From Gammaproteobacteria bacterium (lineage in GTDB: Bacteria; Pseudomonadota; Gammaproteobacteria; Ga0077536): a stretch of DNA of 39,053 nt. Numbering within the stretch: the stretch's first letter is position 1; each line of letters starts with the position of its first letter. Of this stretch, positions 1 through 39,053 are shown piece by piece. The notes under the pieces are model-generated. The model searched no databases and was not told the origin of the DNA. It saw only the letters and a program-made list of their open reading frames with translations. The stretch is taken from assembly GCA_030429865.1 (NCBI GenBank), contig JAUIFX010000020.1, positions 1 through 39,053 on the forward strand, given 5' to 3'. The position numbers were made by a program, and so were the translations under genes.

Positions 1-591
1 GAACAGCCACAGCGAGACGGGCAGGCTGAAATAGAAGCTGCGCATGCCGAGCGTGAAGCTGTCGGCGTGGCGATGCAGGTGCGCGAGTACCGTCTCGAAC
101 GTCTCGTCGCGTGCCACCACGATCTCGAACCCGAGGTGGTTGAGGGCGCGCAGGGTCTGCGCGAAGCAGAAGAACGCGACGAAGAACAGGCTCGCGAGCG
201 TGAGCAGCTTCGCGCCCGCCCAAGGTGCCCGCAACAGTTCGCTGGCCGCCGCCGCGCCCGGCACGTTGGTGAACATGAAATGCACGATGCCCACGGCAAC
301 GAGGATGGCGGTGGAGGCCAGGAACGTCGCCGTCATCGCCCAGTTGCGCAGGGTCTGCACGGCCAGGATATCGGCCTTGCGGGCAATGACCTCGGCCAGC
401 CACGCGCGGCGCACCCCGCGGTTGCGCCCGATCACGGTGCGGCCCGGATCGTGGCGCAGGTGGTGGACGAGGCGCGCATGGTAGAGCAGCAGCACGAGCA
501 GGGCCGCCGCATCGGCGAGCAGCGTCCACGGTGCAGTGAGGTGGGGCACGGCAAGGACTCGCGGAATGGCTTGCCGCAAGCATACCCGCAT
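1..591 (-). CDS. DUF599 family membrane protein (3' end cut by window edge)
   Basis: The minus-strand reading frame is open from an ATG at 591 to the left edge, so the C-terminus is missing. An alternative GTG start lies at 549. About 197 residues are visible. They contain three hydrophobic stretches: one right after the start (LLADAAALLVLLL), one around FLASTAILVAVGIVHFMF and one around LLTLASLFFVAFFCFAQTL. The order (short N-terminal helix, basic cytoplasmic stretch, RNWAMTATFLAST, then AKLLTLASLFF and FAQTLRALNHLGF) matches my memory of the DUF599 family, whose function is unknown. Family members are usually around 230 residues, so little is lost. The gene stands alone on this strand behind a spacer full of palindromes. 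The family call is by motif resemblance, not a profile search. Confidence 0.65.
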   Translation of the reverse strand, partial: MRVCLRQAIPRVLAVPHLTAPWTLLADAAALLVLLLYHARLVHHLRHDPGRTVIGRNRGVRRAWLAEVIARKADILAVQTLRNWAMTATFLASTAILVAVGIVHFMFTNVPGAAAASELLRAPWAGAKLLTLASLFFVAFFCFAQTLRALNHLGFEIVVARDETFETVLAHLHRHADSFTLGMRSFYFSLPVSLWLF

Positions 592-924
592 CCCGGCGCA
601 ACGCGGCGAATAGGCGACCTACAGGAGCAAAAGGAGCAAAAGTGTCAGACACTTTCGCCCTGCCACGAACGCGCCGCTCACCCCAAAAGTGTCTGACACT
701 TTTGCTCAAGTCTTGCGCACTAAGCGACGCACGTGCGTTTGCCCGGGCGCAGGAATCGTTTGGGCAGGCGCGCGACGCGGGCTGCGTCAGCGAACGCGGG
801 CAACGGCGCCACGCGCCCGGCGGGATTAGGCGTGGTCAAAGATTGAGCAAAAGTGTCAGACACCATTGCCTGATTCGTGCCCGGGGATGGGCGCGAGCCG
901 GCCCATGTCGAGGTTCCGATGGGC
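592..924. repeat. Intergenic cluster of three REP-like palindromes
   Basis: This gene-free stretch contains three copies of a palindrome with core GTGTCWGACAC. Copy 1 spans 638-655 (arms AAAGTGTC/GACACTTT around a single A). Copy 2 spans 684-704 (arms AAAAGTGTC/GACACTTTT around T). Copy 3 spans 845-863, with the right arm decaying after GACAC. Copies 1 and 3 share the left flank GAGCAAAAGTGTC, while copy 2 carries its reverse complement on the right. Copy 2 is therefore inverted relative to the others, as in a bacterial interspersed mosaic element. Two more copies lie at 10230-10297. No coding frame across this stretch looks real. Confidence 0.7.
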
Positions 925-954
925 AAAAAAAAGAACCCCGGCCGGGGCCGGGGT
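925..954 (-). terminator. Rho-independent terminator of the DegP-like gene
   Basis: Nine-base arms ACCCCGGCC (935-943) and GGCCGGGGT (946-954) form a GC hairpin with a two-base gap. On the minus strand the hairpin is followed by a T-rich tract (eight consecutive T, positions 932-925). It lies about 50 bases past the protease stop codon, in the right orientation to end that transcript. Confidence 0.85.
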
Positions 955-1005
955 AATGCCTTGGGAGGGCGGGAGACATCCGTGTGAAGGAAGATGAAGG
1001 GTCGC

Positions 1006-2529
1006 TCACGCCACCTTCATGGTGGCGAAGAACTGGTCACCGCCGCGGCGGATGAGTACGACGATGGGGCGCTCGGCCTTCTTCGCTTCGCGCAGCGCCG
1101 CCTGTGCGTCGTCGACATCGGCCACGGCGCGCTGGTTGACCTGGACGATGACGTCGCCGGGACGCACGCCGCTTTTCGCTGCCGGGCCGTCGTTCTTGAC
1201 GCCGACGACGAAGGCGCCGTCGACGTCCTCGTCGAGGCGCAGGCGGCGGCGTGCGTCGGGACGCAGTTCGCCGAGGGCGAGGCCGAGACCGAGGGCATCA
1301 TCGCCGTTGCCGCCGTCCCGCGCACCGCCTTCGGCGGCGGCGAGCGCCTGCCGTGCATGGCGGTCGATGACGGTGACCAGGCGTTCCTCCCGGCCACCGC
1401 GTACGACGGCGATGGCGACCTTTTCGCCCGGGTCGGTCGCGGCGACGGCGCGGCTGAGGTCGCGCGGATCGGCGATATCGACGTCGCCGTAGCGGACGAT
1501 GACGTCACCCGCGGTGACCCCGGCGAGCGCTGCCGGACTGTCGTCGACGACCGTGGCGACGAGGGCGCCGGCGGCTTCGTCGAGTTCGAGCGCCGCGGCG
1601 ATGTCCTCCGTGACCGGCTGGATCTGCACGCCCAGCCAGCCGCGCGTGACGCTGCCGTTCGCTTTCAACTCGCTGATGACCTTCGCGGCCGCGCTCGCGG
1701 GGATGGCGAAACCGATGCCCACGTTACCGCCGTTGGGCGAGAATATCGCGGTGTTGACGCCGATCACCTGACCGCTCGCGTCGACGATCGGCCCGCCGGA
1801 GTTGCCGCTGTTGATGGGCGCGTCGATCTGCAGGTAATCGTCGTACGGTCCGGACTTGATGTCGCGTCCGCGTGCCGAAATGATGCCCGCCGTGGCGCTG
1901 CCGCCGAACCCGAACGGGTTGCCGATGGCGACGACCCAGTCGCCGACGCGGGCGCGCTCGGAATCACCGAAGGCGATGGTCGGCAGGTCGTCGCCGCCCT
2001 CGATCTTGAGCAAGGCGAGATCGGTCAGGGGGTCGCGGCCGACCAGGCGGGCGGGCAGTTCGGTGCCGTCGTGCAGCGTCACGGTCATCTTGTCGGCACC
2101 GTCGATGACGTGGTTGTTGGTGACCACGTGACCTTCGGCATCGATGATGAAGCCCGACCCCAGGCCTTCTGCCTGCGCCGGCGGCCCACTCATCCCCGGT
2201 CCGTTCTGCGGCCCGAACGGCACGCCGAAACGGCGCATGAACTCGCCGAACGGTCCGCCCTCGCGGAACGGCAGCGCCTGGCCGCCGAGCTGCGCGATGC
2301 CGTCGATGGTCTTGGTGACGTCGATTTTCACCACCGCGGGCTGTACGCGCTCGATCACGTCGGCGAACTGGACACGCTCGAAGACCGGGCGGGCAGCGGG
2401 CGCGGGCGACTCGATCGCAGCCACCGGTCCGACGCCTTGCAGGGCGAGCACGCCGAGCATGATCGGCACCGCGAACAGGGCGGTGCGCCGGATAGGGCGT
2501 TGGTCAAATTTGGCCAGGACTGATTTCAT
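1006..2529 (-). CDS. degP: DegP/HtrA-type periplasmic serine endoprotease (Do family)
   Basis: This is a 507-residue periplasmic protease and chaperone that removes misfolded envelope proteins. A hydrophobic segment at about residues 15-38 (TALFAVPIMLGVLALQGVG) is the signal peptide or anchor. The trypsin-like domain carries the full triad: His140 in VVTNNH, Asp170 in DPLTD and Ser244 in SGNSGGP. Two PDZ domains follow (about 295-385 and 410-503), giving the usual Do-family layout. A Gly/Pro-rich loop at 101-120 corresponds to the LA loop. The ATG at 2529 was chosen because AAGGAG lies just upstream and the signal peptide starts immediately after it; the frame continues further upstream but without signal-like sequence. 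It is divergent from a two-component system, which suggests control by envelope stress. It could equally be named mucD or degQ. Confidence 0.93.
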   Translation of the reverse strand: MKSVLAKFDQRPIRRTALFAVPIMLGVLALQGVGPVAAIESPAPAARPVFERVQFADVIERVQPAVVKIDVTKTIDGIAQLGGQALPFREGGPFGEFMRRFGVPFGPQNGPGMSGPPAQAEGLGSGFIIDAEGHVVTNNHVIDGADKMTVTLHDGTELPARLVGRDPLTDLALLKIEGGDDLPTIAFGDSERARVGDWVVAIGNPFGFGGSATAGIISARGRDIKSGPYDDYLQIDAPINSGNSGGPIVDASGQVIGVNTAIFSPNGGNVGIGFAIPASAAAKVISELKANGSVTRGWLGVQIQPVTEDIAAALELDEAAGALVATVVDDSPAALAGVTAGDVIVRYGDVDIADPRDLSRAVAATDPGEKVAIAVVRGGREERLVTVIDRHARQALAAAEGGARDGGNGDDALGLGLALGELRPDARRRLRLDEDVDGAFVVGVKNDGPAAKSGVRPGDVIVQVNQRAVADVDDAQAALREAKKAERPIVVLIRRGGDQFFATMKVA

Positions 2530-2601
2530 CGTGCGCTCCTTCAATCGGATTGGCGATGCGCCTAAGGTAGGGGCGCACGGATTACACGGTGCTTTCCTGG
2601 A

Positions 2602-2619
2602 CATTAACTTTTCGTAATG
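2602..2619. promoter_or_regulatory. Candidate regulator site in the protease/two-component divergent region
   Basis: An AT-rich island in an otherwise GC-rich 166-base divergent spacer contains CATTA and TAATG as inverted arms around an 8-base centre, with two TTAA-like half-motifs. OmpR-type regulators often bind AT-rich repeated half-sites, so this is a plausible site for the adjacent regulator. It is inferred from base composition and symmetry only. Confidence 0.3.
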
Positions 2620-2695
2620 CCGGCGCCGCGAACCGGCCGCGCGGGCATAATCGAAACCGGCGCGGCATTCGGGCGCGGACAGCGGAGAGACTGCA

Positions 2696-3382
2696 ATGCA
2701 CATCCTGGTCGTGGAGGACGATCGCGATACGCGCGAGTTCGTGCGCAGCGGCCTGATGCAGGCCGGGCACACGGTCGATGTCGCCGACAACGGGCGCGAC
2801 GGCCTGCTCGTCGCGAGCACCGGCAGTTTCGACCTGATCGTGCTCGACCGCATGCTGCCCGAGGTCGATGGCCTGACCGTCGTGCGCACGCTGCGCGCCT
2901 CGGACAATCGCGTGCCGGTGTTGATTCTGAGCGCGCTCGGGGAAGTCGATCAGCGTGTCGCCGGCCTGCGCGCCGGCGGCGACGACTACCTGGTCAAGCC
3001 GTTCGCCTTCAGCGAACTGGAGGCGCGGCTCGAGGCGCTGGCCCGGCGCACGGCGCCCGAAGGGCCGGCCACGTTATTGCGCGTGGGCGACCTGGAGATG
3101 GACCTCATGACGCGCAGCGTGCACCGTGGCGGGACCGCGATCGACCTCCAGCCCCGCGAGTTCGCCCTGCTCGAATACCTCATGCGCCACGCGGGCCAGG
3201 TGGTCACGCGCACCATGCTGCTCGAGCACGTGTGGGATTACCATTTCGATCCGCAGACCAACGTCATCGACGTTCACGTCAGCCGCTTGCGCGCGAAAAT
3301 CGACAAGGGCTTCGACGAGCCGCTGCTGCACACCGTGCGCGGCGCGGGCTACAAGATCGCCGCCGGCAGCGAGCAGGCCTGA
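2696..3382 (+). CDS. OmpR/PhoB-family response regulator
   Basis: This is a 228-residue two-component transcription factor. The receiver domain (1-115) has the acidic pair in VVEDDRD, the phospho-acceptor Asp51 in IVLDRMLP and the conserved Lys101 in YLVKPF. The C-terminal winged helix (about 128-225) includes PREFALLEYLMRH, the recognition region around NVIDVHVSRLRAKID and the terminal GAGYKI hairpin. A GGAGA ribosome site sits 9 bases before the ATG. The stop codon overlaps the start of the kinase gene (TGATG), so the two are translationally coupled. Divergent placement from the DegP-like protease makes that gene a likely target, in the manner of CpxR or similar envelope regulators; this is inference from position. 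Confidence 0.93.
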   Translation: MHILVVEDDRDTREFVRSGLMQAGHTVDVADNGRDGLLVASTGSFDLIVLDRMLPEVDGLTVVRTLRASDNRVPVLILSALGEVDQRVAGLRAGGDDYLVKPFAFSELEARLEALARRTAPEGPATLLRVGDLEMDLMTRSVHRGGTAIDLQPREFALLEYLMRHAGQVVTRTMLLEHVWDYHFDPQTNVIDVHVSRLRAKIDKGFDEPLLHTVRGAGYKIAAGSEQA

Positions 3383-4770
3383 TGCGGCGTCTGCGCCAGC
3401 GGCTCGGCGCGATACTGCGCACGACGACCTTCCACCTGACGCTGTCGTACATCGCGTTGTTCGGGATCTCGGTGAGCCTGCTCACGCTCTTTTTCTACTG
3501 GTCGACCATCGGTCTCATCGTGCGCGAGACCGACGCCACGTTGAAATCCGAAATCACGGGGCTGGCCGAGCAGTATCTCGAGCATGGCCTGGATCGCCTG
3601 GTCCAGGTGATCGCGCACCGCATTCGCAACGACCCCAGCGGTGACATGCTCTACCTGTTCACGACCCGCGACAACCAGCCGCTCGCGGGCAACCTCGCTG
3701 CCTATCCGCCGGCGACGCCGGACGAGGAGGGATGGATCGAGTTCGTGCACCGCCGCGCCGACGGTCGCGAGGTGCCGGCCCGCGCACGCGTCTACCTGCT
3801 GCGCGACGGGCTGCACCTGCTCGTCGGGCGCAACATCGGCCAGCTGCGCCAACTCAAACAGACGTTCAACCGCGCGCTGCTGATCGGCGGCGGGTTGACC
3901 TTCGTGCTCGCCGCGGCTGGAGGGCTGCTGATGTCCGGCCGCGTGCTCAACCGTATCTCCGCGTTCACGCGTACCACTTCGGAGATCGTTGCCGGGCGGC
4001 TCGACCGACGCCTGGACGAGCACGGTGGCGGCGACGAGTTCGACCTGCTCGCCGGCCATCTCAACGTGATGCTCGACCGCCTCGAGGCGCTGCTCGAAAC
4101 GGTACGTCACGTCTCCGACAACATCGCCCACGATCTGCGCACGCCATTGACGCGGCTGCGCAACCGCATCGAACTGGCCGCGCGCGACGCACCCGACGAA
4201 CTGCGCGGCGAACTCGAAGCGAGCGTCGCCGAGGCCGATGCCCTGCTAGCCACGTTCACCGCGCTGCTGCGCATCGCACGCATCGAGTCCGGCAGCTACG
4301 ACGCGCATATCGAGCCGGTCGATCTCGCGCGCATCGTCGATGACGCCCTCGACCTCTACCAGGGCCTCGCGCAGGAGCGCGGGGTGGTGCTCGCGGCCGA
4401 CTCCGAGCCCGGGTGCAACATCACCGGTGATCGCAACCTGCTGTTCCAGGCCATCGCGAATCTCATCGACAATGCTCTGAAATACACCGCAGCCGGAACG
4501 ACGGTGATGGTGACGGTGCGGCGCGAGGGCAACGCGGACGCAGCGCCGGGGACGGTCTGCGTGACCGTGGCGGACAGCGGTCCGGGCATTCCGAGCGAAG
4601 AGTACACACGTGTGACGCAGCGCTTCGCGCGCCTCGACCAGAGCCGCAGCCTGCCGGGCAGCGGGCTCGGCCTGAGCCTGGTCAAGGCGGTCGCGGAACG
4701 TCATCGCGGCACGCTCGAGTTCGCCGACAACGCGCCCGGTCTGCGCGTCAGCCTGCGCCTGCCGGCATGA
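3382..4770 (+). CDS. Sensor histidine kinase (HAMP, HisKA, HATPase)
   Basis: This 462-residue inner-membrane sensor is the partner of the preceding regulator. A first transmembrane helix at about 20-45 and a second at about 165-185 enclose a roughly 120-residue periplasmic region with no recognised fold. HAMP follows at about 186-238. The dimerisation/phosphotransfer motif is SDNIAHDLRTPLTRL, with His250 as the phosphorylated residue. The ATPase domain has the N box (NLIDNALKYT), G1 (VADSGPGIP) and G2 (GSGLGLSLVKA). All residues needed for activity are present. It overlaps the regulator by one base and ends 12 bases before a convergent gene. The signal cannot be read from sequence; envelope stress is suggested only by the neighbouring protease. 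Confidence 0.92.
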   Translation: MRRLRQRLGAILRTTTFHLTLSYIALFGISVSLLTLFFYWSTIGLIVRETDATLKSEITGLAEQYLEHGLDRLVQVIAHRIRNDPSGDMLYLFTTRDNQPLAGNLAAYPPATPDEEGWIEFVHRRADGREVPARARVYLLRDGLHLLVGRNIGQLRQLKQTFNRALLIGGGLTFVLAAAGGLLMSGRVLNRISAFTRTTSEIVAGRLDRRLDEHGGGDEFDLLAGHLNVMLDRLEALLETVRHVSDNIAHDLRTPLTRLRNRIELAARDAPDELRGELEASVAEADALLATFTALLRIARIESGSYDAHIEPVDLARIVDDALDLYQGLAQERGVVLAADSEPGCNITGDRNLLFQAIANLIDNALKYTAAGTTVMVTVRREGNADAAPGTVCVTVADSGPGIPSEEYTRVTQRFARLDQSRSLPGSGLGLSLVKAVAERHRGTLEFADNAPGLRVSLRLPA

Positions 4771-4782
4771 AATCGGTAGCGC

Positions 4783-5502
4783 TCAGATGAAAGCGCAGCG
4801 CCGCCAATTGTCATAGAAGCGGCGCGCCAGCTCGTTGAACGCGGCGAGCCGGGCCGTGCAGTCGCGGCGCAGTGTGTCGACGCCGTGCTCGCCGAGGGTG
4901 CGCTGCAGGGCGTCGCGGTAAGCCGGGATCGCGGCCCAGTCGTCGACGGTCGAGGCGATTACTTCGACATGGAACTGGAAGCTGAACGCGTGCGAGTCGA
5001 TCGCGAGCGCCTGCACGGCGCATGCCGGCGAGCTGGCCAGTACCTGCGCGCCGGCGGGCGGCCGGCGTACCTCGGCCCCGTGCCACTGCAGGCACTCGAA
5101 GCGCGCCGGCACGTCGGTGAGAAATCCGTGCGCGCGGCCGGCCGGTGTCAACGTGACCGGCAGCACCCCCACCTCGGCGCGCTCCGCCGGGCCGACTTCG
5201 CCACCGAGTGCCGCGGCCAGCAACTGGTGGCCGAGGCACACCCCGAGGAACGGTCGGCCGGCCTGCACCCAGCGACGGATCGCGGCCTTCTCCGCGGCAA
5301 GCCACGGATGCGCGTGTTCTTCCCAGGTATCCATCGGGCCGCCCATCACGATCAGCGCGGCGTAGTCGTCCAGCGGGGGGATGCTCGCATCCTCGTCGAA
5401 TTCGACAGTGTCCCAGGCGATACCGTCAGCGCGCAGGTAATCGCGCAGGATGCCGGGGTGTTCCACCGCGACGTGCTGGAAAACGAGGTAGGGCTGCGCC
5501 AT
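4783..5502 (-). CDS. Class I glutamine amidotransferase (GuaA-like, stand-alone)
   Basis: This 239-residue cytoplasmic protein has a class I glutamine amidotransferase fold. The nucleophile is Cys89 in the elbow GVCLGHQ, and the His178/Glu180 pair is in FQFHVE, so the triad is intact. IVMGGPMDTWEE supplies the oxyanion-side loop. There is no synthetase domain, so it resembles the stand-alone GMP-synthase-like amidotransferases, including gamma-glutamyl-peptide hydrolase types, rather than GuaA itself. No good Shine-Dalgarno sequence precedes the ATG. Instead a 45-codon ORF ends one base upstream (TGA-G-ATG), so initiation may depend on coupling. The substrate is unknown. Confidence 0.87.
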   Translation of the reverse strand: MAQPYLVFQHVAVEHPGILRDYLRADGIAWDTVEFDEDASIPPLDDYAALIVMGGPMDTWEEHAHPWLAAEKAAIRRWVQAGRPFLGVCLGHQLLAAALGGEVGPAERAEVGVLPVTLTPAGRAHGFLTDVPARFECLQWHGAEVRRPPAGAQVLASSPACAVQALAIDSHAFSFQFHVEVIASTVDDWAAIPAYRDALQRTLGEHGVDTLRRDCTARLAAFNELARRFYDNWRRCAFI

Positions 5503-5503
5503 C

Positions 5504-5641
5504 TCAGGTGCGCGGCGATGCGCGGCGGGCGGTGGACCTGCGTGGCCGCAGCCGCGGCGCGGGCGCGCATCGCGCTCGGCATGCCCGGCCGGTGCGCTCC
5601 CCCGGGGCGCGGGTGGCGTAAACGATCGCTGCCTGGCTCAT
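5504..5641 (-). CDS. Small 45-codon ORF with strong ribosome site, coupled to the amidotransferase
   Basis: An ATG at 5641 is preceded by GGAGGAG at good spacing, the strongest ribosome site in this area. The frame reads MSQAAIVYATRAPG and then becomes Arg/Ala-rich. It ends with a TGA one base before the amidotransferase ATG, which has no ribosome site of its own. It could be a leader ORF that feeds ribosomes to the amidotransferase gene, or the stub of a decayed gene. The Arg-rich second half looks like ordinary GC-rich noise, so a functional peptide is doubtful. No family is recognised. Confidence 0.4.
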   Translation of the reverse strand: MSQAAIVYATRAPGERTGRACRARCAPAPRLRPRRSTARRASPRT

Positions 5642-6015
5642 GACGGACGACTCCTCCGCGGGGACGGTGCGGTGGCGCCATCAGCGCGCTGCGCGCTCGA
5701 TGACACTGTTACGAGCGACGGCCGGGCGGAACCCGGCCGTCGGCGCCGTGGCCGGGGCTGGTCGGACCTTGGAACGACCTCCCGGGACCTCGACGGAGCA
5801 TGGACAAGGATGGCGCACGGCGCAAGCATGCCGAAGCAGTGCTCCTGGCGATGCCCGCAGCGCACAGACGTCCGTCGACATGGCCGCCCCGGCCGCCGGT
5901 GGCGTGGCCGGGTGCGGAAGGACGCCTGCCGGCTAGCGGCGACGATCGCGACATATCCGCGCGCCGGGCGATCCGTTAGGCTAGACGCAATTCCAGCCTG
6001 TTACCGATTCCTCGC
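5642..6015. other. Divergent spacer with one strong hairpin
   Basis: No convincing gene lies here. Perfect 10-base arms GACGGCCGGG (5717-5726) and CCCGGCCGTC (5732-5741) form a hairpin with a five-base loop and no T tract on either side. Frames across the spacer are Arg/Ala-rich and lack ribosome sites. It separates the minus-strand amidotransferase unit from the plus-strand GNAT-nitrilase unit and should hold both promoters, but I could not pick convincing -35/-10 pairs. Confidence 0.45.
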
Positions 6016-7566
6016 ATGAGCCAGACCGACGCCGGCGCCGACACCCTGATCCGACTGCGCAATCTCACCATCGACGACCACGTCGGTCTCGAGCGGCTGG
6101 AGAACGTCGTCTACCCGGATCTCGGCGGCGCCTGGCCGCGCCACACCATCGACGGTCTGCTCGAGGAGTTCCCCGAGGGACAGCTGTGCATCGAGGACAA
6201 CGGGCGCATCGTCGCGGCGGCGCTGACCGTGCGCGTCGACTACAACCGATTCTCCTCGCCGCATCGTTACCGGGACCTGGTCAGCGCCAGGCTCGAGATT
6301 CACCACGAGCCCGAGGGGGACGCGCTCTACGGTATCGACGTCATGGTCGATCCGGAGTACCGCGGCTATCGTCTCGGCCGGCGCCTGTACGACGCGCGCA
6401 AGGATCTCTGCATGGAGCTCAACCTGCGGGGCATCCTCGCCGGCGGACGCATCACCGGGTACGCCGAGCATGCCGATACCATGACCCCGGCCGAGTACAT
6501 CGACCGGGTGCGCCGCCAGGAGCTCGACGACCCGGTGCTGAACTTCCAGCTCTCCAACGACTTCCAGGTCAAGCGCATCATGCGCGCCTACCTGCCCGAG
6601 GACGAGGCCAGCCGCGGCTACGCGACGCTGCTGGAATGGGACAACCTCTACTACGAACCGCAGGACAAGCCGCTCGTCGAGGTGCCCAAGACCGAGGTGC
6701 GGGTCGGCGTCGTGCAATGGCTGATGCGTACCATCGGCTCGCTCGACGAGCTGCTCGCCCAGGTCGAGTTCTTCGTCGATTCCCTGTCGGATTACCGTGC
6801 CGACTTCGTGGTCCTGCCCGAATTCTTCTCGATGCCGCTGATGGGCGTCGGGCGCAACGAGGACAAGGCCGCCGAGGCGATGCGCAGCCTGGCCGACTAC
6901 ACCCCGGCCATCGTCAGCGCGCTGAGCGATTTCGCCATCAGCTACAACGTCAACATCGTCGGCGGCAGCATGCCGCTGCGCGAGGGCGACGATCTCTACA
7001 ACGTGGCCTACCTGTGTCACCGCAGCGGCCGCGTGGACAGCCAGTACAAGATCCACATCACGCCGGACGAGCGGACGTTCTGGATGATCCGCGGCGGTGA
7101 CGGCCTGCGCACCTTCGACACCGACGCGGGCCGGGTCGGCATCCTGGTCTGTTACGACGTCGAGTTCCCGGAGCTCGCGCGCCTGCAGGCGCTCGCGGGC
7201 CTCGATATCCTGTTCGTGCCGATCTGGACCGATACCAAGAACGCCTTCCTGCGCGTGCAGCGCTGCGCGCAGGCACGGGCGATCGAGAACGAATGCTACG
7301 TCGTCGTCGCGGGCAGCGTCGGCCACCTGCCGCAGGTCGAACATCTCGACCTGCAGTATGCACAGTCGGCGGTCTACTCGCCGTCGGATTTCGCGTTTCC
7401 GCACGACGCCATCATTGCCGAAACGACGCCGAACACCGAGCAGCTGCTCGTCGTCGACCTCGATCTCGGCAAGCTATCGGAACTGCGCAAGGAGGGGTCG
7501 GTGATGAATCTCGCCGACCGGCGCGGCGATCTCTACGAACTCGGCTGGCGCGGGCGGCGCAACTGA
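6016..7566 (+). CDS. GNAT acetyltransferase - nitrilase superfamily fusion protein
   Basis: This 516-residue two-domain cytoplasmic enzyme starts with an acetyltransferase fold (about 10-200) whose acetyl-CoA loop is visible in VDPEYRGYRLGRRLYD. The second half (about 227-510) is a carbon-nitrogen hydrolase with the complete triad: Glu269 in VLPEFF, Lys345 in YKIHITPDE and Cys379 in ILVCYDVEFPE. This fused architecture is a known protein class, but its substrate is generally unassigned. An amide hydrolysis coupled to N-acylation is the obvious inference. The ATG lacks a clear ribosome site. The following dehydrogenase gene starts 19 bases downstream, so the two are probably co-transcribed. 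Confidence 0.9.
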   Translation: MSQTDAGADTLIRLRNLTIDDHVGLERLENVVYPDLGGAWPRHTIDGLLEEFPEGQLCIEDNGRIVAAALTVRVDYNRFSSPHRYRDLVSARLEIHHEPEGDALYGIDVMVDPEYRGYRLGRRLYDARKDLCMELNLRGILAGGRITGYAEHADTMTPAEYIDRVRRQELDDPVLNFQLSNDFQVKRIMRAYLPEDEASRGYATLLEWDNLYYEPQDKPLVEVPKTEVRVGVVQWLMRTIGSLDELLAQVEFFVDSLSDYRADFVVLPEFFSMPLMGVGRNEDKAAEAMRSLADYTPAIVSALSDFAISYNVNIVGGSMPLREGDDLYNVAYLCHRSGRVDSQYKIHITPDERTFWMIRGGDGLRTFDTDAGRVGILVCYDVEFPELARLQALAGLDILFVPIWTDTKNAFLRVQRCAQARAIENECYVVVAGSVGHLPQVEHLDLQYAQSAVYSPSDFAFPHDAIIAETTPNTEQLLVVDLDLGKLSELRKEGSVMNLADRRGDLYELGWRGRRN

Positions 7567-7585
7567 CAGGCGGGGAGGAAAGCTG

Positions 7586-8467
7586 ATGCACTTGGGCTTC
7601 ATCGGAACCGGGCGCCTCGCCGCGCCGATGATCGAGAACCTGCTGAGCGATGGGCACCGGGTCACGGTGTGGAACCGCAGCCGCGACAGGACCCAGCCGC
7701 TCGTGCGCGCCGGCGCCCGCGTGGCGGCGAACGCGGCGGCCGTGTGCCAGCCGGGCGGGATCGTGTTCAGTTGTCTCGCCGATGACGACGCGCTCGATGC
7801 CGTCCTCGCCGACGGCGAGGTGGTCGCAGCGCTCGGGCTCGCCGGGGTGCACGTCTCCACGAGCACGATCTCGGCGGCTTGCGCGGAGCGCGTGGCGCGC
7901 GCGCACGAGGCGGCCGGCGCACACTATGTCGCCGCCCCGGTGTTGGGCCGGCCGGACGCCGTAGCCGCGCGCGCCCAGTCTTGGCTCGTCGCCGGACCGA
8001 CGGCGGCCAAGGCGCGCGTGCACGACGTACTGACCGCGCTCGGGCGACGGGTTTTCGACTTCGGCGAGCAGCCGGCGGCGGCGAACCTTGCCAAGATCAA
8101 TTTCAATTTCCTGATCGCCTCGGCGATCGAGGCGATGGCGGAATCGTTCAGCGTCGTCGAGAAGGCCGGGCTGGACCCGCGCACGTTCTTCGAGATGGTC
8201 GTTGGCAGCGCGTTCGCTTGCCCGCTTTACCAGAACTACGGCCGCATCCTCGTCGAACGCGATTGGGACGAGGCGGCGTTCCGTCTCGCGCTGGGGCTCA
8301 AGGACGTGCGTCTCGCGACGAGCACGGCGGCCGGGCACGGCGCGCGCATGCGCCTCGGCGAACTGCTCGAGGAACGCTTCGCCAGTGCCGTCGAGAAGGG
8401 ATACGGCGAGAAGGACTGGACGGCAGTCGCACTCGACGTGCGTGCCGAGAGCGGTCTCGGCGGCTGA
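7586..8467 (+). CDS. Beta-hydroxyacid dehydrogenase family oxidoreductase
   Basis: This 293-residue NAD(P)-dependent enzyme belongs to the 3-hydroxyisobutyrate dehydrogenase family. The N-terminal Rossmann fold starts with GFIGTGRLAAPM, a slightly altered form of the usual GLGxMGxxM. The substrate loop is STSTIS, followed by VAAPVLGRPDA. Lys170 in NLAKINFNF is the family's catalytic lysine, which argues against an imine reductase, where that position is not lysine. A strong GGGGAGGAAAG ribosome site precedes the ATG. It follows the GNAT-nitrilase fusion by 19 bases. The substrate is not predictable; tartronate-semialdehyde or succinic-semialdehyde reductase-like roles are possible. Confidence 0.88.
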   Translation: MHLGFIGTGRLAAPMIENLLSDGHRVTVWNRSRDRTQPLVRAGARVAANAAAVCQPGGIVFSCLADDDALDAVLADGEVVAALGLAGVHVSTSTISAACAERVARAHEAAGAHYVAAPVLGRPDAVAARAQSWLVAGPTAAKARVHDVLTALGRRVFDFGEQPAAANLAKINFNFLIASAIEAMAESFSVVEKAGLDPRTFFEMVVGSAFACPLYQNYGRILVERDWDEAAFRLALGLKDVRLATSTAAGHGARMRLGELLEERFASAVEKGYGEKDWTAVALDVRAESGLGG

Positions 8468-8590
8468 GGCGCGTGCGCGGGCGGCTCGCGCGGCAGCGTC
8501 CCGCCGCGGGCGATAGCGAAGACCGCCGGGCCCGTTCCCGGGCCGGGCGCGAACGATTCCCTTCAGCTCTCAACCGAGGAGGTTTCAGCG

Positions 8591-9280
8591 TTGGCTCAAT
8601 TCCAAGGATTCCCGCGTGGCTGCCTGCCCTTCCTGAAGCAGCTGGCGAAGAACAACAACCGGCCGTGGTTCAACGAGAACAAGCAGCGCTACGAAGACTG
8701 CGTGCGCCACCCGGCACTCGCCTTCATCGCCGACATGGACGCCGAGATCCGCAAGCTTTCACCGAACTTCCTGGCCCTGCCGCGCAAGGTCGGCGGTTCG
8801 CTGATGCGGGTCTACCGTGACACGCGCTTCGCCAATGACAAGACGCCGTTCAAGACCAACATCGGCATCCAGTTTCGCCACGAATCGGGCAAGGACGTGC
8901 ATGCGCCCGGTTTCTATGTCCACATCGAACCGGGCAACTGCTTCCTGGGCGCCGGCATCTGGCGGCCCGAGCGGCCGGTGCTGAACGCCATCCGCGAGTT
9001 CATCGCCGACAATCCCAACGCCTGGCGGCAGGCGACGCGCACGGGCGGGTTCAAGAAGCGCTGGGTGCTGGCCGGCGAGAGCCTGGTGCGGCCGCCGCGC
9101 GGGTTCGATCCCGAGCACCCGTTGCTCGACGATCTCAAGCGCAAGGATTTCATCGCCCTGATGCACTTCGACGAAGCAGAGATCGGCACGCCCGCGTTCA
9201 CGCGCTTCGCCGGAAAGCACTTCAAGGACGCGGCGGACCTGATGGCCTACCTGTGCATGGCGGTGGACGTCGAGTACTAG
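8591..9280 (+). CDS. DUF2461 family protein (TTG start)
   Basis: This 229-residue soluble protein of unknown function matches DUF2461 by its characteristic blocks: an N-terminal FLKQLAKNNNRPWFNENK, then RVYRDTRFANDKTPFKTN, then GFYVHIEPGNCFLGAGIW, and a C-terminal KDFIALMHF. The length matches the family. The start is TTG at 8591, chosen because GAGGAGG lies 8 bases upstream and the family N-terminus follows directly. It lies 123 bases past the dehydrogenase and converges on surE, so it is probably a separate unit. Confidence 0.88.
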   Translation: MAQFQGFPRGCLPFLKQLAKNNNRPWFNENKQRYEDCVRHPALAFIADMDAEIRKLSPNFLALPRKVGGSLMRVYRDTRFANDKTPFKTNIGIQFRHESGKDVHAPGFYVHIEPGNCFLGAGIWRPERPVLNAIREFIADNPNAWRQATRTGGFKKRWVLAGESLVRPPRGFDPEHPLLDDLKRKDFIALMHFDEAEIGTPAFTRFAGKHFKDAADLMAYLCMAVDVEY

Positions 9281-9329
9281 CCGACCAGCCCGGTGGAGCG
9301 GGAGCGGTCTGTCGGCAGCGGGCGGGTTT

Positions 9330-10103
9330 CTAGGTTTCCTGCCCGTAAGTCCTGATGTCGAGCAGCGTAGCGCTGACGTGACCGGCCTTGAGCGTCGTGT
9401 CGTCGGTGTCTTCGGCCGGATCGATGTCGGCCGCGGCAAGGCCGAAATGGTACTGGTCGCCTTTCTGGCGAAAGCAGTCGCGGTAGGTCGTGTGGCCGAG
9501 ACGGGTGCGGCGAATGTCCGGGGTCTCGGCCGGCGTGAACGGGAAGTTGACGTTCCAGGTCGTTGCTTCGCCGAGGTGCGCCTCGACCAGCGAATGCCAT
9601 ACCTGCGGCACGAGCGTGCCGACGAGCCGGCCGAGCGCGGCAGTGGTCTCCGGCCGGAAGGCGCGGTTCTGGTCCCAGTACAGGAAGTCCTCGCGCGCGA
9701 GTTCCTGTGACAGCGCGAGGCCCGGGATGCCGGCGATGTTGCCTTCGATGCACGCCCCGACCGTGCCTGAAGCGAAGATGAAGCCGAGGCCGACGTTCTT
9801 GCCGATATTGATCCCCGAGACGACGATGTCCGGCGGCTGGTCGAGCAGGTTGTAGATAGCGAGATTGACGCAGTCGGCGGGCGTGCCGGTCACCGACCAG
9901 GCCGGGAAATCATGGATCGCGATGCGTTCCGCGTAGAGCGGCCCGTAGCGCGTCATCGACTTGCCTTTCCAGCTCTGCTCCGTCGCGGGCACCGCGACGT
10001 GCAGGTCGCCGAGTTCGCGCAGTGCATCGATGGCGAGATGGAACAGGGGCGAGTCGTGGCTGTCGTCGTTGGTCAGCAGGATGCGCGGCCGGGTGGCGGT
10101 CAC
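9330..10103 (-). CDS. surE: 5'/3'-nucleotidase SurE
   Basis: This is a 257-residue metal-dependent nucleoside-monophosphate phosphatase, linked to stationary-phase survival in other bacteria. The metal site is visible as Asp13-Asp14 in LLTNDDS, a Ser in the EQSWKGKS loop and Asn99 in VVSGINIGKN. The FASGTVGACIEGN and PGLALS blocks are typical of the family. The first loop reads NDDSHDSP, while most SurE proteins have NDDGxxAPG, so this is a divergent member. The GTG start at 10103 has a weak AGGA about 11 bases upstream. It lacks the usual umpD/pcm neighbours and is followed upstream by the second palindrome cluster. Confidence 0.9.
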   Translation of the reverse strand: MTATRPRILLTNDDSHDSPLFHLAIDALRELGDLHVAVPATEQSWKGKSMTRYGPLYAERIAIHDFPAWSVTGTPADCVNLAIYNLLDQPPDIVVSGINIGKNVGLGFIFASGTVGACIEGNIAGIPGLALSQELAREDFLYWDQNRAFRPETTAALGRLVGTLVPQVWHSLVEAHLGEATTWNVNFPFTPAETPDIRRTRLGHTTYRDCFRQKGDQYHFGLAAADIDPAEDTDDTTLKAGHVSATLLDIRTYGQET

Positions 10104-10229
10104 TGGTCTCGATTTCCTGGTGCAGGGGAGGAGCGACTATCCCAGTCACGGCACGCGCTGACAAGGGCAGGCCGGCGCCATCCCCGGGGTCGGCCCGTTT
10201 CGCATCCCCGTTCGAGCGCGACACCGCGC

Positions 10230-10297
10230 AAAAGTGTCAGACACTTTTGACCTGACACGTGCGCGCTGCAGCGGGCAAAAGTGTCTGACACTTTTGC
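10230..10297. repeat. Second REP-like palindrome pair
   Basis: Two copies of the GTGTCWGACAC palindrome sit between surE and the MEKHLA gene. The first spans 10230-10248, with perfect 9-base arms around A. The second spans 10275-10297, with perfect 11-base arms (GCAAAAGTGTC and its complement) around T. The cores have opposite central bases, so they are inverted relative to one another, as in the first cluster. An additional partial CTGACAC lies at 10252-10258. Confidence 0.75.
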
Positions 10298-10344
10298 ACA
10301 CTTTTTGACCATGTTCGCGCCGGTCCGCGGGGTTGCGGGTGGGT

Positions 10345-10836
10345 TCAGAGGTAGTGCCAGCGCGGAAAGGCGGCGGCCTGGCCGTGGTAGCGGCCGTTGG
10401 TATCGACGATGTTCCACACCGTGACGTCCTCGATCACGAAGCGCCGCCCGCTGGCGGCAATGCGCACGCCGCGGTAGCCCTCGGCATATCCCCGTTCGCG
10501 GACCTCGCGCATGAACCGTTCGCGGGCTTGTTGGTTGCCGCTTTCGGCCGACGCGCGCGACGGTGTTGCGATCAGTGTGGCCCAGTCGAGTTCGAACAGT
10601 CCGAGCGCGGTGCGGTTGGCGTAGTCGAACAGCGGGTCCTCGCCGGTCCCGTGCGAGAGCAGGGCGAAGTCCGCTTCGAACACCGCGCGGGCCAGTGCGG
10701 CGCCGGTCTCGGGACCCGCGTACAGGGTCCGCCCGGTCAGGCGCAGGTGGCTGTCGAGCAATCGCTCGACGTGCGCGGCGAGCCAGCGGTTGCCGGCGTC
10801 CGGCGCGGCCGGTGCGGCCGCCGCGCTGGCGCTCAC
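10345..10836 (-). CDS. MEKHLA domain protein
   Basis: This 163-residue protein consists almost entirely of a MEKHLA domain, the PAS-like module also found at the end of plant HD-ZIP III proteins. Diagnostic blocks are NRTALGLFELDWATLIATPS, RGYRGVRI-type sequence (EGYRGVRIAASGRRFVIED) and the tail YHGQAAAFPRW. The GTG start overlaps the stop codon of the FrnE-like gene (GTGA), so translation is coupled. There is no signal peptide or DNA-binding domain. PAS-like folds bind small ligands or flavin/heme, but the partner here is unknown. Pairing with a thiol oxidoreductase suggests a redox role; this is inference. Confidence 0.85.
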   Translation of the reverse strand: MSASAAAAPAAPDAGNRWLAAHVERLLDSHLRLTGRTLYAGPETGAALARAVFEADFALLSHGTGEDPLFDYANRTALGLFELDWATLIATPSRASAESGNQQARERFMREVRERGYAEGYRGVRIAASGRRFVIEDVTVWNIVDTNGRYHGQAAAFPRWHYL

Positions 10837-11495
10837 AGACCCTTGGCGACCGCGCGCTGGATCGACAGGGCGATCGTCTGCGGCGTCTGTGCGCCGGAGA
10901 ACAGCAACCGGCCGTTGAACAGGAAGGCGGGTACGCCGTTCACGCCGAGTTCGTGCGCCTCGCGTTCCTGGCGCTCGATTTCCTCGTCGCCGCCGGCGCC
11001 GCGGAGCAGCGTCTCGATGGCGTCCGCATTGAGACCCGCGGCAGCGGCGATGTCGACCAGCGTCGCAGTGCTGCCGATGTCGCGTCCGTCGACGAAATAG
11101 GCCTGGAACAGAGCATCGACGACGGCATCCTGGCAGCCGGCGCGGCCGGCGGCCTCGATCAGCCGGTGCGCGGCGCGCGTGTTCGGCGTGCGTGCGATGC
11201 GCTCGACCGCCATCGGCAGGCCGTCCGCGCGCGCGTTCGCCGCGACGTTGGCGTAGAGCTGGTTGGCATATTCGACCGAGCCGAACTTGGCCTCGCAGTA
11301 GGCGCGCCGATCCATGCCTTCGCGCGGCATGCCGGGATTCAGCTCGAACGGGCGCCAGCGAATTTCGAGATCGACCGCTTCGTCGAGCATCGCCAGTGCC
11401 TGGCCGAGACGGTGCTTGCCGATGTAGCACCACGGGCAGACCACGTCCGAGACGATGTCGAGGCGGGCGCGAACGGGCTGGGCGTCGGTCGGCAT
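10833..11495 (-). CDS. DsbA family oxidoreductase, FrnE-like
   Basis: This 220-residue thioredoxin-fold protein has the redox motif CPWC (Cys20 and Cys23) in VVCPWCYIGKHRL, which is typical of the cytoplasmic FrnE/2-hydroxychromene-2-carboxylate isomerase branch of the DsbA superfamily. The cis-Pro loop is GVNGVPAFLFNG. There is no signal peptide, so it acts in the cytoplasm. The ATG at 11495 has GGAG 8 bases upstream. The gene overlaps the MEKHLA gene by four bases. FrnE proteins are linked to oxidative-stress tolerance and disulfide reshuffling in some bacteria. Confidence 0.9.
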   Translation of the reverse strand: MPTDAQPVRARLDIVSDVVCPWCYIGKHRLGQALAMLDEAVDLEIRWRPFELNPGMPREGMDRRAYCEAKFGSVEYANQLYANVAANARADGLPMAVERIARTPNTRAAHRLIEAAGRAGCQDAVVDALFQAYFVDGRDIGSTATLVDIAAAAGLNADAIETLLRGAGGDEEIERQEREAHELGVNGVPAFLFNGRLLFSGAQTPQTIALSIQRAVAKGL

Positions 11496-11599
11496 GGCGA
11501 TGGCTCCGGAAGTGGACGCGGCATTGTGGGCGTCGCCGCGCGCGGCCGTCAACGCGCGCTGCGGGCATAATGAGCGCCCCGCAGGCGAGGAGTGCATCG

Positions 11600-12424
11600 A
11601 TGACCATCCACAAGCTCAAGCTCGGCGAGCACCATTTCGCCGTGACCGAGGAAGGACGCGGCGAACCCGTGCTGATGCTGCACGGCTTTCCCGATTCGGC
11701 GCGGCTGTGGCGCCACCAGATCCCGGCGCTGGTCGATGCCGGCTACCGCGTGATCGCACCCGATCAGCGCGGCTTCGGCGCTTCCGACAAGCCGCAGGAG
11801 GTTGCCGCCTACGCCCTGCCGGAAGTGCTCGGTGATGCGCTCGCGTTACTCGACCACTTCGGGCTGGAACGCGTGCGCCTCGTCAGCCACGATTGGGGTG
11901 CGGCGGTCGGCTGGGCGCTCGCCGCGTGGCATCCCGAGCGCGTCGAGCGCCACGCCGCGCTCTCGGTCGGGCACCTGAGTTCACTGTGGAACGCGGGCCT
12001 CGCGCAGCGCCGCTTGGCCTGGTACATGCTCCTGTTCATGCGCCAGGGGCTGGCCGAGGACATCCTGATGCGCCAGGACTGGCAGTTCTTCCGCGACCTG
12101 TGGGGACATCATCCGGAGATGGACACCTGGCTCGCCGACCTCGCGCGCCCCGGCGCGCTGACCGCGGCGCTGAACTGGTATCGCGCCAACGTCGACATCG
12201 ACACCTGGACCGAGGAAGGCTGGGTGATGCCGCGCGTGAACGTGCCGACGATGGGGATCTGGAGCAGTGGTGACATCTACCTGACCGAAACGCAGATGGT
12301 CGCTTCCGGGCAGTACGTCGACGCACCGTGGCGCTACGAGCGGATCGAGGGCGCAACGCACTGGCTGATGCTCGACCAGCCGCGGCGTATCACCGCGCTG
12401 CTGCTGGATTTTCTCGGCGCGTGA
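11600..12424 (+). CDS. Alpha/beta hydrolase, epoxide hydrolase-like
   Basis: This is a 274-residue alpha/beta hydrolase. The oxyanion motif is HGFPDS, followed by the strand VIAPDQRGFGASDKP. The nucleophile is Asp98 in SHDWGAA, which points to the epoxide hydrolase/haloalkane dehalogenase branch rather than serine esterases. Candidate acid and base are Asp225 (SSGDIY) and His254 (GATHW). A GAGGAG ribosome site precedes the ATG. The cytoplasmic enzyme would open epoxides to diols; dehalogenase or fluoroacetate dehalogenase activity cannot be excluded. It converges with the cupin gene. Confidence 0.87.
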   Translation: MTIHKLKLGEHHFAVTEEGRGEPVLMLHGFPDSARLWRHQIPALVDAGYRVIAPDQRGFGASDKPQEVAAYALPEVLGDALALLDHFGLERVRLVSHDWGAAVGWALAAWHPERVERHAALSVGHLSSLWNAGLAQRRLAWYMLLFMRQGLAEDILMRQDWQFFRDLWGHHPEMDTWLADLARPGALTAALNWYRANVDIDTWTEEGWVMPRVNVPTMGIWSSGDIYLTETQMVASGQYVDAPWRYERIEGATHWLMLDQPRRITALLLDFLGA

Positions 12425-12430
12425 GCCGTT

Positions 12431-12982
12431 TCAGGGCGTCATGTGCGCACCGAGGATCACGCCGATGATGCGGCAGGGCTCGTCGTACGGGTTGCGCCAT
12501 GCGTGCATGGTGCCGCTCTGTACGGCGACGTCGCCGGCGCGCAGCTCGGTGGCCGAACCGTCGTCGAGCTCGAGCACGATGCGCCCGGCGATGACGTAGA
12601 GCAGGTCGATGGTCGCGGAGCGATGCATGCCGGGTGCGTCCGGATCCATGGTATCCATCAAGCCCGGGAAACGCGCCTCGACCGCGGCCCGGGTCGCTGC
12701 CGGATCGGCATCCGGCTCGGCGTCCGCACGCGCAGCCGCGGGCAGCTCGGGACCGACCACGAACTCGATCAGCCGGAAGCCACCGAGCGGCGCGAACCAG
12801 GTACGGAAATCCGGCATGCCGCCGTCGTCGGGGTAGCGCATCGGCGCGTCGGCGCCCCACAGGGTGGTCAACTCGATGCCCGGCATGCCCGGTACGGGGC
12901 GCGATTGCACGGTGTCGTCGCGTGCGACGATCGAGCGTCCCTCGGCGTCGTGGCCGGTGACGACACGGCGGAAAACGGACAT
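12431..12982 (-). CDS. Cupin domain protein
   Basis: This is a 183-residue protein with a C-terminal cupin barrel (about 100-175). The metal-binding segments are recognisable as MHRSATIDLLYVIAGRIVLE and, later, GDVAVQSGTMHAWRN. The N-terminal part (about 1-95) is family-specific and contains PGMPGIELTTLWG. An AAGGGAGA ribosome site precedes the ATG. Similar stand-alone cupins occur near aromatic or terpene catabolic genes, but the substrate is unknown. The stop codon lies 6 bases from the end of the convergent hydrolase. Confidence 0.85.
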   Translation of the reverse strand: MSVFRRVVTGHDAEGRSIVARDDTVQSRPVPGMPGIELTTLWGADAPMRYPDDGGMPDFRTWFAPLGGFRLIEFVVGPELPAAARADAEPDADPAATRAAVEARFPGLMDTMDPDAPGMHRSATIDLLYVIAGRIVLELDDGSATELRAGDVAVQSGTMHAWRNPYDEPCRIIGVILGAHMTP

Positions 12983-13320
12983 GGACGGTCTCCCTTCGAG
13001 TGGTGTTGCGGCCGATTCTACGCGAGCGCCGCAGCCGGCCGGCGGCCCGGCGGGAACGCCGACACCGCGCAGCCGGCGCCGTCCGGGAAAAGCTGCGTGT
13101 CCCGCGTCTTGCCGCTGGCGGCGCAAGTTGTCGCGCCGCGCGCCGATGTTGAGTGTGACGATGGGCGCGCTCGCGGGCCGGTCACGCACCAACGCGACCG
13201 GCACGGTCGCGGCGCCGCGCGCCATCGGCACCGTGACCTGGGCCGCACCGGGCTATCATCGATGCAGCGGCGCCGGGGCCGTGGACGTTGCGCCCGCGGT
13301 GGAGATGAGTCATTTGCGCC
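12983..13320. other. Divergent spacer without recognised content
   Basis: These 338 bases separate the minus-strand cupin from the plus-strand acyltransferase. Both genes' promoters should be here, but no convincing -35/-10 pair, repeat or structured element stands out. Frames running through are Arg/Ala-rich and have no ribosome sites. The acyltransferase start is preceded only by a weak purine stretch (GGAGATGAG, ending 12 bases upstream). Confidence 0.5.
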
Positions 13321-15318
13321 ATGATCGCCTATCGCCCTGACATCGACGGACTGCGTGGCATCGCCGTGCTCTCGGTGGTGTTGTTCCATGCCGGCCTTCC
13401 GGGCGTCCCGGGCGGATTCGTCGGGGTCGACATCTTCTTCGTCATCTCGGGTTACCTGATCACCTCGATCATTCTCGCCGAGCATGCCGAAGGGCGCTTC
13501 AGCTACCTGCGTTTCTACGAACGCCGCGCACGGCGCATCCTGCCGGCCCTGTACACCGTTATCGCGGTGACCCTGGCAGCGTGCTGGCACATGCAGACGC
13601 CCGACGAGTTCGTCGACTCCGCGCAGCAGGCCGTGGCTGCCCTGCTGTTCGCAGCCAACGTCTATTTCTGGTCGAGCACGGACTATTTCAGCACTGCCGC
13701 CGAGTTCAAGCCGCTGCTGCATACCTGGTCGCTCGGCGTGGAAGAACAGTTCTACCTGGTCTTTCCGGCGCTCGCCATGCTGCTCGCGCGGCGGGGGTTG
13801 CTGGTGCGCCTGGGGCTGCTGCTGTTGCTGATCTCTCTGGTGGCCTGCGTCTACACGACGGCGACGGCCGAAGTCGCCGCGTTCTATCTTTTGCCGTTCC
13901 GCGCCTGGCAGCTGCTGTGCGGGTCCCTGCTGGCTGCCGCGCCGGGCTTCGCCCGGGCCTGGCGTCCCGCCGTACTGGACGGCGTCGCGCTCTGCGCAGC
14001 GCTGCTGCTGCTCTTGCCGCTGGTCTGGTTCGACGAGGGTACGGCCTTTCCCGGGATCGCCGCGGCGGCGCCGACCTGCGGCGCGACGCTCGCGATCCTG
14101 GTCGGTTTGCGCCGGCCGCAAACCTGGTTGCCGCGCCTGCTCGCGTGGGCGCCCTTGCGCGGCCTCGGCCTCGTGTCCTACTCGGTCTACCTGTGGCATT
14201 GGCCGGTGCTTGCCGGGTTGCGCACCTGGCACGCGTCGACCGAGCTGCCACCGGGCAGCGCCTGCATCGGCGTCGTCACCTCGCTGGTGCTCGGTTACCT
14301 GTCGTGGCGCCACGTCGAGCGGCCGTTCCGCGAGCGGGCACGCGTGCCGCGCGCACGGTTGTGGCGCCTCGCGGCGGCGACGAGCGTCCTCCTGCTCGGC
14401 GGCGGCCTGGCGACGGTGCACAGCGCCGGGTTTCCCGCGCGTCTCTCACCCGAGGCGCGCGCGCTGCTGGCGCTCGAACCGGATGCGCTGCGCGACGATT
14501 CCTGCCTGTGGCAACACGCGGCCGACATCGCGGCCGGCGACGCCTGCCTGTTCGATACCTCGCGTCCGGACGCGGCGCCGCGCGTCGCCCTGTGGGGGGA
14601 TTCGCACGCCGGCACCATGCGTCGCGAGTTTGCCGGACTTGCCGTCTCGCACGGCATACAGGGCGTCTTCCTCGGCCGCATCGGCTGTCCGCCGCTGCCG
14701 GGCATCCTGAAGACCAATTTTCCGGGGGGCGAGGCCTGTCTGCGTTATACCGATGCCGCACTGTCCCTGCTCCTGGCACTCGACAGCGTGGAACTCGTCG
14801 TCATCCACGCGCGCTGGGCCCTGTCGGTCGAGGGCACGCGCTTCGGTGACGAACCCGGACGGCCGTACATACTCGACGATACGCGCCACCGGCACGCTGA
14901 GCCCGGGGACAACCCGGCCCACGTCGCGCGCGCGCTGCGCCGGGCCGTGCAGGCGTTGCGGGCCGCGGGCAAGCGGGTGCTGCTGATCGGCGGCGTGCCC
15001 GAGAGTGGTTACGACGTGCCACGCGCCGCCTTCGCGAGCGTCATGCTGGGGCAGCCGCGTCCGTTGCGCCAGGCTCGGGCGGTATTCGAGCGTCGCCAGG
15101 AACGCTCGCGGGCGATGCTGCGTGACGTCGCCGCCGAGATGCAGGTCGACCTCCTCGATCCCGCCGGCTTCTTCTGCGATGACCGCTATTGCGTTGCGAC
15201 CCGCGACGGTGTCGCGCTCTACCGCGACGACGATCACATCTCGCCCGCCGGTGCGGCGCCGATCCTGGAAGCCGTTGCCGCCCGCTGGCAGCTCGCGCCG
15301 GGCCGCGCGCGACCGTGA
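13321..15318 (+). CDS. Acyltransferase-3 / SGNH-domain O-acetyltransferase (OafA-like)
   Basis: This 665-residue inner-membrane enzyme transfers acyl (usually acetyl) groups to extracytoplasmic glycans such as LPS O-antigen or peptidoglycan. The N-terminal half is an acyltransferase-3 domain with about ten transmembrane helices: RPDIDGLRGIAVLSVVLFH, then FVGVDIFFVISGYLIT and RFYERRARRILPAL carry the conserved His and Arg residues. The C-terminal half (about 395-660) is an SGNH hydrolase-like domain with nucleophile Ser428 in LWGDSHA and a DDDHISPAG block ending the triad (His639). This OafA-type architecture is complete. It converges on a methyltransferase gene, so both may decorate a surface glycan. 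Confidence 0.92.
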   Translation: MIAYRPDIDGLRGIAVLSVVLFHAGLPGVPGGFVGVDIFFVISGYLITSIILAEHAEGRFSYLRFYERRARRILPALYTVIAVTLAACWHMQTPDEFVDSAQQAVAALLFAANVYFWSSTDYFSTAAEFKPLLHTWSLGVEEQFYLVFPALAMLLARRGLLVRLGLLLLLISLVACVYTTATAEVAAFYLLPFRAWQLLCGSLLAAAPGFARAWRPAVLDGVALCAALLLLLPLVWFDEGTAFPGIAAAAPTCGATLAILVGLRRPQTWLPRLLAWAPLRGLGLVSYSVYLWHWPVLAGLRTWHASTELPPGSACIGVVTSLVLGYLSWRHVERPFRERARVPRARLWRLAAATSVLLLGGGLATVHSAGFPARLSPEARALLALEPDALRDDSCLWQHAADIAAGDACLFDTSRPDAAPRVALWGDSHAGTMRREFAGLAVSHGIQGVFLGRIGCPPLPGILKTNFPGGEACLRYTDAALSLLLALDSVELVVIHARWALSVEGTRFGDEPGRPYILDDTRHRHAEPGDNPAHVARALRRAVQALRAAGKRVLLIGGVPESGYDVPRAAFASVMLGQPRPLRQARAVFERRQERSRAMLRDVAAEMQVDLLDPAGFFCDDRYCVATRDGVALYRDDDHISPAGAAPILEAVAARWQLAPGRARP

Positions 15319-15345
15319 CGCGCCGTCCGCTCGCGGCGGCCGGCT

Positions 15346-16464
15346 TCAGCGTGCCAGTACCGCGAGCATCGGGGCGAGGTTCTCGTTGCCGGCCTTGTCG
15401 CGAAAGAAGTCGAGGTGCTCGACGTCGATCAGGCCCTGGTTCGCCCACTGCCGCGCGAGGTCCGGATCGCAATGGTCCGTTACGCTGTCGAAGCCGGCCT
15501 TGCCGAGCGCGGTGGTCAGCGTGTGCTTGGAGAAGAAGACCAGGTGGTTGCGGGTGAAGCCCTCCCAGCGTTCGAGCTTGAGCCGATGCTGCAGGCTGGC
15601 TGCATTGACGGTGTAGACGATCAACAGCCCGCCAGGCCGCAGCACGCGGCGGATATCCGAGAACATGCGGATGGGGTCGTCCAGATGCGCGGCCACCGAC
15701 CACAGCGTGACGGCGTCGAAGAAGTCGGGTTCGAACGAGTCGCTGTCGAGATTGCCGACGGCAACGTTGTCGAGCCCGAAATGGGTGCGTGCGTAGTCGA
15801 TGCAATCGGCGGCGAAATCGACGCCCCAGGGTTCCCAGCCGTGCTGCGCGATGTGGTTGAGAAACAGGCCATAGCCGCAGCCCACGTCGAGGATCCGCTT
15901 ACGCGGGAAATCGCGCGTCGCCGCGGCGAAACCGAGGTCCCCGAGTACCTCCGCGTAACGGCGCTGGCGGCCGGCGGTGTACTCGCCGCTGAGGAATTTC
16001 AGGTAGTTGTTGTTATAGGCGGCTTCGAGCGCTTTCGGCAGGTAGGTCGGGTTACGACGCAGCAAGCCGCAGTCGATGCATTGCACGACGGTGTAGCCGA
16101 GGCGATTGACGTTGGTGACTTTCTGCGGCGTGATATTGCGGCGCAGGAGGAAGCTCGCGAGCTTCGCCGTGCGGTCGACGCCGAGGGTGTGCGTGGCCGC
16201 GGCGAGTCCGCGGTGCGCGGCGGCCGTCAGCGGCCGGTTGCCGAACACCGTGCGCATGCGGATCGCGGTGCGCTCGTGGAACACGGTGTAGCGGCGCTCG
16301 CCGCAGACCGGGCAGGGCACGTAGACGTACATGTCGGCATCGGGTGCGTGACGGAACAGAAGCTGCTGCTCTTCGGCGTCGTGCACGAGCTTGGTGCTGT
16401 AGCTGTGCCGGCGGGCCTGCCACTCCCGTTCGACGAGCTTGTATTGTTCCGGCGTCAGTTTCAT
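15346..16464 (-). CDS. SAM-dependent methyltransferase with N-terminal Cys knuckles
   Basis: This is a 372-residue class I methyltransferase. Two CxxC pairs, Cys51/Cys54 (CPVC) and Cys129/Cys132 (CIDC), are placed like a zinc ribbon, although they are 75 residues apart. The SAM-binding motif is ILDVGCGYG (from 191), with the acidic end of the next strand in WGVDFAADCIDYA. Post-motif blocks include FDAVTLWSVAAHLDDP and VLRPGGLLIVYT. The ATG at 16464 follows GGAG at 6-base spacing. Similar Cys-knuckle methyltransferases act on nucleotide sugars or surface glycans, which would fit the convergent O-acyltransferase gene; this is inference. Confidence 0.88.
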   Translation of the reverse strand: MKLTPEQYKLVEREWQARRHSYSTKLVHDAEEQQLLFRHAPDADMYVYVPCPVCGERRYTVFHERTAIRMRTVFGNRPLTAAAHRGLAAATHTLGVDRTAKLASFLLRRNITPQKVTNVNRLGYTVVQCIDCGLLRRNPTYLPKALEAAYNNNYLKFLSGEYTAGRQRRYAEVLGDLGFAAATRDFPRKRILDVGCGYGLFLNHIAQHGWEPWGVDFAADCIDYARTHFGLDNVAVGNLDSDSFEPDFFDAVTLWSVAAHLDDPIRMFSDIRRVLRPGGLLIVYTVNAASLQHRLKLERWEGFTRNHLVFFSKHTLTTALGKAGFDSVTDHCDPDLARQWANQGLIDVEHLDFFRDKAGNENLAPMLAVLAR

Positions 16465-16566
16465 GCGTGTCTCCGAAGCGAGCGCGAACTCGCGCATTCT
16501 AGCGGGTGCGGCGAGGGGAGGGGGCTTGCCGGCAAGCGGCAAGCGGCCGCCGCCCGGCGCTGCGCA

Positions 16567-16591
16567 CGGAACCGGGCACCGTGCGGTTCCG
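16567..16591. promoter_or_regulatory. Candidate upstream activator site (inverted repeat)
   Basis: Eight-base arms CGGAACCG (16567-16574) and CGGTTCCG (16584-16591) flank a 9-base centre. The repeat lies about 105-130 bases upstream of the predicted sigma-54 promoter, the distance range where enhancer-binding proteins usually sit. No known binding consensus was recognised. Confidence 0.4.
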
Positions 16592-16694
16592 GTCACGCGG
16601 CGCAGCGTGCCGCCTGGCGCGGCGCGCGTGCCCTTCGTGCGAGCCGCGCCGACCCGGCATTTCGATGCCCCCGCGGCCCCCTCGACTTCGTGGC

Positions 16695-16710
16695 TGGCAC
16701 ACGAGTTGCA
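16695..16710 (+). promoter_or_regulatory. Predicted sigma-54 (RpoN) promoter
   Basis: The sequence TGGCACACGAGTTGCA matches the -24/-12 consensus TGGCAC-N5-TTGCA. The essential GG (16696-16697) and GC (16708-16709) are separated by exactly ten bases. It points at the GGWMVAAA-repeat gene. A start about a dozen bases downstream of the GC would give a leader of roughly 50 bases before the ATG. RpoN promoters need an enhancer-binding activator, so expression would be tightly conditional. Confidence 0.65.
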
Positions 16711-16770
16711 ACGTGTCGGTGATGCCTCTGTACGTTACCAGCCTCTAGCGGCGCGACTGCGCCAATCCTG

Positions 16771-17514
16771 ATGCGAATGCTGCATGCCCTTCCGCACCCC
16801 GGCACGCCGCCGCTGCGCGACACCCCGGTGGGCCAACCGCGCGGCAACGATGCGACCGTCGCGAAGCCACCGTCACCCGGTACGGGGAGCGCGTTCGGCG
16901 ACGACGGCCTGACCTTTGGCGACGTGCTGGACGTGATCAACCCGCTGCACCATATCCCGCTGCTGGGTAACATCTATCGCAAGGTCAGCGGAGACAGCAT
17001 CGCCCCGGCCGCACGCATCGGCGGCGGCGCGCTGTTCGGCGGTCCGCTCGGTGCCGCGGTCGCGGCCGCCACGGTCGTGGTTGCGAGTCTCGCGAGGGGC
17101 GACGGCAGCGGAGACGACGATCCCGGCAATGCGGCGCCCCGCGCAGGCGGGCCCGGTGGCTGGATGGTTGCCGCAGCTCGACCGGCGCATGCGCCGGCGA
17201 CAGCGGATGACGCCGTACCGGCCGGCGATACCCGCGAAGCCGTCGCGACGTCGCCGCCGCCCGCCCGTGGCGGCTGGATGGTAGCCGCGGCACGTGCTGC
17301 GCCGCCTGCGGCCGGGCGTACGGCGGGCGAGCCACCGGCCGATGTCATCGCGAGCGCGCCGCACGCGGCACAGCCGGAACCTGCCACGGCGAGCACCGCG
17401 CCAGCGGCGGTGCGGCGCGGCGGCTGGATGGTGGCCGCGGCGTACGCCGTCACCGACAGCATGCAGCGCGAGGACAAGGACGCGCACCGCGAGCGCCTCG
17501 AGACCGTCGCCTGA
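16771..17514 (+). CDS. Low-complexity protein with three GGWMVAAA repeats
   Basis: This is a 247-residue protein of unknown function. Residues 46-105 form a recognisable module: FGDVLDVINPLHHIPLLGNI, an IYRKVSGD turn, then a Gly/Ala-rich membrane-like stretch (ARIGGGALFGGPLGAAVAAA). I recall similar 'INPL-H-P...GD...GGALFGGP' modules in uncharacterised proteobacterial proteins. The rest is Pro/Ala-rich linker in which GGWMVAAA appears three times, at residues 129-136, 167-174 and 217-224, each followed by an Ala- or Pro-rich spacer. The charged C-terminus (QREDKDAHRERLE) is probably helical. There is no signal peptide. The ATG lacks a clear ribosome site. A predicted sigma-54 promoter lies about 60 bases upstream. 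Confidence 0.75.
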   Translation: MRMLHALPHPGTPPLRDTPVGQPRGNDATVAKPPSPGTGSAFGDDGLTFGDVLDVINPLHHIPLLGNIYRKVSGDSIAPAARIGGGALFGGPLGAAVAAATVVVASLARGDGSGDDDPGNAAPRAGGPGGWMVAAARPAHAPATADDAVPAGDTREAVATSPPPARGGWMVAAARAAPPAAGRTAGEPPADVIASAPHAAQPEPATASTAPAAVRRGGWMVAAAYAVTDSMQREDKDAHRERLETVA

Positions 17515-17610
17515 GCATCGCGCCGGGCGCGCGGCGCGGCCGGACCACCACGGGGCTGCCAGGGGAGGGGCGCTCACGGGAGCCGTGGAAATAGTGCCCC
17601 CCGAAACGCA

Positions 17611-17635
17611 GACGGCGGCCCGGGGGACCGCCGTC
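17611..17635. terminator. Hairpin between convergent genes (possible bidirectional terminator)
   Basis: Arms GACGGCGG and CCGCCGTC enclose a 9-base loop, midway between the ends of the repeat-protein gene and the convergent monooxygenase gene. There is no T tract, so termination is only suggested by position. Confidence 0.4.
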
Positions 17636-17669
17636 CATGTGTGCGGCCGCGCAGGGCGCGGCACCGTGG

Positions 17670-18740
17670 TCAGGCGAAATGCGGCATGATTTCACGTGCG
17701 ACCTGGTCGACCACTTCGCGCGTCGGGCGAATCGGCTGGATCGCCACCTGGTGGACGCCGGCATCGCGCATCGCCTCGATCATCCCGATGACTTCGGCCT
17801 TGGTGCCGGTCAGGGTCGTGGCCTGGATGATTTTCTTCGTCATCAGCGCTTCGTGCTCGGGACGCAGGTGCTGCAGGTAGCCCTCGTAGAGCTTGAGGTG
17901 GCGCGTCTCGATCGGGGCATCGGGCTCGCGGTAGACGCCGGTGAACTGCATCAGCTCGTCGCGCAGCGAAGCGGGCATGACCTCGGGGTACTTGTGGCAC
18001 GACAGCGCGAAGATGTTCGAACTCGAAGCCACCATCGGGCCGACCGCCTCGCGCACTTCGCGCGTCTCGATCTGTTCGTCGGAGTCGGTCAGGTAGAAGG
18101 CCGTCATCGACAGCACGTAGACGTCGTCGGGGTTGCGTCCCGCTTCCTCCGCGCCCTTGCGCACGTTGTCGACCATCCACTTGACGAGATCGGGATGGAC
18201 CGCGCCGAACAGGATCACGCCGTCGGCGACGCGCCCGGCGAGCTGCGCCACGCGCGGGCCGCTGGCGGAGATGTAGATCGGGATATAGTCCTTGACGTTG
18301 ATGTAACCCATGTCCGGGTTGAGAAACTTGATCTTGCGATGGCGGTCGCCTTCGCTGTAGTCGGTGATCTTGCCGTCGAACAGGTCGCGGCAGATGCGCA
18401 CGTGCTCCTCGAGTTCGGCGACCTTGGCCGCCGGCATGCCGAGCGTGCGGCGCGTGGTGTTACCGGTGCCGATACCCATGACCGCGCGACCGGGGGCGAG
18501 CGAGTTGATCGTCGCCATGCCGCAGGCCGACAGCGGCGCGATGCGCGAGGCGGGGTTGGTCACGCCCGGGCCGAGCTTGATCTTACTGGTGCGGTCGGCG
18601 CACAGCGCGAGCGCTGCGTAGACTTCGCTGCCGAGCATCTGCGAGTCGTACAGCCAGGCATGCGAGAACCCGTGGTCCTCGGCGAACTTGACGTCGCCAT
18701 GGATGTGGCAGTCGCCCATGAATACGAAACCGAAATCCAT
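17670..18740 (-). CDS. Luciferase-like (LLM class) flavin-dependent oxidoreductase
   Basis: This 356-residue TIM-barrel enzyme belongs to the bacterial luciferase/F420-dependent reductase superfamily. Family blocks include FAEDHGFSHAWLYDSQ, an LGPGVTNPASR strand-turn, PGRAVMGIGTGNT for the cofactor phosphate, and IPIYISASGPR with LAGRVADGVIL. The second half is the usual C-terminal part of the barrel. A GGAGGGGAG ribosome site precedes the ATG. Whether it uses FMN or F420 cannot be decided from the sequence; FMN is more likely outside actinobacteria. It is preceded by an AT-rich promoter region. A second, unrelated-looking LLM enzyme is encoded at 23008. Confidence 0.88.
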   Translation of the reverse strand: MDFGFVFMGDCHIHGDVKFAEDHGFSHAWLYDSQMLGSEVYAALALCADRTSKIKLGPGVTNPASRIAPLSACGMATINSLAPGRAVMGIGTGNTTRRTLGMPAAKVAELEEHVRICRDLFDGKITDYSEGDRHRKIKFLNPDMGYINVKDYIPIYISASGPRVAQLAGRVADGVILFGAVHPDLVKWMVDNVRKGAEEAGRNPDDVYVLSMTAFYLTDSDEQIETREVREAVGPMVASSSNIFALSCHKYPEVMPASLRDELMQFTGVYREPDAPIETRHLKLYEGYLQHLRPEHEALMTKKIIQATTLTGTKAEVIGMIEAMRDAGVHQVAIQPIRPTREVVDQVAREIMPHFA

Positions 18741-18803
18741 TGTCTCCCCTCCTCGAAGGTGTGTGGTGCGCTGGTGGTGTAACAGGCCGCGGGCCGGGCC
18801 GGC

Positions 18804-18833
18804 AGCTTATCGACACCGACAGGTATATATCAA
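18804..18833 (-). promoter_or_regulatory. Candidate promoter and direct repeat upstream of the LLM gene
   Basis: On the minus strand TTGATA (18833-18828) and TAAGCT (18809-18804) are 18 bases apart, within an AT-rich island. The -10 match is poor. Two near-copies of GGTATAT...ATCA on the plus strand begin at 18822 and 18844, about two helical turns apart, and could be an operator. The support is weak. Confidence 0.3.
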
Positions 18834-18849
18834 TTAAATCGTGGGTATA

Positions 18850-19509
18850 TCAGCTCAGGCAGGCGGTCAGCCAGGCGCCGATGTCACGAATCTCCTCGAG
18901 GTCCACGCCGTGTTCGACGGCGTAGTCGCGGTACTCGACGGCATAGCCCATACCGGTCAGCGTGCGGCTGGCCTGTTCGCCGAGGCTTGCGGGCACCAGG
19001 GTGTCGTGGCGGCCGTGACAGATGAGAATCGGCATGCCGGCGCTCGCCGCGTGCGGTTCGATGCTCGCCTGCGTTGCGAAGTAGGTCGAGATCGCGACCA
19101 GCCCGGCGAGCCGTTCGGGCCAGGTCAGGGCGAGTTCGTAGCCGACCGCGCCGCCCTGCGAGAAGCCGGCGACGACGATGCGCTCGCTGGGGATCCCGCG
19201 TTCGTTTTCGCGGCGCAGCAATTCGGCCACGGCGGCGGCCGAGGCGCGCAGCTGGGTTTCGTCGACGCGGCGCTCCAGATCCGTCGCGACAATGTCGTAC
19301 CACGCCGGCATGACGTAGCCATCGTTGATGGTCACCGGCATCGAGGGCGCATGGGGAAACACGAAGCGCACGGCGAGCGATGCCGGTAGTCCGAGGTGCG
19401 GCACGACAGGTTCGAAGTCGTGGCCGTTGGCACCGAGGCCGTGCAGCCAGACGACGCTGGCGGTCGCCGGCACGGACGGTTCGATTTCGACGCACGGCAG
19501 CAAGGCCAC
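18850..19509 (-). CDS. Carboxylesterase/phospholipase family serine hydrolase
   Basis: This 219-residue alpha/beta hydrolase is of the carboxylesterase II/acyl-protein thioesterase type. The oxyanion motif is HGLGANG. The nucleophile is Ser117 in GFSQGGAV. Asp169 in GRHDTLVP and His200 in YAVEHGVD complete the triad. The length matches cytoplasmic members such as YpfH or EstB. The GTG start at 19509 is only four bases past the OsmC-family stop codon, so the two genes are one operon. Family members hydrolyse short- to medium-chain esters or lysophospholipids. Confidence 0.9.
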   Translation of the reverse strand: MALLPCVEIEPSVPATASVVWLHGLGANGHDFEPVVPHLGLPASLAVRFVFPHAPSMPVTINDGYVMPAWYDIVATDLERRVDETQLRASAAAVAELLRRENERGIPSERIVVAGFSQGGAVGYELALTWPERLAGLVAISTYFATQASIEPHAASAGMPILICHGRHDTLVPASLGEQASRTLTGMGYAVEYRDYAVEHGVDLEEIRDIGAWLTACLS

Positions 19510-19513
19510 GCGC

Positions 19514-20017
19514 TCAGCCCCCGGCCAGTTCGAGCGCCACGGGCACGGGCGTCGAGAGCATGTCCAGCACCGGGCAATGCTGGTCGACCATGGCCTTGAG
19601 CCGGGTCAGGTCGTCGCGCGGCGCGTCCGATACGAGGTGCACGCGCCCGCGAATACGCTGAAATCCGGCGCGCACTGCCGCGTCGACGCCGAAGAATCCG
19701 CGCAGGTCGATATCGCCCTCGAGTTCGACGGATACACTTTCCAACGGGATGCCCAGCGCTTTCGCGTAGGCCTGGTAGGTGATTTCCTGGCAGGCGCCGA
19801 GCGCGCCGAGCAGCAGCTCGATGGGGTTGGGACCGGCATCGCTGCCGCCGAGTTGCGGCGGTTCGTCGACGACCACGCGGTGTTCACGGATCTGCACATC
19901 GGAGCGAAAGCCCGTGTGCAGCTTCGAGCGCGAGGTGAACGTGGCCAGCGCGCGTGCGGGTGTACGGCGCAGCTCGTCCTGCTTGGCGCGGATGGCCTCT
20001 TGCATGGCATCGCTCAT
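19514..20017 (-). CDS. OsmC family peroxiredoxin-like protein
   Basis: This is a 167-residue thiol protein with both family cysteines, Cys76 in GALGACQEIT and Cys148 in DQHCPVLDML. It has the central strand-helix swap typical of OsmC/YhfA, and its PNPIELLLGALGAC block is diagnostic. Such proteins reduce organic hydroperoxides. It is the first gene of a minus-strand pair with the carboxylesterase, and is divergent from the SDR operon across 63 bases. The ribosome site is weak (GGGAA). Confidence 0.9.
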   Translation of the reverse strand: MSDAMQEAIRAKQDELRRTPARALATFTSRSKLHTGFRSDVQIREHRVVVDEPPQLGGSDAGPNPIELLLGALGACQEITYQAYAKALGIPLESVSVELEGDIDLRGFFGVDAAVRAGFQRIRGRVHLVSDAPRDDLTRLKAMVDQHCPVLDMLSTPVPVALELAGG

Positions 20018-20080
20018 GAGAATCGGTTCCCGACGTTGGCTCGGGTATCATCATACGCGAGTAGCAGTGCGGGGCAGGGC

Positions 20081-20890
20081 ATGAATACGAGGTCAGAGGT
20101 TGCCATCGTCACCGGTGGTGCATCGGGTATCGGGCTGGCGCTCGGCAGTGCGCTGGCCGCGCGCGGCACGACGGTCATTCTCGCCGACATCGACCGCGCG
20201 GGCGTCGAGTCCGCCGCCGCCCGCCTCGGTGAGCGGGTCAGCGGCGTCGCCCTCGACGTCACCGATGCCGCGGCCGTCGCCGCGTTGGTGGCGGACACCG
20301 TCGCCGCCCACGGCAAGCTCGACTTGATGTTCAACAACGCGGGCATCGCCATTTCGGGCGAAGCGCGGGACATCGGGGTCGAACACTGGCGGCGCGTGGT
20401 CGAGGTCAACCTGATGGGGGTGGTGCACGGCTGCGACGCGGCCTACAAGCAGATGGCGCGGCAGGGCCAGGGGCATATCGTCAACATCGCCTCGCTCGCG
20501 GGACTGGTGCCGTTCCCGACGAATGCCTCCTACTGCGCGACCAAGCATGCCGTGGTGGGCTTGTCGCAATCGCTGCGTGTCGAGGGCGAAGGGCTCGGCG
20601 TGAAGGTCTCGGTGGTCTGCCCGGGCTTCATCGCGACGAACATTTTCAACGCCTCGCAGGCCGTCAACGTCGACCAGCGGCGGCTCGTCGACAATATCCC
20701 TTTTTCGATCGTGCCGGCCGACGAGGCCGCGCGCCGCATCCTTGCCGGTGTCGCGCGCAATCGCGCGGTGATCGTGTTCCCGGCCTACGCGCGCCTGTTC
20801 TGGTGGCTGCAGCGGTTGCACCGGGCACTCGCGCTGCCGCTGGCGCGCGGCATGATGCGCGATTTCCGCAAGCTGCGCCTGAAGGACTGA
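20081..20890 (+). CDS. Short-chain dehydrogenase/reductase
   Basis: This is a 269-residue classical SDR. The cofactor motif TGGASGIG (11-18) and NNAG (about 85-88) are present. The catalytic tetrad is complete: Asn110, Ser138 in NIASLAG, Tyr151 and Lys155 in YCATK. An acidic residue after the second strand (LADIDRAG) favours NAD over NADP. The C-terminus extends with a hydrophobic FPAYARLFWWLQRLHRALAL, which suggests a membrane-associated enzyme acting on lipid-like substrates. It is the first gene of an operon with two MaoC-fold proteins, which points to acyl-CoA, steroid or long-chain metabolism. Confidence 0.92.
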   Translation: MNTRSEVAIVTGGASGIGLALGSALAARGTTVILADIDRAGVESAAARLGERVSGVALDVTDAAAVAALVADTVAAHGKLDLMFNNAGIAISGEARDIGVEHWRRVVEVNLMGVVHGCDAAYKQMARQGQGHIVNIASLAGLVPFPTNASYCATKHAVVGLSQSLRVEGEGLGVKVSVVCPGFIATNIFNASQAVNVDQRRLVDNIPFSIVPADEAARRILAGVARNRAVIVFPAYARLFWWLQRLHRALALPLARGMMRDFRKLRLKD

Positions 20891-20894
20891 GCCG

Positions 20895-21365
20895 GTGGCC
20901 GAGGAAACCCCGCGGCGCGCGCTCGGCGCCGGTCTGGTCGGCTATCGCAACCGGCCGTTCAGCGTCGAGGTCGAGAAGGGGCGGCTGCGCCTGTTCGCCA
21001 AGGCGATCGGCGAAACCGACCCGGTATGGAGCGACGAGGAGGCCGCCCGCGCCGCCGGCTACCCGTCGCTACCGGTGCCGCCGACGTTCCTGTTCTGTCT
21101 CGAGATGGAGCGGCCCGACCCCTATGACTGGTTCGAGGAACTCGGCATTCCGCTCGGCCAGGTACTGCACGGCGAACAGGCTTTCACCTACCACGAAGCG
21201 TGTTTCGCCGGTGACGTGCTGCACTTCGAGGCGGAGATCGTCAACGTCTTCGCCAAGAAGGGTGGTGCGCTCGAGTTCCTCGTTCAGCGCAACGTGGTGA
21301 CCAATCAGCACGGCCTGCGCGTCGCCGAGTTCGACCGCACCATTGTCGTGAGGCACGCCGCGTGA
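20895..21365 (+). CDS. MaoC-like dehydratase, FAS1-DH/N-terminal type
   Basis: This is a 156-residue hot-dog-fold protein. The AKAIGETDPVWSDEEAARAA and PSLPVPPTFLF blocks match the N-terminal FAS1_DH_region family, which typically forms a heterodimer with a second MaoC protein. It lacks the D-x-N-x-x-H hydratase motif; its downstream neighbour has it. The GTG start is 5 bases after the SDR stop codon. Its end overlaps the next start by four bases (GTGA). Together the two would form an (R)-specific enoyl-CoA hydratase, as in steroid and mycolate pathways. Confidence 0.85.
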   Translation: MAEETPRRALGAGLVGYRNRPFSVEVEKGRLRLFAKAIGETDPVWSDEEAARAAGYPSLPVPPTFLFCLEMERPDPYDWFEELGIPLGQVLHGEQAFTYHEACFAGDVLHFEAEIVNVFAKKGGALEFLVQRNVVTNQHGLRVAEFDRTIVVRHAA

Positions 21366-21790
21366 GCGCGCGGGTCGCGCCGCGCTTCGAGGCGGTCTCG
21401 GTCGGCGAACGTCTGCCGGCGCTGACCCTGCCGCCAATCACGCGCGCCACGCTCGCGGTCTATTGCGGCGCGTCGGGCGACCACAACCCGGTCCACGTCG
21501 ATATCGACTTCGCGCGCGCCGCGGGGCTGGACGACGTCATCACCCACGGCATGCTGGTGATGGCCTACACCGGCCGCGTGCTCACGGATTGGGCACCACC
21601 GGCCGCGATCCGCCGCTTCGACACGCGCTTCCTCGCCGTGACCCGGGTCGGTGACGTGATTACGGCGAGCGCCCGGGTGGTCGAAAAGCTCGACGGCGCC
21701 GATGCGCGCTGCGTGCGCCTGGAGGTCGCCGCGGTCGACCAGCGCGGCGAGTGCAAGACCCGCGGCAGCGCCGTTGTCGCCCTCGCATGA
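21362..21790 (+). CDS. MaoC dehydratase (catalytic partner subunit)
   Basis: This is a 142-residue hot-dog-fold protein with the complete hydratase motif ASGDHNPVHVD, giving Asp40 and His45 as the catalytic pair. ITHGMLVMAYTGRVLTDW is the central helix. The GTG start overlaps the previous gene's stop codon, and its own stop overlaps the next gene's start (ATGA), so all three are translationally coupled. Probably paired with the FAS1-type subunit, it would hydrate trans-2-enoyl-CoA to (R)-3-hydroxyacyl-CoA, which the SDR could oxidise. Confidence 0.9.
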   Translation: MSARVAPRFEAVSVGERLPALTLPPITRATLAVYCGASGDHNPVHVDIDFARAAGLDDVITHGMLVMAYTGRVLTDWAPPAAIRRFDTRFLAVTRVGDVITASARVVEKLDGADARCVRLEVAAVDQRGECKTRGSAVVALA

Positions 21791-22458
21791 CGCACGCCGT
21801 GGCTGCCACGCCGCGGCGCGCGCGGCTGACCGCCGACCTGCTGTTCTGGGTGCAGGTCGCCGCTGCGCTCGGCTTCGGTATCTCGCAGCTGCTCGCGATG
21901 CGGACCACGGTCGAGGGCGTGAGTATCACCTGGATCGCGCTGTGGCTCGCATTCCTGCTGGTCAACCTGGTGCTGGCGCTGTCGGCGCTGCGCGTGGAGC
22001 CGGGCCGGGTGATCCGCCAGACCGTGGTGATATATGTCGTGTGGACAGTGGTTTGCGCGGCCAACCTCGCCTACCTGCTGATAGCCGGCGGGCGCTGGAA
22101 CGAAGTCGACACGGTGACGGCGGCGATTACCGGCGCCGGCGTCCTCGCCGCCATCGTGGCCGGGCGGGCGCATGGCGTCGGGGTCTCCGATCCTTACGTG
22201 CGGGCAGCGTTCGCGGTGTTCTTCAAGGGCGTGCCGCAGCTCACGCTGGCATGGAACATTTACCGGCATGGCGGCGAAGGTATCGCGGTGTTCGCCTTCG
22301 TCGCCGGGCACGTGACCATCTGCCTGCGCCTGTGGCAGGTGCTGTACTCGATTCGCGAAGCCGGCTGGGATCGCAACCGCATCGGCATCGGCATCGGCGA
22401 AGCCGCCAACGAACTCAGCTGGATCGTCGCCACCGTGGTGTGGCTGCTGGTGGACTGA
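21787..22458 (+). CDS. PQ-loop-like integral membrane protein
   Basis: This is a 223-residue inner-membrane protein with about six or seven hydrophobic helices. Two internally similar segments resemble PQ-loop repeats: GFGISQLLAMRTTVEGVSI (30-48) and GVPQLTLAWNIYRHGGEGI (148-166, with Pro150-Gln151). Each is followed by a long hydrophobic helix. Such repeats occur in SemiSWEET sugar transporters and lysosomal cystine-type transporters. The ATG overlaps the MaoC stop codon, which ties it to this pathway, so it may move a substrate or product. The family call is from the motif only; function is unknown. Confidence 0.65.
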   Translation: MTHAVAATPRRARLTADLLFWVQVAAALGFGISQLLAMRTTVEGVSITWIALWLAFLLVNLVLALSALRVEPGRVIRQTVVIYVVWTVVCAANLAYLLIAGGRWNEVDTVTAAITGAGVLAAIVAGRAHGVGVSDPYVRAAFAVFFKGVPQLTLAWNIYRHGGEGIAVFAFVAGHVTICLRLWQVLYSIREAGWDRNRIGIGIGEAANELSWIVATVVWLLVD

Positions 22459-22484
22459 ATCACGAAGCGAGGGAGGTTTCCGTC

Positions 22485-22937
22485 ATGGTCGAAGTCAACG
22501 GTATGGCGCACGTCATCATCAGCGTCAGCAATTGGCCGGCATGCAAACCGTTCTACGAGTCGCTGCTGGCCTTTCTCGGGCTCGAGTGCGTGTTCAGCGG
22601 CGAAGAGATGATCTACTACGTCGGCGGCCGCACGGCGCTCGGGGTCGGCCGCTGCGCGCCCGAGTTCGAAGGACAGCGTTTCGTACAGAACAGCATCGGC
22701 CTGCACCACCTCTGTTTCCGCGCCCGCTCGCGTGCGGACGTCGAGGCCGTGCACGGGCATGCCGTGGGGCTGGGTGCGCGCATCGTGCATGCGCCGGAGG
22801 AAGGCGGCTGGGCCCCGGGCTACTACTCGGTGCTGTTCGAAGACCCGATCGGCACGCGGCTCGAAGTGAACCACGTGCCGGGGCAGGGCCTGCTCGCCGC
22901 CGACGTGAATTTCCAGGCCGGTGACGACTACCGCTAG
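22485..22937 (+). CDS. VOC family (glyoxalase/dioxygenase fold) protein
   Basis: This is a 150-residue vicinal-oxygen-chelate protein with two beta-alpha-beta-beta-beta units. Metal-ligand candidates are His9 in GMAHVIISV, the His pair in GLHHLCFRA and Glu in GTRLEVNHV. The ALGVGRC stretch and YYSVLFEDPIG are typical. A strong AGGGAGG ribosome site precedes the ATG. It continues the SDR-MaoC operon with a 26-base gap. The substrate is unknown: glyoxalase, epimerase and ring-cleavage roles are all possible. Confidence 0.87.
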   Translation: MVEVNGMAHVIISVSNWPACKPFYESLLAFLGLECVFSGEEMIYYVGGRTALGVGRCAPEFEGQRFVQNSIGLHHLCFRARSRADVEAVHGHAVGLGARIVHAPEEGGWAPGYYSVLFEDPIGTRLEVNHVPGQGLLAADVNFQAGDDYR

Positions 22938-23007
22938 CCCGGCGGTTTGATGATTCCGGCGCAGCGGCGTTGCCGCTGCGCCCGACCGAGAGCGATAAGG
23001 GGGAGAG

Positions 23008-23868
23008 ATGAAAGTAGGCATCATGCCGCTGTTCGGCGGCGATACCGCGGAGCCCGGTTACGTCGCGCGCATCGCGCGCGGGCTCGACGAGCGCGGATTC
23101 CATTCGGTGTGGGCGGTAGACCACATCCTGCTGCCGATGGAATACACCTCGCGCTACCCGTACTCGGCCGACGGCTCGTTCCCGGTGGACCGCACTGCGC
23201 AGGGCCTCGAGCCGTTCAACCTGTTGTCGTTCATCGCCGCGCACACGAGCCGTATCCGCCTCGGCACCGGGGTGCTGGTCGTGCCACAGCGCAATCCTGC
23301 GCTGACCGCCAAGCAGGTCGCCGATCTCGACGTGCTTTCCGGCGGGCGCTTCGACTTCGGGGTCGGCGTCGGCTGGCTGGCCGAGGAGTTCGAGGCGCTC
23401 GGCGAGTCCTTCGCGCGGCGCGGCGCGCGCAATGACGACTACCTGCGGTTGATGCAGGCGCTGTGGCGCGACGGTGTCTCGAGCCACGACGGTGAATTTC
23501 AATCGTTGCCGCCGAGCACGCAGTATCCGCTGCCGGTGCAGCAGCCGCACCCGCCGTTCTATTTCGGCGGCGAATCGCCGGCTGCGCTGCGCCGCGTGGC
23601 GCGTTTCGGCCACTGGTACGGTCTCGACCTGCCGCCCGAGGAAATGCCGGCGAAGTTCGCCGAGCTGGCCGGCTACTGCGAACGCGAGGGACGCGACGTC
23701 GCCGAGGTCAAGGTCGCGGTGTGTCCCTACGCCCGGCCCTGCGACCGCGATACGCTGCGGCGCTACGAAGACGCCGGCGTCGACCAGGTCATCCTGGCCG
23801 CGTTCGTGCCCGGGCAGGACGCGATGGAGCGTGCCATCGACGACATCGCGCAGGCCCTGCTCGACTGA
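23008..23868 (+). CDS. LLM class oxidoreductase, F420-dependent-like
   Basis: This is a 286-residue luciferase-like TIM-barrel enzyme. It has the N-terminal VGIMPLFGG strand, ERGFHSVWAVDHILLP, RIRLGTGVLVVPQRNP, LSGGRFDFGVGVGWLAEEF and PFYFGGESPAALRR, matching the probable F420-dependent subgroup by memory. The length is shorter than true luciferases, as is usual for that subgroup. The ribosome site AGGGGGAGAG is strong. It is the last gene of the 20081-23868 unit. If F420 is really used, cofactor synthesis genes should be elsewhere in the genome. Confidence 0.88.
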   Translation: MKVGIMPLFGGDTAEPGYVARIARGLDERGFHSVWAVDHILLPMEYTSRYPYSADGSFPVDRTAQGLEPFNLLSFIAAHTSRIRLGTGVLVVPQRNPALTAKQVADLDVLSGGRFDFGVGVGWLAEEFEALGESFARRGARNDDYLRLMQALWRDGVSSHDGEFQSLPPSTQYPLPVQQPHPPFYFGGESPAALRRVARFGHWYGLDLPPEEMPAKFAELAGYCEREGRDVAEVKVAVCPYARPCDRDTLRRYEDAGVDQVILAAFVPGQDAMERAIDDIAQALLD

Positions 23869-23913
23869 GTGACGGGCGGGGCCCGGCGGCCTGTCGGAGG
23901 TGCGCGCCGCGTC

Positions 23914-25332
23914 CTAGAAACGGAACTCGAAGTTGACGGTTGCCAGCAGCTGGCTGTCGTGCTGCGCGACGCCGTTGCTGTCGGGCGCGAACAGGTGGCC
24001 GCCGCCGTCGTAGCTGTCGAACTTCAGTTCCGGCCGCACCAGCAGGTGCGGACTGAGCAGCCAGCTCAGGTTCAGCGTCAGCGCCGTGACCTTGCCGCCG
24101 GTGGCGCCGACGCCGCTCCACAGCACGTTGGCAGCGTTCTCGTCGGCGAACCACTCGAGGCGCGCGCCGGCGTGCAGGGTCTCGGCGAGGCGGTAGCGGA
24201 AGCCCGCGTTGAGGCCGTACAGCGCGGCGTCGCGCGTGACGGCGAATGGCAGGGGCGCGAGGTCGCCGCCTTCCTGGGTCATGTAGACGCCTTCGACGAC
24301 GAGGTCGAGCGCATCGTTCAGCGCGTGGGACACGGTAAGGTAGGCGATGAAGCGGTCGAGGTATTCATCGGTCGAACTCAGCGCGAGGTACTGGCTGCCG
24401 CCGCCGCGCGGGCGCGGGATGCCGTCTTTCACGCGGACGTCGTTGAAATCGTCCTCGCCGTTGCCGTAGGTCGTTTCGATGTCGACCCAGGTTGCCATGT
24501 CGGGGCTGCGCCAGCGCAGGTTCATGATGAACGAGGGCCCGCCCGCGCCGGAGCCGAAGTCGAGGCTGTTCCAGTCGCTGACGACGCCGAAGCCGAGGCT
24601 CGCGTGGCCGTAGCGCGGCGCCAGCGGCAGCTTGGCCTGGAGCAGGGCGCCGACGTGCTTGGCCGGCCCGGCGGAGAAGGCATAGGTCCGGCTGGCGAAG
24701 TAATTCGGCGGCACGAAGGGGTAGCCGATCTCGGCCGCCATCGGCGTGTGCCAGCTCCCGAGCAGCAGCGACGCACCGGCGCCGACCGGCAGGTAGATGT
24801 CGAGATACCACTGGGTAAGCGCAAGGCGGTGGGCGTCGTCGGCGTTCCAGGCCCAGTCGTCGAAGCCTTTCGTGTTCCAGTAGACGGCGTCCTCGCCGAA
24901 CAGCGCCGAGACGCCCCAGTCGACGATGACGTCGTCGCCGCGTGGCCCCGGTAACGGCGTGATACGGCTCAATACGTTGCGGCGCGGGTCCGGTGCGAAG
25001 GGCCGGTTCGGCGGACAACCGGCGCCCTTGCACACGAGCACGCCGACGTGGTTCAGGTTGAGCCCGGCGTCCTGGGCCACGCCGCTCTGTGGCTGCGTAT
25101 TGCGGGCCAGTCCCTGGGGCATGCGGCTCTCGGGGATGTCGTGGTTGGCCACGGCCGCCGAGACGTGGGCGAAGCCGACCACCGCGATCCCGTGCTCGCG
25201 CTCGAGGCCGTCGCCGGCGAGTGCGCGGAAGGCGCGCCCGTAAGGGCTGGCAGGCTCCTCGGCCGCGGGCTGCGTTGCCGCCAGCATGGTCCAGGCCCCG
25301 GCCAGGGCCAACCCGATCAGGCACCGTTTCAT
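23914..25332 (-). CDS. Outer-membrane beta-barrel protein (porin-like)
   Basis: This is a 472-residue protein with a clear signal peptide (MKRCLIGLALAGAWTMLAAT, cleavage near residue 24). Its many alternating-hydrophobicity strands are typical of OMPs, and it ends in FEFRF, the terminal-Phe signature for BAM insertion. It resembles putative beta-barrel porin-2/OmpL-like proteins. Strands such as YLDIYLPVGAGASLLLGSW and ALYGLNAGFRYRLAETLH fit that family, which often shares a GNEDTFTTP-like diffusion motif not seen here. It could be a porin or a substrate-specific channel for the neighbouring catabolic genes. The ATG has no strong ribosome site. An AT-rich palindrome covers its promoter. Confidence 0.75.
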   Translation of the reverse strand: MKRCLIGLALAGAWTMLAATQPAAEEPASPYGRAFRALAGDGLEREHGIAVVGFAHVSAAVANHDIPESRMPQGLARNTQPQSGVAQDAGLNLNHVGVLVCKGAGCPPNRPFAPDPRRNVLSRITPLPGPRGDDVIVDWGVSALFGEDAVYWNTKGFDDWAWNADDAHRLALTQWYLDIYLPVGAGASLLLGSWHTPMAAEIGYPFVPPNYFASRTYAFSAGPAKHVGALLQAKLPLAPRYGHASLGFGVVSDWNSLDFGSGAGGPSFIMNLRWRSPDMATWVDIETTYGNGEDDFNDVRVKDGIPRPRGGGSQYLALSSTDEYLDRFIAYLTVSHALNDALDLVVEGVYMTQEGGDLAPLPFAVTRDAALYGLNAGFRYRLAETLHAGARLEWFADENAANVLWSGVGATGGKVTALTLNLSWLLSPHLLVRPELKFDSYDGGGHLFAPDSNGVAQHDSQLLATVNFEFRF

Positions 25333-25363
25333 CGTTCGAGTCGATTCTGAGACATTTTGGAAG

Positions 25364-25398
25364 AGTATATTTATTTCATTAGGTTAACAAATAAATAT
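25364..25398 (-). promoter_or_regulatory. AT-rich palindrome over the predicted promoter of the beta-barrel gene
   Basis: Ten-base arms ATATTTATTT (25367-25376) and AAATAAATAT (25389-25398) form a perfect inverted repeat with a 12-base centre. On the minus strand a -10 of TATACT (25369-25364) and a -35 of TTTGTT (25391-25386) are separated by 16 bases, so the palindrome overlaps both. It is one of the few AT-rich patches in a GC-rich window and lies just upstream of the porin-like gene. Confidence 0.5.
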
Positions 25399-25498
25399 GC
25401 GACCGATTCTAGGTCGGGAAGCGGCGCGTTGCACGCTGCCCTGCGGCACCTTCGGCGCCGCGCGGCGGGGCGCAGATGGCGTCCCTGGGAGGCCGCCG

Positions 25499-27643
25499 TC
25501 AGCGTCCGAACAGGTCTTCGACGCCCTCGCGCATGGCGCTACCGGCCTGCCTGAGCGTGTGCGCGGTGGCATCGAGCGCCCGGCGCGCCGCGCTCGCCGC
25601 GCGTTCGGCCGCACCGGCCCCGGGCGGTGCCTGTGTGCCGGCGGCGACGGCGCAGACATCGACATCCTCGCCGGCGCGATCGAGCAGCCCCTCGGCGACC
25701 AGCGACAGGCCGCCGCTGGCGAGTGCGGCCCCCGCGCGCGCGCCGGCCACGGCGAGCCCGGCGCTGTCGGTGGTCGTTTGCGGCGCCGTCAGCGTGCCCC
25801 CGATGCGCACGAAATCGGCGAACGTCGCCAGGTTGAGGCCGAGGCCCTCGCGCGCTTGTGCATCGAGGCCGAGGTCGAGTTCGCCCGCGGGGAGCCGGAT
25901 GCTGCCGCCGCCGAGCACGCGCAGCTTGCGCGTCCTCAAGCCGATGCCGGTCGTGTTCTCGAAGCGCCCGGCGTGGAGCGGAAAGTTCGCGACCGCGCAC
26001 TCGATGTGCACGCGGTCGTCACGCGACGCCAGCGGATTGATGGCGCCGAGCAGGCCCAGCACGACGTCGCCCTCGGCGGCGCTGGCGACGCGATCGGCGA
26101 TCTCGAGATCGGCGAGCCGCGCGCGCAGGTGCCCTTCGCCGTCGGCCGCGATGGCAGCCAGCGAGGCGCCGGTGCCTGCGAACTCGAAGTCGAGGTCGAC
26201 GCTGCCACCGCGCACGGCACGCCGCCAGTCACGGCTGACGAGCGGCGTTACCGCCACCTCGGTCAGGGTCAGGCGGCCGGCGAGGTCGGCTTCGCCGTTG
26301 CGCGCGTCGAGGCGCAGCGTCGCATTGACCTGCCCGTCGCCGAGTTGCAGTGCCAGGCGCGTGATCTCGAGCACGCCGTCCTCCAGGCGCGCGTCCACGG
26401 CCAGGTCGTCGAGTTCGACGTCACGGCCGCGTACGGCTTCCACCGCGGCTTCGAGCGCGACGTCCACGGCGCCGAACGCTTCCAGGGGCAGGGCGGCTGC
26501 GGGCAGGCCGGTGGAAGCCGCCTGCGCTTCGCCGCCGCGTGCCGCGCCCAGCGTCTCGAGGTCGAAATACGGTGACCGTATGCCGATCTGCAGGCGCGGC
26601 CGCGGCCCGTCCAGGGCGAGGCTGAGACGGCCGTCGGCACGCGACGGGCCGAGTTCGAGGGTCAGCGGGTCGAGCAGCAGGACGCCGGCTTCGTCGTGCA
26701 AACGCCCGTACAGCCGGGGGCGCTGCACCTGCGGCAAGTGGCGCTCGAGCAGGCGCCCCAGCGCGTCGAGCGAGGGACTCTCGAGCGAGAAGGCGAGATC
26801 GAGCCCGCGTCCGTTCACCGGCTCGGCTATGCTGCCATTGGTCTCCAGGCGCAGGTCGCGGTAGTTGGCGCGAATTTCCACCGGGTAAGGCGTCCCGTCG
26901 GTCAGTGCCCGCAGCGCGCCGAGACGCCCCGCGATGTCGATGCGATGACGGTCGTGGCTGGCCTCGGCGTGCAGCAGCAGTGGCTGGTCGGGACCGGTCG
27001 CGTCGATGTTCAGCCAGGCGATGCGGAACGTCGTCGTGTCCGACGCCGTGCCGCCGAGCCTGAACGTGATGTCTTCGAGCCGCACTTCTTCGAGGGACAG
27101 CGTCGGCAGATCGGCGGGCGGCGCGATCGCCGCCGCGCGCGGTGCGAACTGCCAGGTGGCGCGCTCGCCGTCGCGCTCGAGGGCGAACTCGGCGCCGTGC
27201 AGGGCAAGGCGCAGGATCTCGATACGGTGGCGCAGCAAGGGGCCGAGACGTACCCGGGCCTCGAGGCGGTCGACGCGCAAGAGGTCGTCCTGCGCGGCCC
27301 AGGCCGGGTTGCCGAGGCGAACGTCTTCGACCACCAGCGTGGGCGTCAGCGAGGGGCGCAGGCGGATTTCGCCGCCGATCGTGAACGGGCGTCCCGTCGC
27401 GCTGGCGACGGCATCGACGATGGCGGGCTTGTAACGCTCGATGTCGACCGTCAGGACGAGGACCAGCGCGGTCAGCACCAGCCCGAGCAGGACGAGCGCG
27501 GCGCCGCCAGCCAGGCGGCGCCACGGCAGGCGCGACAGGAGTCCGCGCCGCCGTCGACTGCTGCGCCGGCGGCGCCGCTTGGCGCCGTGGCGCGAGGGCG
27601 TGTCGCCGGGCGGCGACGGATCCGGAGATGGCGTGTCGTTCAT
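25499..27643 (-). CDS. AsmA family protein
   Basis: This is a 714-residue envelope protein. A very basic N-terminus (RRRRRSSRRRRG) precedes one transmembrane helix (about 44-66), leaving a large periplasmic region. The family signature follows the helix: DIERYKPAIVDAVASATGRPF, IGGEIRLRPSLTPTLVVEDV and LGNPAWA. The AsmA-2-like C-terminal part runs to about residue 600, then a disordered Ala-rich tail begins. AsmA-like proteins are thought to bridge the periplasm and move phospholipids to the outer membrane. It is the third gene of the selO-phosphodiesterase-asmA unit, starting 48 bases after the phosphodiesterase stop codon. Confidence 0.9.
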   Translation of the reverse strand: MNDTPSPDPSPPGDTPSRHGAKRRRRRSSRRRRGLLSRLPWRRLAGGAALVLLGLVLTALVLVLTVDIERYKPAIVDAVASATGRPFTIGGEIRLRPSLTPTLVVEDVRLGNPAWAAQDDLLRVDRLEARVRLGPLLRHRIEILRLALHGAEFALERDGERATWQFAPRAAAIAPPADLPTLSLEEVRLEDITFRLGGTASDTTTFRIAWLNIDATGPDQPLLLHAEASHDRHRIDIAGRLGALRALTDGTPYPVEIRANYRDLRLETNGSIAEPVNGRGLDLAFSLESPSLDALGRLLERHLPQVQRPRLYGRLHDEAGVLLLDPLTLELGPSRADGRLSLALDGPRPRLQIGIRSPYFDLETLGAARGGEAQAASTGLPAAALPLEAFGAVDVALEAAVEAVRGRDVELDDLAVDARLEDGVLEITRLALQLGDGQVNATLRLDARNGEADLAGRLTLTEVAVTPLVSRDWRRAVRGGSVDLDFEFAGTGASLAAIAADGEGHLRARLADLEIADRVASAAEGDVVLGLLGAINPLASRDDRVHIECAVANFPLHAGRFENTTGIGLRTRKLRVLGGGSIRLPAGELDLGLDAQAREGLGLNLATFADFVRIGGTLTAPQTTTDSAGLAVAGARAGAALASGGLSLVAEGLLDRAGEDVDVCAVAAGTQAPPGAGAAERAASAARRALDATAHTLRQAGSAMREGVEDLFGR

Positions 27644-27691
27644 GGCTCTGGGTGGTGTTGCTCGCGCTGGCGCGCCATCCCGCGGCGCGTC

Positions 27692-28873
27692 TCAGGCTCC
27701 GGCCAGGAGCAGAGGCACGCGCTGTTCGGCACCGCTCAGGCCGCCATGCTGGCCGCGCAGGTCGAACGCACGTTCGCCGATCACGCGGTCGGCGAGACTG
27801 TAGCGGCCGCGCGCGGCGAGAACGTAATCGCCGATGCGCGCGGCGAGTTCCGGATGGGGTTCGCCCGGGCCGTACCAACCGTCGGCCAGGAACGCCTCGG
27901 CGCGGTGCAGTTCGACTGCGTGCCCGAGTTCGCGCGCGACGTAGTCCTCGAACTCGTCGGCGGCGCGCGCGCGGACATAGGCGTAGGCGGCGCGCGGCTC
28001 GCCGCACAGCGGCAGGTTCAGCATTGCCTCCAGCGTGGGATGAGCGGACAGCTCGATGCGCTCTTCCGGGCCGCTGTCGATGAAGCCGTGGTCGGCCGTG
28101 ATGATCAGCAGCGTGCCGCCGGCGGCGGCCGCGCTGGCGAGCGGGGCGAGCGCCCGGTCGAGCTCGCGGAAGTGGCCGGCCACGGCATCGCTCGAGGGTC
28201 CGTGCAGGTGGGCGAGCCGGTCCAGTTCCGGCCAGTACGCGTACAGGAAGTCCGCCTCGTCGTCCCCGGCGACGAAGCGCCCGAGGCGCCGGGCGAAGTC
28301 GTCGAGGTCCTGGTAGCCGTCGCGGCGCGCACCGGCCGCGAGCAGGCGGCTGAAATCGGACTCGGCGAGATCGGCCGGCAGCAGCGCTGCGGCGCGCGCG
28401 TCGATACCCGCGGCGAAGCTCGGCGCGTCGATCAGCGCCGCCGCTTCGATGCCGCTCGCGCTCAGCGGCCGGCGTGCAAAGCGCGGCACGAACGGCAGCA
28501 CCGCGGTGACCGCGCCGAGGTGGCGGAAATGCATGAACCAGCCGGTCAGGCCGTGCTGCTGCGGCGGCAGGCCGCTCATGAACGTGGTCACGGCGGAGGC
28601 CGTGGTCGGCGGGAAGACGGAGGTCATGGTGCCGGCCTGCCGGGCGGCGAGTTCGCTGCCGCTGCCGATCTGCGCCAACAGGTCTGCGCCGAGGCCGTCG
28701 ATCTCGAGCAGCGCGACGCGGCGCGCCTCGCGCACGCGCGCCGGCGGCAGCAGGTTCAGCGGCGCGCACGTCGATGGCGGCGCGCCGAGCGCGTCGCCCA
28801 GGGTCGCCATCAGGTTGGCGATGGAGCCGCCGGCATAGTCCGGCCGGGTGACCGTGAGATCGTGCGCGAGCAT
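27692..28873 (-). CDS. Alkaline phosphatase/nucleotide pyrophosphatase-type phosphodiesterase
   Basis: This is a 393-residue hydrolase of the alkaline phosphatase superfamily. The first metal Asp60 is in ALLEIDGLG. The nucleophile Thr is in SVFPPTTASAVTTFMSG (Thr90 or Thr91). LPPQQHGLTGWF is the following family block. ITADHGFIDSG supplies metal-binding Asp and His. There is no signal peptide, so it is probably cytoplasmic. The ATG at 28873 follows the SelO stop codon by 10 bases. Overall it fits type I phosphodiesterase/nucleotide pyrophosphatase, with phosphonoacetate-hydrolase-like or NPP-like activity. SelO transfers AMP, so a diesterase beside it is suggestive. Confidence 0.87.
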   Translation of the reverse strand: MLAHDLTVTRPDYAGGSIANLMATLGDALGAPPSTCAPLNLLPPARVREARRVALLEIDGLGADLLAQIGSGSELAARQAGTMTSVFPPTTASAVTTFMSGLPPQQHGLTGWFMHFRHLGAVTAVLPFVPRFARRPLSASGIEAAALIDAPSFAAGIDARAAALLPADLAESDFSRLLAAGARRDGYQDLDDFARRLGRFVAGDDEADFLYAYWPELDRLAHLHGPSSDAVAGHFRELDRALAPLASAAAAGGTLLIITADHGFIDSGPEERIELSAHPTLEAMLNLPLCGEPRAAYAYVRARAADEFEDYVARELGHAVELHRAEAFLADGWYGPGEPHPELAARIGDYVLAARGRYSLADRVIGERAFDLRGQHGGLSGAEQRVPLLLAGA

Positions 28874-28883
28874 GTGGCGCGCC

Positions 28884-30533
28884 TCAGGAGCTGCACGAAA
28901 GCATCGAGCAACCGGCGCGGTGCCGCGCCCAGTCCGGGCGCGGCGCGGCGTAACGTTCCCGGCCGGGCTGCTCGTCGTAGGGATGCCGCAACACGTCGAG
29001 CAGTTCCTCCACGCCACCCGCGTCGCCCTGCTCGGCGCGGTCGATCGCGAGCTGCGCGAGGTAGTTGCGCAGCACGTAGCGCGGATTGACCGCGTCCATG
29101 CGTTCTCGCCGGGTCGATTCGTCGACCCCGGCGGCTTGCAGACGGGCGGCGTAGCGCCCGAGCCAGTCGGTGAGCCGCGCGCGGTAAGCGTCGTCGACCT
29201 GCTCCGGCACGTACCAGGCCGGCGCGAGTGCGGCGGGCGGTGCGGCGTCCGGAGGGACGCGCAGCTCGGTGCGTGCCAGCTGGCGGAAGAACAGGGTCAT
29301 GTCGGTCTCGACCGCGCCGAGCAGCTCGAACAGCGCGTCGACCAGTGCGCGGTCGGCGGCGTCGGCCAGGCGCGGCAGGCCGAGCTTGGCCGCGATCATG
29401 GCGTCGAAACCGCTGGCGTAGGCCGCGCGGTAGCCCTCGAGCGCCTCCTCGAGTGGCCGCGCATCACCGATCAAGGGATAGAGCGCGTTGGCGAGCTGGA
29501 GGAGATTCCACAGCGCGACCTGCGGCTGCTGTCCGTAGCGATAGCGGCGACCGTGGGCGTCGGTGGTATTCGGTGTCCAGTCCGGATCGTAGTCTTCGAG
29601 CCAGCCATAGGGACCGTAGTCGATGGTCAGGCCGAGGATGGACATGTTGTCGGTGTTCATGACGCCGTGCACGAAGCCGACGCGCATCCACGCGACCATC
29701 AGCGCCGCGGTGCGCCGGCAGACTTCCTCGAACCAGGCCAGGTAGACCGCCCGCGAGCGCTCGAGCGAGCCGTCGGCGGGCAGGTCGAAACCCTGGAAAT
29801 CCGTGCGGATGGTGTAGTCGAGCAGGCGTTTCAAGGTGTCGAGGTGGCCGCGCGCCGCGTGGATTTCGAAGTGCCCGAAGCGTGTGAACGAGGGCGCTAC
29901 CCGGCACACCACCGCGCCTGGTTCGGGGCGCGGGTTGCCGTCGTAGAACATGTCGCGAATGACCGTCTCGCCGGTCGTCACCAGCGACAGCGCGCGCGTC
30001 GTCGGCACGCCGAGGTGATACATCGCTTCGCTGCACAGGAACTCGCGGACGCTCGAACGCAGCACGGCCAGGCCGTCGGCGCTGCGCGAGTAGGGGGTGG
30101 GGCCGGCGCCCTTGAGCTGCAGCGCCCAGCGCTCGCCGCGGCGGTTGACTACCTCGCCGAGGTTGATCGCGCGGCCGTCGCCGAGTTGTCCTGCCCAGTT
30201 GCCGAACTGGTGGCCGCCGTAGCAGCTGGCATAGGGATCCATGCCGGGGACGAGCCGGTTGCCGGCGAAGACCTCGCTGAACAGCGGCGTCTCGCAATCG
30301 GCCGGGCTGAGGTCGAGCAGCGCGGCGACTTCTTTCGCGTAGGCGAGCAGGCGCGGCGCGGCGACCGGCGTCGGCGCGACGCGCGAATGACAGGCCTCGA
30401 CGACCTGGCGGCGGCGGTTGACGGTTTCCGCGTCACCCGGCAGTTCGCGTACGAAGCGGTTGTCGAAGTTGAGCGCCTCGAGACCGCCGCGCTCGGCGGC
30501 GCGGTCGGGCACCGGGTTCGCGCGCCTGTTCAT
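28884..30533 (-). CDS. selO: SelO/YdiU family protein AMPylase
   Basis: This 549-residue pseudokinase transfers AMP to Ser/Thr/Tyr of redox proteins, as shown for E. coli SelO. Diagnostic blocks are [50 protein letters not shown] and the inverted nucleotide-site [20 protein letters not shown]. The C-terminus is SCSS, with Cys where animal SELENOO has selenocysteine. The length is slightly above the usual 480-540. The ribosome site is weak. A 10-codon ORF on the same strand overlaps its start codon. It is the first gene of a three-gene unit with the phosphodiesterase and AsmA. Confidence 0.94.
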
Positions 30534-30568
30534 GGTGCGCCGGCGGGACGGATGGGATTCATGGCCCT

Positions 30569-30574
30569 ATTTTA
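30569..30574 (-). promoter_or_regulatory. Candidate -10 element of the selO operon
   Basis: On the minus strand TAAAAT matches five of six consensus bases and stands out in GC-rich surroundings about 36 bases before the SelO start. No convincing -35 lies 16-18 bases upstream, so it may depend on an activator. Confidence 0.35.
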
Positions 30575-30639
30575 GGCGCTAGCGCGCTGGCGGTGTGGCT
30601 TCTGCAACGATCTTCCATGATTGCGCCGCCTGGCGGCCT

Positions 30640-31515
30640 TTATGCGCCGGCGGCCCCCGCCAGGGTCGTCTGGCCGCGGTCGAGCCGCTCGAGCAGGGCC
30701 GCGAAACCCGGGTAGTCGGAGCGCCGGATCAGCGTGCGCTCGGCCGCGTCGCCCATGCGCTGGCCGGCGGCGAGGCGCTCGCGCGCGCAGGCCACGTCGC
30801 GCACCCGGGTGCCGGCAACGACATCCACGCCGCGCGCGAACACGGCGTCGGGGAAGAAGCCGACGGTCGGACCGACCAGGGCGATTCGCGCCGCGCGCCC
30901 GCAGTGCGCGAGCATCGCCTCGAAACTGTCGTTGAGCAGCGTCGCCCCGGTGCAGATGATCTTGTCGCGATCGTGCAGCACGGCCGGGTCGAGGCTGATG
31001 ACGAGACCTTCCTCTTGCATGACCATGTGCGTCTTGCGCTCGACCACGGCGACGTCGGCGCCGAGCGCGCGGGCGCGGCGCACCAGGGGCGGGAAATTAC
31101 CGACCATGCCGAGGCGGTCGCCGGGCGCCAGCGCGAGACCGGCGAAGGAATCCCCGGCGACCGGCGGGACATAGCCCGCGCGCCGGTAGACGCTGGCCGT
31201 CACCGCGCTGATCGCGGCGAGACCCAGTGAGCGCTCGACGTCGGAGTCCTCGAGGTACAGGCGGCACACGTCGAGGACGTCGAGCCCCTCCAGTTCGCTC
31301 GCGCAAAAGCGCGCCGGGAGGCTCGCCTGCTCGCCACCCAGCCAGGCGTAGTACAGCCCGGCCGAGCCGTCGGCGAGCGCCAGCAGGCCGAACTCGGCAT
31401 CGCGTGTCGGCGACGGTTCCGGGTCGACCAGCAGCGCACGCGCGAGGGGCTGCGGGCCGAGTCGCTCGCAGGCGCGCGCGGCCTGGGCGTAGAGCTCGTG
31501 TCGGATGGGGCTCAT
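30640..31515 (-). CDS. DUF364 family protein (Rossmann-like)
   Basis: This 291-residue protein matches the DUF364 family, sometimes called putative heavy-metal chelation proteins. Family blocks visible are GDRLGMVGNFPPLVRRARA, EGLVISLDPAVLHD, IICTGATLLNDSFEAMLAHC and ALVGPTVGFFPDAVFARGVD. The N-terminal part (1-120) is a DUF4213-like domain. The ATG at 31515 has AGGAAA upstream. No catalytic residues are known for the family. It is divergent from the PQQ dehydrogenase across 137 bases, so the two may share a regulator. Confidence 0.85.
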   Translation of the reverse strand: MSPIRHELYAQAARACERLGPQPLARALLVDPEPSPTRDAEFGLLALADGSAGLYYAWLGGEQASLPARFCASELEGLDVLDVCRLYLEDSDVERSLGLAAISAVTASVYRRAGYVPPVAGDSFAGLALAPGDRLGMVGNFPPLVRRARALGADVAVVERKTHMVMQEEGLVISLDPAVLHDRDKIICTGATLLNDSFEAMLAHCGRAARIALVGPTVGFFPDAVFARGVDVVAGTRVRDVACARERLAAGQRMGDAAERTLIRRSDYPGFAALLERLDRGQTTLAGAAGA

Positions 31516-31652
31516 GAGAATTTCCTGTTGCCGGCGCGCCGTCGCGCCGCGGCACACCACGGGCGCGCGCATGGCATAGAATCGGGGTCGGCCCCGGGAT
31601 TGCGGTGGAGGTCCGTATCGCGGGGGCGTATACATTATGGGGAGAGCTTGGG

Positions 31653-33740
31653 ATGAACGGAACATGTCGATGGTTCGCCACCGGCGTGCTCGCCTGCGCC
31701 ATGCAGGCAGGCAGCGCCGCGAACGCGGTGGACGACAGCACGCTCAGCGCCGTCGGTGACGGTAGCGACTGGCCGGCCTTCGGCCGCAATTACTCCGAGC
31801 AGCGCTACAGCCCGCTGACCGAGATCAACACCGACACCGTCGCGCGCCTCGGTGTCGAGTGGGTGATGGACTTGCCGGGCGATCGCTCGCTGGTCGCGAC
31901 GCCCCTGGTCGTCGATGGCGTCATCTACTTCACGGGTTCGTTCTCCAAGACCCGCGCGGTGGAGGCGAAGACCGGCAAACTGCTGTGGGAGTACGACCCG
32001 CAGGCGATCGAGCACGCGGGCGATCGGCTGCGCATCATGTGGGACCAGAACAAGGGCCCCGCGGTGTGGGGCGACAAGCTCATCATCTCGACCATCGACG
32101 GACGCCTCGTCGGCCTCAATCGCCACACCGGCGAGAAGGTATGGGAGACGATGACCATCGACCCGCGCCGCGCCTACTACATCACCGGCGCGCCCAAGGT
32201 GTTCAAGGGCAAGGTCATCATCGGCAACGGCGGCACCGAACAGGAAGCCGCACGCGGCTACGTCACCGCCTACGATGCCGACACCGGCGAGCAGGCCTGG
32301 CGCTTCTGGGTGGTGCCCGGCAACCCGGCCGACGGCTTCGAGAACGAAGCGATGGAAATGGCCGCCAAGACCTGGACCGGCGAATGGTGGAAGCACGGCG
32401 GCGGCGGCAACACCTGGCACGGCATCACCTACGACCCGGAGTTCGACCAGGTCCTCATCGGCACCGGCAACGGCAGCCCGTGGAACCAGAAGATCCGCTC
32501 GCCCGAGGGTGGCGACAACCTCTTCCTGTGCTCGATCGTCGCGCTCGACGCGGACACCGGCGAGTACAAGTGGCACTACCAGACCGTGCCCGGCGAGACC
32601 TGGGACTACAACTCCAACATGGACATCGTGCTGGCCGACCTGAAATACGGTGACCAGACGGTCAAGGCGTTGATGCACGCGCCGAAGAACGGCTTCTTCT
32701 ACGTCATCAACCGCGAGAACGGCGAACTGCTCTCGGCCGAGAAGCTGGGCAAGGTGACCTGGGCGAGCCACGTCGACCTCAAGACCGGGCGGCCGGTGGA
32801 GACCGCCGGGGCGCGCTACGAAGACGGCGAGGAGCTGGTCTGGCCGAGCCCCTTCGGCACGCATTCCTGGCACGCCATGTCCTACAACCCGAATACCGGG
32901 CTGGTCTACATCCCGACCATCGAGATGCCGGCCGTGTGGAAGGACGACAAGGTCGACTTCACCGCCTGGCAGCCGCCGCATTTCTTCGTCAACGTCGGTG
33001 TCGAGTTCGGCACCGAGGACACGCCCGCCGATTACGGCGAGGCGTTCCTCGTCGCCTGGGACCCGATCAAGGGCGAGAAGGTGTGGAAACACGAACTGCC
33101 GCCGCAGTGGAATCCGGGCACGATGACGACCGCCGGCAACCTCGTTTTCGAGGGCCGCGCCGACGGCAAGTTCGTCGCCTACCATGCCGGGACCGGCGAG
33201 ATCCTGTGGACCATCGATCTCGGGCACGGTATCTCGGCGCCGCCCGTCACCTACAGCGTCGACGGCAGGCAGTACGTCTCGCTGCTGGTCGGCTGGGGCG
33301 GTGCCGGCCTCATCGCCGGCACGCTCGCTGCCCAGCACGGCTGGAAGTACGGTGTGCACCCGCGCCGGCTCTACACCTTCGCGCTCGACGGTGACGCCGC
33401 GGTGCCGCCGTCGCCGCCGCCGGCCTGGGCGACGCCGGTCGACCCGAAGGATTTCGTCATCGACGACGCGCTGGCCGGCTACGGCCAGCATATCTATGCC
33501 CAGTCGTGCTTCCTGTGCCACGGCGGCGGCGCGGTCTCGGGCGGCAACGCGCCGGACCTGCGCGAGTCGCCGATCGTGCTGTCCAAGGCCGCGCTGCACG
33601 ACGTCGTCGTCAACGGCGCGAAGCGCATGAACGGCATGCCGCGTTTCAAGCACTTCACCGATCGCGAACTCGACGCCCTCATGCACTACGTCCGCAAGAT
33701 GGCGCGCAAGGCGAGTACCGCAGTCGCCGCGAACCCTTGA
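31653..33740 (+). CDS. PQQ-dependent quinohemoprotein alcohol dehydrogenase (methanol/ethanol type)
   Basis: This is a 695-residue periplasmic enzyme with a signal peptide (VLACAMQAGSAANA). The eight-bladed propeller binds PQQ; W-motifs recur as GKLLWEYD, EKVWE, EQAWRFW, EYKWHY, EKVWKHE and GEILWTID. The catalytic base is Asp318 in GETWDYN. The residue two after it is Asn, not the Asp seen in lanthanide-dependent members. A cytochrome c domain closes the protein, with CFLCH (Cys619, Cys622, His623) and Met662 in NGMPRF as the likely sixth ligand. The adjacent Cys pair normally over PQQ is replaced by Ile128-Met129. The ATG at 31653 was chosen because the signal peptide begins there and GGGGAG precedes it. 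Confidence 0.92.
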   Translation: MNGTCRWFATGVLACAMQAGSAANAVDDSTLSAVGDGSDWPAFGRNYSEQRYSPLTEINTDTVARLGVEWVMDLPGDRSLVATPLVVDGVIYFTGSFSKTRAVEAKTGKLLWEYDPQAIEHAGDRLRIMWDQNKGPAVWGDKLIISTIDGRLVGLNRHTGEKVWETMTIDPRRAYYITGAPKVFKGKVIIGNGGTEQEAARGYVTAYDADTGEQAWRFWVVPGNPADGFENEAMEMAAKTWTGEWWKHGGGGNTWHGITYDPEFDQVLIGTGNGSPWNQKIRSPEGGDNLFLCSIVALDADTGEYKWHYQTVPGETWDYNSNMDIVLADLKYGDQTVKALMHAPKNGFFYVINRENGELLSAEKLGKVTWASHVDLKTGRPVETAGARYEDGEELVWPSPFGTHSWHAMSYNPNTGLVYIPTIEMPAVWKDDKVDFTAWQPPHFFVNVGVEFGTEDTPADYGEAFLVAWDPIKGEKVWKHELPPQWNPGTMTTAGNLVFEGRADGKFVAYHAGTGEILWTIDLGHGISAPPVTYSVDGRQYVSLLVGWGGAGLIAGTLAAQHGWKYGVHPRRLYTFALDGDAAVPPSPPPAWATPVDPKDFVIDDALAGYGQHIYAQSCFLCHGGGAVSGGNAPDLRESPIVLSKAALHDVVVNGAKRMNGMPRFKHFTDRELDALMHYVRKMARKASTAVAANP

Positions 33741-33744
33741 GGCG

Positions 33745-33780
33745 CCCGCCGCGGCCCGCTCCGGGCCGGGCCGCGGCGGG
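33745..33780 (+). terminator. Strong hairpin after the PQQ dehydrogenase gene
   Basis: Thirteen-base perfect GC arms (33745-33757 and 33768-33780) lie immediately after the stop codon, with a 10-base loop. No T tract follows, so this is a terminator-like structure that may act with Rho or protect the transcript end. Confidence 0.55.
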
Positions 33781-33806
33781 GCCGCGCCGGCAGGCGCGCG
33801 CCGGGG

Positions 33807-33836
33807 TTCTCGGCGCGCGGCCGGGCTGCGTACAAT
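33807..33836 (+). promoter_or_regulatory. Candidate ettA promoter
   Basis: A -10 of TACAAT at 33831-33836 (five of six consensus) has a weak -35 (TTCTCG, 33807-33812) 18 bases upstream. Start near 33843 would give a leader of about 225 bases, containing two hairpins. Confidence 0.4.
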
Positions 33837-33849
33837 AGCGGGCTCGTGG

Positions 33850-33895
33850 CGCGGCGCCCTTCGGCGCCGCGACGTCACGTCCGTCATGCGGACGT
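33850..33895 (+). promoter_or_regulatory. Tandem hairpins in the ettA leader
   Basis: Hairpin one has 9-base arms CGCGGCGCC/GGCGCCGCG around CTTC (33850-33871). Hairpin two has 7-base arms ACGTCCG/CGGACGT around TCATG (33877-33895). Both fall near the start of the predicted transcript and no gene is visible in this leader. Confidence 0.4.
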
Positions 33896-34066
33896 CCGGC
33901 TCGAGTCGCGGGCGGCGCGGCCCTGCCGTCTTGGCACGGCGCGGAAGCACTCGCGCCGCCGCGTCCATGACATCCGACATTCACCGCAGCGCCGACCCCG
34001 GCCCCCGTCCCGGGCGTGCACGCTGTGTCCACGTTCGGCAGCGGATGCTGCCGCAAGAGGTAACCG

Positions 34067-35740
<1,674 letters not shown>

Positions 35741-35875
35741 GGTGCTGCCCGGCCGGGTGGGGGCAAGCCGCCCGTACCTGGCCGCTGCATCGGGAGCCTT
35801 CCGGCGGTGGGCGGATCCGGTACCATGCGCGGACGGCGCCCGCCGCGGGTGCGCGCGTCCTGACGAGGGGAGACG

Positions 35876-37087
35876 ATGGACAAGCAGCAGTTCTACGCGA
35901 ACGCACGCGATGACGTGCGCGGACCGCTCGACGGCGTGACGGTCGTCGAGGCCACCACCACCTGGGCCGGTCCCATGGCGGGCTGCCTGCTCGCCGACCT
36001 GGGCGCGACGGTGATCAAGGTCGAGCACCCGGCCGGCGAAGTCTGCCGCCTGTTGCCGCCTTACCTGCCGGATTCGAAGCTGACCGTGCCGCACGAGACG
36101 GTCAACCGCAACAAGAAGAACGTCTCGCTCGATCTCAAGCTGGACGAAGGCCGCCGCCTGTTCCTCGAGCTGTGCAAGGGCGCGGACATCGTCATCGAGA
36201 ACTTCAAGCCGGGCACGCTTGCCGGCTGGGGCTGCGGCTACGCCGACGTCGCCGCGGTCAAGCCCGACATCATCTACGTCTCGGTCAGCGGATTCGGACA
36301 GTTCGGACCCTACGCCGAGCGTCCCGGGTACGATCCCATCGCGCAGAACTTCAGCGGCTGGAGTTCGATCAACGGCGAGCCGGGCGGCGGTCCGACCAAG
36401 GCGCCGACCTTCCTCGGCGACGACCTCGGCGGCATGAACGGTGCGCTGGGCGCGCTGGCCGCGTTGCATCACCGCAACCGCACCGGCGAGGGGCAGCACG
36501 TCGACGTCGCGCTGGTCGATGGCCTGATGTTCCAGAGCAACGGCCACCTGACGTCCGGTGCCCTGGGCGTGCCGATCCCGCGCATGGGCAACCAGTTCGC
36601 GATTGCGGCGCCGGTCAACGTCTACGAATGCGCCGACGGCCGCGTCTACGGCGGGGTCATTCTCGACAGCCACTGGAAGGCGCTGTGTGCGCACCTCGGG
36701 CGCGCGGATCTCGCCGGGCTCAACGCGTCGCAGCGGCTCGAGCGGCGCGACGAGCTCGACCGCGTCGTCGCCGACTGGTGCCGGGCGCACACGACGGCGG
36801 AAGTCGTCGACCAGCTGGATTCCATCGGGCTTGCCATCACGCGTGTGAACACCTTCGCCGAATCCTGTCACAGCGAGCACGTGCAGGCGCGTGACATGCT
36901 GCAGAAAACTCGCCTTTCCGACGGCAGCGAGGTACCGCTGACCGGCCCCGCGGCGAAGTTCTCGCGCACGCCGACGCGGGTCCGCGAAGCCGCGCCGACG
37001 CTCGGCCAGCACAATGCCGAGATCTACGGCGCGCTCGGGCTCGATGCCGACGAGCTCGCCCGGCTCAAGTCGGCGGGCGTCATCTGA
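35876..37087 (+). CDS. CaiB/BaiF family CoA-transferase (class III)
   Basis: This 403-residue enzyme transfers CoA between carboxylic acids through an aspartyl-CoA intermediate. The N-terminal PLDGVTVVEATTTWAGPMAG and LLADLGATVIKVEHP are family signatures, followed by NRNKKNVSLDL and IENFKPG. The catalytic Asp is Asp182 or Asp183 in LGDDLGG. The length matches the family (about 400). A GAGGGGAGA ribosome site precedes the ATG. It is followed at 37 bases by a RidA-family gene, probably in one transcript. The substrate is unknown; carnitine, oxalate, bile-acid and mesaconyl types all exist. Confidence 0.92.
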   Translation: MDKQQFYANARDDVRGPLDGVTVVEATTTWAGPMAGCLLADLGATVIKVEHPAGEVCRLLPPYLPDSKLTVPHETVNRNKKNVSLDLKLDEGRRLFLELCKGADIVIENFKPGTLAGWGCGYADVAAVKPDIIYVSVSGFGQFGPYAERPGYDPIAQNFSGWSSINGEPGGGPTKAPTFLGDDLGGMNGALGALAALHHRNRTGEGQHVDVALVDGLMFQSNGHLTSGALGVPIPRMGNQFAIAAPVNVYECADGRVYGGVILDSHWKALCAHLGRADLAGLNASQRLERRDELDRVVADWCRAHTTAEVVDQLDSIGLAITRVNTFAESCHSEHVQARDMLQKTRLSDGSEVPLTGPAAKFSRTPTRVREAAPTLGQHNAEIYGALGLDADELARLKSAGVI

Positions 37088-37124
37088 GCCCGCTTCCACG
37101 TCTGTGCCCCCACGGAGTACGTCC

Positions 37125-37520
37125 ATGACCAAGCGCATCGTTCCCGCTTCCATGCAAGGTTTCTACGACGATTACCATTTCGCACCGGCCGTCGTCGACG
37201 GCGATCACCTGCGGGTGTCCGGCGTGATCGGGATCGATCTCGCCGCCGGCACGGTGCCGGCCGATCCGCAAACACAGTTCACCCGCGCGTTCGACAATCT
37301 CGCCGAGGTGCTCGCGGCGGGGGGCACGGATTTCGCCGCGATCACGGAGATGACGACGTTTCACGTCGGCCTGCGCGAACACCTGGCCGTGTTCATGGCA
37401 GTCAAGGACCGCTACGTGAAAGAGCCCTACCCGGCGTGGACGGCGATCGGGACGCCGGAACTCGCACTCGAGGGGGCGCTGGTCGAGATCCGCGTCACCG
37501 CGCGGGTCACCGGCGGCTGA
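37125..37520 (+). CDS. RidA/YjgF family protein lacking the catalytic arginine
   Basis: This is a 131-residue trimeric-type Rid protein. Family blocks are DHLRVSGVIGIDLAAG, TQFTRAFDNLAEVLAAGG, the central EMTTFHVGLREH, and YPAWTAIGTPELALEGALVEI. In canonical imine deaminases the last block carries an Arg (Arg105 in E. coli RidA); here the corresponding position appears to be Glu in TPEL. It is therefore probably one of the Rid subgroups without imine deaminase activity, often tied to catabolic operons. A GGAG ribosome site precedes the ATG. It follows the CoA-transferase by 37 bases. Confidence 0.88.
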   Translation: MTKRIVPASMQGFYDDYHFAPAVVDGDHLRVSGVIGIDLAAGTVPADPQTQFTRAFDNLAEVLAAGGTDFAAITEMTTFHVGLREHLAVFMAVKDRYVKEPYPAWTAIGTPELALEGALVEIRVTARVTGG

Positions 37521-37590
37521 CACGCCGGCGCGCCGGCGGGTATCCGCCCGTCAGCGCGCAGCCTGCGGGGGCGCCCGGCCGGCGGCGGTT

Positions 37591-37995
37591 TCAGTCGAGC
37601 GGTATGACCTCGTCGGGACTGTGCGCGATGAGCGCGGCGACGAGCCACTCGCCGTCGCGGCGCACCAGCGTGTAGGTGGCGCCGAGCCGTTCGAGCACGG
37701 CCTCGCCGGCGTGGCGGACCCACAGGATGCTGGCCAGGGCGGTAGTGTCGCCGAGCAGGCGGACGTGCATCCGCTCGACCTCGCTGCGCGTCAGTCCCTG
37801 GTCGCGCAGCGTTGCCATCATGCCGCCGAAGACCTGCTCGAAGGTGTCGTCGTCGGTGATCGCGATGACCGCGTCCGGTGTCGTCAACTGGCACGGCAGG
37901 TGGAAACAGGCGCGGAATGCCGGCAGGTCGAATTTCGGGAAGACCTCGGCGATGTGGTCATAGTGGGCCTTGATTTCGGCCAGGGCGTCGCTCAT
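37591..37995 (-). CDS. NTF2-like/SnoaL-like small protein
   Basis: This is a 134-residue single-domain protein. The N-terminal helix (IKAHYDHIAEVFPKFDLPAF), the strand LPCQLTTPDAVIAITDDDTF and the C-terminal sheet (TTALASILWVRHAGEAVLER, ATYTLVRRDGEWLVAALI) fit the NTF2 cone fold. No catalytic residues can be named: members include isomerases, dehydratases and simple binding proteins. A GAGGAG ribosome site precedes the ATG. It converges with the RidA gene. Confidence 0.75.
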   Translation of the reverse strand: MSDALAEIKAHYDHIAEVFPKFDLPAFRACFHLPCQLTTPDAVIAITDDDTFEQVFGGMMATLRDQGLTRSEVERMHVRLLGDTTALASILWVRHAGEAVLERLGATYTLVRRDGEWLVAALIAHSPDEVIPLD

Positions 37996-38020
37996 GGCTG
38001 CTCCTCGGAATGAATGGGTC

Positions 38021-38045
38021 GTGCCGGGTCGCGCGTGCCCGGCAC
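38021..38045 (-). terminator. Hairpin downstream of the glycine-zipper lipoprotein gene
   Basis: Arms GTGCCGGG and CCCGGCAC enclose a 9-base loop, about 90-110 bases past the lipoprotein stop codon and just before the NTF2-like gene's start. No T tract is present, so the function is inferred from position. Confidence 0.4.
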
Positions 38046-38131
38046 GGCGCGAGGCATGGCCGGCGCGCGCTCCAGGTTAACGCAGGCGCCGCCCGCGCGC
38101 TGCCGGCGGCGCCGGTCGTCGCGGTTCGGCG

Positions 38132-38557
38132 TCAATTCCAGCCGCTCAGCTCGTAGCCGCGCTCGCGCAGGCAGCGCTCGACGAAGTTACGGTAAGCCGG
38201 GTTGGGTGCCGGCTTGGCAAACAGCCGCTGCAGCAGGCTCGCCGTGGCGCCGGTCGCCGCGCCGATGCTGGCGCCACCGAGCACGTCACCCGCGATCGCG
38301 CCGCCGACGGCACCCGTTGCCGCGCCCAGCGCGCCACCGCGCGCGGTAGCGCCAACGGTCTCGCCGGCGGCTGTCGCCTCGGGCGTGGCGCCGGCATTCT
38401 CGGCCAGCTGACGGCAGGCCGCGATGTCGGCCTCGACCTGGGCCTGGCCGGCCTGTTGCGCGTGAGAAGTGGGGTAGATGACCGGCTGGGTCGTGCTGCA
38501 GGCGGCGGCTGCCAGCAGGCTGGCCAGCAGGGCGCCGGTATGGAGCGGCTTCGGCAT
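38132..38557 (-). CDS. Glycine-zipper lipoprotein
   Basis: This is a 141-residue small envelope protein. The signal peptide ends in a lipobox LLAAAAC, with Cys20 as the lipid-modified residue. The middle (about 66-105) is a glycine zipper: GGALGAATGAVGGAIAGDVL followed by GGASIGAATGATA, which inserts into or along a membrane. The C-terminus (FVERCLRERGYELSGW) is the tail seen in many small glycine-zipper OM proteins. Residue +2 after the Cys is Ser, so outer-membrane localisation is expected. The ribosome site is weak (GGGAAAG). Confidence 0.88.
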   Translation of the reverse strand: MPKPLHTGALLASLLAAAACSTTQPVIYPTSHAQQAGQAQVEADIAACRQLAENAGATPEATAAGETVGATARGGALGAATGAVGGAIAGDVLGGASIGAATGATASLLQRLFAKPAPNPAYRNFVERCLRERGYELSGWN

Positions 38558-38656
38558 GCGTTCTTTCCCTGGGGATGTGCGGAATCTGGTTGGACCGGGC
38601 TCATTCTCGCATGGCGTCGCTGAACCGCGCCTGACCCGGGCGCGCGCGTGCGCCGC

Positions 38657-39053
38657 TCAGTGCGGTGGCGCATCGTCGAGCCAGCGCCCGAATTCCTCGG
38701 GCGCCATGGCCGCGGCAATGTGATATCCCTGAACCTGGTCGCAGGCCAACTCCTCGAGCAGCTCGAGCACCGCGGCCGATTCCACGCCCTCGGCGACGCA
38801 GGTCATGCCGAGGCTGTGCGTCATCTCGATGCTCGACTTCAGGATCGCGCGGTGTGCCGGCCGCTCGGCGGCATCGGTGACGAAATTCTGCGCGATCTTG
38901 AGTTCGGTGAACGGAACCCGGGTGAGCTGCCGCAGGTTGGAGAAACCCGTGCCGTAGTCGTCGACGGACAGGCCGAAGCCGCGCATGCGCAGCCGCGCCA
39001 GGTTCTCCAGCGCCGGGGCCAGGTCCGCCATGGCGGCGGTTTCGGTCATCTCG
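38657..39053 (-). CDS. EAL-domain c-di-GMP phosphodiesterase (5' end cut by window edge)
   Basis: This is the C-terminal ~132 residues of an EAL domain; the frame is open at the right edge, so the N-terminus lies outside. Visible catalytic blocks are EMTET, VDDYGTGFSNL with the metal-binding Asp pair, ELKIA, AEGVES and VQGYHIA. The resemblance to the RocR/VieA type (LRMRGFGLSVDDYGTG, LTRVPFTELKI) suggests a response regulator with a receiver domain upstream. The Asp of the usual LKID is Ala here. Activity is uncertain because the rest of the active site is outside the window. Confidence 0.85.
   Translation of the reverse strand, partial: EMTETAAMADLAPALENLARLRMRGFGLSVDDYGTGFSNLRQLTRVPFTELKIAQNFVTDAAERPAHRAILKSSIEMTHSLGMTCVAEGVESAAVLELLEELACDQVQGYHIAAAMAPEEFGRWLDDAPPH

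Follow-up and report, generated by a model that had tools for sequence, protein, structure and literature searches.

The gene at 16771–17514 (forward strand), defined by the ORF list and homolog alignments and encoding a 247-residue protein, is a member of a widespread bacterial protein family that appears undescribed, and within the flagellar hierarchy it very probably (about 0.85) belongs to the tier under sigma-54. It lies in a stretch of 39,053 nucleotides, referred to here as the window. Read loosely, the combined statement that its product is a flagellar accessory protein is also favoured, though by a smaller degree. The family, promoter, enhancer, co-occurrence, neighbours and architecture described below were obtained by computation. 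Homologs share 36–67% identity with the ORF across the aligned part, and the length of the tail changes in frame, which argues that the ORF is real. In the window the gene is isolated, with a divergent neighbour on one side and a convergent one on the other, which we take to be a methyltransferase-like and a luciferase-like oxidoreductase gene, respectively.

Predicted sigma-54 promoter and upstream palindrome

The initial annotation had placed a near-perfect -24/-12 element just upstream of the gene. This element, TGGCACACGAGTTGCA at 16695–16710 (forward strand), was identified by pattern matching and is kept 5' of the homologs; it fits TGGCAC-N5-TTGCA perfectly, with GG and GC ten bases apart. 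It is the sole match in the window at one mismatch or fewer; chance would give 0.42 matches at this tolerance, so one site does not settle the matter by itself. Indeed, one match per 39 kb is not rare at one mismatch, which favours the view that both the promoter match and the peptide repeat described below are coincidental. The 140–400 bases 5' of the conserved core were scanned with a simple 16-point score requiring both GG and GC, and random windows taken from the same loci served as the null. A score of at least 13 is reached at 21/21 loci of the window's class and at 29/37 alphaproteobacterial loci (null 6%), and one of at least 14 at 19/21 (null 0.5%) and 24/37 (null 1%), respectively. 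This conservation upstream of homologs, amounting to 50 of 58 loci in two classes, is decisive for the predicted sigma-54 site; it already refutes coincidence, against which the synonymous divergence of the repeat copies also speaks and which keeps a negligible probability. Within the homolog sites TTGC is near-invariant and the spacer shows no conservation. The rpoN gene is present in the window's genome and in 108 of the 112 alphaproteobacterial carriers of the family.

The feature extends beyond 16695–17514, the interval originally annotated, as an enhancer-like imperfect palindrome, GCGGCGCAGCGTGCCGC, is located at 16597–16613, some 82–98 bp 5' of the -24 element. It matches 9/10 bases of CGGCA-N5-TGCCG and is a candidate site for an activator of the FlbD/FlrC/FleR type. 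A de novo dyad search 5' of the promoter sites yielded GGCA-N5-TGCC for the Alphaproteobacteria; for the window's class it yielded a similar dyad that is one base longer (CGGCA-N5/6-TGCCG). At 9/10 or better the palindrome is found at 19/28 alphaproteobacterial loci (null 13%, P 5e-11) and, more weakly, at 9/20 loci of the window's class (P 2e-4). The null is high in GC-rich DNA, so that the window copy alone, at 9/10, is suggestive and it is the family-wide count that carries weight. The homolog palindrome CGGCA-N5/6-TGCCG matches the published flagellar enhancer bound by Caulobacter FlbD, CCCGGCA-N5-TGCCGGG (PMC3333781); FlbD is a sigma-54 activator of flagellar middle and late genes (PMC3930126) and resembles FlrC and FleR (PMC7064773). 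The combination of a -24/-12 element with this upstream palindrome is that of the FlbD/RpoN flagellar promoters (Caulobacter; FlrC in Vibrio, FleR in Pseudomonas), whereas the gene driven here lies outside the known hook, rod and flagellin genes and its activator is a candidate type. RpoN control, originally proposed from the single site, is thus supported beyond it by the conserved promoter and the FlbD-type enhancer, and transcription is predicted to start from 16695–16710. A second inverted repeat, GGAACCGGGCACCGTGCGGTTCC, occupies 16568–16590, just 5' of the candidate enhancer.

Other RpoN targets in the window's genome, for which a scan had been proposed in the initial annotation, were listed by sequence pattern only, giving fliK, fliL, flgB, a PAS histidine kinase gene and others. 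Consensus sigma-54 sites precede fliK, fliL and the PAS histidine kinase gene, and the flgB promoter is laid out like that of the family gene (GGCGGCAGCCCTTGCCGCC + TGGCACGAGTTTCGCA). Perfect TGGCAY-N5-TTGCW sites number 14, versus 7 in the control. The histidine kinase may correspond to FleS/FlrB, which would fit. Perfect sigma-54-like sites are also found before a bacterial sugar transferase gene (L208:1501-3005) and the gene of a PEP-CTERM protein (L219:537-1516), which suggests that the genome holds a second, exopolysaccharide-type sigma-54 branch.

Family distribution, core and tail

Homologs were found in 20 of the 36 genomes of the window's own family (window counted in), in two other families of its class, in alphaproteobacterial metagenome genomes and on Azospirillum plasmids. 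An even sample of 289 genomes from the Alphaproteobacteria, the class to which the Kiloniellaceae genome G191 belongs, contains 112 carriers (~39%). For the window's own class, the RpoN sequence and a flgB-flgG order that follows a CheV-like gene point to Gammaproteobacteria. Few bacterial machines are as well studied as the flagellum, yet the family has no match in Pfam, NCBIfam or PHROGs, and nothing was found in the PDB by sequence or by fold, core profiles and models included. Pfam C19orf12-like similarity is displayed by 3/61 members, with a best E of 8e-4. No Pfam match to FliJ or another export family, to FliL (PF03748) or to FliX was obtained, a C-terminal PEP-CTERM sorting signal was not found in the protein, and no literature on GGWMVAAA or NPLQHIP-type strings was retrieved. 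The Azospirillum brasilense plasmid homologs are annotated as hypothetical only, e.g. WP_059399650.1 of strain Sp7. The promoter is of a known class. As for the protein family, no description turned up in the libraries and open-access papers that were searched, in line with the initial claim.

The alignments show that conservation lies outside the octapeptide, in an N-terminal core made up of DxxNPLQHIPxVxxxYRxxTGD followed by a GxxxGxxxG helix. Based on alignments and AlphaFold2, this core spans residues 45–109 (16903–17097, forward strand; DGLTFGDVLDVINPLHHIPLLGNIYRKVSGDSIAPAARIGGGALFGGPLGAAVAAATVVVASLAR), and all positions identical in 61/61 sequences, namely N, P, P, Y and three glycines, lie within it. 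The GxxxGxxxG pattern is present in 58/61 members, versus 16% of shuffles. AlphaFold2 predicts helices at 49–55, 64–73 and 79–108, the third of which is 30 residues long and holds GxxxGxxxG, and a mostly disordered tail that includes a helical tag as well as a C-terminal helix; confidence is low (pLDDT 63), and also for the core of an alphaproteobacterial member modelled alone (pLDDT 70). The nearly invariant GxxxGxxxG helix is reminiscent of glycine-zipper membrane helices, from which the family differs in having a single helix whose hydrophobicity is borderline for a membrane span (20/67 reach KD 1.6). In the preferred reading the protein is probably membrane-associated.

Concerning the tail, the three identical GGWMVAAA copies with spacings of 38 and 50, pointed out in the initial annotation, are located at residues 129–136 (17155–17178; translation, codon comparison), 167–174 (17269–17292, a short helix predicted by AlphaFold2) and 217–224 (17419–17442, within RRGGWMVAAAYA, at the start of the predicted C-terminal helix), all on the forward strand. 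The third copy is also kept, together with its flanks, in the sister genome G001 (sequence same as L033), where the remaining gene is off the contig. Within the octapeptide, all codon differences between the copies are synonymous and fall at third positions (GGT/GGC/GGC, GTT/GTA/GTG, GCA/GCG/GCG, GCT/GCA/GCG), and their flanking sequences are unrelated, so that a recent DNA duplication is rejected, the protein sequence and not the DNA having been kept. The proposal that the octapeptide itself is under selection is hence sustained as far as peptide-level selection goes, but not as a description of the family, since it is missing from most homologs and strong conservation is confined to the N-terminal core. 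Its copy number varies, a point that had been singled out for checking: GGWM[VIL]xxA occurs in 0, 1 or 2 copies in relatives, and GGW[MLI][VIL] is found in 9/20 homologs of the window's class (three copies in the window, two in 6, one in 2). Near the end, AY[AGS] is found in 13/20 homologs of that class, and a M..AL.[KR]Y-like peptide in 28/47 alphaproteobacterial members, versus 0.1% of shuffles. As judged from these comparisons of sequence, GGWM is a lineage variant of the tail motif, with 0–3 copies. A degenerate pattern found no octapeptide elsewhere in the window's genome, and GGWM-type peptides outside the family, searched in 23 genomes, belong to unrelated proteins only, one of which is presumably a conserved cytochrome-b561-like membrane protein.

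Flagellar co-occurrence and neighbourhoods

With phylogeny ignored, flagellin is found in 101/112 alphaproteobacterial carriers versus 71/177 non-carriers (odds ratio 13.7, P 9e-19), in 98/108 versus 63/108 when restricted to rpoN-positive Alphaproteobacteria, and in 21/22 carriers versus 82/168 others in the sample of the window's class. It is also present in 9/9 genomes behind L026–L034. Carriers with no detected flagellin are 11 of the 112 Alphaproteobacteria and one genome of the window's own family (G010), many of them drafts; conversely, four flagellated genomes of that family (G009, G020, G023 and G033) lack the gene.

The linkage to flagellar genes gives support independent of these counts. 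In L148 and L156 the family gene starts one base after the motB stop, with a sigma-54-like site ahead of motA, and the surroundings hold rpoN, flhB, fliR, fliQ, fliP and a fliN-type gene. On three Azospirillum plasmids the family gene overlaps the end of fliI inside a flagellar cluster. Together with the flagellin co-occurrence and the FlbD-type enhancer, these motAB and fliI neighbours in relatives bear out motility among the conditional functions originally guessed. It should be noted that L148:1964-7864 and L156 derive from small-genome Alphaproteobacteria, where rpoN, motA, motB and the family gene lie within 6 kb, next to flhB-fliR-fliQ-fliP. Flagellin_N was not found in G206, although export genes are present. 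In L028 and L131, the FliI-like matches resemble ATPases of other kinds, rotary or helicase-type.

The place behind fliI is usually that of fliJ, the gene of an export chaperone. The Azospirillum arrangement, as well as the disordered body predicted by AlphaFold2, would suit a flagellar export helper, acting at the export gate (FliI/FliJ level) or being itself an export substrate. We consider this unlikely, given that neither FliJ nor another export Pfam family was matched, that the models contain no long coiled coil, and that elsewhere the gene is not near fliI. The resemblance to FliJ is one of position, none having been found in sequence or predicted fold.

In most genomes, window included, the family gene lies outside flagellar clusters, among housekeeping genes. 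A YkuD (L,D-transpeptidase) gene follows directly 3' at 29 of 40 alphaproteobacterial loci (L117–L155), sometimes within a few bases, so that one sigma-54 promoter may serve both genes. L053 contains a divergent paralog that lies opposite an SLT transglycosylase gene, with flgB and the other flg genes about 2.5 kb away. Such surroundings, along with the sugar transferase and PEP-CTERM sites of the window's own genome, are what a surface, adhesion or envelope factor would show if it were co-expressed with motility and not a flagellar part. The flagellin co-occurrence, the FlbD-type site and the linkage to motAB and fliI speak against this possibility, which we rate as low as the export role. 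The paralog in L053:2700-4808 and L054:54-2071 faces an SLT-domain gene, followed by one for a cyclic-nucleotide-binding protein, and G035 has both the paralog and a standard family copy.

A response-regulator gene is found near the family gene at 27/40 alphaproteobacterial loci. This, and a promoter of the same class as the hierarchy it would control, could indicate a FliX-like regulator that monitors assembly and exerts feedback on the sigma-54 activator. However, the neighbour is OmpR-type and not a sigma-54 activator, FliX is not matched, and the gene is absent in many flagellated genomes, which makes regulation slightly less probable still than the export or surface roles. Functional links to GTP cyclohydrolase II, YkuD, a PLP-binding protein and the response regulator were considered and set aside, since the arrangement looks like a conserved order of housekeeping genes and not an operon, perhaps with the exception of YkuD.

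Proposed role at the flagellar base

The preferred reading, membership in the sigma-54 tier, can be extended to a mechanism, in which transcription itself, membrane location, docking and the partner are what we infer. The locus would form a transcription unit of one gene within the sigma-54 (middle/late) flagellar hierarchy. After completion of the flagellar base, an activator of the FlbD/FlrC/FleR type would bind at the palindrome and allow an RpoN-dependent start from 16695–16710. The N-terminal core, with two short helices around NPLxHIP and then the long glycine-zipper helix, would anchor the protein in the inner membrane or drive its self-association near the flagellar base. The disordered Pro/Ala tail would present partner-binding peptides, GGWM[VIL]xxAYA here and MxxALx[KR]YxxM in Alphaproteobacteria, and repeated copies would provide higher avidity. 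The partner may be a stator or basal-body component, as suggested by homologs behind motB or fliI. This specific picture, in which an accessory associated with the membrane or with itself sits at the flagellar base and docks a partner through short tail peptides, is drawn from architecture and neighbours and is tentative. No firmer is the wider proposal that the family, present in more than a third of the sampled Alphaproteobacteria and in parts of at least one other class, is an unrecognised motor or assembly-base component that recruits stator or peptidoglycan-remodelling partners via lineage-specific duplicated docking peptides on its disordered tail.

If it were a motor or stator accessory, it would be a component that the parts lists of model organisms may have missed, with its sigma-54 promoter and flagellar-type enhancer kept across two classes. 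The closest analogy is with FliL and other MotB-associated stator factors, which share the sigma-54 site, the flagellar co-occurrence and the position of a family homolog in a motA-motB unit; unlike FliL, the family has no FliL Pfam match and an unrelated sequence, and the window's genome has a separate fliL. The Azospirillum brasilense homologs make the family directly testable.
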